This document shows, in pieces, positions 1-64,000 of a stretch of DNA of 64,000 nucleotides (position 1 is its first letter; each line of letters begins with the position of its first letter). The position numbers were made by a program, and so were the translations under genes. Source of the DNA: Truepera sp. Its GTDB lineage: Bacteria > Deinococcota > Deinococci > Deinococcales > Trueperaceae. Where the stretch lies: NCBI GenBank assembly GCA_032027045.1, contig JAVSMU010000001.1:2568620-2632619 (forward strand), in the 5' to 3' direction. A model generated the notes under the pieces. It saw only the letters and a program-made list of their open reading frames with translations, did not search any database and was not told the origin of the DNA.

Positions 1-1161
1 GTGGCCATCGCGCTGATGAGCGCCGGCCTGGGGGCCGCCGCAGGCAGCGTGGGGCGCATACTCGCGCCGGCGGCCAATGCCGACGAGGCCGCCCTGGTGC
101 CGGGCACCCAGGTGTTCGCGGTCGCCAAGCTGGCGGCGGCGCTCGGCCACCTGACGGGCAGGCAGGTTCTTCCCGCACACGCGCCGCCGAGTTCGGCCGC
201 GGTGCCTGGAGCCGCTGCCGACCCTCTCCCAGACCTGGCCGACGTGCGCGGCCAGGCGCTTCCCCGCCGGGCCTTGGAGGTGGCTGCCGCCGGGCGCCAC
301 AACTTGCTCCTCACCGGCCCCCCGGGGGCCGGCAAGAGCATGCTCGCGCGGCGCCTGCCGGGCATCCTGGCCCCGCTGCCCGACGCTGAGGCGCTCGAGG
401 TCACCCGCGTCCACTCCAGCGCCGGCCGCTTCCCCGGCGGCGGCCTCATGCGCACCGCACCGTTCAGGCAACCGCATCACTCCGGCTCCGAAGCCGGGAT
501 CATCGGCGGCGGCGCCGTGGTGCGCCCAGGAGAGGCCTCGCTCGCGCACCTGGGCGTGCTGTTCCTCGACGAGTTGCCGGAGTTCTCGCGGTCGGTGCTC
601 GAGGCGTTGCGGCAGCCGCTGGAGGACGGCGTCATCACCATCTCGCGCGCCAGTGGCAGCGTCCGGCTGCCCGCGCGCTTCCAGCTCGTGGCGGCGCGCA
701 ACCCCTGCCCGTGCGGCTACCACGGCGCCGATGACGACGCGCACCCTTGCCTCTGCCACCCGGGCGAGGTTTCCCGCTACCAGCGGCGCCTATCCGGGCC
801 GCTCCTCGATAGGCTCGACCTCCGCGTGCACGTGCCGCGGCTCTCCGAGGCCGAACTGCTCTCGGCCACGCCCGGCGAGGCAAGCGAGGTGGTCGCGTCA
901 CGAGTGGCGGCGGCGCGGTTCCTGGCCCTCGAGCGCCAGGGGGTTCCCAACGCCTACCTCAGCGGCCGCGCGCTCAGTTCGCACGCCTTGCTCGAACCCA
1001 CCGGAGAGGCCGTCCTGGGGCGGATAGTTCGTAGCAGGAGGCCCACGGCTCGCGGGCTGGACCGACTATTGCGCGTGGCCCGCACCGTGGCCGATCTGAA
1101 CGGCTCCGCAGGGGTGAATGGCGCCCACCTGCTGGAGGCTTCCAGCTACCGTGACGGTTGA
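1..1161 (+). CDS. comM: ComM/YifB family Mg-chelatase-like AAA+ ATPase, 5'-truncated
   Basis: C-terminal 386 residues of a YifB/ComM-type protein, which in natural transformation acts as a branch-migration helicase on incoming DNA. The first codon in the window is GTG but is almost certainly internal: family members run near 500 residues and the visible start lies inside the N-terminal ChlI-like region (PAANADEAALVPG). A Walker A loop GPPGAGKS sits near residue 105 and a Walker B-like LFLDELPEFSR near 189. A cysteine pattern (NPCPCGYHG and CLCHPGEVSRYQRR) near 235-260 is typical of the family. The C-terminal Mg_chelatase_C region ends at the TGA at 1161. High confidence in family; the role in competence is known for the family and only inferred here. 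Confidence 0.93.
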   Translation: MAIALMSAGLGAAAGSVGRILAPAANADEAALVPGTQVFAVAKLAAALGHLTGRQVLPAHAPPSSAAVPGAAADPLPDLADVRGQALPRRALEVAAAGRHNLLLTGPPGAGKSMLARRLPGILAPLPDAEALEVTRVHSSAGRFPGGGLMRTAPFRQPHHSGSEAGIIGGGAVVRPGEASLAHLGVLFLDELPEFSRSVLEALRQPLEDGVITISRASGSVRLPARFQLVAARNPCPCGYHGADDDAHPCLCHPGEVSRYQRRLSGPLLDRLDLRVHVPRLSEAELLSATPGEASEVVASRVAAARFLALERQGVPNAYLSGRALSSHALLEPTGEAVLGRIVRSRRPTARGLDRLLRVARTVADLNGSAGVNGAHLLEASSYRDG

Positions 1162-1382
1162 CTTCGCCACCCCAGCCGCGCTTTCGCACCCCCCTAGCAG
1201 CCCGAACGCGAAGGGCCGAACGAGGGGGGCCATGATCAGGAATGCGTCCTAGGCGCACAGTCCGGCGGGCCAATCCCGATCCCTTAGCCGTTCCGCTTCC
1301 GACGTGTGTGCTACATTAGCGCTCAGATTCTGGGGCCCAAACCCTTCGCCAGCCCCAATTCAAACCTCCCGAGGAGGGAATC

Positions 1383-2480
1383 GTGCCTATGAGGTGGTTG
1401 AGGCGGGGCCTGCCCGTCGCCTTTCTCGCGCCGTTGCTGGCCAGTTGTTCGCTGCAGGGCGAGCAGTCGACTTTCAGCCCTATCGGCAGCATCGCCCAGG
1501 ACCAGCTGGACCTGTTCATGTGGACCTGGTACCTGAGCATCCCCGTGATGGTCGGCGTGTTCGGGGCCCTGATCTACGCCGTCTTCAAGTTCAGGCGGCG
1601 CAAGGACGACAAGCTCCCGGTGCAGTCACACGGCAATCCCATAGTGGAACTGATCCTCGTCATCGTGCCCGTCATCATCATCGTCTTGGTAGCCATCCCG
1701 ACCATCCGCTCCGTCTTCCGCACGCAGTCTCACGTGGTGGCGACGGCCGACGACGTGGTGGTCAACGTGGTCGGGCATCAGTGGTGGTGGAGCTTCGAGT
1801 ACCCCGAGCTCGGCATCACCACGGCCAACGAGTTGCATATCCCAGCCGGCAAGCGCGTTATCTTGCACCTCAATTCGGCGGACGTCGTTCACGCCTTCTG
1901 GGCCCCGCGCCTGGCCGGTAAGGTCGACCTCATCCCCAATCAAGACAATCAGCTCTGGTTCGACACCAACGAGGACAGCGTGGGCATCTACTCGGGCCAG
2001 TGCGCCGAGCTCTGCCTCGGCGCCCACGCGTACATGCGCTTCCGAGTGGTCGTATCCGAGCAGTCGGACTACGAGGCCTGGGTGGCGAAGTTCCAGAAGC
2101 CCGCGATCCAGACCGTGGCGTCGGACCCACTCGTGACCCAGGGCCGCCAGCTCGTGGCCGCCAAGGGCTGCATCGGTTGCCACAACATCGGCAACTACAC
2201 CGAGGGCATGAGGTACGGTCAGCCCCTCTACCCCGACCTCACCAACTTCGGCCTGCGCAACACTGTCGGAGCGGGTGTTCTGGACGCCACGCCCGAGAAC
2301 GTCGCGGCCTGGATAGCCGACCCGCAGTCGGTCAAGCCGGGCAACCGGATGCCGACCTTGTGGGAAGCAAACGACCCGAATCGCGACCAGGAGACGGCCG
2401 CCATCGCCGCCTTCTTGTTGAGCCTAGGTGTGAATGACAGCAATCAGGCGCTCGCTCGAGCGTCAAGCGGAGGCAACTGA
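1383..2480 (+). CDS. ctaC: Cytochrome c oxidase subunit II with fused cytochrome c (caa3 type)
   Basis: Electron-entry subunit of a haem-copper oxidase, 365 residues. An N-terminal lipoprotein-like signal (LLASC) is followed by two membrane helices, a cupredoxin domain with the CuA ligand loop SGQCAELCLGAHAYM (Cys207, Cys211, His215, Met218), and a C-terminal cytochrome c domain with the haem motif CIGCH at 263-267 and a likely Met ligand in GNRMPTLW. The fused cytochrome c defines a caa3-type subunit II. GTG at 1383 is chosen because a strong Shine-Dalgarno (gaggaggga) ends 5 nt upstream; ATG at 1389 is an alternative. The stop overlaps the ctaD start (TGATG). First gene of a four-gene oxidase operon. 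Confidence 0.95.
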   Translation: MPMRWLRRGLPVAFLAPLLASCSLQGEQSTFSPIGSIAQDQLDLFMWTWYLSIPVMVGVFGALIYAVFKFRRRKDDKLPVQSHGNPIVELILVIVPVIIIVLVAIPTIRSVFRTQSHVVATADDVVVNVVGHQWWWSFEYPELGITTANELHIPAGKRVILHLNSADVVHAFWAPRLAGKVDLIPNQDNQLWFDTNEDSVGIYSGQCAELCLGAHAYMRFRVVVSEQSDYEAWVAKFQKPAIQTVASDPLVTQGRQLVAAKGCIGCHNIGNYTEGMRYGQPLYPDLTNFGLRNTVGAGVLDATPENVAAWIADPQSVKPGNRMPTLWEANDPNRDQETAAIAAFLLSLGVNDSNQALARASSGGN

Positions 2481-4375
2481 TGGCCACCACTCAGCCCACA
2501 ATCACCAGTTCCACCCGTGGGAAGCTCTTCGTCCGTCCGACCTGGACCACCGGCATCGGCTCCTGGCTGACGACGGTCGATCACAAGCGCCTCGGCATCC
2601 TCTACATGCTCACGTCGTTCACCTTCATGGCGGCGGCGGCGACCGAGGCGTTCATCATGCGCCTGCAGTTGCTCACGCCGAACATGAGCGTGGTCAACCC
2701 GGAGCAGTTCAACCAGCTCTTCACCATGCACGGCGTGACGATGGTGTTCCTCTCCATCATGCCGCTCGGCATCGGCATCGCCAACTACTTCGTGCCGTTG
2801 CAGATCGGCGCTCGCGACCTCGCCTTCCCGCGCTTGAACGCGTTCGGCTACTGGGTCTACCTGTTCGGTGGCCTGATGATCTACTCGTCTTGGTTCTTGG
2901 GTGGCGCGCCCGACATGGGCTGGGTGGCTTACGCCCCACTCACCTCGCTGTCGCACAACCCGGGCCTCAACGTCGACTTCTACATGTTCGGCCTGTTCAT
3001 CAGCGGCGTAGGCACGACGGCCACCGCCATGAACCTCATCGTGACGATGGTGAACATGCGCGCTCCGGGCATGACCATGATGCGCATGCCGGTCTTCGCC
3101 TGGATGATGCTCATCACGTCGTTCATGATCATCTTCGCCTTCCCACCGCTCACCATCGCGTTCCTCGAGATCATCCTCGATCGCACCTTCGGCACGCTCT
3201 TCTTCGTGCAAGAGGCCGGCGCCCTGCCGATCTTGTGGCAACACCTCTTCTGGATCTTCGGCCACCCGGAGGTGTACATCATCATCTTGCCGGCCTTCGG
3301 GGTGATCAGCGAGATCATCCCGACCTTCTCGCGCAAGCCGATCTTCGGTTACCCGATCATGATCCTGTCGGGCATCCTCATCGGGTTCATGGGCTTCGCG
3401 GTCTGGACGCACCACATGTTCACCACGGGACTCGGCCCCGTCGTCAACACGGCATTCTCGCTCACGTCGTTCATCATCGGCATTCCAACGGGCGTCAAGA
3501 TCTTCAACTGGCTGGGAACCCTGTGGGGCGGCAGTATCAGGTTCACGACGTCACTGCTGTACGCGCTGGCCTTCCTCGTCACTTTCACGCTCGGGGGCAT
3601 CACGGGCATCATGGTCGCCATGCCCACTTTCGACGCGCAGGTGCACGACACCTACTTCGTGGTGGCGCACTTCCACTACGTGATGGGCGGTGGGGCCCTC
3701 TTGGCCTTCTTCGGGGCGCTGTACTACTGGTTCCCGAAGATCACGGGCAAGATGATGGACGAGAAGCTGGGCAAGGTCGCTTGGGTGTTCACCGTCATCG
3801 GCTTCCACCTCATCTTCTTCCCACAGCACTTGGCGGGGCTGATGGGCATGCCGCGCCGCATCCAGACTTACCCCGAGGGCATCGGGCTGGAGCTCGTGAA
3901 CATGCTCTCCACCATCGGTAGCTGGGTGATGGGCGTGGGCCTCATCCTCATCTTCTACGGCGTAATCCACGCGCTGGTCCGCGGCAAGCCCGCCGGCAAG
4001 GACCCGTGGGACGCACGGACGCTCGAGTGGACGACCGAATCGCCACCCGCCTACTACGGCTTCAAGACGCAGCCGGTGGTCAACTCGCTCGACGCGTTCT
4101 GGGCGGAGAAGTATCCGGAATCCATGCACGTGACGCCCCCCGATCCCGCCGAGGGCAGGGCCTACGACGCGGCGGGCGTCCACATCCCCGGCCAGTCCTG
4201 GTTCCCGATCCTGGGCGCGCTGGCACTCGCCGTGGGCTGCTACGGACTGATGTACGACAACATGGTCCTAGCCGTCATCTGCGGCCTGTCGTTCATCTTC
4301 ACCATCTTCGCCTGGGCCTTCGAGGGCGTCGGCGGCACGCACCTTCACTTCGACGTTGCGGAGGAGCACGTATGA
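2480..4375 (+). CDS. ctaD: Cytochrome c oxidase subunit I
   Basis: Catalytic haem-copper subunit, 631 residues, with about a dozen or more membrane segments. It reduces O2 to water at the haem a3/CuB site while pumping protons. Visible: GHPEVY (His262, Glu264, Tyr266) carrying the CuB ligand His, the D-channel Glu and the cross-linked Tyr of A-type oxidases; the CuB pair THH (about 311-312); and the haem ligand pair HFH (about 397-399). The start ATG overlaps the ctaC stop, and the stop overlaps ctaE (ATGA), so translation is coupled through the operon. The C-terminus after about residue 480 carries extra membrane segments and a loop, longer than the minimal mitochondrial type. Confidence 0.97.
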   Translation: MATTQPTITSSTRGKLFVRPTWTTGIGSWLTTVDHKRLGILYMLTSFTFMAAAATEAFIMRLQLLTPNMSVVNPEQFNQLFTMHGVTMVFLSIMPLGIGIANYFVPLQIGARDLAFPRLNAFGYWVYLFGGLMIYSSWFLGGAPDMGWVAYAPLTSLSHNPGLNVDFYMFGLFISGVGTTATAMNLIVTMVNMRAPGMTMMRMPVFAWMMLITSFMIIFAFPPLTIAFLEIILDRTFGTLFFVQEAGALPILWQHLFWIFGHPEVYIIILPAFGVISEIIPTFSRKPIFGYPIMILSGILIGFMGFAVWTHHMFTTGLGPVVNTAFSLTSFIIGIPTGVKIFNWLGTLWGGSIRFTTSLLYALAFLVTFTLGGITGIMVAMPTFDAQVHDTYFVVAHFHYVMGGGALLAFFGALYYWFPKITGKMMDEKLGKVAWVFTVIGFHLIFFPQHLAGLMGMPRRIQTYPEGIGLELVNMLSTIGSWVMGVGLILIFYGVIHALVRGKPAGKDPWDARTLEWTTESPPAYYGFKTQPVVNSLDAFWAEKYPESMHVTPPDPAEGRAYDAAGVHIPGQSWFPILGALALAVGCYGLMYDNMVLAVICGLSFIFTIFAWAFEGVGGTHLHFDVAEEHV

Positions 4376-4989
4376 GCGCCGACGCTTCCCACGCCAGCCC
4401 GGCCCCGGCCCACGTGGCGCCCTACCGTTCGAGCAAGTTGCCCGACGTCAAGCTGTTGATGTGGGTGTTCCTCGCGTCCGACACCATGTTCTTCGGGTCG
4501 CTCATCGGCACCTACCTCGCCTATCACAACCGCAGCCTCGTCGGCCCACTGCCGCGCGACGTCTTCGACATCCCGCTAACGACGATCAGCACCTTCGTCC
4601 TGCTCATGTCGAGCCTGCTCATGGTGCTCAGCTTGCACGCGCTGCGCCAGAATGACATAAGCAGGTTCCGCCTCTGGACCGCAGGGGTCGCCATCTTCGG
4701 CTCGATCTTCCTGGGCTTCCAGGTCTTCGAGTTCACGCACTTCGTGAATGCCGGCCTTACCGTCCACCAGAACCTGTTCGGGACCACCTTCTTCATCCTC
4801 ACGGGCACCCACGGCATTCACGTGACCGTCGGCGTCATCTGGCTGGTCAGCGCGCTCATAACCTCGTACCTGCGTCCGACCACCGCCAAGGACGCGGTCT
4901 ACCTCGAGATCGCCGGTCTCTACTGGCACTTCGTCGACATCGTGTGGATCGTGATCTTCACGGTCGTCTACCTCGTAGAATTCGTGTAG
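4372..4989 (+). CDS. ctaE: Cytochrome c oxidase subunit III
   Basis: Membrane subunit III of the same oxidase, 205 residues with five predicted membrane helices after a short Ala/Pro-rich N-terminus. Characteristic segments are LLMWVFLASDTMFFGS near residue 27, LTGTHGIHVTVG near 145 and GLYWHFVDIVWIVIF near 185. ATG at 4372 overlaps the ctaD stop (ATGA); longer upstream extensions in this frame only run through ctaD. Subunit III stabilises the catalytic core and proton uptake in this family. The next gene begins 16 bp downstream. Confidence 0.95.
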   Translation: MSADASHASPAPAHVAPYRSSKLPDVKLLMWVFLASDTMFFGSLIGTYLAYHNRSLVGPLPRDVFDIPLTTISTFVLLMSSLLMVLSLHALRQNDISRFRLWTAGVAIFGSIFLGFQVFEFTHFVNAGLTVHQNLFGTTFFILTGTHGIHVTVGVIWLVSALITSYLRPTTAKDAVYLEIAGLYWHFVDIVWIVIFTVVYLVEFV

Positions 4990-5005
4990 GCGAGGCTTCC
5001 GACTA

Positions 5006-6085
5006 ATGGCTGAAACGAAACACTCCTCCGTCACCACCTACCTGATCGTCGCCATCATCCTGGGCGTCATCACCTACATCGAGTTCGCGCTCGTCGAGTA
5101 CCCGCAGGCCTGGCTGGGCCCCAGCTGGACCCTGGTCTGGCTGATCACCCTGTCCGTGGTCAAGTTCGTGATGGTCGTCATGTTCTTCATGCACCTCAAG
5201 GCCGACGATCGCACCTACACGGGCTTCTTCTCGAGCGGCATGTTCATCGCCATGGCCACGTTCGTCGGATTGACGGCGATGTTCGTCCTGCCGCGCGCGG
5301 TCTCGGCCACCCGACCGCAGAACGTCGTGGCTGGGAAGGCCGCGCACAACGAGATCCCGGAGGCGATGCTCGAGAACGTGCGGACGGGCGGCGCCTCGCG
5401 TGGGCCGGCCCAGATCGCCGACAACCCTCGCGTGAAGGACCGCACCGTCCCGATCGCCGCGCCGCTGGCAAGTAACGACGCCTCGACCTACACGGTGAAC
5501 GTCGCGACGCCGCCGGCAGCGGAGGAGGCGGGCGCGACCCCGAGTACCGCCGAAGCGCCGTCGGGCGCGGGGGAGGCCGCGTCCGCGACCACGCCGACGA
5601 CGGAGGCACCGTCGGGTGAAGCACCGTCCGGCGAGGCAGCGTCCGGCGCACCGGCCGGAGCCGCACCCGCGGCCACGACCGTCAGCTGGGACCAGGAACA
5701 CGGTAAGGCGGTCTTCAACGCGAACTGCATGGCCTGCCACCAGGCGTCGGGCGAGGGCATCCCGGGAGCGTTCCCGCCCCTGGCCGGTCACTCAGACGAC
5801 ATCTACGCCCTGGACGGCGGCCGCCAGTACCTCCTCGACACGGTACTGTTCGGCCTGCAGGGCCCCATCACAGTGAACGGCGCCCCCTACAACGGCGTCA
5901 TGCCCGCGTGGGGCCACCTTGCCGACGGCGACATCGCAGACGCCCTCAACCATGCCCTCACGGCCTGGTCCGACCCGCCCGCCGACTTCCAGCCCTACGT
6001 GGCCGCCGACGTCGAGGCCCGCCGCCCGGACAACCGCACCCCGGACGAGAATCACGCTGCTCGCGAGGCCCTCGGCCTGGATTGA
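5006..6085 (+). CDS. Cytochrome c oxidase subunit IV fused to a cytochrome c domain
   Basis: A 359-residue fusion. Residues 1-100 are a prokaryotic subunit IV (COX4/CtaF type) with three hydrophobic helices, including the signature VKFVMVVMFFMHLK. Residues about 105-225 form an Ala/Pro/Glu/Ser-rich, repetitive linker with APSGEA-like units. Residues about 230-330 are a class I cytochrome c with haem motif CMACH (241-245) and likely Met299 ligand in NGVMPAWGH. Prokaryotic subunit IV is usually only about 100 residues. It is the last gene of the ctaCDE operon and is followed by an intrinsic terminator. With the cytochrome c on subunit II, the enzyme may carry two tethered haem c groups (inference). 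Domain calls are firm; function of the extra domain is not. Confidence 0.88.
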   Translation: MAETKHSSVTTYLIVAIILGVITYIEFALVEYPQAWLGPSWTLVWLITLSVVKFVMVVMFFMHLKADDRTYTGFFSSGMFIAMATFVGLTAMFVLPRAVSATRPQNVVAGKAAHNEIPEAMLENVRTGGASRGPAQIADNPRVKDRTVPIAAPLASNDASTYTVNVATPPAAEEAGATPSTAEAPSGAGEAASATTPTTEAPSGEAPSGEAASGAPAGAAPAATTVSWDQEHGKAVFNANCMACHQASGEGIPGAFPPLAGHSDDIYALDGGRQYLLDTVLFGLQGPITVNGAPYNGVMPAWGHLADGDIADALNHALTAWSDPPADFQPYVAADVEARRPDNRTPDENHAAREALGLD

Positions 6086-6150
6086 CGGGCTCCGCGGCCC
6101 CCTCGGGGACCGTGCAGCACGCAGTTGTGAGGCACCACCAGGAAGCATCT

Positions 6151-6187
6151 CGAGCACGGCGCGCCGCGCCGTGCTCGTTTTGGGTTT
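6151..6187 (+). terminator. Intrinsic terminator after the oxidase operon
   Basis: Perfect inverted repeat: 11-bp stem 6151-6161 with 6167-6177 (arms begin CGAGCACGGCG), 5-nt loop, followed directly by TTTTGGGTTT. It lies 65 bp after the subunit IV stop and before the CtaG-like gene, separating the two transcription units. Confidence 0.85.
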
Positions 6188-6255
6188 AGCATGGCTGCAG
6201 ACCTTGCCGGATTCGCAAGCAGGCGCGCCGGCTGCGAGGGAAGGACAACCGCGAG

Positions 6256-7062
6256 ATGCTCTATCTGAACTGGCAGTTGGAACCCGTGCTCCTAGGGATG
6301 ATCGCCGCCTCCGCGACGGCCTACTACTTGGCGGTCGGCCCGCTCAGAAGGCGCATCGCGCCGGGAGAGCCTTACCCGACCAAGCACGCCATCGTGTTCG
6401 GAATCGGGTTGCTCGCGCTGTTCCTCAACGAGGGATCGCCCCTTCACGACCTGGCCGAGCGCTACCTCCTGTCGGCGCACATGGCGCAACACCTCATCCT
6501 CACCTACGCCATCGCGCCCATCCTGCTGGCCGGCACGCCCGCATGGTTGCTCAGGGCCACGTTGGCCAACCGCCGCATGCTGCCCATCATGCGCGTGGTG
6601 CTGAACCCGCTAATGACGTTCGTGGTGTTCTCACTGGCGCTTGCCGTGTACCACCTGCCCGCGTTCTACGACCTATCCATCTCCAACACCTCGCTGCACC
6701 ACTCGGTCCACATCATCCTGCTGTTCGCATCGCTCATGGTGTGGTGGCCCATCATGAGCCCGATCGAGGAGCTCCCGCGCCCTGCGTTCATCGTGCGGGC
6801 GGCCTACCTGTTCCTGTTGCCGGTGGCGCAGCTGCCGATCTTCGCCGGCATCACGTTCTCACCCGACGCTCTTTACTCCGCTTACGCCCACCTGCCCGTG
6901 CGCGCCTTCGGCATCTCGGTGCTCGACGACCAGCAGTTGGCGGGCGCCCTGATGAAGGTATCGGGCATAGTGGCCTTCGGCATCCCGTTCGTCGTCACGT
7001 TCTTGCAGTGGTTCATCAGCGAGGACAAGGAGCACCGCTGGCGCGCGGGCACGCGTCCCTGA
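6256..7062 (+). CDS. ctaG: CtaG-like cytochrome c oxidase assembly factor (caa3_CtaG family)
   Basis: Polytopic membrane protein of 268 residues with about seven hydrophobic segments. Family-typical stretches are HMAQHLILTYAIAPIL (near 79-94), LHHSVHIILLFASLMVWWPI (near 150) and the C-terminal DQQLAGALMKVSG. The caa3_CtaG family is required for assembly or activity of caa3 oxidase and is distinct from the Cox11-type CtaG. Its place directly after the ctaCDE cluster agrees with that. ATG at 6256 follows a gggaagga-like ribosome site (6238-6245). The stop TGA overlaps the ATG of the HAD gene (TGATG). Its own promoter must lie between the terminator at 6187 and 6256. Confidence 0.87.
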   Translation: MLYLNWQLEPVLLGMIAASATAYYLAVGPLRRRIAPGEPYPTKHAIVFGIGLLALFLNEGSPLHDLAERYLLSAHMAQHLILTYAIAPILLAGTPAWLLRATLANRRMLPIMRVVLNPLMTFVVFSLALAVYHLPAFYDLSISNTSLHHSVHIILLFASLMVWWPIMSPIEELPRPAFIVRAAYLFLLPVAQLPIFAGITFSPDALYSAYAHLPVRAFGISVLDDQQLAGALMKVSGIVAFGIPFVVTFLQWFISEDKEHRWRAGTRP

Positions 7063-7706
7063 TGGGCGTGAGCGGCCTACTGCCAGAACCGCTCAGGGCC
7101 ATCGCCTTCGACTGGGGCGGCGTGTTCACGGAAGGCACGTTCGACTCGAGCGCTCATGTCCGCCTCGCCGAACTACACGGCCTGCCCGCCGACGCCGTCA
7201 GGCCCCATTACTTGCGCCTGATGGAGGATTTCGAGGTCGGGGCGCACGACATGCGGGAGTTCCACCAGCGCTTCCAGAGCGCTGTGGGCGCCACCTCCAC
7301 CCTGGAGCGGTTCCGGAGGGCGTTCCTCGGCGCCATTCGTGAGCGTCCCGTCATGTACGAGCTGCTCGCGTCGCTGCCCGCCGGGCTGACGCTCGCCATG
7401 CTCTCCAACAACGTGCCGGAACTGTCCGACCAAGTACGCAACGACCCACGCATGTCCAAGCTGAGCACCTTCGTGTTCTCGAACGAGATAGGCGTCTGCA
7501 AGCCGCGGCGCGAGGCCTTCGACGCCCTCTCCGCCGCCCTGGATTTGCCGCCTAAGTCGATCGTGTTCGTAGACGACAACGAGGGCAACATTGCCGCCTG
7601 CGAGCTGCTGGGCTTCAGGGGCCTGCTGCTGGACGACCTGGCGGGCTTCGCCGCGCGCTGGCGAGCTTTGCTGCCGAACCTTCCCCTGCCCGCGGGTTTC
7701 AGTTGA
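7062..7706 (+). CDS. HAD-superfamily phosphatase, YihX-like
   Basis: A 214-residue haloacid dehalogenase-like hydrolase. Motif I is FDWGGVF near residue 16 (nucleophile Asp, GG in place of the second Asp region as in YihX/epoxide-hydrolase-N-type HADs). Motif II is MLSNN near 115, motif III is the Lys in GVCKPRREAF near 146, and motif IV is VFVDDNEGN near 168. This subgroup hydrolyses small phosphoesters such as sugar phosphates; the substrate cannot be told from sequence. ATG at 7062 overlaps the ctaG stop; the longer upstream open frame runs antisense-like through ctaG and is not used. The stop overlaps the next gene (TTGA). Confidence 0.85.
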   Translation: MGVSGLLPEPLRAIAFDWGGVFTEGTFDSSAHVRLAELHGLPADAVRPHYLRLMEDFEVGAHDMREFHQRFQSAVGATSTLERFRRAFLGAIRERPVMYELLASLPAGLTLAMLSNNVPELSDQVRNDPRMSKLSTFVFSNEIGVCKPRREAFDALSAALDLPPKSIVFVDDNEGNIAACELLGFRGLLLDDLAGFAARWRALLPNLPLPAGFS

Positions 7707-8134
7707 GCCGCCCGGACGAAGCCGACGACGGCAAGGCCGGAGACGACGCCCGGGCGTACTCGGAGCACGTGGGCGATGACCGTGCCTTGTGGGAGGGTGA
7801 CGTCAAGACGCCAAGGGCCTTCAAGCTCATCCAGGGCTACTTGTGGCACCCTCGTGACCAGGCGCCCGACCTGGCCGGCCTGAGGGAGCAGCTCGGGCCC
7901 GACGTACACGTCCTGCTGGACGCCATGCCGGCGGCGCCGTTCACCTTCTTCGACGACGGCACGCTGAGCGCCACGCAAGTCGTCTACCAACTCACGGTGG
8001 TGGCCATAGTCCAGCCTGGCCACGATCCGGCCGACCTGCTGAGGGAGATGGCCGCGCGGCTCGACGAGCGCCTGAACGCCACGCCCGAGGGCGTCGGCTG
8101 GCAGCTGATGAGCGACCTGCGGGAGGTGGACTGA
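7703..8134 (+). CDS. Hypothetical protein
   Basis: A 143-residue soluble, acidic protein that I do not recognise. It starts at TTG overlapping the HAD stop by 4 bp, which supports translational coupling. The N-terminal 25 residues are charged and probably disordered. A conserved-looking core begins at TPRAFKLIQGYLWHP, and the C-terminus is DPADLLREMAARLDERLN plus a short tail. No signal peptide, membrane segment or cofactor motif is seen. Its place at the end of the ctaG-HAD unit is the only functional hint. Confidence 0.6.
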   Translation: MSRPDEADDGKAGDDARAYSEHVGDDRALWEGDVKTPRAFKLIQGYLWHPRDQAPDLAGLREQLGPDVHVLLDAMPAAPFTFFDDGTLSATQVVYQLTVVAIVQPGHDPADLLREMAARLDERLNATPEGVGWQLMSDLREVD

Positions 8135-8159
8135 GGGCTTAGCCTGGGGCGACCAGGGG

Positions 8160-8245
8160 CCTTCGCGCCGGCCGTTCATTCGCGCCGACTGTTCTATGCG
8201 CCGCCACAGCCTTCTCGCCGGCCGTTCCTACGCGCCGCCACGACC
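8160..8245. repeat. Imperfect direct repeat in the gap between convergent genes
   Basis: Two 28-bp copies start at 8160 and 8210 (period 50 bp) and share GCCGGCCGTTC flanked by GCGCC-rich sequence. They lie between the stops of the hypothetical gene and pccB. No T-rich terminator tail is seen on either side. Confidence 0.55.
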
Positions 8246-8325
8246 TTCGGGCCGCCCTTGCCCTCGCTCCATCCCTAGCTCCGGACCGCCCGTGCCTTCG
8301 CCGCGCCGTTTCCGTCGAACCGGCG

Positions 8326-9891
<1,566 letters not shown>

Positions 9892-9965
9892 GCGCGCTTT
9901 CCTCCAACGGCTTAGTGGCCGTCACGATACCGCGGCCGGCGCGCTGCTGGCGGCCAGGCCGCCGT

Positions 9966-10316
9966 TCAGTGGCCCGCTTCGGCCGGGCCGGTCACGACGC
10001 GCAGTTCATCCGGCCCGATGAAGCCCAGCGCTCGAGCCAGTTGCTCTCGGTAACGCTCGTCACCCGAGTGTGCCACCACGTCCAACAACTGCTGCTCCTC
10101 GGCCTGCAGGCGGGCCACGTCGGCCTCCAACCTGGGCACCTCGCGGTTGAGGACCAGCATCCGGTCACTTTCCACCAGGTTGAGGTAGATGAGCTGGAGG
10201 ACTCCGAGCGTCGCCAGCACCACCAGGACTACGTTGAGGCGCTGCCTACGCGGTGGCGTGCGCGGGCCGCCGCCCTGCCCCGCGGCTTCGCCGCGGTCCC
10301 CCCGCTCGTCGGTCAC
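9966..10316 (-). CDS. FtsB/DivIC-like septum formation initiator protein
   Basis: A 116-residue bitopic membrane protein: a charged cytoplasmic N-terminus, one helix at about 27-48 (LNVVLVVLATLGVLQLIYL), then a short coiled coil (about 55-80, VPRLEADVARLQAEEQQLL) and a conserved tail with YREQLARALGFIGPDEL. This is the layout of FtsB/DivIC divisome proteins. The start overlaps the galT stop by 4 bp, so it is translated from the same message. Function is inferred from architecture. Confidence 0.75.
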   Translation of the reverse strand: MTDERGDRGEAAGQGGGPRTPPRRQRLNVVLVVLATLGVLQLIYLNLVESDRMLVLNREVPRLEADVARLQAEEQQLLDVVAHSGDERYREQLARALGFIGPDELRVVTGPAEAGH

Positions 10317-11317
10317 ACGCGCACCTGCTGCATGGCCAGGGCCTCGCGCAAGAAGCGCACCGCGTCCTCCGGTAGGGTGGGGTTCACGAAGAACCCGGTG
10401 CCCCAGTCGAAACCCGCCTGGTTGGTGAGGCGCGGCAAGAGCTCCAGGTGCCAGTGGTAGTCGGGCCGACCCTCCTCCACCAGCGTGTGCAGCATGAGGT
10501 TGTAGGGGGGCTGGTCGAGCGCATCGTTAAGCGCCCGCACGACCGACTGCATGAGTTCCGCCAGAGCGGGCAGCGAGTTGGCTGCGACCGAGCTGAACGA
10601 GCTGCCGTGCTGGCGGGGCAGTATCCAGGTCTCGAAGGGCGTCTTGGAGGCGAAGGGGGCAAGCGCGACGTAGGCGCCATTCTGCGTCACCACGCGCTCG
10701 CGCGAAGCCAACTCCTGCTCGAGAACCTGGCAGAAGAGGCAGTGTTGGTGTTCCCGGTAGTGCGCGGAGGCGACGGACACCTCCTCCTCCACCCAGCGGT
10801 TGGTGACGGGCACGGCCAGCAACTGGGCGTGCGGGTGGTCGTACATGGCCCCTGCAGCCCGGCCGACGTTGCGGGTGAGTTGTACGTGGGCGACGCCCGG
10901 GCGCGAACCGGCCAGCGCCATCCGCTCGCGGTAGAACCGCAGGACCTCGGTCAGGTGCTCCGCAGGCATGGTCTCGAGCCGCTGCCGGGCGTCGGGGTGC
11001 TCGACGATGATCTCGTGATGGCCGTAGGCGACGGCCTGCTTGAAGAGTTCGTTGCCGGCGTCGACGTAGGCCGGCTTGGCGCTCACCAGGTTCGCCGGGT
11101 GCGTGATCGCCCTGATGCGCCAGCCCGGATCACCCGCCCTAGAGCCGGCCGGCCTGACGGCCGCTATCTCCGCGCCCGCCCGCGCCTCGTTGCCGGGCGA
11201 CAACAACGACTGTTGCGGCGCCGGTGCGACGCTCCCGAAATCGGAGGGTTCGAGTCCGCGCTCCGGAGAGAGCAGCACCCAGGCGCGCCCAAATGGGTCC
11301 TTGCGAAACAGCGGCAT
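10313..11317 (-). CDS. galT: Galactose-1-phosphate uridylyltransferase family protein
   Basis: HIT-superfamily GalT of 334 residues from the chosen start. It swaps UMP between UDP-glucose and galactose-1-phosphate (Leloir pathway). The active-site motif is DHPHAQLLAVP (HPH-type nucleophile His) near residue 160, with metal-binding Cys/His in HCLFCQVL near 200 and a second His cluster YHWHLELLPR near 285. ATG at 11317 is preferred because GGAG lies 5 nt upstream; the upstream start at 11368 has no ribosome site. No galK or galE is adjacent, so a related role such as ADP-glucose phosphorylase is possible. Confidence 0.85.
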   Translation of the reverse strand: MPLFRKDPFGRAWVLLSPERGLEPSDFGSVAPAPQQSLLSPGNEARAGAEIAAVRPAGSRAGDPGWRIRAITHPANLVSAKPAYVDAGNELFKQAVAYGHHEIIVEHPDARQRLETMPAEHLTEVLRFYRERMALAGSRPGVAHVQLTRNVGRAAGAMYDHPHAQLLAVPVTNRWVEEEVSVASAHYREHQHCLFCQVLEQELASRERVVTQNGAYVALAPFASKTPFETWILPRQHGSSFSSVAANSLPALAELMQSVVRALNDALDQPPYNLMLHTLVEEGRPDYHWHLELLPRLTNQAGFDWGTGFFVNPTLPEDAVRFLREALAMQQVRV

Positions 11318-11420
11318 GCGGGCTCCAGTGTAAGTCTCGCGGCCTCCTCGGACCGTTACTAACTTCATGCGTCTGGGCGCAGACCGTAGGCCGCCTACCC
11401 CGCTGACCCGGGTCGGGGCG

Positions 11421-12179
11421 TCAGCGGAACAGGCCCGGCTGCTCAGTCACCTCGGCCGGCGCACCCCGCAACGCCGTTACCTCCCGGAACTCGAGGCCCA
11501 GGACACCCAGCCGGTTGAGGGCCGGCGCCGTGACGGCGGGCGCTGCCAGCACCCCTCTCACCTCGCCGGGGTAACGGGCCCTCACGCTCCTGACGTAGCG
11601 GTCGAGCTGGTGGACGGCCTCGTGATTGGCCTTGCCGCGCTTGAGCTCCACGACCACCAGCCGGCCCTGGCTGTCTCGCGCGAAGAGGTCGATGCCCCCG
11701 ACGTCGGTGGGCAGCTCGAGGTCGATGACGACGAGCCCGGGTTCGATGATCTCGGGGTCCTCCGCCAGCGCTCTTTGCATCTCGGCCTCGCTCCCGATTA
11801 GCACGAAGTTGCCGGTCTCCTCGAGCCGCAGGGCCAGGCCCAGGGCGGGCGCCTGGAAAGCGACGCGCACGAACTCGGCGGGGTTGAAGCGCTCCGCCAC
11901 CAGCACGGCGCAACCGTCCTCCAGCGCCACGCGCACGTCGTCCGTCTGCGGCTGCCAGTTGACGGGCTTCACCCCCCTGGGTCCTTGCACCTGCACGCTG
12001 CCGTCGGCCTTGACGAGCACCAGGTAATCACCGGCCTCGGCGACGCTGGCGGCGCGGCCGCTATACAAGACCTCGCACGCGCCCACGACCTGCACGAGCT
12101 CGTCCCCGGCGCGGAGGTGCTCGTCCAAGAAAGCCACCAGTTCTTCGGGGCTGGGGTCGGTCACGACGTCGCGGATCAC
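11421..12179 (-). CDS. nucS: Endonuclease NucS (mismatch-specific EndoMS family)
   Basis: A 252-residue protein from GTG 12179. NucS/EndoMS cuts DNA at mismatches or branched structures and underlies non-canonical mismatch repair in archaea, actinobacteria and some Deinococcota. The N-terminal half is the binding domain (RVALEDGCAVLVAERFNPAEFV). The C-terminal RecB-like nuclease shows VGGIDLFARD, VVVELKRGK and HEAVHQLDRYV, matching the catalytic Asp/Glu/Lys/Gln pattern. The GTG at 12179 is preferred over the ATG at 12236 because TACACT lies 7 nt upstream, typical of a leaderless start here, and because the longer form would overlap nfo. Divergent from nfo, 55 bp apart. Confidence 0.88.
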   Translation of the reverse strand: MIRDVVTDPSPEELVAFLDEHLRAGDELVQVVGACEVLYSGRAASVAEAGDYLVLVKADGSVQVQGPRGVKPVNWQPQTDDVRVALEDGCAVLVAERFNPAEFVRVAFQAPALGLALRLEETGNFVLIGSEAEMQRALAEDPEIIEPGLVVIDLELPTDVGGIDLFARDSQGRLVVVELKRGKANHEAVHQLDRYVRSVRARYPGEVRGVLAAPAVTAPALNRLGVLGLEFREVTALRGAPAEVTEQPGLFR

Positions 12180-12186
12180 GGACGCG

Positions 12187-12227
12187 AGTGTATCAGCGCC
12201 CGGCCCGCAACGCGCCCTGGGTAGACT
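12187..12227. promoter_or_regulatory. Back-to-back leaderless promoters for nucS and nfo
   Basis: Minus-strand TACACT (12187-12192) ends 7 nt before the nucS GTG. Plus-strand TAGACT (12222-12227) ends 7 nt before the nfo ATG. Both fit TANNNT -10 elements placed so that transcription would start at or next to the start codon. No good -35 is seen; the two upstream regions overlap completely, so the promoters may compete. Confidence 0.65.
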
Positions 12228-12234
12228 CGGACCC

Positions 12235-13077
12235 ATGGCACTGATAGGCGCTCACGTTTCCACGGCCGGCGGCACCCACAAGGCGTTCGAGCGGGGCGAG
12301 AAGATCGGTTGCACCACGGTCCAGATCTTCGTGAAGAGTCCGAACCAATGGCGGGCCAAACCCCTGGACCCTGCCGACGTCGAGAAGTTCCACGAGGCGC
12401 ACTCGGAGCACGACTGGCCCGTCGTGGCGCACGCTGCCTACCTCATCAACCTGGCGTCGCCGGACCCGGAGACGGCCGAGAAGTCGCGGAACGGCCTGAT
12501 CGACGAGCTCGGCCGCTGCGACCTCCTGGGCGTACTCGGCCTGGTGTTCCATCCGGGCGCGCACGTGGGCGCGGGCGTGGACGCCGGCATCGAGCAGATA
12601 GCGCGCAACGTCGACCAGCTGCTGGCCGCGGTGCCCGACGTGAACACCAAGCTCCTGCTAGAGAACACCGCGGGCCAAGGAACCACGCTCGGGGCGCGCT
12701 TCGAGGAGCTGAAGCGGATCATCGACCTCCTCGACCAGCCCGGGCGGGTGGGCGTCTGCCTCGACACCTGCCACGCCTTCGCGGCCGGCTACGACGTCTC
12801 CATGGAAGACGGCTACGAGGCCACCATCGCCGAGTTGGACCGGCTGGTGGGACTGGACCGCCTCGCCTGCTTGCACCTCAACGACTCCAAGCACCCCCTC
12901 GGGTCCCGCAAGGACCGGCACGAGAACCTGGGAGAGGGTCAGATCGGCAGCTGGTGTTTCGAGCGGCTGGTGAACGACCCGCGCCTAGCGAACGTGCCGA
13001 AGGTGCTGGAGACGCCACTCGGCGACGACGAGCAGGGGCACGCGAGGGACATGGAGAAGCTCCGCTCGTACCTCTAG
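12235..13077 (+). CDS. nfo: Deoxyribonuclease IV (AP endonuclease)
   Basis: A 280-residue class II AP endonuclease of the Nfo family. It nicks 5' of abasic sites using three metal ions. TIM-barrel metal-ligand motifs are all present: AHAAYLINL near 66, HPGAHVG near 106, LLENTAGQG near 142, CLDTCHAFAAGYD near 178, LHLNDSKHPLGS near 213, RHENLGEG near 228, and LETP near the end. The length matches the family. ATG at 12235 is leaderless by position. It shares a 55-bp divergent region with nucS, placing two DNA-repair nucleases side by side. Confidence 0.96.
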   Translation: MALIGAHVSTAGGTHKAFERGEKIGCTTVQIFVKSPNQWRAKPLDPADVEKFHEAHSEHDWPVVAHAAYLINLASPDPETAEKSRNGLIDELGRCDLLGVLGLVFHPGAHVGAGVDAGIEQIARNVDQLLAAVPDVNTKLLLENTAGQGTTLGARFEELKRIIDLLDQPGRVGVCLDTCHAFAAGYDVSMEDGYEATIAELDRLVGLDRLACLHLNDSKHPLGSRKDRHENLGEGQIGSWCFERLVNDPRLANVPKVLETPLGDDEQGHARDMEKLRSYL

Positions 13078-13178
13078 GGCCTTGCTCGTACTAATTGGGG
13101 CGGCCTGGCACGTGCCAACTGGGGCAACCCAGCTTGCACCTCCAGGGCGGCAACCCCCTCCAGGGGCGGCCTAGCGCG

Positions 13179-14393
13179 TCACTTCGCCAGCCGCCACTCG
13201 CCGTTCTCGATCTCGGCAATCACGTACGCGCGGTCGTCCAGCCCCATGTGATCGGTGCCGGCGTAGTCGAACACGCCGCTCACGCCCACGAAGGGCCCCA
13301 TGGCCTCGAGGGCGTCTCGCAACGCGGCGCGGTTGGCGGCGCGGTCGGCCGGCACCAGCGTGCCATGTTCGTCCGCGTAGCGAGCGGCGTTCACCAGGGC
13401 CATCACCGCGTCGTAGGCGTAGCCGCCGAAGCTCGTGGCCACCTCGCCCGGGTAGGCGGACTCGTAGTCTCTGGCGTACGCGAGGTCGACCTCGCGCGTT
13501 GGCGCGTTGGCAGCCAGATCGCCGGCCACGAGGAACGGGCCCACCGCGAGGCGCACGCCGTCGGCGGCGGCACCGGCAAGCTCGATGAAACGGTCGTTAC
13601 CCACGCCGTGGCTCACGTAGATGGCGCCGCCGAAGCCCAGCTCGCGCAGCTCGCGCACCATCTTGGCGGAATCGTCCACGATGCCCCACACGAGCGCCGC
13701 TTGTGGCCGCGAGAGGGTAGCGGCGAGGACGGGCGCCGAGTAGGAGCCGGCGTTCGCGTCGTACCTCACGACCTTCGCGAGCTCGATGCCGGTTCCGGGG
13801 AGCGCGAGTTGCAACTCGACCAACCCGCTCTCGCCGTACGCGTCCGATAGTCCCAGGAACGCGAGGTCGCTAACGCCGTGGGCGCGCATGTCCGCCACCA
13901 CGCCGCTCAGGATCAGGCGGTCACTGGGTACCGTCGCGAAGACCCAACGGCGCGCCTCGGCCGGCCCGGTGATGGGCGCCGCAGCGGCAAGGCTGATGAG
14001 CGGCACGCGGGCCGACTGGACGGGCTCGAGCACGGCCAGAGCCCCCTCGGAGCGGGTGCAACATATGATGGCGTCGACCTCGTCCGCGGCCAACAACTTG
14101 TTCACGAGCTCGATGGTGTTGCTCAACTGAGACTGGTCGTCGTAAACGGTGATCTCCAGGTGGAGGCCCGGTTGGCCGGCGAACTGGCCCTCTAGCATCG
14201 TAAGCGTCTTCGCCTCGCTGGCGCCCAGCGCCGCCGAGGCGCCCGTGCTGGAAACGACCGCCCCGATGCGCAGTACCTGGGACTGTGCCTGCGCCACGTT
14301 GAACAGGCCGCCCGCGGCCAAGAACACGGCGCAGCCGGCGAGGGCCAAGCAGGCGGTAGCGGAACTTCTTACGCGTCTGACGAGATGGTGCAT
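13179..14393 (-). CDS. ABC transporter substrate-binding protein, branched-chain amino acid type
   Basis: A 404-residue periplasmic binding protein (Peripla_BP_6/LivJ-like). The signal peptide covers about residues 1-36, ending in AQA before QSQVLRIGAVVSSTG. Two alpha/beta lobes follow, with family-typical VYDDQSQ, IICCTRSEGALAV, FATVPSD, GESGLVELQLAL and FGGYAYDAVMALVNA. Members bind branched-chain amino acids, amides or aromatic acids. ATG 14393 has AGGAGGG upstream. It lies downstream of the HpaB-like gene with a 159-bp gap, and no permease or ATPase is adjacent. An aromatic-acid ligand is plausible from context only. Confidence 0.87.
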   Translation of the reverse strand: MHHLVRRVRSSATACLALAGCAVFLAAGGLFNVAQAQSQVLRIGAVVSSTGASAALGASEAKTLTMLEGQFAGQPGLHLEITVYDDQSQLSNTIELVNKLLAADEVDAIICCTRSEGALAVLEPVQSARVPLISLAAAAPITGPAEARRWVFATVPSDRLILSGVVADMRAHGVSDLAFLGLSDAYGESGLVELQLALPGTGIELAKVVRYDANAGSYSAPVLAATLSRPQAALVWGIVDDSAKMVRELRELGFGGAIYVSHGVGNDRFIELAGAAADGVRLAVGPFLVAGDLAANAPTREVDLAYARDYESAYPGEVATSFGGYAYDAVMALVNAARYADEHGTLVPADRAANRAALRDALEAMGPFVGVSGVFDYAGTDHMGLDDRAYVIAEIENGEWRLAK

Positions 14394-14552
14394 GCTGCCC
14401 TCCTGGGTGTTAGTTCATCGCAGGGCCACACGGGCGCCTGCCAGAGCCACGACTTCCGGATTGCTTAGATATAGATACTTGCACGTACCGCGCTATGGAG
14501 GCGTGGCTTGGGTACGTCGAAGCGTCGCCCGGGCTCCGAGGCGCGCGTCCAG

Positions 14553-16007
14553 TCACCGCTCATGACGGTCACTCCGCCCCAGGAACCCCTCGACCAGATC
14601 GACCGGGCCGGTCATGTCGTACGAGTGGTAGAGCGCCGCCTGGTTCCTCACCGGGTCGCCGAAGAAGTATTTCTCGTAGAGGTTCTGCCGCCCGCCGAAG
14701 GCGGAGATGGTCATGTCCCAGGCGAGCCTGAAGAGGCGCAGACGTTCGTCGGCGGCCAGGTTGCTCGCCTGGAGGTACTTGTCGATGGCGTCCGCCATGG
14801 GCCCACGCCGCTCGCCCTCGCTGGGCAACATGATGAGGCCGCTCGCGCCGAGCAGCTGCAGTATCTCGACCATGCGCGGGTAGGCCTGCGGGAAGTAGGC
14901 CCTGGCCGTTCCAAGGGCGGCCTTGTCGGGGGTCATGGTGCCGTTATCGTCGAGCGCGGCGTGCTCCTCGGCGTGCGTCAAGAGCGCCTTGAGCGTCTCG
15001 AGCACCACGATCAGCTCGGCCATCTTCTGCTGCACGTGCTGGAACTGCGCACTGCCGATGGCGCGGACGATCAGCTCCGCCACGCCCAGGAACGCCTCGG
15101 TCTTGACGATCTTCGCGTTCAGGACCTGATGGCCCATGTGGTATGCGGCGTTGGTGGCCCCGTAGAAGCCGGCGGCCAGCTCGGCGTCGCCCAGTAAGAA
15201 CACCCTCTCCCATGGCACCAGCACGTCGTCGAAGGTCACCAGGGCGTCCATCTCGTCGAAGCGCGAACTGAGCGGGTGATCGAGCCGGCTGCGCCTCAGG
15301 CCCAGCGGCTCACGGCCGATGAACGTGAGGCCCGGCGTGGAGCAGGGGATGGCGAAGGCGAGGGCGTAACGCCCGGGCGCCGCCGCGGCCTGGCCGCCGG
15401 GTGCCGGAAGTATCAGAAGCTCGTCGGCGAGGGGCAAGGTGGCCAGCATGCGAGCGCCGCGCACGACGACACCGGCGCTCGTCTCACGAACCACGCCGAG
15501 CGCGATGTAGGGGTCGGGCAGCCGGTCGGTGGGCACGGCGCGGTTGACCTGTGGGTCGGTCAGGGCGTGCGTGAGGCACAGGTCGTCGTCGCGGACGTGC
15601 TCGAAGTAGCGCACGAGGTTCTCGGCGTAACGTTCGTCTCCCCGGGCGAAGTAGCTCGACGCGCGGGCGCAGGCCATGAGAGCGACGTTCAGGTAGTCGG
15701 GGCTGCGCCCGATGAAGCCGAGCGAGTGCCGCGCCCAGGCCCGGTGCATGACCGAGCGGCGGCGCAGGTCGTCGACCGTGCGGGGCTCGAGGAAGCTCAT
15801 GCCTACGCGGCCGCCGCCTGGAGCCTCGAACGTCAGGTCTTGCCGGTCAGGCCGGAGTTGCAGGTCGTAGAGGTCCGCGATGGCCCTTGCCGCGGCGCCG
15901 GTGGCGGGGTGGGCCGCGGGGTCGAGGACGCGCTCGCCGTCCACGTAGAGGTTGGGAGGGGACCGCCTAAGCCCCTCCAGGAACTGTTCTCCGCCTCGCG
16001 CCGGCAT
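14553..16007 (-). CDS. HpaB-like flavin-dependent aromatic hydroxylase
   Basis: A 484-residue member of the 4-hydroxyphenylacetate 3-monooxygenase/4-hydroxybutyryl-CoA dehydratase fold, the FADH2-using oxygenase of two-component systems. Recognisable stretches are LRRSPPNLYVDGERV at the N-terminus, the SVMHRAWARHSLGFIGRSPD region near 105, TDPQVNR near 170, and LRRSRLDHPLSSRFDEMDA followed by DDVLVPWERVFLLGD near 260. Residues after YEKYFFGDPVRN end the protein. ATG at 16007 is chosen over a longer frame because the upstream part is shadow sequence and GGAAG lies at good spacing. A flavin reductase sits two genes upstream in the same direction. Substrate unknown; related enzymes act on phenols or pyrrole acids. 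Confidence 0.86.
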   Translation of the reverse strand: MPARGGEQFLEGLRRSPPNLYVDGERVLDPAAHPATGAAARAIADLYDLQLRPDRQDLTFEAPGGGRVGMSFLEPRTVDDLRRRSVMHRAWARHSLGFIGRSPDYLNVALMACARASSYFARGDERYAENLVRYFEHVRDDDLCLTHALTDPQVNRAVPTDRLPDPYIALGVVRETSAGVVVRGARMLATLPLADELLILPAPGGQAAAAPGRYALAFAIPCSTPGLTFIGREPLGLRRSRLDHPLSSRFDEMDALVTFDDVLVPWERVFLLGDAELAAGFYGATNAAYHMGHQVLNAKIVKTEAFLGVAELIVRAIGSAQFQHVQQKMAELIVVLETLKALLTHAEEHAALDDNGTMTPDKAALGTARAYFPQAYPRMVEILQLLGASGLIMLPSEGERRGPMADAIDKYLQASNLAADERLRLFRLAWDMTISAFGGRQNLYEKYFFGDPVRNQAALYHSYDMTGPVDLVEGFLGRSDRHER

Positions 16008-16029
16008 GGACGCTTCCGCCGCCGGGCCC

Positions 16030-17433
16030 TCAGGCCTGCGGTGCGAGCGCCTCCGGATGCTCCGCCAGGGCGTAGAGGAGGCGCACCGTGGCGTCGGTGC
16101 CCTGCTCGAGGGCCGACACGCGGAAGAACTCGTTGGGGGCGTGGAGGGCGTTGTCCGGTTCGCCGAAGGCGAAGTAGAGGCACCACATCCCGAGGACGCT
16201 GCCGAACTGTTCCGCAACGGGCACGGTGCCGCCCGTGAACATCGGGAACGGGCGCTGGCCGTAGGCGCCCTCCATGGCGTCTTTGGCGATCGCCAGGACG
16301 GGGTGGTCCAAGGGCATGAGGTAGGCGCGCCCCTTGCCGGCGAGCGGCCTTACCGTAACCTTCACGCCGGGTGGCGTGTGCTTTCGGACGTGCTCGGCGA
16401 GGGCCGCGATGACCCGGTCGGGGTCTTGGCCCACCACCAGCCGACACGTGAGCTTGGCGTGCGCCTCGCTGGGAAGCACCGTCTTGATGCCGCCGCCCTG
16501 GTAGCCGCCCCACATGCCGTTTATCTCGAGAGTAGGCCGGATCACCCTGCGCTCGGCGGCCGTGTAGGCCGGGTCGCCCCACCACTCCGTCAGGCCCAGC
16601 GCGTCGGGGCCGGCGGCCTCCTCCGGCACGGCCGCCACGGCCTCGCGCAGTGCTTGGCTCGGCGGCTCCACCCCCTCGAAGAAACCGTCCACCAGCACGC
16701 GGCCGTCTTCGTCTTGCATGGAACTCAAGATGCGCGAGAGTGCCATGAGCGGGTTGGCGACGGCGCCGCCGAAGGAGCCCGAGTGCAGGTCGGCGTTGGC
16801 GCCGGTCACCGTCAGCTCCACGCCGGCGAGCCCGCGCGAGCCGACGGTGACGGACGGTACGCCCACGCCGAAGATGCCGCCGTCGGCGCTGATGGCGAGG
16901 TCGGCCTTCAGCAGGTCACGGTGAGCGCTCAGGAACGCCGCAAGGTTCGGGCTGCCGACCTCCTCCTCGCCCTCGACCAAGAAGGTGACGTTGACGGGCG
17001 GCTTGCCCCCCGCCCTGGCGCTGGCCTCCACGGCGTGCAGCGCGATCATGACGCCCGCCTTGTCGTCGCTCGCGCCGCGACCGTAGAGGCGCCCATCCCT
17101 GAGCTCGGGTTCGAACGGGCGTGAGTTCCACAGCTCGAGCGGCTCGGGCGGCTGCACGTCGTAGTGGCCGTACACGATGACCGTGGGCGCGTTGGGGTCG
17201 TGGTGCCACAGTCCGAGCACCACGGGGTGGCCGGCCGTCGGCATGATCCGCACGTCGGGCACGCCGGAGCGCCGCATGCGAGCGGCGAGCCACTCGGCCG
17301 CGGCGTCGATGTCGGCCCGGTGGCCGGGGTCCGTGCTCACGCTCGGGATCCTCACGAACTCCTTGAGGTCATCGAGGCGCTCGCTGGCCGCGGAGCTTGC
17401 GGTCTGCAGGGCTTGTTCCAGCTTCTCGTTCAC
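16030..17433 (-). CDS. M20 family metallopeptidase (dipeptidase)
   Basis: A 467-residue di-zinc M20 peptidase, carnosine-dipeptidase/ArgE-like. Metal and catalytic motifs: VYGHYDVQPPEP near 83 (His, Asp), RGASDDKAGVM near 115 (bridging Asp), FLVEGEEEVGS near 145 (catalytic Glu-Glu), and a C-terminal MFTGGTVPVAE region with a later His. The inserted dimerisation domain lies between. GTG 17433 is preferred (AAGG/GGCGG upstream); GTG 17460 is possible. It lies 22 bp upstream of the HpaB-like gene, so the two are probably cotranscribed. Its substrate is likely a dipeptide or N-acyl conjugate; a link to the aromatic pathway is inferred from position. Confidence 0.86.
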   Translation of the reverse strand: MNEKLEQALQTASSAASERLDDLKEFVRIPSVSTDPGHRADIDAAAEWLAARMRRSGVPDVRIMPTAGHPVVLGLWHHDPNAPTVIVYGHYDVQPPEPLELWNSRPFEPELRDGRLYGRGASDDKAGVMIALHAVEASARAGGKPPVNVTFLVEGEEEVGSPNLAAFLSAHRDLLKADLAISADGGIFGVGVPSVTVGSRGLAGVELTVTGANADLHSGSFGGAVANPLMALSRILSSMQDEDGRVLVDGFFEGVEPPSQALREAVAAVPEEAAGPDALGLTEWWGDPAYTAAERRVIRPTLEINGMWGGYQGGGIKTVLPSEAHAKLTCRLVVGQDPDRVIAALAEHVRKHTPPGVKVTVRPLAGKGRAYLMPLDHPVLAIAKDAMEGAYGQRPFPMFTGGTVPVAEQFGSVLGMWCLYFAFGEPDNALHAPNEFFRVSALEQGTDATVRLLYALAEHPEALAPQA

Positions 17434-17506
17434 GGGTGTTACCGCCTTCCAAGGTGGCACGAGTGCGGTGCAACGCTACCAGGCAGCGTCTGGGCGCTTC
17501 TCGGTC

Positions 17507-18037
17507 TCAGCGCGGCTGCGCCGGTTGGGGCAGACGGTGGTAGGCGCTCCGGAAGTAGAGGAGCGGCTCACCCTCGAAGCTCCTGAGCGCCAACACCCGG
17601 CCCACGAAGATGGTGTGGTCGCCAGCGGGGTGGAAGCTATGCGAGGCGAGGACGAGCTGCGCGATGGCCCCACGGACCACGGGGAAACCGTCCAGTTCCT
17701 CGAAGGGCATGACCGGGTGCGCCACGGGCCGGCCGGCGAACTGATCGGATAGGTGGGCCTGCCCCTCGGCGAGGACGCTCACGCCGAACCGCTCGGCCTC
17801 GAGGAGAGTGTCGTGCGCCCGGGCGAGGCGGTCGATCGAGACCGCCACGAGCGGCGGGTCGAGCGATACCGACATGAAGGCGTTGACGGTGATGCCGAAC
17901 ACGGCGCGGTCAAAGGGTGGAGTGTTCTCGCCCGCTGGCGCGCCAGCCGACGAGGGAACGGCCATGGTGACGACGGTGATTCCGGTGGCGAAGCGTCCGA
18001 GCACCTCGCGGAAGTGGCGATGGTCTGTTGGGTTCAC
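17507..18037 (-). CDS. Flavin reductase (HpaC-like)
   Basis: A 176-residue flavin_Reduct-domain protein. It supplies reduced FMN or FAD to a partner monooxygenase. Motifs: LGRFATGITVVT at the N-terminus, FGITVNAFMSVSLDPPLVAVSI near 47, FGVSVLAEGQAHLSDQFAG near 84, and GDHTIFVGRVLAL near 140. Start GTG 18037 lies 7 nt after TAGGCT, so it is likely leaderless. It heads the minus-strand unit with the M20 peptidase and HpaB-like oxygenase, and is divergent from a PucR regulator 89 bp away. The two-component partnership is a strong inference from family and position. Confidence 0.88.
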   Translation of the reverse strand: MNPTDHRHFREVLGRFATGITVVTMAVPSSAGAPAGENTPPFDRAVFGITVNAFMSVSLDPPLVAVSIDRLARAHDTLLEAERFGVSVLAEGQAHLSDQFAGRPVAHPVMPFEELDGFPVVRGAIAQLVLASHSFHPAGDHTIFVGRVLALRSFEGEPLLYFRSAYHRLPQPAQPR

Positions 18038-18044
18038 TGGGGTA

Positions 18045-18120
18045 AGCCTAACCAGACATCGGCCTTGGCCTTATTGTTCTGGGCCACAAGGCCCGTGCCA
18101 TAGTTGTAAATCGGTACAAT
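18045..18120. promoter_or_regulatory. Divergent leaderless promoters, flavin reductase and pucR
   Basis: Minus-strand TAGGCT (18045-18050) ends 7 nt before the reductase GTG. Plus-strand TACAAT (18115-18120) ends 6 nt before the pucR ATG. The 89-bp region between the genes is locally AT-richer (around 18071-18126) and is where PucR-type autoregulation would act; no clear palindrome is evident. Confidence 0.6.
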
Positions 18121-18126
18121 ATTCGG

Positions 18127-19641
18127 ATGACGGCTGGAGGATCGCCGCTGGAGGCCTCCCTGGCGGCACTGCTCGCCAACGAGGCGCTCGGCCTGAAGCT
18201 CGTCGCCGGCCCGGGTGACAAGCGCTTCACCGGCGTGACGTGGGCCGACCGGGAGGCGGACCGGGGTTGGCTGGCGCCGAACGACCTGCGCATAGCGGTG
18301 GCCGCCGGAAGGGCCAACAGGCCCTTGCCCGACCCGCTGCTGCGAAACGAGCCCGCGGTAATCGTGTACGCCCTGACCCCCAGCGACCGCCGGCTCCCCG
18401 AGCAACTGGTGGCGCGAGCCTCCGACGCCGGCGTGGCGCTCGTGAGCGCCCCACCCTCCGTCGCGCCCGAGCGCGTGGAGGAGGCGGCCCTCAGGGAACT
18501 GGTCCGCGCGTCGGCCCCCACCGGACCGCTCTTTGCCGCACCACAGGCCTACCTGCTGGCCGGCATGGCGGACCCCAAGCCCGAGCGCGGCCTCCTAGAG
18601 CGCACGAACCGCCTGACCGGCGTAGACCTCGTCCTGCTCAGCCCCTGGGGTGAGGTGGCGGCGCGAGCGGGTGCCGGCGGCTGGCGTCCACGGCAGGAGG
18701 CGGCGGGAGCCTCGCCCGTGACGCAGTGGCCGGAGGGCAAGGTGCGCCTGGGCGGCCGAGCTGCCCACCTCTACCGCGTGGAGTCCGCGGGTCGACTGCG
18801 CGGCGTGCTGCTCGCCTTCGAGGCCTCGAGCGCCTCGACGCCCTGGCTACGGTTGACCCGAAGTCTCCTGATCGCGGCGGCCGAGGTCAGGGCCGCCGAC
18901 GTCAGAGCCGAGGTCGCTGCTGGGAGTGCCCTACTGGCCGCATGGCTGGCGGCGCCCGCGTCGGCCGACCGGTTCGCGCCGGACCTGGCACGTGCCGGGT
19001 TCGAAGGCGGCATCACCTACCGCGCCGCCGTCGCCGAGGTGACCGAGGCGCAGGCAGGAACGGTCCAGGAGGCGGGCGTGGAGTACTTCCAGCAGCGCGG
19101 GCTGCCGGCGCTGACGGTGGTGCAGGGGCCGCTCGTGACCTGGGTCTTCGTCGTGCCCTCGCGAGACTCCCCGGGCGGCGGCGCTCACGCCAACGCACTC
19201 CAGCAGGCGCTCAGCTCGGCCCTGAACACCCCGCACGCCGGAGCGCGGTTGGGCGTCAGCCAACCGCACGGCTCCCTGGACGACGTCGCCACCGCCAGGA
19301 GGCAGGCCGTGCTCGCACTGGGCGGCAAGGTCGCCGGGAGCGGCGTGGTCTCCTTCGACGATCTCGACCCCGTCGCGTGGCTGCTGGAGCAGCCCCAGGC
19401 CGACCTCGAATTGCTGCGGCGGCGCACGCTCGGCCGCCTGCTCGATGCGGACCGTGGCGGCAAGCTGGCCGCGACGCTCACTGCCTACCTCGAAGCCCCG
19501 AGCGACCTGGCGCGCCTGGCCGACCGGCTTGGGATCCACGTGAACACCCTGCGCTACCGGCTCAAGCGGATCGAGGAACTGGTTGGCGCGCCCCTCTCAT
19601 CGCCCGAGACCCTCGCCCGCCTGTGGCTCGCCACCAGGTAG
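18127..19641 (+). CDS. PucR-family transcriptional regulator
   Basis: A 504-residue regulator. The C-terminus carries the PucR/CdaR helix-turn-helix (HTH_30), LADRLGIHVNTLRYRLKRIE near 462-481, followed by a short tail. A GGDEF-like CdaR region precedes it (ARLGVSQPHGSLDDVATAR near 375). The N-terminal domain (1-120) matches the purine-catabolism PucR N-region layout: LGLKLVAGPGDKRFTGVTWAD. Members activate catabolic operons, often for purines, aromatic acids or glycolate. ATG 18127 is leaderless by position. It is divergent from the hydroxylase unit and reads toward the beta-oxidation-type genes, so it may control both. Confidence 0.87.
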   Translation: MTAGGSPLEASLAALLANEALGLKLVAGPGDKRFTGVTWADREADRGWLAPNDLRIAVAAGRANRPLPDPLLRNEPAVIVYALTPSDRRLPEQLVARASDAGVALVSAPPSVAPERVEEAALRELVRASAPTGPLFAAPQAYLLAGMADPKPERGLLERTNRLTGVDLVLLSPWGEVAARAGAGGWRPRQEAAGASPVTQWPEGKVRLGGRAAHLYRVESAGRLRGVLLAFEASSASTPWLRLTRSLLIAAAEVRAADVRAEVAAGSALLAAWLAAPASADRFAPDLARAGFEGGITYRAAVAEVTEAQAGTVQEAGVEYFQQRGLPALTVVQGPLVTWVFVVPSRDSPGGGAHANALQQALSSALNTPHAGARLGVSQPHGSLDDVATARRQAVLALGGKVAGSGVVSFDDLDPVAWLLEQPQADLELLRRRTLGRLLDADRGGKLAATLTAYLEAPSDLARLADRLGIHVNTLRYRLKRIEELVGAPLSSPETLARLWLATR

Positions 19642-19675
19642 GGGGCTCCTGTGGCTCGCGACCAGGTAGGGGGCT
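19623..19675 (+). repeat. 25-bp tandem duplication spanning the pucR stop
   Basis: Two copies (19623-19647 and 19651-19675) differ at one position and are separated by 3 bp. The first contains the last codons and TAG stop of pucR. The second leads directly into the TATAGT element of the next gene. Confidence 0.8.
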
Positions 19676-19688
19676 ATAGTCGCGTCAC

Positions 19689-21332
19689 ATGAACGAGCGT
19701 TGGAGCGCGGGCGGGGCCGTCGTCCTGGGCGCCGGCACCATGGGCAGGGGCATAACACAGCTACTCCTCCAGGCGGGCGCACCGGTGTTGCTGGTCGATC
19801 CCCAGCCGGGCGCCGCGGCCGGCGCCAAGGCCGCGCTGGGCGACACCTTCTCTATGCTGCGCTCGAAGGGTCGCCTGGCCGCCGCACCCGACTCCCTGCT
19901 CGAGTGGCTGGCCGTGGCCGAGGCCCTGCCGCGTGGCAACCGGGCCGAGTGGGTCTTCGAGGCCGCGCCCGAGGACCTGGGGCTCAAGCGCGCGCTCTTC
20001 GCCGACGTCGAGGCGCGCGCGCCCTTAGCCAAGCTGGCCACCAACACGTCCACCCTCTCGGTTACGGCCATCGCCGCCGCCTGCCGCGAGCCCGAGCGAG
20101 TGGTCGGCGTACACTTCTTCAACCCCGCGCCGCTCATGCCGCTCGTAGAGGTCGTCGCCGGCGTTCACACCCCGCCGACGCTCGTGGAGCAGGCCGTGGC
20201 CATGGCGCACACGCTCGGCCGCACCCCGGTGGTGGCGCAGGACCGACCGGGCTTCATCGTCAACCGCCTCGCGCGCCCCTACTACCTGGAGGCCATCCGC
20301 CTGCTCGCCGGAGGGACCCCGGTGGCTAGCGTCGACGCCGCGATGCGTGCCACCGGCTTCCGCATGGGCCCGTTCGAGCTCCTCGACCTCATCGGCATAG
20401 ACGTCAACCTGGCGGCGAGCGAGAGCGTTTACGAGGCGTCCTTCCATGAGCCGCGCTACCGGCCACACCCGCTGCAACGCTCGCTCGTAGCGGCAGAACG
20501 CCTCGGACGCAAGACGGGCTGGGGGTTCTACCGCTACGAGGGGGGCGTGCCGGTCGAGCCGGCCCGGGTGGAGCCGCAGAAGCCGCGAGTTACGCAGGCC
20601 GACGCGGAAACGCGGCAGCCTCGGGTTACGCAGGCCGACGCGGAAACGCGGCAGCCTCGGGTTGCACACGCCGGCTCGGAATCGCAGCCGAATCCGCTCA
20701 AGGCCGCGCCGACCGCTCACGTGCTGGGCGAGGGCCCGGTGGCGCGGTGGCTGCGCGCCAGGTTCGGAGCCGCGCCGAGCCCGGCCGAGGCCGACTTGAT
20801 CGTCGACGCCCGCGTCGGCGCCACGGACGATGGCCAGACGGCCGGGGTGCCGCGCCTCGCCCTGTGCTGGGGCCGGAGCGCCCCGGCCGGCGGCGTGGGC
20901 TTCAGCGTCCTGCCGCCGCCAGCGCGCCTGAAGCACCCGCCCACCGTCACGCTCGAGCTGCTCGCGCCGCCGAACGCCGACGCAAGCAAAGACATGCGGC
21001 TCGTGACCTCCTTGCTCCACGGCGCGGGCTTCAGCACCCTCGAGGTGCCCGACCAGCCGGGGGGCGTGGCGTTCAGGCTGTTCGCCGGCCTCGTCAACGA
21101 GGCGTTCTCCGCCCTGGCCGAGGGGCTCGCCGGCGCCTCCACGCTCGACCTCGCCATGCGGCTGGGCGTCAACTACCCGGAGGGCCCGCTGGCGTGGGCC
21201 GACGAGCTCGGACTGGCGGACGTGCTCGCCGGGCTCGAGGGCCTGAGGCACGAGCTCGGGGCCGAGAGGTACGCGCCCCACCCCCTCCTCAGGCAGTTCG
21301 TGAAGTACGGCACGAGCGCGGGCGGGGCCTGA
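19689..21332 (+). CDS. 3-hydroxyacyl-CoA dehydrogenase, PaaH-like
   Basis: A 547-residue NAD-dependent dehydrogenase oxidising a 3-hydroxyacyl-CoA. The Rossmann motif GAGTMGRGI is near residue 17. The catalytic region VVGVHFFNPAPLMPLVEVV is near 138, then DRPGFIVNRLARPYYLEA near 188 and the first C-terminal domain GPFELLDLIGIDVN near 231. After a linker with three 12-residue repeats (about 298-333), a second C-terminal-type domain runs from about 455 (FRLFAGLVNEAFSALAEG, YPEGPLAWADELG). This two-lobed layout matches PaaH/PaaC 3-hydroxyadipyl-CoA dehydrogenases. Leaderless-type start: TATAGT ends 8 nt upstream. Followed one base later by a thioesterase gene. Phenylacetate pathway membership is inferred. 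Confidence 0.87.
   Translation: MNERWSAGGAVVLGAGTMGRGITQLLLQAGAPVLLVDPQPGAAAGAKAALGDTFSMLRSKGRLAAAPDSLLEWLAVAEALPRGNRAEWVFEAAPEDLGLKRALFADVEARAPLAKLATNTSTLSVTAIAAACREPERVVGVHFFNPAPLMPLVEVVAGVHTPPTLVEQAVAMAHTLGRTPVVAQDRPGFIVNRLARPYYLEAIRLLAGGTPVASVDAAMRATGFRMGPFELLDLIGIDVNLAASESVYEASFHEPRYRPHPLQRSLVAAERLGRKTGWGFYRYEGGVPVEPARVEPQKPRVTQADAETRQPRVTQADAETRQPRVAHAGSESQPNPLKAAPTAHVLGEGPVARWLRARFGAAPSPAEADLIVDARVGATDDGQTAGVPRLALCWGRSAPAGGVGFSVLPPPARLKHPPTVTLELLAPPNADASKDMRLVTSLLHGAGFSTLEVPDQPGGVAFRLFAGLVNEAFSALAEGLAGASTLDLAMRLGVNYPEGPLAWADELGLADVLAGLEGLRHELGAERYAPHPLLRQFVKYGTSAGGA
20581..20688 (+). repeat. Three 36-bp in-frame tandem repeats in the dehydrogenase gene
   Basis: Units at 20581-20616, 20617-20652 and 20653-20688. 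The first two are nearly identical; the third has diverged. They encode PRVTQADAETRQ-type 12-residue units in the linker between the two dehydrogenase lobes. Confidence 0.85.
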
Positions 21333-21333
21333 C

Positions 21334-21792
21334 GTGCGCGAGATCCCTGCCGGCTTCGAGGTCCATCACGAACTGCTCGTCACCCCCGCCATGACGGTCG
21401 ACTTCGAGGACCAGCACGACGCGCGCCTCGGCAAGCTCCACCCCGTTTACGCCACCTACTGGCTGGCAAAGCACATGGAGCTCGTGAGCCGCAAGCTCAT
21501 CCTCCCCTTCCTCGAGGAGGGAGAGGAAGGCATCGGCCACTCCGTCAGCGTCAAGCACTTGGCGTCCGCCCTGCCAGGCATGCGCCTGCGCCTCACGGCC
21601 AGGTTGGAGGCCCAGGAGGGCACCCGAGTGCGCGCCGCCTGCTCCGCCGTCTCCGAGCTCGGTGACCTCGTCGGCGAGGGTACGACCGTCCAGGTGATCC
21701 TCCCGCACGCCAAGCTGCTGCAGGCGTTCGAGCGTCTCAGGGAGCGCTGGGCCGACTCGGCGGACGGGCACGGGAACCACTCCGCTGGCTGA
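21334..21792 (+). CDS. Hot-dog fold acyl-CoA thioesterase
   Basis: A 152-residue thioesterase-superfamily protein similar in layout to the fluoroacetyl-CoA/4HBT-like group: MTVDFEDQHDARLGKLHPVY near 21, a hot-dog helix with ATYWLAKHMELVSRKLILPFL, then GHSVSVKHLASALPGMRLRLTA and VSELGDLVGEGTTVQVIL. Start GTG 21334 lies one base after the dehydrogenase stop, indicating tight coupling. It probably releases CoA from a dead-end or pathway acyl-CoA, as PaaI-type enzymes do in phenylacetate degradation. Substrate is not readable from sequence. Confidence 0.75.
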   Translation: MREIPAGFEVHHELLVTPAMTVDFEDQHDARLGKLHPVYATYWLAKHMELVSRKLILPFLEEGEEGIGHSVSVKHLASALPGMRLRLTARLEAQEGTRVRAACSAVSELGDLVGEGTTVQVILPHAKLLQAFERLRERWADSADGHGNHSAG

Positions 21793-21999
21793 CCCGGGGG
21801 ACGACCCCGGGAACCGCTCCGCGGGCCGGATCCAGGAACTGCCGCGGAAACCGCTTCCCTCGAAGTCTTCGCCAGGGCGTCCGTGAGGATGCCCGATGGC
21901 GTGGCGGAGCCGCGTCTGCGCCCCTCTGTGGCACCCGCTCTGTGGCACCCGCGCGGCCGGGCGGCACGGACCACCGTAAAGTAGCTCGCAGGAGGTACC

Positions 22000-22752
22000 G
22001 TGGGCAGAGTCCATCTACTTGGCACGGGGGCCGCCCTGTCAGGCAAGGACCGGACGACGACCATGCTCGCCATAGAGGGCGAGGAGACGCTGCTGTTGGT
22101 TGACTGTGGGGCCGACGCGGTGCAACGCCTATTGGTCCAGGAACTCGATCCGGCCGACGTGACGGGGCTGATAGTTACGCACGAGCACGCCGACCACGTG
22201 GGCGGCTTCGCCCTGCTCATGGAGCGCCTGTGGTTGGCTGGGCACACGGATGAGTTCCATGTCTTCGGCATCCGGCCGGCCATCGACCAGGCTCGGCGCG
22301 TGCACGACGCCTTCGACACGTCAGGCTGGCCGAACTACCCGCGCGTCGTTTACCACGAGGTGGAGCGCGAGGCAGGGGCGCCGGTCGTCACCACTCCCGA
22401 CTTCGAGATCACGGCCGTGCCTGGTGATCATGCCGTCCCCGCCATCGGACTCCGGGTCAGGGACCGGCGCGGCGACGGCGTCATGACGTACTCGAGTGAC
22501 ACCGAACGTTCCGCCACGGTCGCGCGGGCCGCGAGCGGCGCGCAACTGCTCGTACACGAGGCCTCCGGCTCGTTCCCCGGCCACTCGACGGCAAGCGACG
22601 CGGCGGAGGTGGCGGCGCAGGCCGGCGTCGACCGCTTGGTCCTGGTGCACCTGCCGCCGTACCCCGGCGAGGGCGCCGACGAGCTGGCCGCGGCGCGCGA
22701 ACTCTTCGAGGCTACGGAGTTCGGCTTCGATGGGGCCCACTACGAGTTCTAA
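22000..22752 (+). CDS. MBL-fold metallo-hydrolase (RNase Z/phosphodiesterase-like)
   Basis: A 250-residue metallo-beta-lactamase-fold protein. The zinc motif THEHADHVGG is near residue 64. Further ligands are in VPGDHAVPA (about 146), YSSDTERSA (about 167) and GHSTASDAAEVA (about 199), the layout of RNase Z/ElaC-like hydrolases without the long exosite arm. GTG 22000 has AGGAGGT 4-5 nt upstream. It stands alone between the thioesterase (207-bp gap) and a convergent Nudix gene. tRNA 3' processing is one possibility; a small-molecule role is equally open. Confidence 0.85.
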   Translation: MGRVHLLGTGAALSGKDRTTTMLAIEGEETLLLVDCGADAVQRLLVQELDPADVTGLIVTHEHADHVGGFALLMERLWLAGHTDEFHVFGIRPAIDQARRVHDAFDTSGWPNYPRVVYHEVEREAGAPVVTTPDFEITAVPGDHAVPAIGLRVRDRRGDGVMTYSSDTERSATVARAASGAQLLVHEASGSFPGHSTASDAAEVAAQAGVDRLVLVHLPPYPGEGADELAAARELFEATEFGFDGAHYEF

Positions 22753-22834
22753 GCGCCTCACGCGCGCTCGGGCTACCTCTACCTCTATCCAAAACGCCGC
22801 GCGGTGAGACGGGTCCTGAGCGCCTCACGCGCGC

Positions 22835-23326
22835 TCAGTAGCCCGCACCGGGCAGCAGTTCCTCGCCAGAACCGGACCTGTCCCGCTGCTCCTGCAACGC
22901 CTGCAGCGCCGCGAGGCTCAAGCGCGCCAAGCGGCTGACCTTGGGCTCCGCCTCGAGCGCCGCGAGTCCCCAGTAGTCGAAGCCCGAGCCCTCGGTAAGC
23001 GTGAGGCGCTCGAGCGGCTCGGAGATGGCAGCGAGGTAGATGTGGTAGAGGCCGCGCCAGCCGTCGAAAACGAGCAACGGCCGGTAGTGGCGCACGCGGA
23101 AGCGGATCTCCTCCTCCACCTCGCGCAACATGCCCTCTTCGGGCGTCTCGCCCTCGTCGAGCCCTCCACCGAACAGCGACCACTGCCCGGGCGACTCGAT
23201 GCCCGGCTTGTCGTCTCGCAACTGCATGAGCACGCGCCCGTCGGGGTGCAAGAGGACGGCGCCCGCCAGGGCGCGGCGGCCGTCGGGCAGCCTGAAGTCG
23301 GGTTCGAACACGGGCTGCGTGCTCAT
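22835..23326 (-). CDS. Nudix hydrolase
   Basis: A 163-residue Nudix protein with an intact Nudix box GLDEGETPEEGMLREVEEEI near residues 54-74, with the glycine, REVEEE metal-binding helix and spacing of the consensus. It hydrolyses a nucleoside diphosphate linked to another moiety; the substrate is unknown. Its ATG overlaps the speA stop (ATGA), so it is translated as the second gene of the speA message. The C-terminal tail (LARLSLAALQALQEQRD) is amphipathic. Confidence 0.88.
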   Translation of the reverse strand: MSTQPVFEPDFRLPDGRRALAGAVLLHPDGRVLMQLRDDKPGIESPGQWSLFGGGLDEGETPEEGMLREVEEEIRFRVRHYRPLLVFDGWRGLYHIYLAAISEPLERLTLTEGSGFDYWGLAALEAEPKVSRLARLSLAALQALQEQRDRSGSGEELLPGAGY

Positions 23327-25236
23327 AACGCCTCGAGGTAGGTGTAACCGACGAGTTCGCGGTCGTACATCTCCAGGAACTCGCGGACCTCCTCGGTAGT
23401 CAGCGCCCCCGCCTGTACGAGCTCGTCGGCCTGCTGTTGCAACGCCGCGTGCAGGTCGCGCGTCTCGTAGCCCATGTTGTAGATCACGCGGCGCGCCTTC
23501 TGGCCCTCGATGTAGAGCTCCACCTTCGCGCCGTCCGAACCCAGGCGCAAGTGCGCCTCGTTCACGCGTCCGAAGAGGTTGTGGGCGTTGGCCAGCACGT
23601 CTTGGTAGGCGCCCGTGAGGAACACGCCCAGGTAGTACGGCTTGCCGGGCTCCAGGTCGTGAACGGGCAGGGTGGTGCGCACGTCACGAAGGTCGATGAA
23701 ACGGTCGATCTTGCCGTCGGAATCGCAGGTTATGTCGACCAGCGTGGCGTTACGCGTGGGCCTCTCGTCCAGCCGCTGCAACGGCACGATGGGGAACAGC
23801 GTCTTGATGGCCCAGTTGTCGGGCAGGCTCTGGAAGAGCGAGAAGTTGACCACGTACTTGTCGGCCAACATCTGCGGCAGGAGCTCGAACTCCTCCGGCA
23901 CGTAGTCGAGGCCGGCGACCACCTTGGCCACGCGCTCCAGGATGCGGTTGTAGTGCTGCTCGAAGTGAGCGCGCTCCAGGAGGCTCAAGTAGCCGAGGTC
24001 GAAGAGGCTGTGCATCGTCTCCTTGTTGGAAACGGCCTCGTTGAACACCTCGCGGTAGGTCTTGACCGTTACCGGGCTGTCGAGCACCTGCATGTCGCGC
24101 ACCAGCGCGTGCACCTCCCCCGTGAGGGGTGGCAGGTCGACGGGCTGCCGCGTGGGGCCGATGGCGTCGACCACCGGCACCACCACCACGGAGTGGTGCG
24201 CGGTGATGGCGCGCCCCGACTCGGTGACGATGATGGGGTGCGCCACCTCCCACTCCTCGCAAGCCTCCATGACGGTGTAGACCACGGTGTCCGCGTACTC
24301 GCGCAGGCCGTAGTTGGCCGAGGTGTAGTAGGTGGTTTTCGAGCCGTCGTAGTCGACCGCCAGGCCACCGCCCACGTCGAGGTACTTGACGCCCACGCCC
24401 ATCTCGGCAAGCTCGACGTACGCCTGCGCCGCCTCGCGCACGGCCGACCTGATGCGCCTGATGTCGGTCAACTGGCTGCCCACGTGGCAGTGCAGCAGCA
24501 CGAGCGCGTGGCCCAGGCCCTCGGCCTGCACCCGCCGCGCCACGTGGATCAGCTCGGACGCCGTCAGGCCGAACTTCGCGTCATCGCCTCCCGAGGCCTC
24601 CCACTGGCCACTGCCACGTGCGTGAAGCTTGAAGCGCACGCCCAGTAGCGGCTCTACCCCGACCTCCTTGCTGATCCGCAGCACGCGCTCCAACTCGCCG
24701 GCCTTCTCCAGCGTGATGATCGTCTTGCGGCCCAGCTTGCGCCCCCACAAGGCGAGCCTGATGAAGTCGTCGTCCTTGAAGCCGTTACAGCAGATGAGGG
24801 CCTCGTCGTGCGTGTCGTGCGCCAGGCACAGCGCCAGCTCGGCCTTGCTTCCGGCCTCCAGGCCCGTGCGGTACTTGGCGCCATAGGTCGCGATCGTCTC
24901 GAGCACCACGCGGCGCTGGTTCACCTTGATCGGGTACACACCCTGGTAGCGGTTCTTGTAGCCGGCCTCCGCGATCGAGCCTTCGAATGCCGCGTTTATG
25001 CGGTCCAGACGGTCCTCGAGGATGTCCGGGAAGCGCAGGATCATGGGCAGGGCATGGCCCTTCGCGGTGAGGTCGCCGACGATGCTCGTGAGCGCCACCG
25101 CGGGCGAGCCCTTGAGGGAGACGGTGAGTTCGCCCGCCTCGGACACGCCGAAGTAGCCGTTCGACCACGCGCGGATGCTGTACAACTCATCGGCGTCGGA
25201 AACGCTGAAACCTGGGTCGAGGGTAGCTCTGGTCAC
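23323..25236 (-). CDS. speA: Biosynthetic arginine decarboxylase
   Basis: A 637-residue PLP-dependent fold-III decarboxylase converting arginine to agmatine. The PLP lysine lies in GVYPIKVNQRRVV near 96. The His stacking motif HCHVGSQLTDI is near 265, the glycine-rich phosphate site YLDVGGGLAVDYDGS is near 305, and the C-terminal half has FSLFQSLPDNWAI and YLGVFLTGAYQD. Length matches SpeA (about 630-660). GTG 25236 is chosen because GGAGG lies 7 nt upstream; the longer frame to 25338 has no support. It is divergent from aguA and aguB, which take agmatine on to putrescine. Confidence 0.95.
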   Translation of the reverse strand: MTRATLDPGFSVSDADELYSIRAWSNGYFGVSEAGELTVSLKGSPAVALTSIVGDLTAKGHALPMILRFPDILEDRLDRINAAFEGSIAEAGYKNRYQGVYPIKVNQRRVVLETIATYGAKYRTGLEAGSKAELALCLAHDTHDEALICCNGFKDDDFIRLALWGRKLGRKTIITLEKAGELERVLRISKEVGVEPLLGVRFKLHARGSGQWEASGGDDAKFGLTASELIHVARRVQAEGLGHALVLLHCHVGSQLTDIRRIRSAVREAAQAYVELAEMGVGVKYLDVGGGLAVDYDGSKTTYYTSANYGLREYADTVVYTVMEACEEWEVAHPIIVTESGRAITAHHSVVVVPVVDAIGPTRQPVDLPPLTGEVHALVRDMQVLDSPVTVKTYREVFNEAVSNKETMHSLFDLGYLSLLERAHFEQHYNRILERVAKVVAGLDYVPEEFELLPQMLADKYVVNFSLFQSLPDNWAIKTLFPIVPLQRLDERPTRNATLVDITCDSDGKIDRFIDLRDVRTTLPVHDLEPGKPYYLGVFLTGAYQDVLANAHNLFGRVNEAHLRLGSDGAKVELYIEGQKARRVIYNMGYETRDLHAALQQQADELVQAGALTTEEVREFLEMYDRELVGYTYLEAL

Positions 25237-25546
25237 TGCGGGTCCTCCACGGTGCACTGGGGGCGTCGAGCCGCTTCCTTGCGCCGCAAGCAGCGCGCGC
25301 GGCGGCGCTCGGCCGGGCCGTGTTCTCGGCCCGTCCAACAGGGCAGGTTAGCACCCCTTCGCGGTGCCAGCCGGTCATCTCGCTGCCCAGAGCGGTTTCG
25401 TGGTTCGAGTTCGCCGTCACCCACTTCGAGTTCACGGTCTCCTGGCCCCGCTTCACGCACTTCCGGTCCGCGTTACGGCGACGGGCGCGCCCCATGAGGG
25501 CACGGGCACCCCCACCCGCGAGCACACGGCCTACACTGTCCTCAGC
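25237..25546. promoter_or_regulatory. Divergent speA-aguAB control region
   Basis: 310 bp between speA and aguA. The aguA side has TACACT (25532-25537) 9 nt before its ATG, a near-leaderless promoter. On the speA side a GGAGG site is seen, but no promoter stands out. The middle (25390-25445) contains short TTCGAGTTC direct repeats. I see no gene, terminator or convincing palindrome. Confidence 0.5.
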
Positions 25547-26645
25547 ATGATTACGTCACCCGCGCCAACCCCCGCCTCGCTCGGCTACCGCATGCCCCCC
25601 GAGTGGGCGCCGCACGCCGCCACCTGGACGTCGTGGCCGTTCGACGACAAGCTCTGGCTGGGCTACCTCGAGGCCGTCCGCCGCGACTTCGCGGACCTGG
25701 TTGCTACCATCTCCCGCTTCGAACGCGTGAACGTGAACGTCATAGACGAGGAAACCGAGCAGGACGCGCGCGCCCGCCTGGGTGCAGCGGCGGCCCGCCT
25801 GCACGGCGCGGAGGCCGACCGCGCCCTCGCCAACGTGAGCTACAACCGCATGAACCTTAACGACGTGTGGTTCCGCGACAACGGTCCGCTGTTCGTGCAG
25901 CGCCCGGCCGAATCCGGCAAGCCGGGGCGCGTGGCGCTCACCGACTGGGGCTTCAACGCCTGGGGCGGGAAGTACTGGCCGTGGTCCGACGACGACCGGG
26001 CCCCGGCGACGCTCGCGGCCAGGCTGGGCATGCGGCGCTTCGTGGCGCCCGCCATCATGGAGGGCGGGTCACTCGAGCTGAACGGGCGCGGCGTCTGCCT
26101 CACCACGCGCTCCTGCCTGCTGGAGCCCAACCGGAACCCCGGACTAAACGAGGCCGCGCTCGAGCTGCTGCTCCGCGACTACCTCGGCATAAAGGAGCTC
26201 GTGTGGCTGGAGGGGGGCCTCGAGGGCGACCACACCGATGGCCACATCGACACCATCGTGCGCTTCACCGACGACGACACCATCGTCTGCTCGGTCGAGC
26301 CGCGCGTGGCCGACAAGAATCACGCGGGCATGGCGCGCAACCTGAAGCAGCTGCAGGGGCTGCGCACGCCGCAGGGCAGGCCTTACCGCGTGGTGGAGCT
26401 CCCCTTACCGCAGCGCCGCATGGAGCTCGAGGGCGAGCGCCTGCCGCTCACCTACGCCAACTTCTACGTGGGTAACGGTTTCGTGGTCGTGCCCCAGTAC
26501 GAAGACGCCAACGACCAGGAAGCCTTGGGCATCCTCCGTTCACTCTTCGAAGGTCGCGAGGTCATCGGGCTCAGCGCCGTCGGCCTCATCACCGGCGGCG
26601 GCGCCTTCCACTGCGTCACGCAGCAGCAGCCCCTGGGGCCGGCCC

Positions 26646-26653
<8 letters not shown>
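25547..26653 (+). CDS. aguA: Agmatine deiminase
   Basis: A 368-residue guanidino-modifying enzyme (peptidyl-arginine-deiminase-like fold) turning agmatine into N-carbamoylputrescine and ammonia. Motifs: MPPEWAPHAATWTSWP at the N-terminus, NDVWFRDNGPLFV near 105, GGSLELNGRGVCLTT near 170, GLEGDHTDGHIDTIVRF near 225, and the catalytic Cys in GGGAFHCVTQQQP at the C-terminus. ATG 25547 matches the family start; the longer upstream frame is not needed. The stop overlaps aguB by 8 bp. Confidence 0.95.
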
Positions 26654-27507
<854 letters not shown>

Positions 27508-27530
<23 letters not shown>

Positions 27531-29448
27531 ACCCGGTCTCCTCGACCTCGAGGTCGATGAACATCGTGCCCTCGGGCGCCTGGTCCTCCGCGTACAGGGC
27601 GCGCACCACGCCTGAGTTGTCCGCCACGACCTTGTCGCGGCGGATGCTCAACTTGGGCGTCACGGAGCCGTCGGCCATGCTCAGCACCTTGAGGAGCGCG
27701 GCCGCGCGCTTGACGGTCGACCAGCTGGGCATGCCGTCGTTGGCCTGCCTGACCGCCTCCCGCAGCTCGGACGCCAGGCCGGCCCTCGCGAAAACGGAGG
27801 CGTCGGCCGCGCCGTAGCGCTCCGCGAGCGTCTCGTGGTCGAGGAACAGGAGCGCCGTGCAGTACTTCTCCCCCAAGCCCACCACTATCGCGGTGGCGAT
27901 GAGCGGGTTGGCCTCGAGGCGCTCCACGATCGGGTCGGGCATGACGTACTTGCCGGTGGAGAGCTTGAACAGGCTCTTGAGACGCCCCGTGACCGAGAGG
28001 TAACCGTCGTCGTCGAGTTTGCCCAGGTCGCCCGTGTGGAACCAGCCGTCGTCGTCGATGGCCGCGGCGGTGTCGTCGGGGCGCGCGAAGTAGCCGAGCA
28101 TGACGTGCGGACCGCGGGTGAGGATCTCGTCTTGATCGCTGATGCCGATCTCGACGCCCGGGATGGCCTCGCCCACGGTGCCCGCACGGTTGCGCCCCGG
28201 CCGGTTGTAGCTGATGACGGGGCTCGTCTCGGTCAGCCCGTAGCCCTGCAGCACTAGGATGTGCGCGGCGCCCAAACGGTTGACGAGCTCGCCGCGAAGC
28301 GCCGCCCCGCCCACGATGATGGTGCGCAACCGTCCACCCAGCGCGTCCCGCCACTTGGAGTAGACGAGCCTGTCGAGGACGTTTCGTTCGAAGGCCGCCA
28401 CGCCCGTGGGCTCGTGCTCTACGTCGAAACCGTCGGCGAACGCCAGGGCGCGCGCGTAGAGGACCTTCTTGACGCCCGTGAGCGTGTTGCCCACCGCCTC
28501 CATCCGTTCCCACGACTTCTCCAGCACACGCGGCACCGCCGCCATGAACGTCGGCCGCACCTCCAACAGGTCCTCGCGCACGGAGTCGGTAGTGCCGAAG
28601 TAGATGGTCGAGCCGTAGTAGATGCTGGCGTAGAGGAGGGTACGCGCGAAGATGTGGGTGAGGGGCAGGAACGAGAGGACCGTCTCCTCGTCGCCCTCGA
28701 GGTACGTGGGCAGGTCAGAGAGCGCGCCGATGGCGTTGCTCGACAGGTTCTCGTGGCTGAGCATGACGCCCTTGGGCGCGGCCGTGGTGCCCGAGGTGTA
28801 GATGATGGTGGCGACGTCCTTGGCGTGCAGCTCCGAGGCGTAGCCCGAGATGAGGTCGGGGGCCTTGGCCAGCTCCGCCTCGCCCTTGGCCATCAGCGTG
28901 GCGTAATCGGTGACGAGCGGCGAGCCCTCGCGCCCGGCACCGGCCGTCGCCTCGGGCGTGCCCTGGGCGAGCGCTATGAGCTTGACGCCCTCGAGGCCCT
29001 CGCTCACCTCGAGCATCTCGGCGGCCAAGGCCTCGTCGGACACGAGGATGGCCCGGCACTCGCTCTCCTCGAGGATGAAGCGCATGGCGTCGTGGGTGTG
29101 CGTGAGGTAGATGGGCACGTCCACCAGGCCGGCGATCAGGCAAGCCATGTCGGCCAGCACGAAGCTGGTGTCGGAGTGTACGAACAGCCCGACGCGGTCG
29201 CCGTGCTCCAGGCCGGAGGCGCGCAGGCCGGCGGCCAGCGCCCGGGCGCGCCGCTGAGCTTCGCGGGTGGAGAGTGCCACCCATGGCAGCCCCGGGCCTC
29301 CTGGCACTCCCGGGGTGGTGGAGTGCCGGTCGTTGAAGGCGCGCTCGTTCGGCCGCAGCTGCTCCGCCTCGTCGAACAGCGATGGCAGCGTGCGCCCGAG
29401 TTCGAGCCTCCCAGGACCCGGCGGGGGTTTGGCAGTCTTGATGACCAT
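27508..29448 (-). CDS. Long-chain acyl-CoA synthetase (AMP-forming)
   Basis: A 646-residue ANL-superfamily ligase that activates fatty acids via acyl-AMP. The P-loop-like A3 motif TIIYTSGTTAAPKGVMLSH is near 215, LPLTHIFAR follows near 255, GYGLTETSPVI (A5) near 400, the A7 motif WFHTGDLGKLDDDGYLSVTG near 470 and the A8 hinge GRLKSLFKLSTGKYV near 490. The C-terminal Lys lies in the region before SIRRDKVVADNS. ATG 29448 has AGGAGGG upstream. Length and motifs match long-chain FadD15-type enzymes. It is convergent with aguB. Confidence 0.92.
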
Positions 29449-29486
29449 GTCGGACCCTCCTACTGAGTGAGCGGCCCGCGCGCCCG

Positions 29487-29846
29487 CTACGCTCTCGGCG
29501 GCACGCCACCCTGTGCGCTTGCCGCCCGCGAGGCCTTCTCTGCGAAGTCGCGGGCGAACAGCTTGATCTCGCTGGCCAGGCCCGCATCGTTGGTCGCTCG
29601 CCTATAAGTATCCGCCATGGAGAGGAAAGTTTGGAAGAAGAAATCGTTCATGTCGTCCACCGACATGTCCTTCACCCATAGATCGATCCGCAGGGCGTGG
29701 CGTTGCGCCCCCTCCCACAGCGCGAGGATCATGGCGCCCGCGTCGTTGACCCCGGGTTCCGGGGAGTCGTCGGCCTCCCAGCGGATGGCCTCGACGCCGG
29801 CATCGTCCATGTCGACGGTAAGGCGGATTTCGGAAGACTTCACCAT
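29487..29846 (-). CDS. GldC-like protein
   Basis: A 119-residue soluble protein closely following the GldC pattern: SEIRLTVDMDD at the start, AIRWEADDSPEPG, AMILALWEGAQRHALRIDLW, then KDMSVDDMNDFFFQTFLSMA and DTYRRATND. GldC is named for gliding in Bacteroidota, but relatives occur in non-gliding bacteria and the molecular role is unknown. ATG 29846 is chosen because TACCAT ends 6 nt upstream, a leaderless start; the open frame extending to 30074 runs under the neighbouring gene. It lies 38 bp upstream of the acyl-CoA synthetase gene on the same strand and may share its message. Confidence 0.8.
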   Translation of the reverse strand: MVKSSEIRLTVDMDDAGVEAIRWEADDSPEPGVNDAGAMILALWEGAQRHALRIDLWVKDMSVDDMNDFFFQTFLSMADTYRRATNDAGLASEIKLFARDFAEKASRAASAQGGVPPRA

Positions 29847-29955
29847 GAGAGCATGGTACCTGCAACCCGGCGCTACGCACGGTATCTTCGGGGCAGCGCC
29901 GGCGCGGGCCCTCACGAGGGCGCCATTGACGCCGCCCCGACTGGGAAGGAACCGC

Positions 29956-31023
29956 ATGAAGGGACTAATCCTGGCTGCCGGGCTGGGCACGCGCCTAAGG
30001 CCTATCACGAGCCTCAAGCCCAAGCCGACCATCGCCGTCGCCAACAAGCCACTGATCCACCACGCCGTCGACAACCTGGTAGCCGCCGGCGTGACGGAAA
30101 TAGGCGTGGTCGTCAGTTACCTGACCGTCAACTCCATCAAGGAGACGCTCGCCGGGTACGCGGGCGCGAGCTTCGAGTACATCATGCAGAACCCCCCGCA
30201 GGGGCTGGCGCACGCCGTCAAGGTCTCCCGCGATTTCCTGGGCGACGAGCCGTTCGTCATGTACCTCTCCGACAACCTGTTCGAGCACGGCATCACCGAG
30301 TTCGTGGAGCGCTTCCGGGCCGGCGGGGCCAACGCCGTCATGGCACTCGTTCCCGTCAGCTACGAGGCGGCCAAGTCGCTCGGCGTGGCCGTGGTGGAGG
30401 GCGATCACATCACGAGCCTGGTCGAGAAGCCCGCCGACCCACCCAGCACGCTGGCGATCGCCGGCGTGTACGTCTTCGATTCGGTCATCCACGCGGGCAT
30501 CGAGGGGTTGGCGCCGGGGGCGAAGGGCGAATACCAGATCACCGACGCCATACAACGCTCCATCGAGGCCGGCCACGAGGTAGTGCCGGTCACGGTGCGG
30601 GGCTGGTGGAAGGACACGGGGCAGCCCGACGACATCCTCGACGCCAACCGCCTGCTCCTCACTCACTTGAAGAGCGACGTGCAGGGCGAGGTGGTGAACT
30701 CCACCCTGGTGGGCGAGGTCGTGGTCGGCGCGGGCGCCGTGGTGAAGGACACCACCGTCTTCGGACCCGTCATCATCGGCGCAGATACGCGCATCGAGCG
30801 CGCCTACGTCGGGCCGTTCACGGCCATAGGCGACGCCTGCGAGGTGCGCAACGCCGAGCTCGAGTACTCGGTGGTGGGCGACCGCAGCGTGATAGATGGG
30901 GTGAAGCTGAGGATCCAGGCCAGCCTGATCGGCGAGGACGTCACCATCACGAGCGACGACTCGCGGCCCGCCACGCACCGCATGATCGTGGGTGACGAGA
31001 GCCGGATAACGCTGCACGAGTAG
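29956..31023 (+). CDS. Glucose-1-phosphate thymidylyltransferase-like nucleotidyltransferase (StrD type)
   Basis: A 355-residue sugar nucleotidyltransferase. The N-terminal Rossmann-like domain has the signature KGLILAAGLGTRLRPITSLK with KPKPTIAVANKPLI following, YLSDNLFEHG (metal Asp) near 97, LVEKPADPPS near 158, and GWWKDTGQPDDIL near 217. Residues about 240-355 form a left-handed beta-helix with hexapeptide repeats (VVGAGAVVKDTTV, IIGADTRIERAYVG), the long StrD/RmlA-like form. It makes a dTDP- or other NDP-sugar for surface glycans. ATG 29956 follows gggaagga. Neighbours give no pathway context. Confidence 0.9.
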   Translation: MKGLILAAGLGTRLRPITSLKPKPTIAVANKPLIHHAVDNLVAAGVTEIGVVVSYLTVNSIKETLAGYAGASFEYIMQNPPQGLAHAVKVSRDFLGDEPFVMYLSDNLFEHGITEFVERFRAGGANAVMALVPVSYEAAKSLGVAVVEGDHITSLVEKPADPPSTLAIAGVYVFDSVIHAGIEGLAPGAKGEYQITDAIQRSIEAGHEVVPVTVRGWWKDTGQPDDILDANRLLLTHLKSDVQGEVVNSTLVGEVVVGAGAVVKDTTVFGPVIIGADTRIERAYVGPFTAIGDACEVRNAELEYSVVGDRSVIDGVKLRIQASLIGEDVTITSDDSRPATHRMIVGDESRITLHE

Positions 31024-31033
31024 GGTGTTGCGG

Positions 31034-32470
31034 CTAGCCTGCGGTTAACAGCGCACCGCCGCGCCCCGGCACGACGTGCTTGCCGCTCGACTGCTGGACG
31101 ACCGCGCCCGACAGGGCGTCCACGTATCTGCCGTCCGGCAGCGCGCTGGGCGGCACGGCCTGGGCGTCGTCAAGCAGGTTGACCAGCGCGTAGACGGTGG
31201 GCTCGCCATCCAGGCTTCTCCTCACCACTACGAGCCCCTCCGTCGGCGCCGTCACCTGCGTGTCGCCGCGTCGCAGCGCTGCCAGGTCGCGCCTGGCTCC
31301 CGCGAGCGAGCGGAGGTATGCAACCAGGTCGTCGTCCCACGTCTCGGGGTGGTCCCACGGCATGGCCCCCCTGCAGGCGGGGTCGTGCCCACCCTTCATG
31401 CCCAGCTCGTCGCCGTAGTACACGCAAGGCGCTCCCGGCCACGAGAACAGTAGGAGGAAGGCCTGGCGGACGGCAGCGTTATCGCCCATGAGGGTCGTCG
31501 CGATGCGCGGCGTGTCGTGCGACCCCAGGAGGTTCAGCTGTGAGTGCACGGCCGCGTCGGGATAGGCGTCGAGCAGGCTCGTCGCCGCGGCCGCGAACCC
31601 GGCGGCCGATAGCGCGGAGATGCCGTTCAGGCCGCTGCGCGCCAGCTCGTCGTGCGCCAGGTTTCGGCCCACCAGACCGAGGATGGTCCGGTTGAGTTGG
31701 TAGTTCATCACGCCGTCGAAGATGTCGCCCGCCAGCCACCGCTCGGCGCCTTCCCAGATCTCGCCCACCAGGTAGGCTTCCGGGTTCACGGCGCGGCAGC
31801 GGTCGCGGAACGTGCGCCAGAAGTCGTCGTCGTCGATCTCGTTGGGCACGTCCAGGCGCCAGCCGTCGGCGCCGGCGGCCAACCACCTCTCACCCACTTG
31901 GAAGAGGAACTCGCGCACGTCAGCCGTGCTCGTGTTGAACTTCGGCAGCGCCGCCAACCCCCACCAGGCGTCGTACCCGAGCGGCCCGCCGCCGTAGGCG
32001 TTCAACGGGTAGCGGCGCACGTGGAACCAGTCGCGGTAGGGGCTGGCGGGCCCGTTCTCGAGCAGGTCATGAAACTGCAGGAGGCCCCTGCTGGCGTGGT
32101 TGAAGACGCCGTCCAGGACGACCTTCATGCCGCGCTCGTGGCACGCATTCAGCAACTCCGCCAGCGCCTCGTTGCCGCCCAGCATGGGGTCCACGAGGTG
32201 GTAGTCCTGCGTGTGGTAGCGGTGGTTGGCTCCCGAGGCGAAGATCGGGCACAAGTAGAGCGCAGTTATTCCCAGGTCCTGCAGGTGGTCGAGCCTCTCG
32301 ACGACGCCCAGGAGGTCGCCGCCCTTGTAGCCGTGCGTCGTGGGTGGGGAGTCCCACGGCTCGAGGTTGTTCGGCTTGTGAACGCGGCTGCTGCGCGCGA
32401 AGCGGTCGGGAAAGATCTGGTAGAAGACGGCGTCCTTCACCCATTCGGGCCACTTGCTGCTAGCGGGCAT
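31034..32470 (-). CDS. Glycoside hydrolase family 13 amylase/neopullulanase-like
   Basis: A 478-residue cytoplasmic GH13 enzyme without a signal peptide. Catalytic barrel motifs: region I DGVFNHASRG near 135, region II DGWRLDVPNEI near 230 (nucleophile Asp), region III YLVGEIWEG near 263 (acid/base Glu), and region IV LLGSHDTPRI near 325. The start EWVKDAVFYQIFPDRFARS and GYKGGDLLGVVERLDHL are typical of cyclomaltodextrinase/neopullulanase-type enzymes lacking the N-terminal domain. It should cut imported maltodextrins. ATG 32470 lies 7 nt after TAGCAT (leaderless). Its 3' end is convergent with the nucleotidyltransferase, 10 bp apart. Confidence 0.9.
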   Translation of the reverse strand: MPASSKWPEWVKDAVFYQIFPDRFARSSRVHKPNNLEPWDSPPTTHGYKGGDLLGVVERLDHLQDLGITALYLCPIFASGANHRYHTQDYHLVDPMLGGNEALAELLNACHERGMKVVLDGVFNHASRGLLQFHDLLENGPASPYRDWFHVRRYPLNAYGGGPLGYDAWWGLAALPKFNTSTADVREFLFQVGERWLAAGADGWRLDVPNEIDDDDFWRTFRDRCRAVNPEAYLVGEIWEGAERWLAGDIFDGVMNYQLNRTILGLVGRNLAHDELARSGLNGISALSAAGFAAAATSLLDAYPDAAVHSQLNLLGSHDTPRIATTLMGDNAAVRQAFLLLFSWPGAPCVYYGDELGMKGGHDPACRGAMPWDHPETWDDDLVAYLRSLAGARRDLAALRRGDTQVTAPTEGLVVVRRSLDGEPTVYALVNLLDDAQAVPPSALPDGRYVDALSGAVVQQSSGKHVVPGRGGALLTAG

Positions 32471-32477
32471 GCCGGGA

Positions 32478-32509
32478 ATGCTAACCCACGGGCGCCGCGG
32501 GGTTACGCT
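32478..32509. promoter_or_regulatory. Back-to-back leaderless promoters, amylase and YczE-like gene
   Basis: Minus-strand TAGCAT (32478-32483) ends 7 nt before the amylase ATG; plus-strand TACGCT (32504-32509) ends 6 nt before GTG 32516. The whole divergent region is 45 bp, so the two promoters share DNA. Confidence 0.6.
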
Positions 32510-32515
32510 CCCCTG

Positions 32516-33211
32516 GTGCTGCGTGCCCATCGACCCTCCTCGTGGCCCGTGTTCGTTCTCAGGCTCCTCCAGCTCAACGTGGGGCTCCTGCTCTACGGGC
32601 TGTCGGTGGCGCTCATGGTCGAAGCGAACGTGGGGTTGGGCCCGTGGGACGTGTTCCACCAGGGCATCTCGCTACTCACGCCGCTCTCTTTCGGCCAGGC
32701 GATGGTGGCCGCCGGCCTGGCGGTCCTCGTCTACTCGGTCCTGGGCCCGAAGGTGAGGGTGGGCGTGGGCACCGTCCTCAACATGCTCCTCATCGGCGTC
32801 TGGGCCGACGTCTTCCTGGGGCTGCCCGGCTTCCCGCACCCCTCCGGCTACGCGCTCGGGCTGGCGCTGTTCGTGGCGGGGCTCGCCATGACCGGCCTGG
32901 CCACCGGCCTCTACATCACGGCCGGGCTCGGCGCCGGGCCTCGCGACGGCTTCGTGCTGGGCGTCGCCAAGGTGACGGGCGCGTCCGTGCGCCTGGTGCG
33001 CACCCTGACGGAGGTGAGCGTCCTCGCCCTCGGCTGGGTCATGGGCGGCAGCGTGGGCCTGGGGACCGTCCTGTTCGCGCTCACGGCGGGCCCACTCATG
33101 CAGTTCTTCTTGCGCCTGTTCCGCGGGCTCGACGCCCGCTACGCCGCCATGAGCACCAAGGACAAGCGCGGCGCCGCCGTTACTCCGGCTTCAGAAGCGG
33201 GAAAAGGATGA
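32516..33211 (+). CDS. YczE/YyaS/YitT-like integral membrane protein
   Basis: A 231-residue protein with about five to six hydrophobic helices. Typical YczE stretches: LNVGLLLYGLSVALMVEANVGLGPWDVFHQG at the N-terminal side (Gly-Pro-Trp-Asp), GLYITAGLGAGPRDG near 140 and a repeated Gly-rich second half, suggesting an internal duplication. Transport or regulatory function is unknown for the family. GTG 32516 is chosen by the leaderless element upstream and the onset of hydrophobic sequence; the much longer upstream frame is the amylase shadow. The 3' end overlaps the convergent lysS gene by 32 bp. Confidence 0.8.
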   Translation: MLRAHRPSSWPVFVLRLLQLNVGLLLYGLSVALMVEANVGLGPWDVFHQGISLLTPLSFGQAMVAAGLAVLVYSVLGPKVRVGVGTVLNMLLIGVWADVFLGLPGFPHPSGYALGLALFVAGLAMTGLATGLYITAGLGAGPRDGFVLGVAKVTGASVRLVRTLTEVSVLALGWVMGGSVGLGTVLFALTAGPLMQFFLRLFRGLDARYAAMSTKDKRGAAVTPASEAGKG

Positions 33212-34673
33212 CGTCGCGGATGCTCGGCACGTCGGCCAGCAGCATGGCCAGACGGTCGATTCCGAGCCCCAGGCCACCCGTGGGCGGCATGCCGAACTCG
33301 AGCGCGGTGAGGAAGTCCTCGTCGATCATCTGGGCCTCTTCGTCGCCGGCCTCGCGCAGCGCCTGCTGCTGCTCGAAACGCGCGCGCTGATCCAGCGGGT
33401 CGTTGAGCTCGCTGAAAGCGTTCCCCAGTTCCATGCCGACGGCCACCGGCTCGAAGCGCTCCACGAGGCCGGGCCGGCTCCGGTGCTGCTTGGCGAGTGG
33501 GCTGATGGCGAGCGGGTGGTCCATGACGAAGACCGGGCCGACGATGTTGGGCTCGACGTAGATGTCGTAGAGCTTGTCGTAGAGCTGGTTGAGCGGCCTC
33601 TCGGCCAGTGGCGGTTCGTTGCCCGTGCCGGCGCCGGGGTGGTGCTCCGCCGTCCACGCGCGTAGGCGCGGCTCGTCGAGCGGGTCGAAGTCCATGCCGG
33701 CGCGCTTCGCCAGCTCGCCCGTGTAGTCGATGCGGGGCCACGGCGGCGTGAAGTCGAGCTCGGCGCCCTGGTAGGGCAGTTTCGTGGTGCCCAGGAGCTC
33801 TACCACGAGGGCCGAGTACATGTCCTCCACCAGCTCCAGGATGTCCAGGTAGTCCCTGCCCGCCCAGTACAGCTCGAGCATCGTGTACTCGGGGTTGTGC
33901 TTGTAGCTGATCCCCTCGTTGCGGAAGTTCCGCCCGATCTCGTACACGGCGTCGAAACCGCCCACTATCAGGCGCTTGAGGTAGAGCTCCAGCGAGATGC
34001 GCAGGTGGAAGTCGTAGTCGAGCGCGTTGTGGTGCGTGACGAACGGCCGCGCCTCGGCCCCGCCCGGCACGGCCTGCAGGACCGGGGTCTCGACCTCGAG
34101 GAAGCCGAGGTCGTCGAGGTAGCGCCGTATGAAGGAGGCGGCCCGGCCGCGCAGCGAGAACGCGCGCTTCACTTCGGGGTTGACCATCAGGTCGAGGTAG
34201 CGCTGGCGGTAGCGCGCCTCCTTCTCCGTCAGGCCGTGATGCTTGTCGGGGAGCGGGCGCAGGCTCTTGACCAGCGGCCTAAAATCGTCGGCGTCCACCG
34301 TGAGCTCGCCGGTCTGCGTGGCGTAGAGCGTGCCGCTCACCTCGAGCCAGTCGCCCAGGTCGATCTTCTTCAGCGCGTTGTAGGTCTCCAGCTTGTCGCG
34401 CTGGAACGATGCCTGGATGCGCCCCTCGGCGTCTTGGAGCGTGACGAACGTGAGCTTGCCGAGCATGCGCAGCAGCATGACGCGGCCCGCCACCACGACG
34501 CGTTCGTCTCCCAGGCGCGCCCCCGGCTCCGGCGCCGGGTGTGCGGCGTGAAGCTGCGCCGAACCGTGCGTCGGGTGATAGACGTACGGGTAGGCCTCGA
34601 AGCCACGTTCCTTCAGCGCCTCCAGGTTACGGAGGCGCTGCTCACGCTGTTCTCTGAGCGACTTCTGCGACAT
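33180..34673 (-). CDS. lysS: Lysyl-tRNA synthetase, class II
   Basis: A 497-residue class II synthetase charging tRNA-Lys. An N-terminal OB-fold anticodon-binding domain (RVVVAGRVMLLRMLGKLTFV, near 58) precedes the catalytic core. Motif 1 is around FLEVETPVLQAVPGGAEARPF, motif 2 is RNFRNEGISYKHNPEYTMLE near 253 and motif 3 is GLGLGIDRLAMLL near 470. Its start lies 11 bp after the gfh1 stop, so it is very likely the second gene of a gfh1-lysS operon. Confidence 0.97.
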   Translation of the reverse strand: MSQKSLREQREQRLRNLEALKERGFEAYPYVYHPTHGSAQLHAAHPAPEPGARLGDERVVVAGRVMLLRMLGKLTFVTLQDAEGRIQASFQRDKLETYNALKKIDLGDWLEVSGTLYATQTGELTVDADDFRPLVKSLRPLPDKHHGLTEKEARYRQRYLDLMVNPEVKRAFSLRGRAASFIRRYLDDLGFLEVETPVLQAVPGGAEARPFVTHHNALDYDFHLRISLELYLKRLIVGGFDAVYEIGRNFRNEGISYKHNPEYTMLELYWAGRDYLDILELVEDMYSALVVELLGTTKLPYQGAELDFTPPWPRIDYTGELAKRAGMDFDPLDEPRLRAWTAEHHPGAGTGNEPPLAERPLNQLYDKLYDIYVEPNIVGPVFVMDHPLAISPLAKQHRSRPGLVERFEPVAVGMELGNAFSELNDPLDQRARFEQQQALREAGDEEAQMIDEDFLTALEFGMPPTGGLGLGIDRLAMLLADVPSIRDVILFPLLKPE

Positions 34674-34684
34674 CAGCCTTGAGT

Positions 34685-35155
34685 TCAGCCGATGTCTTGG
34701 ATCTGGTACTCGCTGGTTCCGCCATGTATGGCGACCTTGAACTTCTCGCCCTTGTTGCGCCCCATGAGCTCCTTGCCGAGGGGAGACTCGTCGCTTACCC
34801 TCGGCATGTCTCCCTCCAGGATGCCGGCCTCGACCGGCGAGACGACCTGCACCTGGAAGCTGTCCTTGGTCTTGACGTCGAGAAGCGTGACGACGCTGCC
34901 GTAGTCGACGTGACCCGCGCCCGTGCCCTCGATGAGGTCGGCGTGCTTGAGTTGCAGCTCGAGGTCGTCGATGCGCCGTTCTATGCGCGCCTTCTCGGCC
35001 TTGGCGTCCTCCAGGCCACTGTCGTCGTAGTCGTCCGAGGAACCCGTGAGGCCCTGGAGGATCTTGGTCGCCTCGTCGAGGCGTGCGTATTCTTGTTCTA
35101 GCGTCGCCTTGAGGCGCTCGAAGCCTTCAGGCGTGATTCGAACTCTCATCGCCAT
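34685..35155 (-). CDS. gfh1: Gre-factor homologue Gfh1 (transcription inhibitor type)
   Basis: A 156-residue GreA/GreB-family protein. An N-terminal coiled-coil (about 1-75) is followed by the FKBP-like domain (SVVTLLDVKTKDSFQVQVV, SDESPLGKELMGRNKGE). The coiled-coil tip reads SSDDYDDSGLEDAKAEKARI, four Asp in a row of five positions, which is the tip known from Thermus Gfh1. That protein enters the RNA polymerase secondary channel and inhibits rather than rescues, whereas true GreA has the NAEYHAA-type tip with one Asp and one Glu. Gfh1 is restricted to Deinococcota as far as I know. AAGGAG lies 6 nt before the first ATG. Upstream are a duplicated 22-bp segment and a hairpin. Confidence 0.9.
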   Translation of the reverse strand: MAMRVRITPEGFERLKATLEQEYARLDEATKILQGLTGSSDDYDDSGLEDAKAEKARIERRIDDLELQLKHADLIEGTGAGHVDYGSVVTLLDVKTKDSFQVQVVSPVEAGILEGDMPRVSDESPLGKELMGRNKGEKFKVAIHGGTSEYQIQDIG

Positions 35156-35157
35156 GT

Positions 35158-35201
35158 CGCTCTCCTTTAGCGGCCGCCACGCTCTCCCTTAGCGGTCGCC
35201 G
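35158..35201 (-). repeat. 22-bp tandem duplication containing the gfh1 ribosome site
   Basis: Two adjacent 22-bp units (35158-35179 and 35180-35201) differ at about three positions. On the minus strand each carries GCTAA(A/G)GGAGAGCG, so the Shine-Dalgarno of gfh1 is present twice, once in working position and once 22 nt upstream. Confidence 0.8.
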
Positions 35202-35230
35202 TGCGATTGCCCGCCTGGACCGTTAGCAAG

Positions 35231-35256
35231 CGGCTTGTCCTGCATAGGACAAGCCG
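35231..35256. other. Perfect 11-bp hairpin between gfh1 and slt
   Basis: Arms CGGCTTGTCCT (35231-35241) and AGGACAAGCCG (35246-35256) with a GCAT loop. No T-tract follows on either strand, so it is not a standard terminator. It would lie in the gfh1 leader if transcription starts upstream; it could also be a protein-binding palindrome. Confidence 0.7.
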
Positions 35257-35369
35257 TTCGGCCGCTGGACTGTGGCCCGATTCTACCTCATGCACGGCCG
35301 CGGCGGGCATCTTGGCCCACGTATCCAACCGCTCACCCGGGTAGCCCGGTGCCTTCGTAGACTGACCCC

Positions 35370-37241
35370 ATGAAGTACCGGATCGTTGCTCTTCTCGCCC
35401 TCGCGCTGCTTGCCGGGGCGTTGTTCCCACTCACCGCTTCCTCGCCACCCGACGCCGACTCGGCGCTGCTGCCGTACGAGGAGCTGAAGACGGCTCGCGC
35501 CACGGGTGACGCGGCCATGCTCGAGCGGCTGGCCTTCGAGAGCGACCGCTACTCCGCCTACTTAGCGGCCACGGAGCTCTCCGCCTGGCCCCAGCTCTCG
35601 CCAAGGCTACGGCTCAGGGGCCTGGAGCGGGCGCTGGAGCTGCGCATGCCGGATCCTCTCATGAAGGCTGAGACACAACGCCTGGAACTCATGCGTGGCG
35701 AGCTCGCCGAGGCGGCCGGCGAGACCGCCACGGCCATCGCCGCCTACCGCGCCGCCCTGCCCGACCCCAACGCCATCGAGGCCTTCACGCGGCTCGAGAC
35801 CGATCCTTACCGCCTCGCGGCCGGACTCCTGGGCGTGAACCACTACGAGGCGGCGCTGCAGGCTCTCGGCGGCCGTCCGGCGCCGTCGATCGAGGCGCCG
35901 GCCTTGCGGGCCCTGGGCCGCTACGAGGAGGCCCTGGCCGCCTACCGCAACTGGTTGAAGGAGGACCCCAACAGCGAGACCGCCGCCCTAGGGGTCGCCT
36001 GGTGCCTCTACTACCTGCAACGTAACGGCGAGGCGACGGCGGCCTTCACGGCCCTCGGTCCGGCCGGCAACCAGGGCCTGGGGCTGCTGGCAAACCGCGC
36101 CGGCCGCACCGCCGACGCGGTGCGTTACCTGCGGCAGACGGGCCGCGCCGACCTCATCTGGCTGGCCACCGACCTGCTCGAGGCGCGTGCACAGTATGCC
36201 GAGGCCCTGCCCCTGTACCTGGAGCTGGCGGCGGGGAGCAGCGCCTACACCGACGACGCCGCGTACCGCGCCTACGTGCTTGCCGCACGGTTGGGCGACG
36301 CCGCCGCCCAGCGCGAAGCCCTCGACGCCATTCCGCTCGGGAGCTTCTTCGCCCTCAAGCTGGGCGGCTTACCGGCGGCGCCCGACCCCGGTTCGGCGCC
36401 GGTAGGCGAGTACTCGCGCGCGGCCTTGGCGGAAGACGCGGCTACACTGGCAGCGCCGGCCCTGGCGCTGGCCGCCGACCTGGTGGTGACGGGGGACCCT
36501 TCGTCGGCCACCGGCGAACTCCTGTTCGCCCTGCGTGACGCCGAGGCCGCCGGCGACGTCGACGCCACTCTTCAACTCGCAGAGCAGCTGCAGGCCCTCG
36601 ACGAGTACCGCCAGAGCAGCCGTGCCGCTCGCGCGCTGCTCGCCAAGGGCGTGGACGACCTGCGCGCTTGGCGCCTGGCCTATCCGCCGGCCTGGCCGGC
36701 GACCGTGACCGCCGCCGCGGCCGAGAACCAGCTCGAGCCCGCCCTCATCTGGGCCGTCATGCGCCAGGAGTCGGCGTTCAGCCCGGTGGCCGTCTCGCGC
36801 TCCAACGCCATGGGCCTCATGCAGGTGGTGCCCTCCACCTGGGACTGGATCGCCGAGTTGCGCAAGGAGAGCCCGGGCGATCCGTTCGACCTCGTCAGCA
36901 ACATCAACTACGGCGCCACCTACCTGCGCTGGCTCCTCAACTACTTCGACGGCGACGAGGAACTGGTGATCGCCGGTTACAACGGCGGCCAGGGTTACGT
37001 GCGCCGCACCCTCGAGGGTGAGAGCGTGGACGGGAACCGCGACGACTTCTACCGCCACCTGGATCACGGCGAGACGCGGGAGTACCTTCAGGTCGTCTAC
37101 GAGAACCTGGTCATCTACCGCATGCTTTACCCCGGTCTGGCTGCGGGCCTCGACGAAGGCTTGGACCATGCTGAAGTTGCAGCTATCGTTCCGGCTACCG
37201 TTCCGACGGCCGCCAGCTCCTCAGCAACTGAAAGCCCCTAG
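35370..37241 (+). CDS. slt: Soluble lytic murein transglycosylase
   Basis: A 623-residue exported protein: signal peptide about 1-25 (LLALALLAGALFPLTA), a long alpha-helical superhelix with TPR-like repeats (about 60-430; e.g. GRYEEALAAYRNWLKEDPNSE), then a C-terminal SLT domain. Catalytic Glu467 is in MRQESAFSPVAVSRSNAMGL, followed by MQVVPSTW, NINYGATYLRWLL and AGYNGG. It cleaves peptidoglycan glycan strands to 1,6-anhydro ends. ATG 35370 lies 6 nt after TAGACT (leaderless). Its 3' end overlaps the convergent Nudix gene by 47 bp. Confidence 0.92.
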   Translation: MKYRIVALLALALLAGALFPLTASSPPDADSALLPYEELKTARATGDAAMLERLAFESDRYSAYLAATELSAWPQLSPRLRLRGLERALELRMPDPLMKAETQRLELMRGELAEAAGETATAIAAYRAALPDPNAIEAFTRLETDPYRLAAGLLGVNHYEAALQALGGRPAPSIEAPALRALGRYEEALAAYRNWLKEDPNSETAALGVAWCLYYLQRNGEATAAFTALGPAGNQGLGLLANRAGRTADAVRYLRQTGRADLIWLATDLLEARAQYAEALPLYLELAAGSSAYTDDAAYRAYVLAARLGDAAAQREALDAIPLGSFFALKLGGLPAAPDPGSAPVGEYSRAALAEDAATLAAPALALAADLVVTGDPSSATGELLFALRDAEAAGDVDATLQLAEQLQALDEYRQSSRAARALLAKGVDDLRAWRLAYPPAWPATVTAAAAENQLEPALIWAVMRQESAFSPVAVSRSNAMGLMQVVPSTWDWIAELRKESPGDPFDLVSNINYGATYLRWLLNYFDGDEELVIAGYNGGQGYVRRTLEGESVDGNRDDFYRHLDHGETREYLQVVYENLVIYRMLYPGLAAGLDEGLDHAEVAAIVPATVPTAASSSATESP

Positions 37242-37719
37242 CCACCACGCCGAGGGTCCACGGGTCGGCGTGGGGGTCGACTTCTAGCAGTGGCAAGGCT
37301 GCGGGCCCGAACCAGCGGCCCTGGTCGTGCTTCCCCTGCTCGAGGTGTGGCCGTTCGAGGTCGCCTGCGGCCCTCACCAGTAGGTCGATCTCGCGCCGCC
37401 GCGTCCCGCCCGCCTCCCAGTCGAGCAACTCGACCACTGGGCCGACGGCGGTCAACTGCCACCCCGTCTCCTCGGCCAGTTCACGGGCGAGCGCTTGAAG
37501 CACCGACTCGCCGGCCTCTGCGTGACCGCCCACCAGATCCCAGCGGCCGGGGAACAGCTCCCTCGTGAGGCTGCGGCGTTGAAGGTAGATGCGGCCGCCA
37601 TCATCGGCTACGAGCGCTCCGACAACCAAGCGGCGCGCGTCGGCTTCCGCGGAAGCCGCGAACTCTTCTAGCGCGGCCGCCGAGGCCACGAACCCAACCT
37701 TGACCTCAGGATCCCTCAC
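37195..37719 (-). CDS. Nudix hydrolase
   Basis: A 174-codon frame giving a Nudix protein with the box GGHAEAGESVLQALARELAE followed by ETGW near residues 78-101 (G, REL, EE positions kept). An N-terminal extension (KVGFVASAAALEEFAASAEA) precedes VVGALVADDGGRIYLQRRS. GTG 37719 is preferred because GGAGG lies 6 nt upstream; a longer frame to 37767 exists. Substrate unknown. The C-terminal LLRSWRPSER is encoded within the overlap with slt. Confidence 0.83.
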   Translation of the reverse strand: MRDPEVKVGFVASAAALEEFAASAEADARRLVVGALVADDGGRIYLQRRSLTRELFPGRWDLVGGHAEAGESVLQALARELAEETGWQLTAVGPVVELLDWEAGGTRRREIDLLVRAAGDLERPHLEQGKHDQGRWFGPAALPLLEVDPHADPWTLGVVARGFQLLRSWRPSER

Positions 37720-37984
37720 TTTAGGCCTCCACCGCACAAGGTTGACACTTGGCCTCGTGGGCGGCAAGTTCGAGCTGGTTTGAGCATCGGCGGCGGCACC
37801 GCCAACGGTTCTTGGCGGGCGCCGATGCGTCTAGCCCCGTCGGCCCTATAACAGGAAATCTAAACCGGAGTTCACCAAACTTACCGAAATGGCACGCCGT
37901 TCTCCCCTACAATGTCTGACCTCCCCGGTCGGCCGGTCGTTCGGACCGCCTCGCCGGCCTCGGGGGCATCGTATGGAGGCAGAT

Positions 37985-38212
37985 ATGAAACCGCTCGTCC
38001 TCATAGGTGTGATCCTCATCGTGCTAGGCGTGGCGGGGTTCGTCGTCAAGCGCGTCACTTACACCACCAACACGTCCAAGGTCGATCTCGGCCCGGTAGA
38101 GTTGACGGCTTCCGAGAAGCGGAGTATCGATATCCCGGACATCGCGTCCGGAGTTGCCGTCGTTGCCGGCATCGTACTCGTGGTCGCTGGGTCGCGTTCC
38201 CGGCCCCGCTGA
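37985..38212 (+). CDS. Small membrane protein, two helices
   Basis: A 75-residue protein: helix one about 3-22 (LVLIGVILIVLGVAGFVV), a loop with TYTTNTSKVDLGPVELTASE, and helix two about 53-69 (ASGVAVVAGIVLVVAG). The layout with a YTT..(K)VDLGP loop occurs in small uncharacterised membrane proteins of many bacteria. ATG 37985 has ggagg 6 nt upstream. A second two-helix protein follows at 38482. Role unknown. Confidence 0.7.
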   Translation: MKPLVLIGVILIVLGVAGFVVKRVTYTTNTSKVDLGPVELTASEKRSIDIPDIASGVAVVAGIVLVVAGSRSRPR

Positions 38213-38252
38213 GCTGACCCGACCTGCGCCTCGTGCCGCTAGGCTTTCCGCG

Positions 38253-38330
38253 CCTGCGCCGCCAGGCTTCCTTAGCCTGTGCCGCGAGGCTTCCTTACCT
38301 GCGCCGCGAGGCTTCCTTGGCCTGTGCCGC
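38253..38330. repeat. Short tandem repeat, 22-23 bp unit
   Basis: Three and a half units of a CCTG(C/T)GCCGCGAGGCTTCCTT-like sequence at 38253-38275, 38276-38298, 38299-38320 and a partial to 38330. It fills part of the 269-bp gap between the two small membrane genes. No gene is seen in that gap. Confidence 0.75.
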
Positions 38331-38481
38331 GTGGGTTCAAGCCAACTTGCATGACCGCCAGGCGATGTACCTAACGCACGGCAACCGGGGGGCGTTCGAG
38401 CCTATCGTTGCCCTATCACGTTGGAGCGCTTCTCGGCCGGGTTGGCCGCCACGAGGGGCCGCTCCTCGCTAGGAGGTACCG

Positions 38482-38730
38482 ATGAAGCGCTTCACCTTCG
38501 GTGGGCTTGGCCTGTTGGGCGTCTCTCTCGTCGTGCTGATCATCAAGGGCATCGCCATACCGCCCGCGCTCAACAAGGTGGACGCGGGCCATACGGCCTC
38601 CATAGGGCCGTTCATCAGTGACGTGAACTTCGTCGAGGTTCTGGCTTGCCTGGGTGTCGTGGTGGGCATATTGCTCATCATCGTTGGCCTGAGCGGGGCC
38701 CCCAAAGGCGAGCTCGGCTACCGCCGCTGA
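38482..38730 (+). CDS. Small membrane protein, two helices
   Basis: An 82-residue protein with helices at about 7-25 (GLGLLGVSLVVLIIKGIAI) and 50-70 (VEVLACLGVVVGILLIIVG) joined by a polar loop with a KVDAG segment reminiscent of the gene at 37985. A strong ribosome site aggaggt lies 5 nt before the ATG. Similar size and topology suggest a diverged relative of its neighbour, but residue identity is low by eye. Function unknown. Confidence 0.65.
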   Translation: MKRFTFGGLGLLGVSLVVLIIKGIAIPPALNKVDAGHTASIGPFISDVNFVEVLACLGVVVGILLIIVGLSGAPKGELGYRR

Positions 38731-38755
38731 CGCGCCGCTCGGCACTTGCCGTCCC

Positions 38756-38811
38756 ATAACGAAAGCGCCCGTCCTCGCGGCGAGTCTCGATCCCTCGGCC
38801 TGGACGGGTGC
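38756..38811 (-). terminator. Candidate rRNA-unit terminator
   Basis: Downstream of tRNA-Gly on the minus strand, CCCGTCC and GGACGGG can pair around a loop that contains a small CTCG-CGAG hairpin. The following sequence is only weakly T-rich (GCTTTCGTT). Reasonable place, modest signal. Confidence 0.4.
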
Positions 38812-38817
38812 TTCGTG

Positions 38818-38894
<77 letters not shown>

Positions 38895-38944
38895 TACGGA
38901 GCGGTCTGAGACACTTGGCCCCAGACCGGCTCCTTCTAAAATAA

Positions 38945-39066
38945 CCTCCTCGCACTGACCTACTCTTGCAGGGAGCTGCCCCCCAACTACCATCGGCGCT
39001 GGCGTGCTTAACTTCCGAGTTCGGAATGGGGTCGGGTGGGTCCACGCCGCCACGAGCACGAAGAGG
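38945..39066 (-). rRNA. rrf: 5S rRNA
   Basis: About 122 nt. Helix I pairs CCTCTTCG (5' end, 39066-39059) with CGAGGAGG (3' end, 38952-38945). The conserved core includes CCATTCCGAACTCGGAAG, the AAGC motif and GAGAGTAGG-type region (here AAGAGTAGGTC). It lies 64 bp after the 23S end. Ends are set by the helix and may be off by one or two bases. Confidence 0.93.
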
Positions 39067-39259
39067 AAAGATATGGACAGGTTATAGAAGGCAAGCTCAG
39101 GTGTCTACACTCGGAATGAGTCCGAGAAATGGTCAAGTCCTCGACCGATTAGTACTGGTCAGCTAAACACGTTGCCGCGCTTACACTCCCAGCCTATCAA
39201 CCCGGTGGTCTTCCGGGGGTCTTACTCCCTAAAGGGATGGGAAAGCTCATCTTGGAGTC

Positions 39260-39294
<35 letters not shown>

Positions 39295-39408
39295 TCCGCA
39301 CGTAGCTACTTAGCATGTGCCGTTGGTACGACAGCTAAGACACTAGCGGTGCGTCCACTCCGGTCCTCTCGTACTAGGAGCAGCTCTCCTCAACTTTCCT
39401 ACGCCCAC

Positions 39409-39460
<52 letters not shown>

Positions 39461-39462
39461 AT

Positions 39463-39495
<33 letters not shown>

Positions 39496-39568
39496 TCTCC
39501 AGCCCCAGGATATGACGAGCCGACATCGAGGTGCCAAACACCGCCGCCGATATGAACTCTCGGGCGGT

Positions 39569-39623
<55 letters not shown>

Positions 39624-39745
39624 AGGTACCACCGGTTCACTAGGGCCGACTTTCGTCCCTGCTCGACATGTACGTCTCGCAGTCAAGCTCCCTTATACCC
39701 TTGCGCTCTATGCACGATTTCCGACCGTGCTGAGGGAACCTTTGC

Positions 39746-39792
<47 letters not shown>

Positions 39793-39949
39793 ACCAGACG
39801 CTGTTCCCCACCCGGATAACGGGTGCAGGTTAGACGATCGAACCGATCAGGGTGGTATTTCACCGATGACTCCACCGAGCCTAGCGGCCCGGTTTCACAG
39901 TCTCCCACCTATGCTACACAGATCAGTCCAAGCGTCAACATCAAGCTGT

Positions 39950-39981
<32 letters not shown>

Positions 39982-40097
39982 GCGGGTAGGCCGCATCTAT
40001 ACAGCCAATTCAATTTCACCGAGTCCCTGGTTGAGACAGCGCTCCAGTCGTTACACCATTCGTGCAGGTCAGAACTTACCTGACAAGGAATTTCGCT

Positions 40098-40377
40098 CTT
40101 TAGTCTTACCCAAACTTACCGGGCGGACAGCAGTCCTTGGCTGCTGTCCCTGCATGTCGCCATGCAGATGGGACCATATCTTCGTCCGAATAGCCGGACG
40201 TCCGGCGTGTGGTCTCTGAGGGGTCATGCCAATGTGGCAGCGGACTTCCCTGCTGATTGCCTGCGCCGCGCGGATTGTCACTGCCCGCTTGAGGGCTAGT
40301 ACCGGCGGATTCTCAGGGTTTCCAGCATATAGCCAGATGCGCACCTCACCATTACTGATGAGGGGGGCAGCATTCCT
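40098..40377 (-). other. Group I intron 2, 23S site L1931
   Basis: 280 nt inserted after the T of CCTAAGGT (E. coli U1931). A short P1 can form from exon GGT plus intron AG with CTGCC, with U.G at the splice site; it is weaker than in intron 1. Core: P-like ATGCTGGAAACCCTGAG (about 40312-40328), Q-like GGCAATCAGCAGGGAAG (40245-40261), R CTCAGAGACCACACG (40206-40220), S AAGATATGGTCCC (about 40170-40182). P7 is GACCA with TGGTC. P9 is CTGCATG-GCGA-CATGCAG, and a 9-bp GGACAGCAG hairpin follows. It ends in G (40098) before AGCGAAATTCC. No endonuclease gene. Confidence 0.9.
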
Positions 40378-40391
40378 ACCTTAGGACCGTT
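40378..40391 (-). other. 14-nt exon between the two 23S introns
   Basis: AACGGTCCTAAGGT, equal to E. coli 23S positions 1918-1931 and universally conserved. It holds the 3' strand of helix 69. Both introns must be removed exactly for this segment to be joined to its neighbours. Confidence 0.9.
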
Positions 40392-40713
40392 CTTACTGTT
40401 AACACCGGTCAGAATTCAACCAGTGCGGCAATTTCTGCCCTCCATGTCGCCATGGAGATCGGACCATATCATCTACTCGAAGCAGGCGGCGATGGTTGAT
40501 CGCTTCGAGTTCGCTCAGCGTATGGCCTCTGAGGATTCTCCCAACAGGTTGATGATCGATATCGTCAACACCGCGGGAGTCTTTCCTGCTGATTGTCCGC
40601 ACCTCACGCGTTGTCACTGCCGCCATCATAAGCGATGTGGCGAGTAGCGGAGGATTCTCGGAGTTTCCAGCATATGGCTGAGTTTATTTGCGTAACTACA
40701 ACGGTCAGCTTTT
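40392..40713 (-). other. Group I intron 1, 23S site L1917
   Basis: 322 nt inserted in helix 69 after the T of GTAACTAT (E. coli U1917). P1: exon CGTAACTAT pairs with internal guide GTAGTTACG (40691-40699), nine pairs with U.G at the splice site. Core elements in order: P-like ATGCTGGAAAC (about 40662-40674), Q-like ACAATCAGCAGG (about 40585-40597), R CTCAGAGGCCATACG (40519-40533), S GATATGGTCC (about 40461-40470). P7 forms from GGCCAT with ATGGTC. P9 is CTCCATG-GCGA-CATGGAG, a GNRA-capped 7-bp stem. The intron ends in G (40392) followed by exon AACGGTCC. No meaningful reading frame is inside. Confidence 0.93.
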
Positions 40714-42154
40714 ATAGTTACGGCCGCCGTTCACTGGGGCTTCAGTTCGGCGCTTTCACGCCTCCCGTTGACCTTCCAGCACCGGGCAGGTGTCACACCC
40801 TATACATCCCCTATAAGGGTTAGCAGAGTGCTGTGATTGTGGTAAACAGTCGCTAGAGCCAATTCACTGCGCCCACCTCAGGCGATCCTTGCGGACAACC
40901 TTACACGTGGGACCCCTTCTCCCGAAGTTACGGGGCTATTTTGCAGAGTTCCTTAACCAGGGTTCTCTCGCGCGCCTTAGTGCTCTTACACTCGCCTACC
41001 TGTGTCGGTTTTGGTACGGGCGCCATCGCTTCAACGTTTAGAGGTTTTTCTTGGCACCGTGGATTCAACCAGTTATCAGTCCCGTAGGACCTTCCCGACG
41101 TACGTCATCTACGCGGAGGGCGGATTTTCCTATCCCTCCAGACTTCGTACGCCGCCGGGCATAGCCATAGCTCCGGATGGCCTATCCTAATGCGTCACCC
41201 CATCACTCCACGACGGCGGGGCAGGAATGTTGACCTGCTGTCCATCGACTACGCCTTTCGGCCTCGCCTTAGGTCCCGCCTAACCCTGAGTGGACGACCC
41301 TTGCTCAGGAACCCTTAGGCTTTCGGCGGAAGGGATTCTCACCCTTCTTATCGTTACTAATTCCTGCATTCGCACTTCCGATACCTCCACGGCTCCTTAC
41401 GGTACCGCTTCAACGGCTTACGGAACGCTCCCCTACCCAGCACTGCTTAGCAGCACTGACGCAGTTTCGGTGCATGGCTTAGCCCCGATCATCTTCGGCG
41501 CAGAGACACTCGACTAGTGAGCTATTACGCACTCTTTAAAGGAATGGCTGCTTCTAAGCCAACCTCCTAGCTGTCCTAGCGTCTCCACATCCTTTCCCAC
41601 TTAGCCATGACTTGGGGACCTTAACTGGCGTTCTGGGTTGTTTCCCTCTTGTCTGCGAAAGTTAGCTCACGCAGACTGACTCCCGGGGTATGAACCGACG
41701 GCCTTCAGAGTTTGACAGGGTTTGGTAAGCTGGTGAGCCCCCTAGCCCAATCAGTGCTTTACAACCATCGGTGAACCCCCGAGGCTAGTCCTAAAACTAT
41801 TTCGGGGAGAACCAGCTATCTCCGGATTCGGTTAGCTTTTCACTCCTAACCACAGCTCATCCCAAGAGTTTTAAACCTCAACGGGTTCGGTCCTCCACTT
41901 CCTTTTACGGAAGCTTCAACCTGGCCATGGCTAGCTCATCCGGTTTCGGGTCTACTGATAGCGCCTGAACGCCCTGTTCAGACTCGCTTTCGCTACGCCT
42001 CCGCCTATCGGCTTAAACTCGGCACTACCAGTAAGTCGCAGGATCATGCTTCAAGAGGCACGCCACCACCCGTTCATATCCGAAGATATGCATAGGGCTG
42101 TGACTGCTTGTAAGCACACGGTTTCAGGTACTATTTCACTCCCCTCACGGGGTG

Positions 42155-42195
<41 letters not shown>

Positions 42196-42670
42196 GTCGG
42201 AATATTTAGCCTTACGGGGTGGTCCCCGTAGATTCACGCGAGGTTCCACGTGACTCGCGCTACTCAGGTGCCGGCTAGGCTTCCGCGCATTTCGCGTACG
42301 GGGCTATCACCCGCTATGGCGCGCCTTTCCAGTGCGCTTCCGCTATACGCTCGAGTCCACGTTGCCGGTCCTACAACCCCGGCTCCCGTAGGAGCCGGTT
42401 TAGGCTATTCCCTTTTCGCTCGCCGCTACTGGGGGAATCGAGGTTTCTTTATTTTCCTCCAGGTACTTAGATGTTTCAGTTCCCTGGGTTCCCTCCACAT
42501 GACCTATGTATTCAGTCATGGGTAGTGGGGGTTCGCCCCACTGGGTTTCCCCATTCGGAGATCCTCGGATCTACGCTTGCTTCCAGCTTCCCGAGGCTTA
42601 TCGCAGGTAGCCACGTCCTTCATCGGTTCGACTGCCAAGGCATCCACCGTGTGCCCTTAGTAACTTGACC

Positions 42671-42852
42671 CATTTCTTGCAATTTCATTTTGATGTGTAT
42701 GAGCAGACACGCGATTCTGGGCTTGAAAAAACCCGATTCGCGGCTCGTACGATCTTTCGTCCCTCACGGGACCAAGTGCTCGTTCGAGCCCTGATGTCTT
42801 GCCTTCTATTCACCTGTCAATGTTCTCGCCGGTCTTTCGAGCGGCAAAGTTG
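42671..42852 (-). other. 23S leader region
   Basis: About 180 bp between the promoter and the 23S 5' end, AT-richer than the surroundings. It contains facing CGCGA...TCGCG arms around 42707-42744 with a T6 run and probably folds with post-23S sequence for processing. No gene is seen. Confidence 0.5.
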
Positions 42853-42882
42853 AGTGTACACCTGGGGCTCGAAGGGTGTCAA
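42853..42882 (-). promoter_or_regulatory. Promoter of the 23S-5S-tRNA-Gly unit
   Basis: Consensus-like sigma-A promoter on the minus strand: -35 TTGACA (42877-42882), 18-bp spacer, -10 TACACT (42853-42858). The best -35/-10 pair near the rRNA genes. Confidence 0.85.
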
Positions 42883-43069
42883 GCGTCTTCGGAGCAGCGT
42901 TTATCGGCAAGGGCTGTGAGAGGTAGTCGTTCACCGTGGCGACATTCTTGATCGCTGGGCGGTAAAGAACGTCGGGGAGCCGGGGAGGCCAACTCGCCGC
43001 CGTCATGCCATCTGCCACTACTTGCGTTGGGTAGTGCGCCAACGGGGCGTCGAGGGCTCGCGCCGTGCC

Positions 43070-43075
43070 TATACT
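43070..43075 (+). promoter_or_regulatory. Leaderless-type -10 of the SARP regulator
   Basis: TATACT ends 5 nt before ATG 43081. The rest of the gap from 42883 to 43069 holds no gene or other clear signal. Confidence 0.6.
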
Positions 43076-43080
43076 TTGCT

Positions 43081-46000
43081 ATGCGCTTGCGGACTCTCGG
43101 GGGGTTAGGCCTGCCGGGTGGAGGGTTCCGGAGGCAGAAGCCTCTGCTCCTTCTCGCTTACCTGGCTGTGGAGGGACCGAGGGACCGTAGGTACCTCTCG
43201 GAACTCTTCTGGCCGACGGCCGCGAACCCGCGCCAGAGTCTCTCCGTGGCCCTGTCGCAGATCCGGCACCACTTGCCGCAAGCGGTCCATGTCGACGGCT
43301 TCACCCTTTCGACTCGGCTCGCGTGTGACGCCGTGGAGTTGAAGGAGGCGGCGGCGGACGGCGACTCGGGGCGTGTCGTCGAGCTTTACGGCGGCACTTT
43401 CCTGGCGGGCGTCGATATCCCTGAGCGTGGGGTCGAGCTGGAGGAGTGGTTGTTCCTCACCCGTGAGCTACTTGCGCTTCGGGCTCAGCGCGCCTTCGTT
43501 AGTGAGGGTGAGCGGGAGTTGGCTGCCGGCAGGCACGCATACGCCGCTAGGTTCGCCGAACGCGCCGTCTCGCTGGGCACCGATGCGGTCGACGCCGACG
43601 CCGACCTGTTGCGCCGCCTGCACCGGTTGCTTCTGGTTACGGATAATCCGCGTGCCGCGCCGGTCAAGAAGGAAGCGGAGGCCATGGGCTTGCCGCTGGA
43701 AGTAGGTGGCGAAGCAGGGCTCGAAGGCGTTGGTACGCGTCCTACGGCTCATAACGTTGCGCGGCTGTCGTCTCCGCTCGTGGGCAGAACTTCGGAGCTG
43801 GAGGAGATCGACTCACTGCTGCTCGCAGGCACCCGCCTGCTTACCGTGACGGGTCTGGGTGGAACCGGGAAATCGCGTCTCGTGGAGGCCCTGGCCACGC
43901 GGCTGGCGCATTCGGGGCGTTACGACCGCGTTCACTTCGTGGCGCTGGAATCGGCGAGCGAAGCAGCCGAGGTGCCGGCTCGGATCGCGGCGGCCATGGG
44001 GACGACGCTGAGCGGCAGGGATCCCGTGAGCGTGCTTGCGCAGCAGCTTGTCGCGGACCGCGCCGTCTTGATCCTTGACAACTTCGAGCACCTCACGGCC
44101 GCGGCTGCGGGCATCATGGCGCTGCTCGATGGGTGTCCTGGCTTGAACATCGTGGTGTCGTCGCGAGAACCGCTCGGGTTGCCGGCCGAATCGTTCTACC
44201 CCTTGGGTGGCTTGGGGCTGCCGAGCAGCGTGGAGGCGGTGAGCAGCGAGGAGGAGGGCTCCGAAGCGGTTGACCTCTTCCTGCTGACCGCCAGGCGTTA
44301 CGACCCACGTTTCGGGCTCGACGAGGCGGGCGCGCAGGCGGTGTTCCGCATCTGTCACTTGGTGACGGGTCTGCCGTTGGCGGTAGAGCTCGCCGGCGCG
44401 TTGATGCGCGTCATCCCGCCTACGGACCTGGCGCGCGAGTTGGAGGCGGACTTGGACGCGCTGGTCAGCGTTCAGCGCGACACGCCAAGCCAGAAGGCCG
44501 CCTTGCGCTTGACGTTCGAGCGTTCCTGGAAGCTGCTCACGGACGAGCAGCGGGCGGCGTTGGCGGGTTGCTCGCTGTTCCGTGGTGGTTTCACGCGCGA
44601 CGCTGCCGCAAGGGTGCTTGGCATGGACTTGCGTACCCTGAAGGGGTTGATGGACCGCGCGCTGCTGCAGCGCAGGGGCAACCGTTACGACCTCCACCCG
44701 CTCGTTAGGCAGTACGCGGCGGAAAAGCTGGACGCCGAAGCTGCTGCTGGCGAGTGGCGGTCGCGCCACGCGGAGCATTTCAGCGAGCAGCTCGCCGCTA
44801 AACGGTCCAGCTACCAGCGTGCGGGGGAGCGCAGCGCGTTCGAGGAACTAGACCGCGAATCCGCCAACATCCGCGCGGCCTGGGAATGGGCGGCCGCCGC
44901 GCGCCGCCACGACCTGCTCGACGAGATGGCGTACATGCTGTACGGCTACCTGGCGGCCCGCTTACGACGGGAAGAACTAACGCACCTGCTGACGATAGGG
45001 CTGGACAGCGTGGAAGCCGGATCGCTCGTGGCCGCACGCTTGACCACCTATTTGGCCAAGCACTCCACCCCCGACCAGCCCGCCAAGGCGCAAGCCCTGC
45101 TCGAGTCCGCCCTCACCATCGCCCGTCACGAGGAAAGCGACGGCGACGTCGGCATGATCCTCTCCGCCCTCGGCTTGGCGCTCATATATCAACGAGAGTT
45201 CGGCGCGGCGCGGCGCGCCTTGTCAGAGGCCGTGCCGCTGCTCGAGCACCACGACGACGGGAGGTCATTGGGCGGTTGCCTGTCCAACTTAGGCTTCGCG
45301 ACGAAGGAGTACGGAACCGTACTCTCGCTCTATGATCGCGCCATCACCGCGTGTCGGAGGGCAGGCAACATCTCGGACTTGGCGAAGATCATCTACAACC
45401 GAGCCATCCTCGTTGCGGGCATCTTCGGCGATTACGCCGGCGGCGTGGCCGGAATGGCGGAAGCGTTGGAGTTGGAGCACGAGAATGCCGCGAGGACATC
45501 CATGCTCTGCCACATGCACTCCTTCAGCGCCCTGTTCCTGATCCAGTTGGGCGACCTGGATTCTGCACGAGAGCACCACGCCAAGGCGCGACGCCTCGTC
45601 GAGGAACGCCAGCCCTGGGAGGAGCATAAGTTCAAGCTCGACATCGACGATTGGGTCCACGGACACATGCTGTTCGCCCGCGGCAACGTCGCCGAGGCTG
45701 TTGCATTCCTCGACGCTATCGACCTGCCTACTACCAGGGACCACGAGCTGATCGCCTGGTCCGCCTTTTTCGCTCGTGACCAAGCCAGGGTTCGCCATTT
45801 TCATGCGCTAGCCAAAGAGGCGGTTGGAACACAAGCAGTCGAATTCGAAGCGCCCGAGCTTCAGGCGTTCAGTCTCCTACTGGGCGCCGCCGACGCCGTG
45901 CTCGATGCTGCGGCTCGGGGTGAGCCCAGCGGCGCTAGCGTGGATGCGGTGGCGCCGCTGGTGAGCGCCTTGGAGCTGATCACCAGGTTCATGTTGGTGC

Positions 46001-46299
46001 CGTACGCGTTCGATGCGTTCGTGCTCGCACGGCTCGTCGCCCCTAAGGTTGCCGGCTTGGCACTGGTAAGGCTAGCCGCAACTCACGCTTCAGCGAGGCA
46101 GCATACTCGTCGACATGCGCAGGAGCTCCTAAGGGCCGAAGGGGCGCCGTTCCCGCCCCCGGCACAGGGCGAGGCCCCGTTCGCGCCCCGGCCGGGTCCG
46201 CACTTAGCGGCAAAGCAGGTCCTCAAGCTGGCGAAGGAACTCGAGGTTCGCCTCCGCGCACCGCTGGAGGCGGCGGAACCGACGCCCTTGCGCGCCTGA
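43081..46299 (+). CDS. Large SARP/BTAD-NB-ARC-TPR transcriptional regulator
   Basis: A 1072-residue multi-domain regulator. Residues 1-85 are a winged-helix-like DNA-binding region (LSELFWPTAANPRQSLSVALSQIRHHL), 90-205 a bacterial transcriptional activator domain with LYGGTFLAGVDI, and from about 235 an NB-ARC/AAA-type ATPase with P-loop GLGGTGKS at 258-265, Walker B VLILDNFEH near 330 and GLPLAVELAGAL near 445. A long helical repeat C-terminus (about 570-1030) includes TPR-like segments. Such proteins are signal-integrating activators of the SARP/MalT-like STAND class. ATG 43081 is leaderless; an upstream GTG at 43027 is less likely. Targets and signal are unknown. Confidence 0.85.
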   Translation: MRLRTLGGLGLPGGGFRRQKPLLLLAYLAVEGPRDRRYLSELFWPTAANPRQSLSVALSQIRHHLPQAVHVDGFTLSTRLACDAVELKEAAADGDSGRVVELYGGTFLAGVDIPERGVELEEWLFLTRELLALRAQRAFVSEGERELAAGRHAYAARFAERAVSLGTDAVDADADLLRRLHRLLLVTDNPRAAPVKKEAEAMGLPLEVGGEAGLEGVGTRPTAHNVARLSSPLVGRTSELEEIDSLLLAGTRLLTVTGLGGTGKSRLVEALATRLAHSGRYDRVHFVALESASEAAEVPARIAAAMGTTLSGRDPVSVLAQQLVADRAVLILDNFEHLTAAAAGIMALLDGCPGLNIVVSSREPLGLPAESFYPLGGLGLPSSVEAVSSEEEGSEAVDLFLLTARRYDPRFGLDEAGAQAVFRICHLVTGLPLAVELAGALMRVIPPTDLARELEADLDALVSVQRDTPSQKAALRLTFERSWKLLTDEQRAALAGCSLFRGGFTRDAAARVLGMDLRTLKGLMDRALLQRRGNRYDLHPLVRQYAAEKLDAEAAAGEWRSRHAEHFSEQLAAKRSSYQRAGERSAFEELDRESANIRAAWEWAAAARRHDLLDEMAYMLYGYLAARLRREELTHLLTIGLDSVEAGSLVAARLTTYLAKHSTPDQPAKAQALLESALTIARHEESDGDVGMILSALGLALIYQREFGAARRALSEAVPLLEHHDDGRSLGGCLSNLGFATKEYGTVLSLYDRAITACRRAGNISDLAKIIYNRAILVAGIFGDYAGGVAGMAEALELEHENAARTSMLCHMHSFSALFLIQLGDLDSAREHHAKARRLVEERQPWEEHKFKLDIDDWVHGHMLFARGNVAEAVAFLDAIDLPTTRDHELIAWSAFFARDQARVRHFHALAKEAVGTQAVEFEAPELQAFSLLLGAADAVLDAAARGEPSGASVDAVAPLVSALELITRFMLVPYAFDAFVLARLVAPKVAGLALVRLAATHASARQHTRRHAQELLRAEGAPFPPPAQGEAPFAPRPGPHLAAKQVLKLAKELEVRLRAPLEAAEPTPLRA

Positions 46300-46524
46300 C
46301 CGTCCGCTGTCAATCAAGCCTGTAGGCCGCCAACTGGACGCAACACCAGCGTCTTGCCCGACACGGGGGCGTAAGGCGAGGGCGCGTAAGGCGAGGTGGC
46401 CTGGGCCATTGTGTAAACGGGAGGGCCTCCACCGGAGGCATCAACGCGACCGCCGGGCCCGGAAGACCGGGGGCAAGTGCTAGGGTCTACCACAAGTATC
46501 CGTACTGTTCGGAAGGAGAAATTG

Positions 46525-47817
46525 ATGACCCGATCTCGCATCGTCTTTACGTCGCTACTTGCCTTCGCCCTCACCGCATTCTTGGCAGCTTGCTCCACGC
46601 CCTCGGCGCCGCCCGTAGGAACTCTCGTCGTAGCAGTGGCGGGACTACCCAGCGGGACGGCAGGCGCAGTGGTGGTGACAGGCCCGGACGGTTACTCGCA
46701 AACCGTCACGACCACGACCACACTCAAAGTGCCGCCTGGCACGTACTCCATAGCAGTGTCGGAAGCGCGAGGCAGCGATTCCATCGTTCCCCAAGCGTTC
46801 GACGGCTCCGCCACCCCGACCAGCGTCACCGTAGCGGCGAACGACACGGCTACCACAACCGTCAGTTACGCCCTCCGCCCGGGTTCCGGAATGCTGTGGA
46901 TCCCGCAGTGGGGCGGCTCCTATCAGGCAGTCGGTTTGGCGCGGAGTCAACTGCTTGCCTCTGGTTCCCCGACACCGGACGTGAGTCTCATGGGTACGAC
47001 CAATCACGGGGAGGGGATTGCCTTCGATGGCGAAGGAAATATGTGGGTATCGGACATTATCGGGTACCTCTACCGCTACGACGCGGCCTCCTTGGCCAGT
47101 TCGGGCACACCCGCACCCGCAGTGACGATCGATGCCACCGCTTACGGCGGCCTCGTGGGCCTGGCGTTCGACGCTTCCGGCAACCTCTGGACCGCCGATT
47201 TCTGGAACAACAGGTTGCTCGGGTACTCCCCCGCCCAACTCACCGCAGATGGAGCACCCACGCCGTCCGTGGTAATAAGCGCCAACGGCAGTAGTCTTTC
47301 GAGGCCCGTCGCGGTTTCTTTCGACGGCCAAGGCAACCTGTGGGTCGCCAATCGGGACGCCAGCACTGTCGTGAGCTTCTCCCCTGCGCAGTTCACCGCA
47401 ACAGGAACCCCCGCGCCCACCGTCACGCTCAACACCAGCGGTGGCAGCCTCGAGAGTCCGTACGCTATGGCGTTCGATGCCGGCGGCAACCTGTGGGTCA
47501 GCAACATATCAGCCACTGTCGTGCGCTTCGACGCCGCACAATTGACCAGCTCAGGCAACCCCACACCGGCCGCAACAATCGACCACAGCTCCCTCGGCAA
47601 TAACCCTCTCGGGTTAGCGTTCGACGCCAATGGGGCACTGTGGGTGGGAGATGCTGACACCGCAACGAGCAACCTCCGGCGCTTCGCGAACCCCGGGGCA
47701 CTGGTGGGAAGTGTGTCACCAACGGCTGGCGTCGTCATCACCGATATAGGACTAACCGATGGCATGCTCATGGCCTTCAGCCCCCCGCCGGCGAACCTGC
47801 CCATCAACACTCCCTGA
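46525..47817 (+). CDS. Secreted lipoprotein with NHL-like beta-propeller repeats
   Basis: A 430-residue lipoprotein. Signal peptide with lipobox LAACS near residue 20, a carboxypeptidase-regulatory-like beta domain (about 30-120, with VPPGTYSIAVSE), then a propeller of about five to six repeats from 125 on. Repeats share GLAFDASGNLWTAD and YSPAQLTADGAPTPSVVI patterns, close to vgb/NHL blades. Surface binding or enzymatic roles are possible; no catalytic residues are recognisable. ATG 46525 has ggaaggag 6 nt upstream. It sits 225 bp after the SARP gene; that gap contains a repeated CGTAAGGCGAGG (two copies near 46368-46395). Confidence 0.8.
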   Translation: MTRSRIVFTSLLAFALTAFLAACSTPSAPPVGTLVVAVAGLPSGTAGAVVVTGPDGYSQTVTTTTTLKVPPGTYSIAVSEARGSDSIVPQAFDGSATPTSVTVAANDTATTTVSYALRPGSGMLWIPQWGGSYQAVGLARSQLLASGSPTPDVSLMGTTNHGEGIAFDGEGNMWVSDIIGYLYRYDAASLASSGTPAPAVTIDATAYGGLVGLAFDASGNLWTADFWNNRLLGYSPAQLTADGAPTPSVVISANGSSLSRPVAVSFDGQGNLWVANRDASTVVSFSPAQFTATGTPAPTVTLNTSGGSLESPYAMAFDAGGNLWVSNISATVVRFDAAQLTSSGNPTPAATIDHSSLGNNPLGLAFDANGALWVGDADTATSNLRRFANPGALVGSVSPTAGVVITDIGLTDGMLMAFSPPPANLPINTP

Positions 47818-47976
47818 CCAACCGCGGCCTCCGTTGCCGCATCCCTCCAGTTCGGCGCTCCCGGACCCCATCCGCGAGCGCCGAGCCTATGCGCCTAGGC
47901 GGCCGGTCGCGGGGCAGATACCGCAAGCCAAAGCGCGTTTAAGTCCGATTTAACGGCCTACCCGCTACGCTTCAGC

Positions 47977-49857
47977 ATGACCAAGCTCCGGCTGCTTCCG
48001 CTGCTATTCGTGGCTCTAACGCTCGCTGCCTGCGGTGGCCCCGCAGCGCCCGCCGGCACGCGCACGATCGATGGCCAGGTCTTGCTCCCGAGAGGCCACC
48101 AGCTCGACCTCGCCACGCTCACGGTGACCACCGTGTTGGGAAGCTTCCCGGTGGCCGCCGACGGCAAGTTCGAGGCCTCCGTGTTGCAGGGGGCCGTTTC
48201 GGAAGTGGGCGCAGAGGACGCGGGTGGCGCGCTCCTACTCCTGGGGGTCAGCGGTGGCGGAAGGCTCGAGTTGTCGCTAACGAGCACCGCCGAGGCGCTC
48301 CTTTACTACGCGGTGGGCGGCATGTGGTTACCCGCCGAGCAGCAAGATCAGGTCAGGGAGCTACTCAAGGGCCGGCCGGAGGCCGCCCCCGTGGCCCGCG
48401 AACTCGAACGGCAGTTGCTGGCGGGAGGCAACGGCCTGGCCGAGCCGGACGCGGACTTGCTGGCTGCTCTCGAGGCGGCGCACGCCAGTCTGTTCGCAGG
48501 GGCCGAGCTCACCGAGGCCCTCGTCGGCCCCGCAACCTGCCGCGCCCAGCTCGAAGCCGCCGGCACGGGTGATACGAGCATCATCATCGAGCCCGCCACC
48601 GCCACCCAGGCGGGCGTCCAGGTGCTGCACAACCCTGCAGGCGCCGGCGTGGTGGCGCAGAACCAGTTGCGCCGCCCGGCCGCGCTTCTGGCCTACGAGG
48701 TGGCGTGGGAGGACGCCGATCGGGTGAGCATCCCGGTCGATCCGCCCGTCTTGGTCGAACGTGTCGAGGTACCGGCTACGAGTCAGCTCGAGCTGCTGCA
48801 CGCCCTCCTCGACGTCATCACCGGCGATGCGCCGTGGACCCCGGTCCTGAGTTCACCTCTTAACCTCGTTGGCCACTTGGGCGCCTCACGCACTCACTAT
48901 GAGCTGATACTGCTGGGCCCGTCCGCCACCGACGCAGAGTGGCCCATCATGAGAGATGCGCGTTTCAAGGCGCACCACGGCGAGTGGGACGACATCGTGA
49001 TGGACAAGTCGGTGGACTTGTTCCTGGGCGAGATGCTGCTGCCCCTGATCGAGATGTACGGCCTCGGACGCTTGGTGCAGTTCGACGCCGCACAACTGAA
49101 GCGCGCGCGCGACCGGGTCCGAATCATCTACGACAAGCATCTGATGGGGCTCGGCGTGTACCTCACCCAAGGGCAGGTCGGTTACGCGAATGCCCTCAAG
49201 TTCATGCTCGAGGAGCTGGCACAGAACAAGATGTTCCGCCTAGACATGATGGGAGTGGTGGCTGACGCGCTCTCGCTGAGCGACAAGAACAAGGCGTCCA
49301 TCGACGCCATCGAGAAGCGCTTGTCGAGCCGCGCCAGCGCCAGCGCGATCGTTGCGGCGGTGCAGGGCATTCTCGTCAGCGGTGACTTGTCGAAGATCGC
49401 CTACGACCTTGCGGGAGCACCAGCCGTGGTGTCGTGGCAGGCGGAATCGGCACCGGCCCTCTTCGTCCTGACCCCGACCGAGGCACGAATAACGCGCGAC
49501 ATGGCGCAGGCCGAGTTCACCGTTCGGGCCATCACGGGCGAGAACGGCAACTACCTCTACCGCTGGACGACCAGCGGTAACTACGGCACCATCAGCGACT
49601 ACCTACAAGACGGCACCACCCTCGACACCAGGTCGCCCGAGATCCTGTACACGCACGACTACCCGATCGGCATCACGGCCAATGATGTCGACACAATCAT
49701 GGTCGAGGTATTCCAGGTCGAGGGCGGCGCCACGACCATAGCGCCGGACGCCCTGCCGATCGCGCGGTTGCAAGCGTTGGTGCGTGGCGAGGTGGAGCCC
49801 CCGTGCATTCCCCACTGCGAGCCCTTCAACGGTCAAGAGCTGTGCTGGTGCATGTGA
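47977..49857 (+). CDS. Predicted lipoprotein of unknown function
   Basis: A 626-residue exported lipoprotein: signal peptide ending LTLAAC near residue 19, then a small beta domain (about 28-100, IDGQVLLPRGHQLDLATL). A long middle region is alpha-helical and charged (about 180-480, e.g. MRDARFKAHHGEWDDIVMDK), and a beta-rich C-terminal domain (about 490-610, ARITRDMAQAEFTVRAITGE) looks Ig-like. The last 20 residues contain four Cys (CIPHCEPFNGQELCWCM), possibly disulfides or metal ligands. I do not recognise a family. TACGCT ends 5 nt before the ATG. It is followed by an intrinsic terminator. Confidence 0.65.
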   Translation: MTKLRLLPLLFVALTLAACGGPAAPAGTRTIDGQVLLPRGHQLDLATLTVTTVLGSFPVAADGKFEASVLQGAVSEVGAEDAGGALLLLGVSGGGRLELSLTSTAEALLYYAVGGMWLPAEQQDQVRELLKGRPEAAPVARELERQLLAGGNGLAEPDADLLAALEAAHASLFAGAELTEALVGPATCRAQLEAAGTGDTSIIIEPATATQAGVQVLHNPAGAGVVAQNQLRRPAALLAYEVAWEDADRVSIPVDPPVLVERVEVPATSQLELLHALLDVITGDAPWTPVLSSPLNLVGHLGASRTHYELILLGPSATDAEWPIMRDARFKAHHGEWDDIVMDKSVDLFLGEMLLPLIEMYGLGRLVQFDAAQLKRARDRVRIIYDKHLMGLGVYLTQGQVGYANALKFMLEELAQNKMFRLDMMGVVADALSLSDKNKASIDAIEKRLSSRASASAIVAAVQGILVSGDLSKIAYDLAGAPAVVSWQAESAPALFVLTPTEARITRDMAQAEFTVRAITGENGNYLYRWTTSGNYGTISDYLQDGTTLDTRSPEILYTHDYPIGITANDVDTIMVEVFQVEGGATTIAPDALPIARLQALVRGEVEPPCIPHCEPFNGQELCWCM

Positions 49858-49948
49858 TCTCGCCAGAAGTGTAGCGAGCGGACCTGGCAGGTCCTGCCGC
49901 GAGAGCTGACCGGAGAACTCCTACCGCGAGGGCCGCCGGCCGGCCTAC

Positions 49949-49988
49949 CCCGAGTATGCGAGGCGATTCGCGTACTCGGGTGTTCTCT
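49949..49988 (+). terminator. Intrinsic terminator after the lipoprotein gene
   Basis: 13-bp stem (49949-49961 with 49968-49980; arms begin CCCGAGTA) with one T.G pair and a 6-nt loop, followed by TGTTCTCTT. It separates the lipoprotein from the LacI control region. Confidence 0.75.
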
Positions 49989-50037
49989 TGCCCGTCACAC
50001 GACTTGCCGGGTACGAGACAAGACGCCCGACTCAAGA

Positions 50038-50053
50038 TTCGTAAGCGCTTACG
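50038..50053. promoter_or_regulatory. Distal LacI-family operator
   Basis: TTCGTAAGCGCTTACG, whose last 14 bases are a perfect palindrome with the central CG typical of LacI/GalR sites. Identical to the site at 50161. Confidence 0.8.
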
Positions 50054-50117
50054 GCCACTATGCCAACAGCTGCGCACCCCCTTCCCTGCTGCACCCGAGC
50101 CCCCCTCCGTATCCTAG

Positions 50118-50146
50118 TTGACAATGGGCTGCGTAATACCTATGCT
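50118..50146 (+). promoter_or_regulatory. Promoter of the LacI-type regulator
   Basis: -35 TTGACA (50118-50123), 17-bp spacer, -10 TATGCT (50141-50146). Transcription would start near 50153, about 10 bp before the proximal operator. Confidence 0.8.
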
Positions 50147-50160
50147 GCAGGCAACAAGCT

Positions 50161-50176
50161 TTCGTAAGCGCTTACG
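50161..50176. promoter_or_regulatory. Proximal LacI-family operator
   Basis: Second exact copy of TTCGTAAGCGCTTACG, 123 bp from the first and just downstream of the predicted start site, where bound repressor would block transcription. The pair suggests looping. Confidence 0.82.
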
Positions 50177-50189
50177 ACCCGCGCATCGG

Positions 50190-50300
50190 CACCCTTAGAG
50201 CAGGCACAAGAGCAGGCACGTCGGCACGCTAAGGGCAGGCACGCCAAGGGCACCAGCACGAAGGGCACCAGCACGCTAGAGGCTATCGGCACGCTAGGAG
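50190..50300 (+). repeat. Degenerate short repeats in the lacI leader
   Basis: Seven or so imperfect GGCACGCTAAGGGCA / CAGCACGAAGGGCAC units of about 15 bp between the proximal operator and the ATG. No open reading frame or hairpin dominates. Confidence 0.6.
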
Positions 50301-50307
50301 AACCGGC

Positions 50308-51315
50308 ATGAACAGCGGCGACGGCGGAGGCAAGGAGCGCGCAACCATCGAAGACGTTGCGCGCGGCTCCGGTGTCAGCACCGGCACCGTGTCCCGGGTG
50401 CTCAACAACCGCGCGGGCGTAAGCGCGTCCACGCGAGAACGCGTTCTCACCACCATCGAGATGCTCGACTACCGCCCTGACCACGCGGCGCGGACCTTGT
50501 CCAGGCGGCAGTTGAGCATCGGGCTGAGCCTCGCGCGCGGCGCGCGGCGGCTGACGCCCTTCCTCATGCTGTTCATGGAGCACCTGATAGCGCGGCTCCA
50601 ACAGGATGGCTACCGCTTCGAGGAGCTGGAGACGGGGCCCAACGGGTTGCCGGCAAGGCTGCCCAGTGGCGTCATCCTGCACGGCGCCCACGAAGACGAC
50701 TCACGGCTCGAACTGCTGCTGCGAACACAGGTGCCGTTCGTCCTGGTTGGCCGCGCCGCCGGGGTCCGGTGGGTGGCCCCCGACGATCGCCGCGGTGGCC
50801 TCGAAGCCACTAGGCACCTCATCAAGCTCGGACATAGCGACATCGTCCACCTTGGCGGCTTGATGAGCCAGCAGGCGTTCCAGGACCGCTATCAGGGTTA
50901 CATGCAGGCGCTAAGCGAGGCGGGCATCGGTCAGACCCGCGAGCAGTTGCTCGACGGTGAGTTCACCGTCCTGGGCGGCTACCGGGCCGTGCGCCGCTAT
51001 TTCGAGGCAGGCAACAGCGCGTCCGCCATCTTCGCGGCCTCCGACGAGATGGCGCTTGGCGCCATTGCCGCCCTCGAGGACCTCGGCCTGAGCGTCCCGC
51101 TGGACGTATCGGTCGTCGGCTTCGACGACCTGCCCGAGGTCGCCGACGGGCTGGACGTCGCTGGGGGCCTCACGACGGTGCGGCAAGACATAAGACGCAT
51201 CACCGACACCGCCGTCACGCTTCTCGACGAGGGCCTCCAAGGCCTGCCCGTCAGGAGCGAGCTCGTTCCTGTGAGGCTTATCGCGCGCGGTACGACCGCG
51301 CGGCGAAGGGGGTGA
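50308..51315 (+). CDS. LacI-family transcriptional regulator
   Basis: A 335-residue repressor-type protein. The helix-turn-helix ATIEDVARGSGVSTGTVSRV (about 11-30) and the hinge-proximal LNNRAGVSASTRERVLTTIE are typical. The periplasmic-binding-like effector domain covers 65-330, with a sugar-contact region ASDEMALGAIAALEDLG near 245 and VVGFDDLPEVA near 270. Two identical operator-like palindromes and a strong promoter lie upstream, indicating autoregulation. It is followed 127 bp later by a sugar ABC importer operon, the expected target, although no copy of the operator is visible in that gap. Confidence 0.92.
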   Translation: MNSGDGGGKERATIEDVARGSGVSTGTVSRVLNNRAGVSASTRERVLTTIEMLDYRPDHAARTLSRRQLSIGLSLARGARRLTPFLMLFMEHLIARLQQDGYRFEELETGPNGLPARLPSGVILHGAHEDDSRLELLLRTQVPFVLVGRAAGVRWVAPDDRRGGLEATRHLIKLGHSDIVHLGGLMSQQAFQDRYQGYMQALSEAGIGQTREQLLDGEFTVLGGYRAVRRYFEAGNSASAIFAASDEMALGAIAALEDLGLSVPLDVSVVGFDDLPEVADGLDVAGGLTTVRQDIRRITDTAVTLLDEGLQGLPVRSELVPVRLIARGTTARRRG

Positions 51316-51442
51316 GTGACTGTTAGCGGAGCGTGACTAGGATCGGCCGTCGACCCGCCAACGTGAAGGGCGTCCGCCCAAGCACGCCCTAGGAACCGGG
51401 TGCGCCGGGGGCGCGAGTACCACCGGAGGTAACAGAGGACTC

Positions 51443-52681
51443 ATGAAGAGACTACTTATTGCATTGCTGGCAACGTTGTTCGCCTTCAGTTGGGCCAACG
51501 CACAGACCATCGTGCGCGTCCAAGGCTACGGCGGCCAGGACCCCGCCATCGTTCAACGCCTGATCGACGAGGTTATCGGCAAGGATCTGGCGGCTCAGGG
51601 CATCACCATCAAGTACGAGCCCATCGAGACCGACTACAACACCGTGTTGGTCAACTCGCTCTCGGCCGGTACCGCCGGCGACGTCTTCTACGTGCCGGGC
51701 GAGGTTGCCCCGGGCTTCATCGCCACCGGTAAACTCCTACCACTCGAGGGCCTGGTCGACACCAGCGCGTTCATCGACACCCTCAACGCGGTGTTCACGC
51801 AGGACGGGCACGTTTACGGCATCGCCAAGGACTTCAACACGCTCGCGGTCTTCTACAACAAGGACATCTTCGACGCGGCCGGTGCCGATTACCCGAACGC
51901 CGACGACGACTGGAACTCCTTCGAAGCCAAACTGACCAAGGTAGCCGCCCTGAAGCCCGACCTGTACGGCGCCTGCCTGGCCGCCGACACGGCGCGCTTG
52001 GGCGCCTTCGCGTTCGCCAACGGCTGGACGCCCTTCACCGCCGACGGCAAGGCAGACATCACCTCGCCCGACTTCGCGCAAGCGTTCGACTTCTACACGG
52101 GGCTCGTCACCAAGGGCGTGGCCGTGCAACCCGCCGACGTCGGCGCAGGCTGGCCCGGCGACTGCCTGGCACGTGAGCAGGCCGCGGTCGCCATCGAGGG
52201 CGCCTGGATCCTCGGCTTCCTACGCGACAACGCCCCCAACCTGCAGTACGGCGCGACCTTCCTGCCCAAGTCGCCCAACACCGGCAAGAGCGGCAACTTC
52301 ATCTACACCGTGGCTTGGGCCATCAACGCCGACACCAAGGTGCAAGACGCCGCCGTGAAGGTCTTGGACGCTCTCACCAGTCCCGAGGCGCAACAGTTCA
52401 TCCTCGAGCAGGGGCTCGCCATCCCCAGCCGCAAGGCCCTCGCCGACAACCCGTACTTCAAGCAGGACACGGCCGAGGCACAAGCCAACAAGATCGTCTT
52501 CGAGGGAGCCTCGCACGGCAACGTCTACGGCTTCCAGTTCGGTAAGGTGGGGACCGACTACATGGGACCCATCAACAACGCCATGACCGCCGTGATGACC
52601 AAGGCGTCAGGCTCCGAAGCGGCGCTCAAGCAGGCCCAGACGGACCTGGACGCCCTCCTGCAGCGCGCCACCCCGCAATAA
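51443..52681 (+). CDS. Sugar ABC transporter substrate-binding protein
   Basis: A 412-residue extracellular sugar-binding protein (SBP_bac_1 type). Signal peptide about 1-20 (LLIALLATLFAFSWANA). The mature protein opens with VRVQGYGGQDPAI, and the region SAGTAGDVFYVPGEVAPGFIATGKLLPLEG is typical of the family near 68. DFNTLAVFYNKDIFDAAGAD and a late AWAINADTKVQDAAVKVLDAL complete the pattern. A GGAGG site precedes ATG 51443. It heads the importer operon; ligand is likely an alpha-glucoside or maltodextrin from the debranching gene downstream (inference). Confidence 0.92.
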   Translation: MKRLLIALLATLFAFSWANAQTIVRVQGYGGQDPAIVQRLIDEVIGKDLAAQGITIKYEPIETDYNTVLVNSLSAGTAGDVFYVPGEVAPGFIATGKLLPLEGLVDTSAFIDTLNAVFTQDGHVYGIAKDFNTLAVFYNKDIFDAAGADYPNADDDWNSFEAKLTKVAALKPDLYGACLAADTARLGAFAFANGWTPFTADGKADITSPDFAQAFDFYTGLVTKGVAVQPADVGAGWPGDCLAREQAAVAIEGAWILGFLRDNAPNLQYGATFLPKSPNTGKSGNFIYTVAWAINADTKVQDAAVKVLDALTSPEAQQFILEQGLAIPSRKALADNPYFKQDTAEAQANKIVFEGASHGNVYGFQFGKVGTDYMGPINNAMTAVMTKASGSEAALKQAQTDLDALLQRATPQ

Positions 52682-52699
52682 CGGCGCAAGTCTAGACAC

Positions 52700-52729
52700 C
52701 GGGAGGCGCCGGCACCGCGGCGCCTCCCG
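52700..52729 (+). other. Intercistronic hairpin after the binding-protein gene
   Basis: 12-bp perfect stem (CGGGAGGCGCCG, 52700-52711, with 52718-52729) and a 6-nt loop, no T-tract. Position between binding protein and first permease fits an mRNA-stabilising element that raises binding-protein output. Confidence 0.7.
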
Positions 52730-52753
52730 AAATAGCGGCGAGGGAGGACCGAC

Positions 52754-53902
52754 GTGCGTTCGAGAGGTCGCGAGTTACTGCCGGCGCTCATGTTCCTGCT
52801 GCCGTTCCTGATCGTCCTGGCCATCTTCTTCGTCTACGCCGGCGCGCGGGCCGTCTACTTCTCGTTCACCGACTACGACCTGTTCAACGCCCCCAAGTGG
52901 GTAGGTCTCGCCAACTACCGCGCCCTCTTCTCCGACGACCGGTTCCTGTTGGCGCTGCGCAACTCGCTACTCTTCGCAGCCATCGTCACCACGGTTCAGA
53001 CCATCGGCGCGCTGCTGAGCGCCTCGGCGGTCAACCGGAAGGTGCGCGGCATGACCTTCTTCCGCGCCGCCTTCTACATGCCCGCCGTGACGAGCAGCGT
53101 GGTCATCACCCTTATCTTTTTGTGGCTCTTTCAACGCCTGGGCGGCATCAACTACCTGATCACCGCCGTCTCGCGCAATACACCCGTGATCCTTACGTTC
53201 GTACTCGCCTTGGCCGTCGTTCAAGCCCTGCAGGTGGCGCTCGAGCGGAGGCGCCTGAGGCGCCGGCACGGCGCCGACGCCGAACAGCAGGCCCGCTCGG
53301 TGGGGGCCCTCGACCCGGCGCTGCTGGTCGTCTCGTTGGTGGCCGCCATCGTCGTTACCGCTGGCCTCGGGTTGCTCGGGTACGTGGCGCCGCGCGACAT
53401 CCCGAACGTGGCCATCAACTGGTTGCAGACGCGCCAGGAGGTGCCGGCCGGCTTCCCGTTCTGGCTGCGCGTGCCCCTGCCGCTCGCGGCCATCATGTTC
53501 CAGAACATCTTCACGACCATCCCCACCTTCATGCTCATGTTCTTGGCCGCCATGCAGGACGTGCCGCGTTCGCAGTACGAGGCCGCCGCCTTGGACGGCG
53601 CCAGCCCGGCGCAGCAGTTCATCTACGTCACCATCCCCGCCTTGCAGCCCGTCACCTTCCTCGTGGTCACGCTCGGGTTGATAGGCACGCTGCAGATGTT
53701 CGACCAGGTGGCCATCTTCGGCAGCTCGGTACCCCTGCAGAGCGTCATTACGCTGGCCTACTTCGTCTACAACCGCATGTTCCCCGGGGCGCAGCTTCCC
53801 GAGGTGGGCTTCGCCTCTGCCGCGGCGATGTTCTTGGCCCTGCTGACTCTCGTCATCGTCGCGCTGCAACGCACCGTCTTGCGCTCCGAGGGCGACCGGT
53901 GA
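52754..53902 (+). CDS. Sugar ABC transporter permease (MalF-like) with extra internal segment
   Basis: A 382-residue inner-membrane permease. TM1 is FLLPFLIVLAIFFVYAG near 15-33, a typical ADYNFY-like loop SFTDYDLFNAPKWVGLANYR follows, and the EAA loop YEAAALDGASPAQQFIYVTI is near 276. Between about 140 and 225 an extra segment holds VILTFVLALAVVQAL, a basic stretch ERRRLRRRHG and another hydrophobic VVSLVAAIVVTAGLGLLGYV, which suggests two added helices flanking a cytoplasmic loop. Usual MalF-type partners are about 290-320 residues. GTG 52754. The stop overlaps the next permease by 4 bp (GTGA). Confidence 0.88.
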   Translation: MRSRGRELLPALMFLLPFLIVLAIFFVYAGARAVYFSFTDYDLFNAPKWVGLANYRALFSDDRFLLALRNSLLFAAIVTTVQTIGALLSASAVNRKVRGMTFFRAAFYMPAVTSSVVITLIFLWLFQRLGGINYLITAVSRNTPVILTFVLALAVVQALQVALERRRLRRRHGADAEQQARSVGALDPALLVVSLVAAIVVTAGLGLLGYVAPRDIPNVAINWLQTRQEVPAGFPFWLRVPLPLAAIMFQNIFTTIPTFMLMFLAAMQDVPRSQYEAAALDGASPAQQFIYVTIPALQPVTFLVVTLGLIGTLQMFDQVAIFGSSVPLQSVITLAYFVYNRMFPGAQLPEVGFASAAAMFLALLTLVIVALQRTVLRSEGDR

Positions 53903-55302
53903 GCGCCCACGCGGCGAGGCGCCAAGAGCGCGAACGCTGGGACGCGCGCCGTCGCTGGTCGCGCGCCGGCTTCGCCTACCTGCTGCTCATCTTCTTCTCG
54001 ATCCTCTTCCTGGGTCCGCTGCTTTTCGCGGCGCTCTCCAGCGTCAAGACCGACCCGCTCGCCTACCCGCCGACGCTCCTGAGCCCCCAACTCTCGCCCG
54101 CTAACTGGGCAACTGCGGCCAAGCTGGGGCGCGAGGGCGCCAACGCGCCGCTCTGGGGCGGCTTCGCGCCCGGCGCCGACGTGAACGTCGATGTCACCTA
54201 CTTCGTGCCGGAGGGCACCGTCGCGGCCGCTCCCACTGCGACCGTGCCGCGGCGGCGGCCGGGCGGGGGTCTGGGCGCCGTGCAGCAGATCCTGTACGCG
54301 GCAGACCACGCGGTGGTGGCCCCGGTCGTCGAGGTCGGCCGCCGCCAGGGCGTTCACGGCCCCGAAGGCGCCACCGGCGAGTTCGTCACCTACCGCGTGA
54401 ACGTCACTTACGAGGGTGAGGGGCCGAAGATCGACCGGCTGCCGCTGGACGTGGAGGCCCCCTCGCGCAAGCAGGAGTTCGTGAGCAGCACGCTGCCGCC
54501 CACCCGCCTCGAGCGGCTCGGGCTCGTGGCGTCGTTCCAGGCGGTAACGCCGGGGGCGCTCGGTTACCTGCTCGGCAACTACCGCCGCGTCTTCACGGAG
54601 GCCCGCAGCATCACCACCGGCAACAGCCTCTTCTTGCGCTGGACCTGGAACACGCTCGTTTACGCGTTCTTCCGCGTGATAGTCGCCCTATTCATCGCCA
54701 CCACGGCCGGCTACGCCCTCGCCCGCCTGCACTTCCGTGGACGCAACCTGGTGTTCATGCTGGTGCTGTTCGCGCAGATGGTGCCCCTACAAGTCCTGTT
54801 CATCAGCAACTACCTGGTGCTGCGTGATGGCATCTGGGGGCTGTCGTCGCTCTGGGGCCAGACGACGCTGCTCAACGGCCTGCCGGGGCTCCTCTTCGTG
54901 ACGGCCCTAAACGCGGGGCCGGTGTTCATCATGAAGCAGTTCTTCGAGTCGATCCCGCGCGAGGTCGAGGAGTCGGCGATGATCGACGGCGCGAGTTACT
55001 GGTCCCGCTTCTCGCGGGTAGTGCTGCCCATGGCGCGGCCCGCGCTGGGCGCGCTCGTGATCCTCTCCTTCCAAGGGGCGTGGAACGACTTCTTCTGGCC
55101 GCTCGTCGTCCTCACCACCCCCGAGGACATCAAGACACTACCCATCGGCCTGCTGACGTTCCGGAACGTCTACGGCAACAGCGGCGACTGGGGCCTGATC
55201 CTGGCCGGCGCGATCCTCAGCGCGCTGCCGGTGATCGTCCTCTTCGTCGTGTTCCAGCGCTACTTCATGGAAGGCGTCTCGTACGGCGGTGGCAAGGAAT
55301 GA
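53899..55302 (+). CDS. Sugar ABC transporter permease (MalG-like) with large periplasmic insertion
   Basis: A 467-residue permease. TM1 is FAYLLLIFFSILFLGPLLFA near 25-45. An insertion of about 155 residues (about 65-222) follows, rich in beta-like and polar sequence (VDVTYFVPEGTVAAAP; FVTYRVNVTYEGEG) and placed outside the membrane by topology. The normal MalG core resumes at GNYRRVF (226), with the EAA loop EESAMIDGASYWSRFSRVVL near 355 and five further helices. Typical MalG is about 280-300 residues. GTG 53899 overlaps the MalF-like stop; the stop overlaps the debranching gene (ATGA). The extra domain might contact the binding protein or ligand; that is inference. Confidence 0.88.
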   Translation: MSAHAARRQERERWDARRRWSRAGFAYLLLIFFSILFLGPLLFAALSSVKTDPLAYPPTLLSPQLSPANWATAAKLGREGANAPLWGGFAPGADVNVDVTYFVPEGTVAAAPTATVPRRRPGGGLGAVQQILYAADHAVVAPVVEVGRRQGVHGPEGATGEFVTYRVNVTYEGEGPKIDRLPLDVEAPSRKQEFVSSTLPPTRLERLGLVASFQAVTPGALGYLLGNYRRVFTEARSITTGNSLFLRWTWNTLVYAFFRVIVALFIATTAGYALARLHFRGRNLVFMLVLFAQMVPLQVLFISNYLVLRDGIWGLSSLWGQTTLLNGLPGLLFVTALNAGPVFIMKQFFESIPREVEESAMIDGASYWSRFSRVVLPMARPALGALVILSFQGAWNDFFWPLVVLTTPEDIKTLPIGLLTFRNVYGNSGDWGLILAGAILSALPVIVLFVVFQRYFMEGVSYGGGKE

Positions 55303-57200
55303 AGCTGGCGGAGATCGTCCTGATGGACTTCACCAAGAACCTGGTGCTCAAGGAGAACTACGCGTTCTTAGTGGCCGACGAGGCCGCGGAGGTCATGGGT
55401 GGCGAGCGCGGCCTCTACAGCCGCGACACGCGCTTCCTTTCACGCTACGTTTGGCGCCTCAGCCGCCCAGCGCAGCAACTCCTCAACTACTCGCCCCGGC
55501 CCGCCCGCTGCCGCCAGCATGTGGCCGTCATGGAGGGGCCCGCGCAGGTCCTCTCGGTGGAGCGGGAACTCGACATCCGCGCCACGGGGCTGGAAGACCG
55601 TCTCCTGATCACCAACGACTCGTTGGAGACCCAAGAGCTGGAGCTGCGCCTGGAGTTCGACGCCGACTTCGCGGACCTCTTCCAGGCGCGCGGTTGGCAC
55701 GACAGGCCGGCGCCGTCGATCACACGGGACGTGGGGTCGGCGCGAGAGGCGGAGACGGCGCGGGACGAGGGGTCGGCGCGGGACGCCGTGCGCCTGGGGC
55801 ACGTGGCCAGCGACGGTTTGGAGCAGGGCGTGGAGTTGTCGTTCACGCCCCCTCCCGCCGAACTTACCGGCTCTGCCGCGGCGTACCGGCTGCGCCTGGC
55901 CCCCGGTGAAGCGCTGCGGATCCGGGTGCTCACCTCGATCAACGACCCGCTCGAGGTCGGCCTGCCCGGAATGTCGTACGAGTCGTGGCTGGGCGCGTTC
56001 CCCGAGCGGCGCGACGAAGGCAGCGCGGTCTTGCACCGCGCTCAGCTCGACCTGCGCGCCCTGCTTCTTTTCTCGGAGGACGGCCCGGTGCCGGCCGCCG
56101 GCATCCCGTGGTTCGTGACTGCGTTCGGCCGCGACTCCATCCTGACCGCCCTCATGCTCCTCCCCTACCAACCCGAGGTTGCCAGGGGAACGCTGCGTTA
56201 CCTAGCCGCCCGCCAGGGGACGGTGCACCACGCGGGCAGAGCCGAAGCGCCGGGCAAGATCTTGCACGAGGTGCGGCAGGGCGAGTTGGCCCGCACGGGC
56301 AAGGTGCCGTTCGGCCGCTACTACGGCAGCATCGACGCCACGCTCCTCTTCGTGATCTTGCTGCACCGCACTTTCGAGGTAGACGACGACGCGTCGTTCC
56401 TGGCCGAGCTGGCCCCCAACCTCGAGGCGGCGCTGAAGTGGCTTGACGAGGAGGCCGACTTGGACGGCGACGGCTTCGTCGAGTTCTCGGGCGCCGAGGC
56501 GGGGGCGGGCCTCAGCGTGCAGTCGTGGAAGGACTCCTACGACGCGCTGAGCCACGCTGACGGCCGCCTGGCGACGGGGGCCGTGGCCGTCTCGGAGGTG
56601 CAAGGCTACGCCTACGCCGCCCTGAACGCCGGTGCGGCCTGCATGCGGGCCCTGGGCCGCGCCGACGCCGCGGAGCGCCTCGAGGCCAAGGCGCTCCGCC
56701 TGAAGGAACGCTTCCACGAGGCGTTCTGGGTCCCGGAACTCGGAACGTACGCCCTCGCCCTCGACCACGACAAGACCCCGCTCAGGGTGCTCTCCTCCGA
56801 CGCCGGCCAGCTCCTATGGGCGGGCATCGTGCCGGAAGCCACCGCGCCGGAACTCGCCGCCACCCTGATGAGCGAGAAGCTCTTCTCGGGCTGGGGCATC
56901 CGCACCCTGGGCCTGGGCGAGGCGCGCTACAACCCGCTGAGCTATCACAACGGCTCCGTCTGGCCGCACGACACCGCTTTGATCGCCGCAGGCCTGAGGC
57001 GCTACGGTTTCAAGAAAGAGGCGCTCACGCTGCGCGCCGCGCTCTTCGACCTGGCGGCCAGCCAGGCGGACCTCCGCCCACCCGAGCTCGTGGCGGGCTA
57101 CGCCCGCTCGTGCGCGCCGCCCGTCCCATACCCCGTGGCCTGCCGGCCGCAGGCCTGGTCGTCGGCGGCGCTCGTCTACATGAGCGACTGGGAGAGCTAA
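55299..57200 (+). CDS. Glycogen-debranching-type amylo-alpha-1,6-glucosidase
   Basis: A 633-residue protein. The N-terminal GDE_N-like domain (1-290) has NYAFLVADEAAEVMGGERGL with YSRDTRFLSRYVWRL following. The C-terminal (alpha/alpha)6 domain contains GIPWFVTAFGRDSILTALML near 270, GKIPF-like KVPFGRYYGSIDATLLFVIL near 337 and YNPLSYHNGSVWPHDTALIA near 547 with conserved His and Asp. It lacks a signal peptide, so it acts on imported glucans inside the cell. A locally repetitive stretch (AREAETARDEGSARD) near 148-165 looks like slippage. ATG 55299 overlaps the permease stop by 4 bp, so it is the last gene of the importer operon. Confidence 0.88.
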   Translation: MKLAEIVLMDFTKNLVLKENYAFLVADEAAEVMGGERGLYSRDTRFLSRYVWRLSRPAQQLLNYSPRPARCRQHVAVMEGPAQVLSVERELDIRATGLEDRLLITNDSLETQELELRLEFDADFADLFQARGWHDRPAPSITRDVGSAREAETARDEGSARDAVRLGHVASDGLEQGVELSFTPPPAELTGSAAAYRLRLAPGEALRIRVLTSINDPLEVGLPGMSYESWLGAFPERRDEGSAVLHRAQLDLRALLLFSEDGPVPAAGIPWFVTAFGRDSILTALMLLPYQPEVARGTLRYLAARQGTVHHAGRAEAPGKILHEVRQGELARTGKVPFGRYYGSIDATLLFVILLHRTFEVDDDASFLAELAPNLEAALKWLDEEADLDGDGFVEFSGAEAGAGLSVQSWKDSYDALSHADGRLATGAVAVSEVQGYAYAALNAGAACMRALGRADAAERLEAKALRLKERFHEAFWVPELGTYALALDHDKTPLRVLSSDAGQLLWAGIVPEATAPELAATLMSEKLFSGWGIRTLGLGEARYNPLSYHNGSVWPHDTALIAAGLRRYGFKKEALTLRAALFDLAASQADLRPPELVAGYARSCAPPVPYPVACRPQAWSSAALVYMSDWES

Positions 57201-57215
57201 CCGCAGCCGGCCGCA

Positions 57216-58145
57216 CTAGTTTGCGGCATAACGCCTGGGGCGCGTGCCGATCACCGTCGTGGCGTAAGCCACGGCGCGCGCCACCGCCTCGTCGACCGGG
57301 CGCCGGGCACTCAGGGCAGCTAGCAATGCCGCGTTGAAGCAGTCACCGGCGCCGACCGTGTCTACGAGCGGTACCGAAGGTGCGGCGAAGTCCCGGACCA
57401 CTTCACGGTCGACGAGACGCGCGCCGCTGCCCCCACGTTTGAGCACCACGGTGACGCCGCCAAGCGCCAACGCCCGGCTGGCAACTCCGGCGTCTACCTC
57501 GCCTGTCCAGCCTCTGGCCTCCGCCTCGTTCGGCGTGACGATGTCGAGGAACCCGAGCATGCTCCCGAGTTCTGCACGCACGGCGGGCGTGAAGCCCTCG
57601 CTGGGCCAGCCCGTGTCCAGTAAGACACGGTGCCCACGCATCGTTGCCGCCTCCAGAACCTCGACGATGCGAGCACGCAACGCCGGCAGGAGGAAGTAGC
57701 CGCACACGAGCACCAGGCCAGGTTCGGCGGCGCCCAAGTCGCCGAGCAACCGGTCGACGTCGAGCTGATCGAGGTGTCCGCGGCTCGTCAGGAACGTGCG
57801 CTCGCCGTTGGGGTGCCCCACCCCCACCGAGTAGACCGTGGGAGCCTCGACCACCTGGAGTTGCGAGCCGGCCGGACCCAACTTGCGCCGGACCACCTCG
57901 CCGAAGTCGTCCCAGCCGATCGTGGCGTGGAGCGTGAAGGTCACCCCCAGCGCCTGGAGTGCGAGCGCGGTAACGCCGGCCGCGCCGCCCGCGCGCACCT
58001 CCTCTTGCTCCACGACGGTCTCCGTGCCCGGCGTAGGCCAGGGCGGAACGGGTCCCATGACGAGGTCTAAGTTGACGTTGCCGATCACGTGGACCGGCAG
58101 GCGGTGCGAAGGGGGTGGCGTGCCCGTCTCGGGATCACTCCTCAC
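57216..58145 (-). CDS. PfkB-family sugar kinase
   Basis: A 309-residue ribokinase-fold kinase. The N-terminal VIGNVNLDLVMG and the glycine-rich RAGGAAGVTALALQALG with a substrate-site are seen, and motif 2 DTVGAGDCFNAALLAAL near 265 carries the catalytic Asp and anion hole. It phosphorylates a sugar or nucleoside. GTG 58145 overlaps the SIS gene stop by 11 bp, so it is the last gene of the second importer operon. With an SIS partner the layout recalls FrlD (fructoselysine kinase) or 2-keto-3-deoxy sugar kinases; the substrate cannot be read. Confidence 0.88.
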   Translation of the reverse strand: MRSDPETGTPPPSHRLPVHVIGNVNLDLVMGPVPPWPTPGTETVVEQEEVRAGGAAGVTALALQALGVTFTLHATIGWDDFGEVVRRKLGPAGSQLQVVEAPTVYSVGVGHPNGERTFLTSRGHLDQLDVDRLLGDLGAAEPGLVLVCGYFLLPALRARIVEVLEAATMRGHRVLLDTGWPSEGFTPAVRAELGSMLGFLDIVTPNEAEARGWTGEVDAGVASRALALGGVTVVLKRGGSGARLVDREVVRDFAAPSVPLVDTVGAGDCFNAALLAALSARRPVDEAVARAVAYATTVIGTRPRRYAAN

Positions 58146-59229
58146 GGGTCACCTTGGAAGACCGTAGCGGTACGCCCGGCCGAATGCCCCGCGCTTCGGC
58201 CAGCGCCACAGCCAGGCGCTGCGCGCAGACCGCGAGGGGGAGCACGGCGGCCACCTCGTTCGCCATGGGAAGTCCGATGGTGAACGGCGCGGTGCGGGAG
58301 CCGCCGCCCTCACCTGGCTCGAGCCCAGCGTCCAACAGCACCACGGGGCTACCGTCGCCCACGAGTTCTTGGGCCAACTTGCGTACCAGCCCGCCGCTGC
58401 CGCCATGTGCGGCCAGGGCGACCACCGCCAACTGCTCCCCTGCCGCCTCGAGCGGCCCGTGCCGCAACTGCGCCGACTCGAGGGCCGCGCACGGCACTCG
58501 CGTCAACTCCATGAGCATCAACGCCACGTATTCCGCCAGGCCGTGAAGTGGGCCGCGGCCGGTCACGAAGATCGCCGATGCGCCGGCAAGATGCGCGGCG
58601 GCTTCCTCCACGCGCGGGGCTTCCAGAGCCGGGCGCAGCGAGCCGGGTAAGGCGCCCAAGTCGATGGTCACTCCCAGACGCGTCGCCAAGCCGTACAGCG
58701 CGGCCACCGTCGTGGTGAAGGAGCGCGTTGCGGCGAAGGCGCGCTCGACTCCGCCGGGGATAACCCCGGCGCCGGCGGCGCCCAAGGGGCTAGCCGGATC
58801 GAGCGTGAGGCCTTCGACCCGTGTGCCGCGCTCACCCCGCCCCCTCCCTCCGGCGCGCGCGAGCAGCCGCTCGACCTCGGCCGAGGCGCCCGACTGGCTG
58901 AGGATGAGCACCGGCTCGACCTCGAGCAGCTCCCCGTAATGAAGGAGGTCGGACGCAGGCAACGCCCAGGCGCGGATTCCTCTCTCCCGCAGCACCTCGG
59001 CCAGCACCAGCCCGCAGTGGAGCGAGGCGCCCATCCCGGTCACCAACAACTCGCCGGACTCGTGCACGGCACCGGCCAGCCGGTCCAAGTAGCGCTCGAG
59101 TGCCGCGTCGGCAAGCGTGGCGGCCACCGCATCGGGCTGCCCGGCTATCTCGCGCTTCAACTCGCCAACGCCGTCGAACTCCGTCGATCGGCCGGGCACC
59201 TTGCCGTTCGGCACCGGACCTGCAACCAT
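58135..59229 (-). CDS. Tandem SIS-domain sugar isomerase/deglycase
   Basis: A 364-residue protein with two SIS sugar-phosphate-binding domains, as in the isomerase half of GlmS, AgaS and FrlB. It opens with LKREIAGQPDAVAATL, and the first domain shows LLVTGMGASLHCGLVLAEVL (about 60) and LILSQSGASAEVERLLARAG near 105. The second domain starts near 215 with ASAIFVTGRGPLHGLAEYVA and has RHGPLEAAGEQ. No glutaminase domain is present. ATG 59229 has GAGGAGG 5-6 nt upstream; the longer frame is a permease shadow. It may cleave a phosphorylated Amadori compound or act on an amino-sugar phosphate. Confidence 0.88.
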   Translation of the reverse strand: MVAGPVPNGKVPGRSTEFDGVGELKREIAGQPDAVAATLADAALERYLDRLAGAVHESGELLVTGMGASLHCGLVLAEVLRERGIRAWALPASDLLHYGELLEVEPVLILSQSGASAEVERLLARAGGRGRGERGTRVEGLTLDPASPLGAAGAGVIPGGVERAFAATRSFTTTVAALYGLATRLGVTIDLGALPGSLRPALEAPRVEEAAAHLAGASAIFVTGRGPLHGLAEYVALMLMELTRVPCAALESAQLRHGPLEAAGEQLAVVALAAHGGSGGLVRKLAQELVGDGSPVVLLDAGLEPGEGGGSRTAPFTIGLPMANEVAAVLPLAVCAQRLAVALAEARGIRPGVPLRSSKVTREE

Positions 59230-59240
59230 GGGAACCCTCC

Positions 59241-60128
59241 TCACTCCTTCACGCCGCCGGCGGTGAGGCCGGCTATCAGGTAGCGCTGCAGCGCGAACGC
59301 GAGGATCAGGGGCGGCAGCGCCGCGATGATCCCGCCGGTCGCCATCAGCCCGTAATCCACCGCGTGCCTGCTCGTGAACTCCGAGATGGCCACGGGCAAC
59401 GTCTTGGCCGCGGCCGAACTGGTGAAGATCAGGGCGTAGAGGAACTCGTCCCATGCGAGGATCACGCCGAAGAGGATCGCGGTTATCACCCCGGGCAGCG
59501 ACAGCGGCAGCGTGATGCGCAGCATGGCGCCGACCCTACTGGTGCCATCGATCATGGCCGCGTGTTCGAGCTCTGCAGGGATCGAATCGAAGAACCCCTT
59601 CAGGATCCACGTGAGGAACGGTGTCAGGAAGCTCGTATACACCAGCCCCAGGCCGATCACGCTGTTCAGCAGCCCCAGGCGGCCGAGGATGAGGTAGATG
59701 GGCAGCAGGATGGCCACCGGCGGCGTCATGTAGGTCGCCAGCATCAGGTACAGCAACCCGGTACGGCCGCGGCTCGGGAACCGTGACAGGGCGTAGGCGC
59801 CCAGCATGCCGGCCACCAGGCTGATGCTGGTGGCGATGCTCGCCACGATCGCCGAGTTGCGCAGGGCGAAGCGGAACTCGCGCCCGTCGGGGCTGAAGAA
59901 CAGCGTCATGTAACGCTCGAAGTTCGCGTGCGGCGGGATCCACTGCAACGGGCGGCGGAGGAGGTCGATGAGCGGAGCGACGCTCGAGATGAGCAACCAA
60001 AGGAACGGCGCGAGTATGAAGATGGCCAGGAGTAGCGCGCCGGCGTAGGTGAGCAGTTGCGCCCACAACCGCCGCTCGCGGCGGCTGCGCCTCGCGCGCA
60101 CCGCCGCCCTATTCGCCGCCTCGTTCAT
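59241..60128 (-). CDS. Sugar ABC transporter permease (MalG-like)
   Basis: A 295-residue permease of normal size with six helices. An Arg-rich N-terminus (VRARRSRRERRLW) precedes TM1 LLTYAGALLLAIFILAPFLW. The loop HANFERYMTLFFSPDGREF and the EAA motif LEHAAMIDGTSRVGAMLRIT (near 187) with a following P are typical. It lacks the large insertion of the other MalG-like protein at 53899. It begins 30 bp after the MalF-like stop and ends 11 bp before the SIS gene. Confidence 0.93.
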   Translation of the reverse strand: MNEAANRAAVRARRSRRERRLWAQLLTYAGALLLAIFILAPFLWLLISSVAPLIDLLRRPLQWIPPHANFERYMTLFFSPDGREFRFALRNSAIVASIATSISLVAGMLGAYALSRFPSRGRTGLLYLMLATYMTPPVAILLPIYLILGRLGLLNSVIGLGLVYTSFLTPFLTWILKGFFDSIPAELEHAAMIDGTSRVGAMLRITLPLSLPGVITAILFGVILAWDEFLYALIFTSSAAAKTLPVAISEFTSRHAVDYGLMATGGIIAALPPLILAFALQRYLIAGLTAGGVKE

Positions 60129-60158
60129 CCTGCCACCCCGCTCATCCCGCCGGCCCGC

Positions 60159-61040
60159 TCATCCCGCCACCCCGCGTGACTGCAGCAGCCGGATGTAGAT
60201 GCCGACGAAGACCATGATGAGCGCCACGGTTATGAACGCTTGGGCCGCGGCGGTGCCGAGCTTGAGGAAGCTGAACGCCTCCTGATAGACCATGAAGGAG
60301 AGCGTCTTGGTGGAGCTGGCGGGTCCGCCGCCGGTCATCACGTAGATGATGTCGAACACCTTGAGCGCCTCCACCGTCCGCAGAACGAGTGCCACGAGCA
60401 GTGCCGGACGGATCCCGGGCAGGGTAATGAACCGGATGCGCTGCAGCGGCCCCGCGCCGTCGACGCGGGCCGCGTCGTGGAGCTCCGCAGGGATGGTCTG
60501 CAAGGCAGCGAGCACCAGCAGCGACACCAGCGTGAAGTTCTTCCACACGTCGGCCAAGATGATCATGTTCATGGCCAGGCCGGGTACGCCGAGCCAGCTA
60601 CGGTAGTCGGGCAAGATATGGAGCTGAGTGAGCGCTGCGTTCAGTGCCCCGTACTCGGGGTTGTATATCCAGCGCCACATGACGGCGTTGACGACAGTGG
60701 GCAGCGCAAGCGGCAGGATGAGCAGCGCGCGCAGTGCGCGCTGACCGAAGAACTCGCGGTTGAGGAAGATGGCGACGGCCACGCCGAGGACGAGCTCGAT
60801 CCCGATGGAGCCCACCGTGAAGTGCAGCGTGTGCCAGATGGCGGCCCGGAACTCGGGCGTGGAGAAAGCCTGAAGGTAGTTGGCAAGTCCCAGAAACGTC
60901 CGGGACTTGCCGAGTAGCGGTGCGTCGAAGAGGCTCAGGTAGAGCGTGCGCAGGAACGGGTAGCCCACCACGCCGCCGACGACTGCCAGCGCCGGCAGCA
61001 GCATGAGCCATGCGGCGACGTTGGAGCGTCGCCCGGTCAT
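60159..61040 (-). CDS. Sugar ABC transporter permease (MalF-like)
   Basis: A 293-residue permease with six helices. TM1 is AWLMLLPALAVVGGVVGYPF, followed by YLSLFDAPLLGKSRTFLGLANY. The EAA loop LHDAARVDGAGPLQRIRFIT is near 203. It is a typical MalF-type partner of the MalG-like gene downstream. It lies 30 bp after the substrate-binding-protein stop. Confidence 0.93.
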   Translation of the reverse strand: MTGRRSNVAAWLMLLPALAVVGGVVGYPFLRTLYLSLFDAPLLGKSRTFLGLANYLQAFSTPEFRAAIWHTLHFTVGSIGIELVLGVAVAIFLNREFFGQRALRALLILPLALPTVVNAVMWRWIYNPEYGALNAALTQLHILPDYRSWLGVPGLAMNMIILADVWKNFTLVSLLVLAALQTIPAELHDAARVDGAGPLQRIRFITLPGIRPALLVALVLRTVEALKVFDIIYVMTGGGPASSTKTLSFMVYQEAFSFLKLGTAAAQAFITVALIMVFVGIYIRLLQSRGVAG

Positions 61041-61070
61041 CTCGTGGCCCGGCTCCCGTCCGTCATGCGC

Positions 61071-62315
61071 CTACTCGAGGTGGTTCTTCTCGACCTGCTG
61101 GGCCGTGTCGTCGAGTGCCGCCTGTGGCGTCACCTGCCCGAGCAGCGCGCGGTGGATGTCGTTCTGCAACCAGGTGCTGAACTGCGGGTACTGGACCAGC
61201 AGCGGCCTGGGGTACATGGCTGGAAGCGCGAGCTTCGCGGCGGCCACCAGGCTCTCTTGGCCCTCCGCCACCGCCGGGTCGTCGTAAGAGGACTTCCAGA
61301 TCGGCAGCGACAGCTTGGCGTACTTGTTCTGCACCGGCTGGCTCGTGAGGTACTGCACGAGCTTGAACGCCTCGTCCTTGTGCTGCGAGTTGGTCGTGAC
61401 GCCAAGGCCCATCGAACCGTTCATGGCCGAAACTTGAGTGTGAACCCCGTCGCCCGGGGCGGGCATGACCTTCACGTCACCGGCCACCTGCGACTGGCTA
61501 GGGTCGTTGGCAAGGTTGTACATGTACGTCCAGTTGAGCGCGAAGGCCGCCTGGCCCGACGAGAAGATGCGGCGCACGTCCTCCTCGAGCGACTCCGTCG
61601 AGGCCGGGTTCGACAGGCCCTTGTCGAGCGAGTCCTTCATGAACTGCAGGGCGGCCAGACCGCCGTCCGTGTTGAAGGTCGGGGAGCCCGCGTCGAAGAA
61701 GCTGCCGCCGAACGCGGAGAGGAGCGTCGTGTAGTCGCAGATGATCGCCTCGGCCTGGCCCCAGCTCCACACGATCGGATACTGCACTATGCCGGCGTCC
61801 TTGATCTTCTGCGCCTGATCCAACAGGTCCTGCCAGGTGGCCGGTGGTGCCTTGATGCCGGCCTTGTCGAGCATGGCCTGGTTGTAGAAGAGGTACTTGG
61901 TGTCGAGGATCCACGGGATGCCGTAGTAGTGGTCCTGGTAGGTCACCGTAGTCCAGGCGCCGGGCCAGACCTGGTCCACCATGTCTTTCGGGATACGGTC
62001 AGTGATATCGACCAGGACGCCGTTCTTCGCGAACTCGGCAGGCCAGATCACGTCGAACAAGACCACGTCGTAACCCGAGCTGCCGGCAGCGGCCGCCGTG
62101 ATGATCTTGTTGTGGAGCGCCTCATACGACACGAACTCGGGCTCCACCGTGATGCCCGGGTTCTGCGCCTGGAAGTCGGCGATCATGTTGCGCACGTCGT
62201 CGTTGCTGTAAGCGGCCTGCTCCATGAACAGGGCCTTCAGTTTGACGTTCTGCGCGAACGCGAAGCCGAGTAGCCCAGCTAGTAGGACGAGGGTGAGGGT
62301 ACGGAACTGCTTCAT
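61071..62315 (-). CDS. Sugar ABC transporter substrate-binding protein
   Basis: A 414-residue binding protein (SBP_bac_1 type). Signal peptide about 1-21 (LTLVLLAGLLGFAFA). Mature sequence NVKLKALFMEQAAYSNDD, DFQAQNPGITVEPEFVSYEA near 50, AAAGSSGYDVVLFDVIWPAEFAKNG, and GIPWILDTKYLFYNQAMLDKAGIKAP near 130 are typical. ATG 62315 has AAAGGAG 5-8 nt upstream; the longer frame is not supported. First gene of the five-gene minus-strand operon with the SIS and PfkB enzymes. No ATPase gene is present, so a shared MsmX-like ATPase is expected elsewhere. Confidence 0.93.
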   Translation of the reverse strand: MKQFRTLTLVLLAGLLGFAFAQNVKLKALFMEQAAYSNDDVRNMIADFQAQNPGITVEPEFVSYEALHNKIITAAAAGSSGYDVVLFDVIWPAEFAKNGVLVDITDRIPKDMVDQVWPGAWTTVTYQDHYYGIPWILDTKYLFYNQAMLDKAGIKAPPATWQDLLDQAQKIKDAGIVQYPIVWSWGQAEAIICDYTTLLSAFGGSFFDAGSPTFNTDGGLAALQFMKDSLDKGLSNPASTESLEEDVRRIFSSGQAAFALNWTYMYNLANDPSQSQVAGDVKVMPAPGDGVHTQVSAMNGSMGLGVTTNSQHKDEAFKLVQYLTSQPVQNKYAKLSLPIWKSSYDDPAVAEGQESLVAAAKLALPAMYPRPLLVQYPQFSTWLQNDIHRALLGQVTPQAALDDTAQQVEKNHLE

Positions 62316-62809
62316 GCCTTTCTCCTTTCGGTCGAGCGCGGGGGTTGGTGAGGGGCGGGCGCCGCAGCGCCTTCGTGGTTTGGTTGCCCACGACATAGGC
62401 CGCCAGTTCTGTCACCGCCTCCTTCCTTGCGTTATCGGAAGCTTGCTCGAGTAGGTTTCGAAGGGGAGTCGGGTCTCACGGGAGTAGCTTGGGCGCGACA
62501 ACCGGCGCAGCGACGTCGTCAAGTCATGGGCCGGAAAATCAGGTCTGGACGACTCGAACACGGGTACAACCCTCTCTCCGGTCGCGGTCGAACCTTGAGC
62601 GGCTCCCCAAGCCAGAGGATGGCCGGCCAGATGCTTCTAAGGAAGTCTTGCAAGAAAACCCGTTCGCTCATGCACGTTCGTCACGTGCTGCTTCTCTAGC
62701 TCCGAGGGCCTGCCTGGCGCGCTGCTAGAAGCAGTGGGAAACCCAAAGATGGCCGCCACCCGGTGCCGCCGCACCCGACGCCCCGCGCGATGGGCGATAG
62801 CATGCTCTC
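62316..62809. other. Gene-free divergent region, sugar importer and pxpAB
   Basis: 494 bp without a supported gene. The pxpA side has TAGCAT (62798-62803) 6 nt before its GTG, a leaderless start. For the importer I see no confident promoter or operator; the AT-richer segment 62640-62700 is the most likely place. The 62420-62480 stretch contains TTCGAAGG-like palindromic bits without a clear match to the LacI sites at 50038/50161. Confidence 0.5.
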
Positions 62810-63574
62810 GTGACCATCGACCTCAACGTGGACCTCGGCGAGGGTTTCGGCGCCTGGAGAGGGGCCGGAGACGACGAGCAGTTGTTGCAGTACGTGACCT
62901 CGGCCAACGTCGCGTGCGGCTTCCACGCCGGTGACCCGAGCATCATGCGCGTCACCGTCGCTGCCTGCGTCGCGGCGGGCGTTGCGGTCGGCGCCCACCC
63001 TTCCTATCCCGACTTGCGGGGGTTCGGGCGCGTGCCCATGATGTTGCCGGTCGAACGGGTGGTGGACGATGTCGTCTACCAGGTGGGCGCCCTCCAGGCC
63101 GTGGCCCGTCTGCAGGGCACGCGGGTGGGTCACGTGAAACCGCACGGGGCCCTCTACGAGGCCGTGGCCGTCGACCCCGCGCTTGCCCTACGCCTCGCCA
63201 ACGCCTTGGCTGCGTTGGGCGCCGACCTCGTCCTGGTACTCCCGGCGCGCTCGGCGGCCGCCTCGGCGCTGGCCGCGGCGGGGCATGGCGTCAGGCTGGA
63301 AGGCTTCGCGGACCGCGCTTACCTGGCGGGCGGCCTTCTCGCGCCGCGGCGCCGCGCCGGCGCCGTGCTCGAGGACGAGGAGACCGTCACCGCTCAGGCC
63401 CTTGCGCTCGCCCTGGGCGAGGAGTTCCCCACGCAAGACGGCACCACTTTGCGCCTGACGGTCGACACCGTCTGCCTCCACTCCGACACGCGCGGGGCTA
63501 CCGACCTGGCCCGCGCCGTGCGCCGGCGCCTCTCGGCCGCCGGTGTCACGTTGGCGGCGCCGAGCGGGCAGTGA
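62810..63574 (+). CDS. pxpA: 5-oxoprolinase subunit A (LamB/YcsF family)
   Basis: A 254-residue LamB/YcsF protein, part of the PxpABC ATP-dependent 5-oxoprolinase that turns pyroglutamate into glutamate. The N-terminal DLNVDLGEGFG and SANVACGFHAGDPSIM (about 31-46), AHPSYPDLRGFGR near 63, VKPHGALYEA near 107 and FADRAYLAGGLLAPR near 168 are signature stretches. Length matches the family. Leaderless-type GTG. Its stop overlaps the start of pxpB (GTGA). Confidence 0.95.
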   Translation: MTIDLNVDLGEGFGAWRGAGDDEQLLQYVTSANVACGFHAGDPSIMRVTVAACVAAGVAVGAHPSYPDLRGFGRVPMMLPVERVVDDVVYQVGALQAVARLQGTRVGHVKPHGALYEAVAVDPALALRLANALAALGADLVLVLPARSAAASALAAAGHGVRLEGFADRAYLAGGLLAPRRRAGAVLEDEETVTAQALALALGEEFPTQDGTTLRLTVDTVCLHSDTRGATDLARAVRRRLSAAGVTLAAPSGQ

Positions 63575-64000
63575 GGCTCGTCCACGCCGGCCCCAACGCG
63601 CGGTATCTGGTGTTCGAGGAACCGCCTTCGCGGGCGCTGTCGCGGCGCATTGGCGCAGCGGCGCGCGCCCTGCGGCGGGCACTACCGACGGGCGAGCACG
63701 ACGTGGTGCCCGGATACGCGGACATCCTGGTGGAGGGTCGCCGCCCCGTGCCCGACGCCTGGCTGCTCGAGGCGGGCGCCGGGGCGAGCCGGATGACCGC
63801 TCCGGAAGACGAGCCGCGTAGCTTCGTCGTGCCCGTGGATTACGGCGACCGGGCCGACGTCGGCCCGCTGGAAGAGCGCCTCGGGTTGCCGTGGGACGAG
63901 ATCGTCGCGCTCCACTCGGCCCCCACCTACTCGGTGGCGTACCTGGGGTTCACTCCCGGCTTTCCTTACCTGCACGGACTGAACCCGCGGCTCGCAACGC
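63571..64000 (+). CDS. pxpB: 5-oxoprolinase subunit B, truncated by the window end
   Basis: The first 143 codons of a PxpB/KipI-type protein (carboxyltransferase domain, subunit C/D1). Start GTG 63571 overlaps pxpA by 4 bp. Recognisable: an N-terminal R-Y-L-V-F-E opening, PVDYGDRADVGPLEERLGLP near 90 and APTYSVAYLGFTPGFPYLHG near 116-135, with the GFxPGFxYL signature. The reading frame is open to the window edge. A pxpC gene would be expected next. Confidence 0.9.
   Translation, partial: MRLVHAGPNARYLVFEEPPSRALSRRIGAAARALRRALPTGEHDVVPGYADILVEGRRPVPDAWLLEAGAGASRMTAPEDEPRSFVVPVDYGDRADVGPLEERLGLPWDEIVALHSAPTYSVAYLGFTPGFPYLHGLNPRLAT

Follow-up and report, generated by a model that had tools for sequence, protein, structure and literature searches.

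The closest described relatives of the locus studied here are the caa3-type (A-type) oxidases, in which subunit II carries a CuA site and a fused cytochrome c. Subunit IV is an accessory subunit, and we know of no redox role for it. Three other systems are relevant to a carrier attached to its partner. Cytochrome c552 of Thermus, a free secreted protein, is described in the available text of PMC3561395 as the physiological substrate or donor of two oxidases, ba3 and caa3. In Rhodobacter capsulatus, CcoP was engineered to carry the 69-residue linker and the domain of cytochrome cy, and according to the accessible part of PMC7876108 this protein gave QH2:O2 activity without added carrier. Finally, the three-domain copper nitrite reductases (2zoo, 3ziy) have a c domain fused to the acceptor enzyme.

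The pairing of COX4 with a cytochrome domain is already in print, as a table row. Table A3, in the portion of PMC8756737 available to us, gives the ORFs PKB63614.1 and PIQ26724.1 as 'COX IV' plus a cytochrome C1-domain; they are listed as matches of a nitrite reductase domain search and, by table label, have the same domain pair as the Truepera fusion reported below. Elsewhere, the accessible text of the open literature searched holds no mention of a subunit IV-cytochrome fusion, which is weak evidence of absence as subscription papers lay outside its scope; the parts of PMC8239418 and PMC9145763 that we had make no mention of one either. The COX1-COX4 fusions reported in the available text of PMC4013037 are different from it.

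The window, meaning the whole stretch of 64,000 nucleotides that was analysed, comes from a Truepera genome assembled as a single contig of 2,919,400 bases. It contains an oxidase operon in the order subunit II, subunit I, subunit III, fusion gene and CtaG, with the following features (window coordinates).

1383..2480, + strand: subunit II, with a CuA motif (2001-2036) and its own cytochrome c (CIGCH, 2169-2183, residues 263-267)
2480..4375, + strand: subunit I, haem-copper oxidase, above the TIGR02891 cut-off
4372..4989, + strand: subunit III, by Pfam
5006..5296, + strand: subunit IV part of the fusion (COX4_pro, PF03626), residues 1-97, three helices, MHLK at 62-65
5297..5677, + strand: linker, residues 98-224, rich in Ala/Pro/Thr/Gly/Glu/Ser, predicted disordered
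5390..5470, + strand: semi-conserved stretch of the linker, residues 129-155
5678..6085, + strand: domain of cytochrome c552 type, residues 225-359, complete and with the C-terminal extension of Thermus c552
5726..5740, + strand: haem c attachment motif CMACH, residues 241-245
5900..5902, + strand: predicted axial Met299, by sequence alignment
6256..7062, + strand: CtaG, caa3 assembly factor, by Pfam

The operon order, the CuA site and the cytochrome on subunit II all resemble those of caa3-type oxidases. The CuA motif of subunit II is complete (CAELCLGAHAYM) and, with the cytochrome c, fits an A-type caa3 enzyme; LASC (1437-1448) in the same protein resembles a lipobox. Subunit I scores 699.1 bits against TIGR02891 (cut-off 670.75), placing it in the CtaD/CoxA family, and contains HHMF, VHDTY, HFHYV and GHPEV, which we take to be its haem and CuB ligand motifs. 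Residues 13-85 of the fourth gene product match the prokaryotic COX4 family (PF03626, E 2.3e-10, 41.2 bits against a cut-off of 28.9). On these matches, this product is best read as the subunit IV of a caa3 enzyme of the A type. It differs from the known caa3 enzymes in that its subunit IV bears a second, c552-type cytochrome and falls below the cut-off of the narrower model TIGR02229 (24.1 versus 37.25 bits). Because subunit II has a CIGCH of its own beside the cytochrome of the fusion, the oxidase would hold two cytochromes c. The original prediction had noted the cytochrome c of subunit II and proposed two tethered carriers per oxidase. The first point is confirmed by the CIGCH, and the second is supported and general in the family: subunit II has its own cytochrome c at 14/14 Deinococcales loci with the subunit II core on the contig, all drawn from the best 80 of 384 relatives in a scan of genome contigs with subunit IV patterns.

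The fusion frame (5006-6085) encodes 359 residues and is open throughout, with no internal stop. Its cytochrome c match begins at residue 231 (Pfam, E 6.6e-8). The haem-binding CMACH and Met299 named in the original prediction were both located, and C241, C244, H245 and M299 are invariant in 23/23 aligned fusions (the window protein and 22 parsed relatives). Across its whole length, C-terminal extension included, the domain aligns with Thermus thermophilus cytochrome c552 (PDB sequences, E 1.1e-34), and Foldseek returned the same protein, 1c52, as the best match of the modelled domain (E 1.1e-9, TM 0.83 by target length, 47% identity), so that sequence and fold agree along with the CxxCH and the Met. 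The c domains of the copper nitrite reductases 2zoo and 3ziy were weaker matches in both searches; there too a related c domain is fused to an acceptor enzyme, whereas the Truepera fusion is part of a respiratory oxidase. For the subunit IV part, PDB sequences gave nothing up to E 0.1. A CcoP-like origin of the cytochrome was considered and rejected, as TIGR00782 scores 30.4 against 179.95 bits while Thermus c552 matches full length. Unlike Thermus c552, the Truepera domain is not a free secreted protein but shares a single reading frame with the three predicted helices and the linker that precede it. Given the role described for Thermus c552, the kind of cytochrome that naturally feeds a caa3 enzyme would in Truepera be joined to it.

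Hydrophobic stretches at residues 12-30, 43-61 and 77-95 are followed by the hydrophilic linker, and AlphaFold2 (13 sequences used) places helices at 9-31, 39-65 and 68-99. The model is modest overall (mean pLDDT 64.9, pTM 0.40): residues 98-224 are mostly below pLDDT 50, and the C-terminal domain is largely confident, residues 246-255 excepted. By the positive-inside rule, basic residues stay on the inner side of the membrane. In the fusion protein they occupy the N-terminus and the second loop, so the subunit IV part is predicted to be N-in; the C-terminus would then face the periplasm, the compartment in which haem c is added to proteins.

We then asked how widely the fusion occurs within Trueperaceae. 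PF03626 matched in 31/39 family genomes (32 matches), and 31 of the 32 loci, the window's own included, were parsed; the one left out is an 88-residue frame, too short for a cytochrome, from G012, which has a fused copy elsewhere in the genome. At 28/31 parsed loci one or more full c552 domains follow subunit IV. The remaining three are two loci at a contig end (L070, L075) and one in which a run of N precedes a c552 frame (L077). A second single-contig genome of the family (G017, 3,260,398 bp) carries the fusion, in a protein of 464 residues prior to any processing. Among the 28 family members the linker measures 79-286 residues (median 123). Against three relatives, pN was 0.07-0.13 for COX4, 0.14-0.27 for the cytochrome and 0.27-0.34 for the linker, with pS at 0.36-0.66 in all parts; at nonsynonymous sites, therefore, the linker has diverged more than the subunit IV and cytochrome parts. 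Subunit IV, linker and complete cytochrome c domain, as originally predicted, are thus borne out by the Pfam matches, the open frame and the family survey, and a search for the domain pair in other genomes, suggested at the outset as a check, found it family-wide and in a few metagenome-assembled genomes outside the family, described below. The relationship to Thermus c552, the spread through the family, the members with two copies and the other carriers that further lineages attach at this position go beyond that prediction.

In the rest of the respiratory chain, PF00033 (cytochrome b) had no match in the Truepera genome, with eight control genomes positive; cytochrome b was found in 4/39 family genomes. 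The genome contains an Alternative Complex III (ACIII) operon encoding a multihaem ActA-like protein, an iron-sulfur ActB-like protein, NrfD (ActC), ActD, a monohaem ActE-like protein and an ActF-like protein. Only NrfD and ActD are named by Pfam, and ActA, B, E and F are assigned by position and motif. After the ActF-like gene comes a seventh (G000:C1:1704.4-1705.2 kb, L037:8443-9240, outside the window), which encodes an anchored c552 of 265 residues: a single hydrophobic segment at the N-terminus is followed by a linker and then by the c552 domain. ActD is present in 36/39 family genomes and, among the matches listed, a c552 domain lies 1.9-2.5 kb downstream of it on the same strand in at least 14 of these 36. 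Together with the caa3 fusion, this spacing suggests that the ACIII-to-caa3 step tends to have a membrane-anchored c552 at both ends.

Further c552-type domains were seen in this genome and its relatives. Outside the window, at G000:C1:2499.8-2502.9 kb (L036:5854-8870), a second cluster for a haem-copper oxidase consists of a short subunit II (PF00116), COX1 and a 313-residue protein in which several hydrophobic segments precede a C-terminal c552; it is another oxidase of this genome with a fused c552. In a cbb3-like cluster (G000:C1, about 2829-2832 kb), a long linker in a FixO-containing frame of 692 residues (L039:7968-10043) leads to a second domain, which is c552-like, and a c552-like protein of 337 residues follows (L039:10200-11210); both frames stand beside COX1. 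A secreted-looking protein with a weak Ig-like match also ends in a c552 domain (L038:8461-9411, G000:C1, about 1185.5-1186.4 kb). In three family genomes, a short subunit II fused to c552 lies beside COX1 (L041:8807-9751, L042:4716-5684, L043:8522-9469); in the two scanned with Pfam, the ba3-type model PF09125 is over its cut-off in G013 (L025/L041) and just under it in L043. Other families of the order have stand-alone c552 frames with a signal-like N-terminus, and in one such family two nearly identical tandem c552 domains follow an N-terminal hydrophobic segment, without subunit IV (L204, G039:C5:27600-29300).

We propose that, in this A-type caa3 oxidase, the fusion is probably a subunit IV to which a c552 is covalently tethered, and that this c552 shuttles electrons from ACIII to subunit II. 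Its three transmembrane helices would anchor it in the oxidase with the C-terminus in the periplasm; the flexible linker of ~125 residues would let the cytochrome swing between ACIII, or the anchored c552 of the ACIII operon, and subunit II; and the domain would hand electrons to the cytochrome c/CuA of subunit II. In this way the oxidase would receive electrons with no need for a freely diffusing carrier. The domain identities, haem ligands, linker, operon, family-wide conservation and distribution of ActD are read from the sequences themselves; from them we infer the topology, the loading with haem, the direction of electron flow, the partners and a rate advantage. The arrangement resembles membrane-anchored cytochrome cy and the engineered CcoP-cy of R. 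capsulatus, in which, in the accessible part of PMC7876108, the carrier sits on a long linker and in the engineered form is C-terminal to an oxidase subunit. In contrast to CcoP-cy, the Truepera fusion is natural, involves another oxidase class, another subunit and another cytochrome, and would work with ACIII instead of bc1. Some observations weigh against this reading. As described in the available text of PMC8552683, ACIII of F. johnsoniae feeds an aa3 oxidase without ActE, so an extra haem domain need not lie on the main path; since subunit II already has a cytochrome c, the second one may be dispensable. A diffusible carrier may also operate alongside the tethered c552: the genome encodes other monohaem cytochromes c, one of them with an apparent signal peptide (L173), and for this reason we do not claim a genome without diffusible cytochrome.

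The presence of two haem domains per oxidase would also fit a second entry port, the two-donor alternative of the original prediction. The c552 domain would then have a donor of its own, such as a dehydrogenase or a soluble cytochrome, distinct from the one that supplies the subunit II cytochrome, and one oxidase would serve two donors. The many other cytochrome c genes of the genome (17 PF00034 matches) favour this, as does Thermus c552, which also takes electrons from c550/sulfite oxidoreductase according to the available part of PMC3561395. We nevertheless consider such a port rather unlikely, because no candidate donor gene was seen in the oxidase operon and ActD is present in most of the family genomes that have the fusion.

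At three family loci (L065, L066, L071) two c552 domains stand behind subunit IV, and all keep CxxCH and Met, the ligand-site Met of the second domain in L071 lying in YTGLM. In a tree of 62 domains the copies of L071 group together, while the L065 and L066 copies fall into two distinct pairs, a pattern that requires at least two duplications. Holding all 31 COX4-linked domains together was not rejected (AU p 0.609; the held tree was 3.88 log units better, in a quick tree) and deep branches of the tree are weak, so neither one nor several origins are proven; independent origins of the family's COX4-c552 are not shown. The separate duplications and the ligands kept in every copy would fit a role of the extra haem as an electron capacitor, storing an electron near CuA for faster O2 reduction at low donor supply, with tandem copies adding capacity. 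A linker of 79-286 residues fits shuttling better than storage, however, and the domain belongs to a known mobile donor type, which makes a capacitor decidedly unlikely.

To follow the fusion beyond the family, we considered the rest of Deinococcota and more distant relatives. PF03626 occurs in 42/111 Deinococcota genomes, 11 of them outside Trueperaceae, nine above the curated cut-off (frames of about 100-273 residues, 115-273 as listed) and two below it (frames of 345 and 431). Because none of the five outside-family loci read, of these 11 (L187-L190, L210), contains CxxCH, the fusion is probably confined within Deinococcota to Trueperaceae. Among the best 80 of the 384 relatives, 17 belong to Deinococcales/Trueperaceae (L086-L102), and 16 of these have a c552 domain in the subunit IV frame (L097 is cut by a contig end; in L100 a run of N lies between). 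Four of the other 63 have an extra C-terminal redox domain. In three it is a cytochrome c, namely L116 and L120 of the Dehalococcoidia and L152, whose record gives Cyanobacteria UBA7694; the fourth, L117, has a domain resembling plastocyanin and azurin (PF00127, E 7.5e-9). Subunit II also has a cytochrome c in 4/4 of these loci. In the phylum of L116, where 208/400 sampled genomes matched the subunit IV search, 30 loci were fetched; 22 have a subunit IV frame by our profile and two are fused (L249, which is L116, and L252), suggesting that the fusion is rare there. In the small phylum of L117 all three genomes have an attached carrier: in L279 (L117 itself) and L280, which are 92% identical, it is a cupredoxin, and in L281 it is a cytochrome c. 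The L117 cupredoxin keeps the pattern C-x4-H-x3-M, which we take to be typical of type 1 copper. That different carriers can occupy one position is the strongest reason to think that what is attached there functions in carrying electrons. ActD occurs in 3/4 of the outside genomes; the genome of L117 has no ActD match, which counts against the tethered-shuttle reading. Viral contigs gave 53 pattern matches, none confirmed. Tentatively, and with rather less conviction than for the shuttle itself, we suggest that subunit IV could be a reusable socket for carriers tethered to its periplasmic C-terminus (c552, other cytochromes c, a plastocyanin-like copper protein), separately acquired and mostly found with ACIII, and that in Trueperaceae the ACIII-to-caa3 step could have tethered c552 at both ends, with no diffusible carrier.

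The exchange of domains also bears on the possibility that the domain, or part of the linker, is mainly a docking arm that holds the oxidase to ACIII in a supercomplex, the haem being incidental. The linker is otherwise variable (A 31, P 14, T 12, G 11, E 10, S 9 of 120 residues), but residues 129-155 follow a family consensus of about SR..A...D.PRPKD.......P.A, with P153 in 22/23 sequences, and this PRPKD-like stretch possibly contacts the oxidase. ACIII-aa3 and ACIII-caa3 supercomplexes are reported in the available text of PMC8552683. Even so, a mere docking role is very unlikely: the haem ligands are invariant in all 23 fusions, and the replacements of the domain elsewhere are unrelated carriers, all of them redox proteins. 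An assembly error or frameshift, named beforehand among the things that would overturn the prediction, is ruled out for practical purposes by the single-contig genome, the fusion at 28 of 31 family loci and the purifying substitution pattern on either side of the linker.

The tethered shuttle, which we regard as the probable reading, would give subunit IV a concrete redox role across a whole bacterial family. Trueperaceae would then offer natural versions of the engineered tethered-carrier supercomplex, and the exchange between cytochrome and cupredoxin within one small phylum would make the idea of a tethered donor directly testable.
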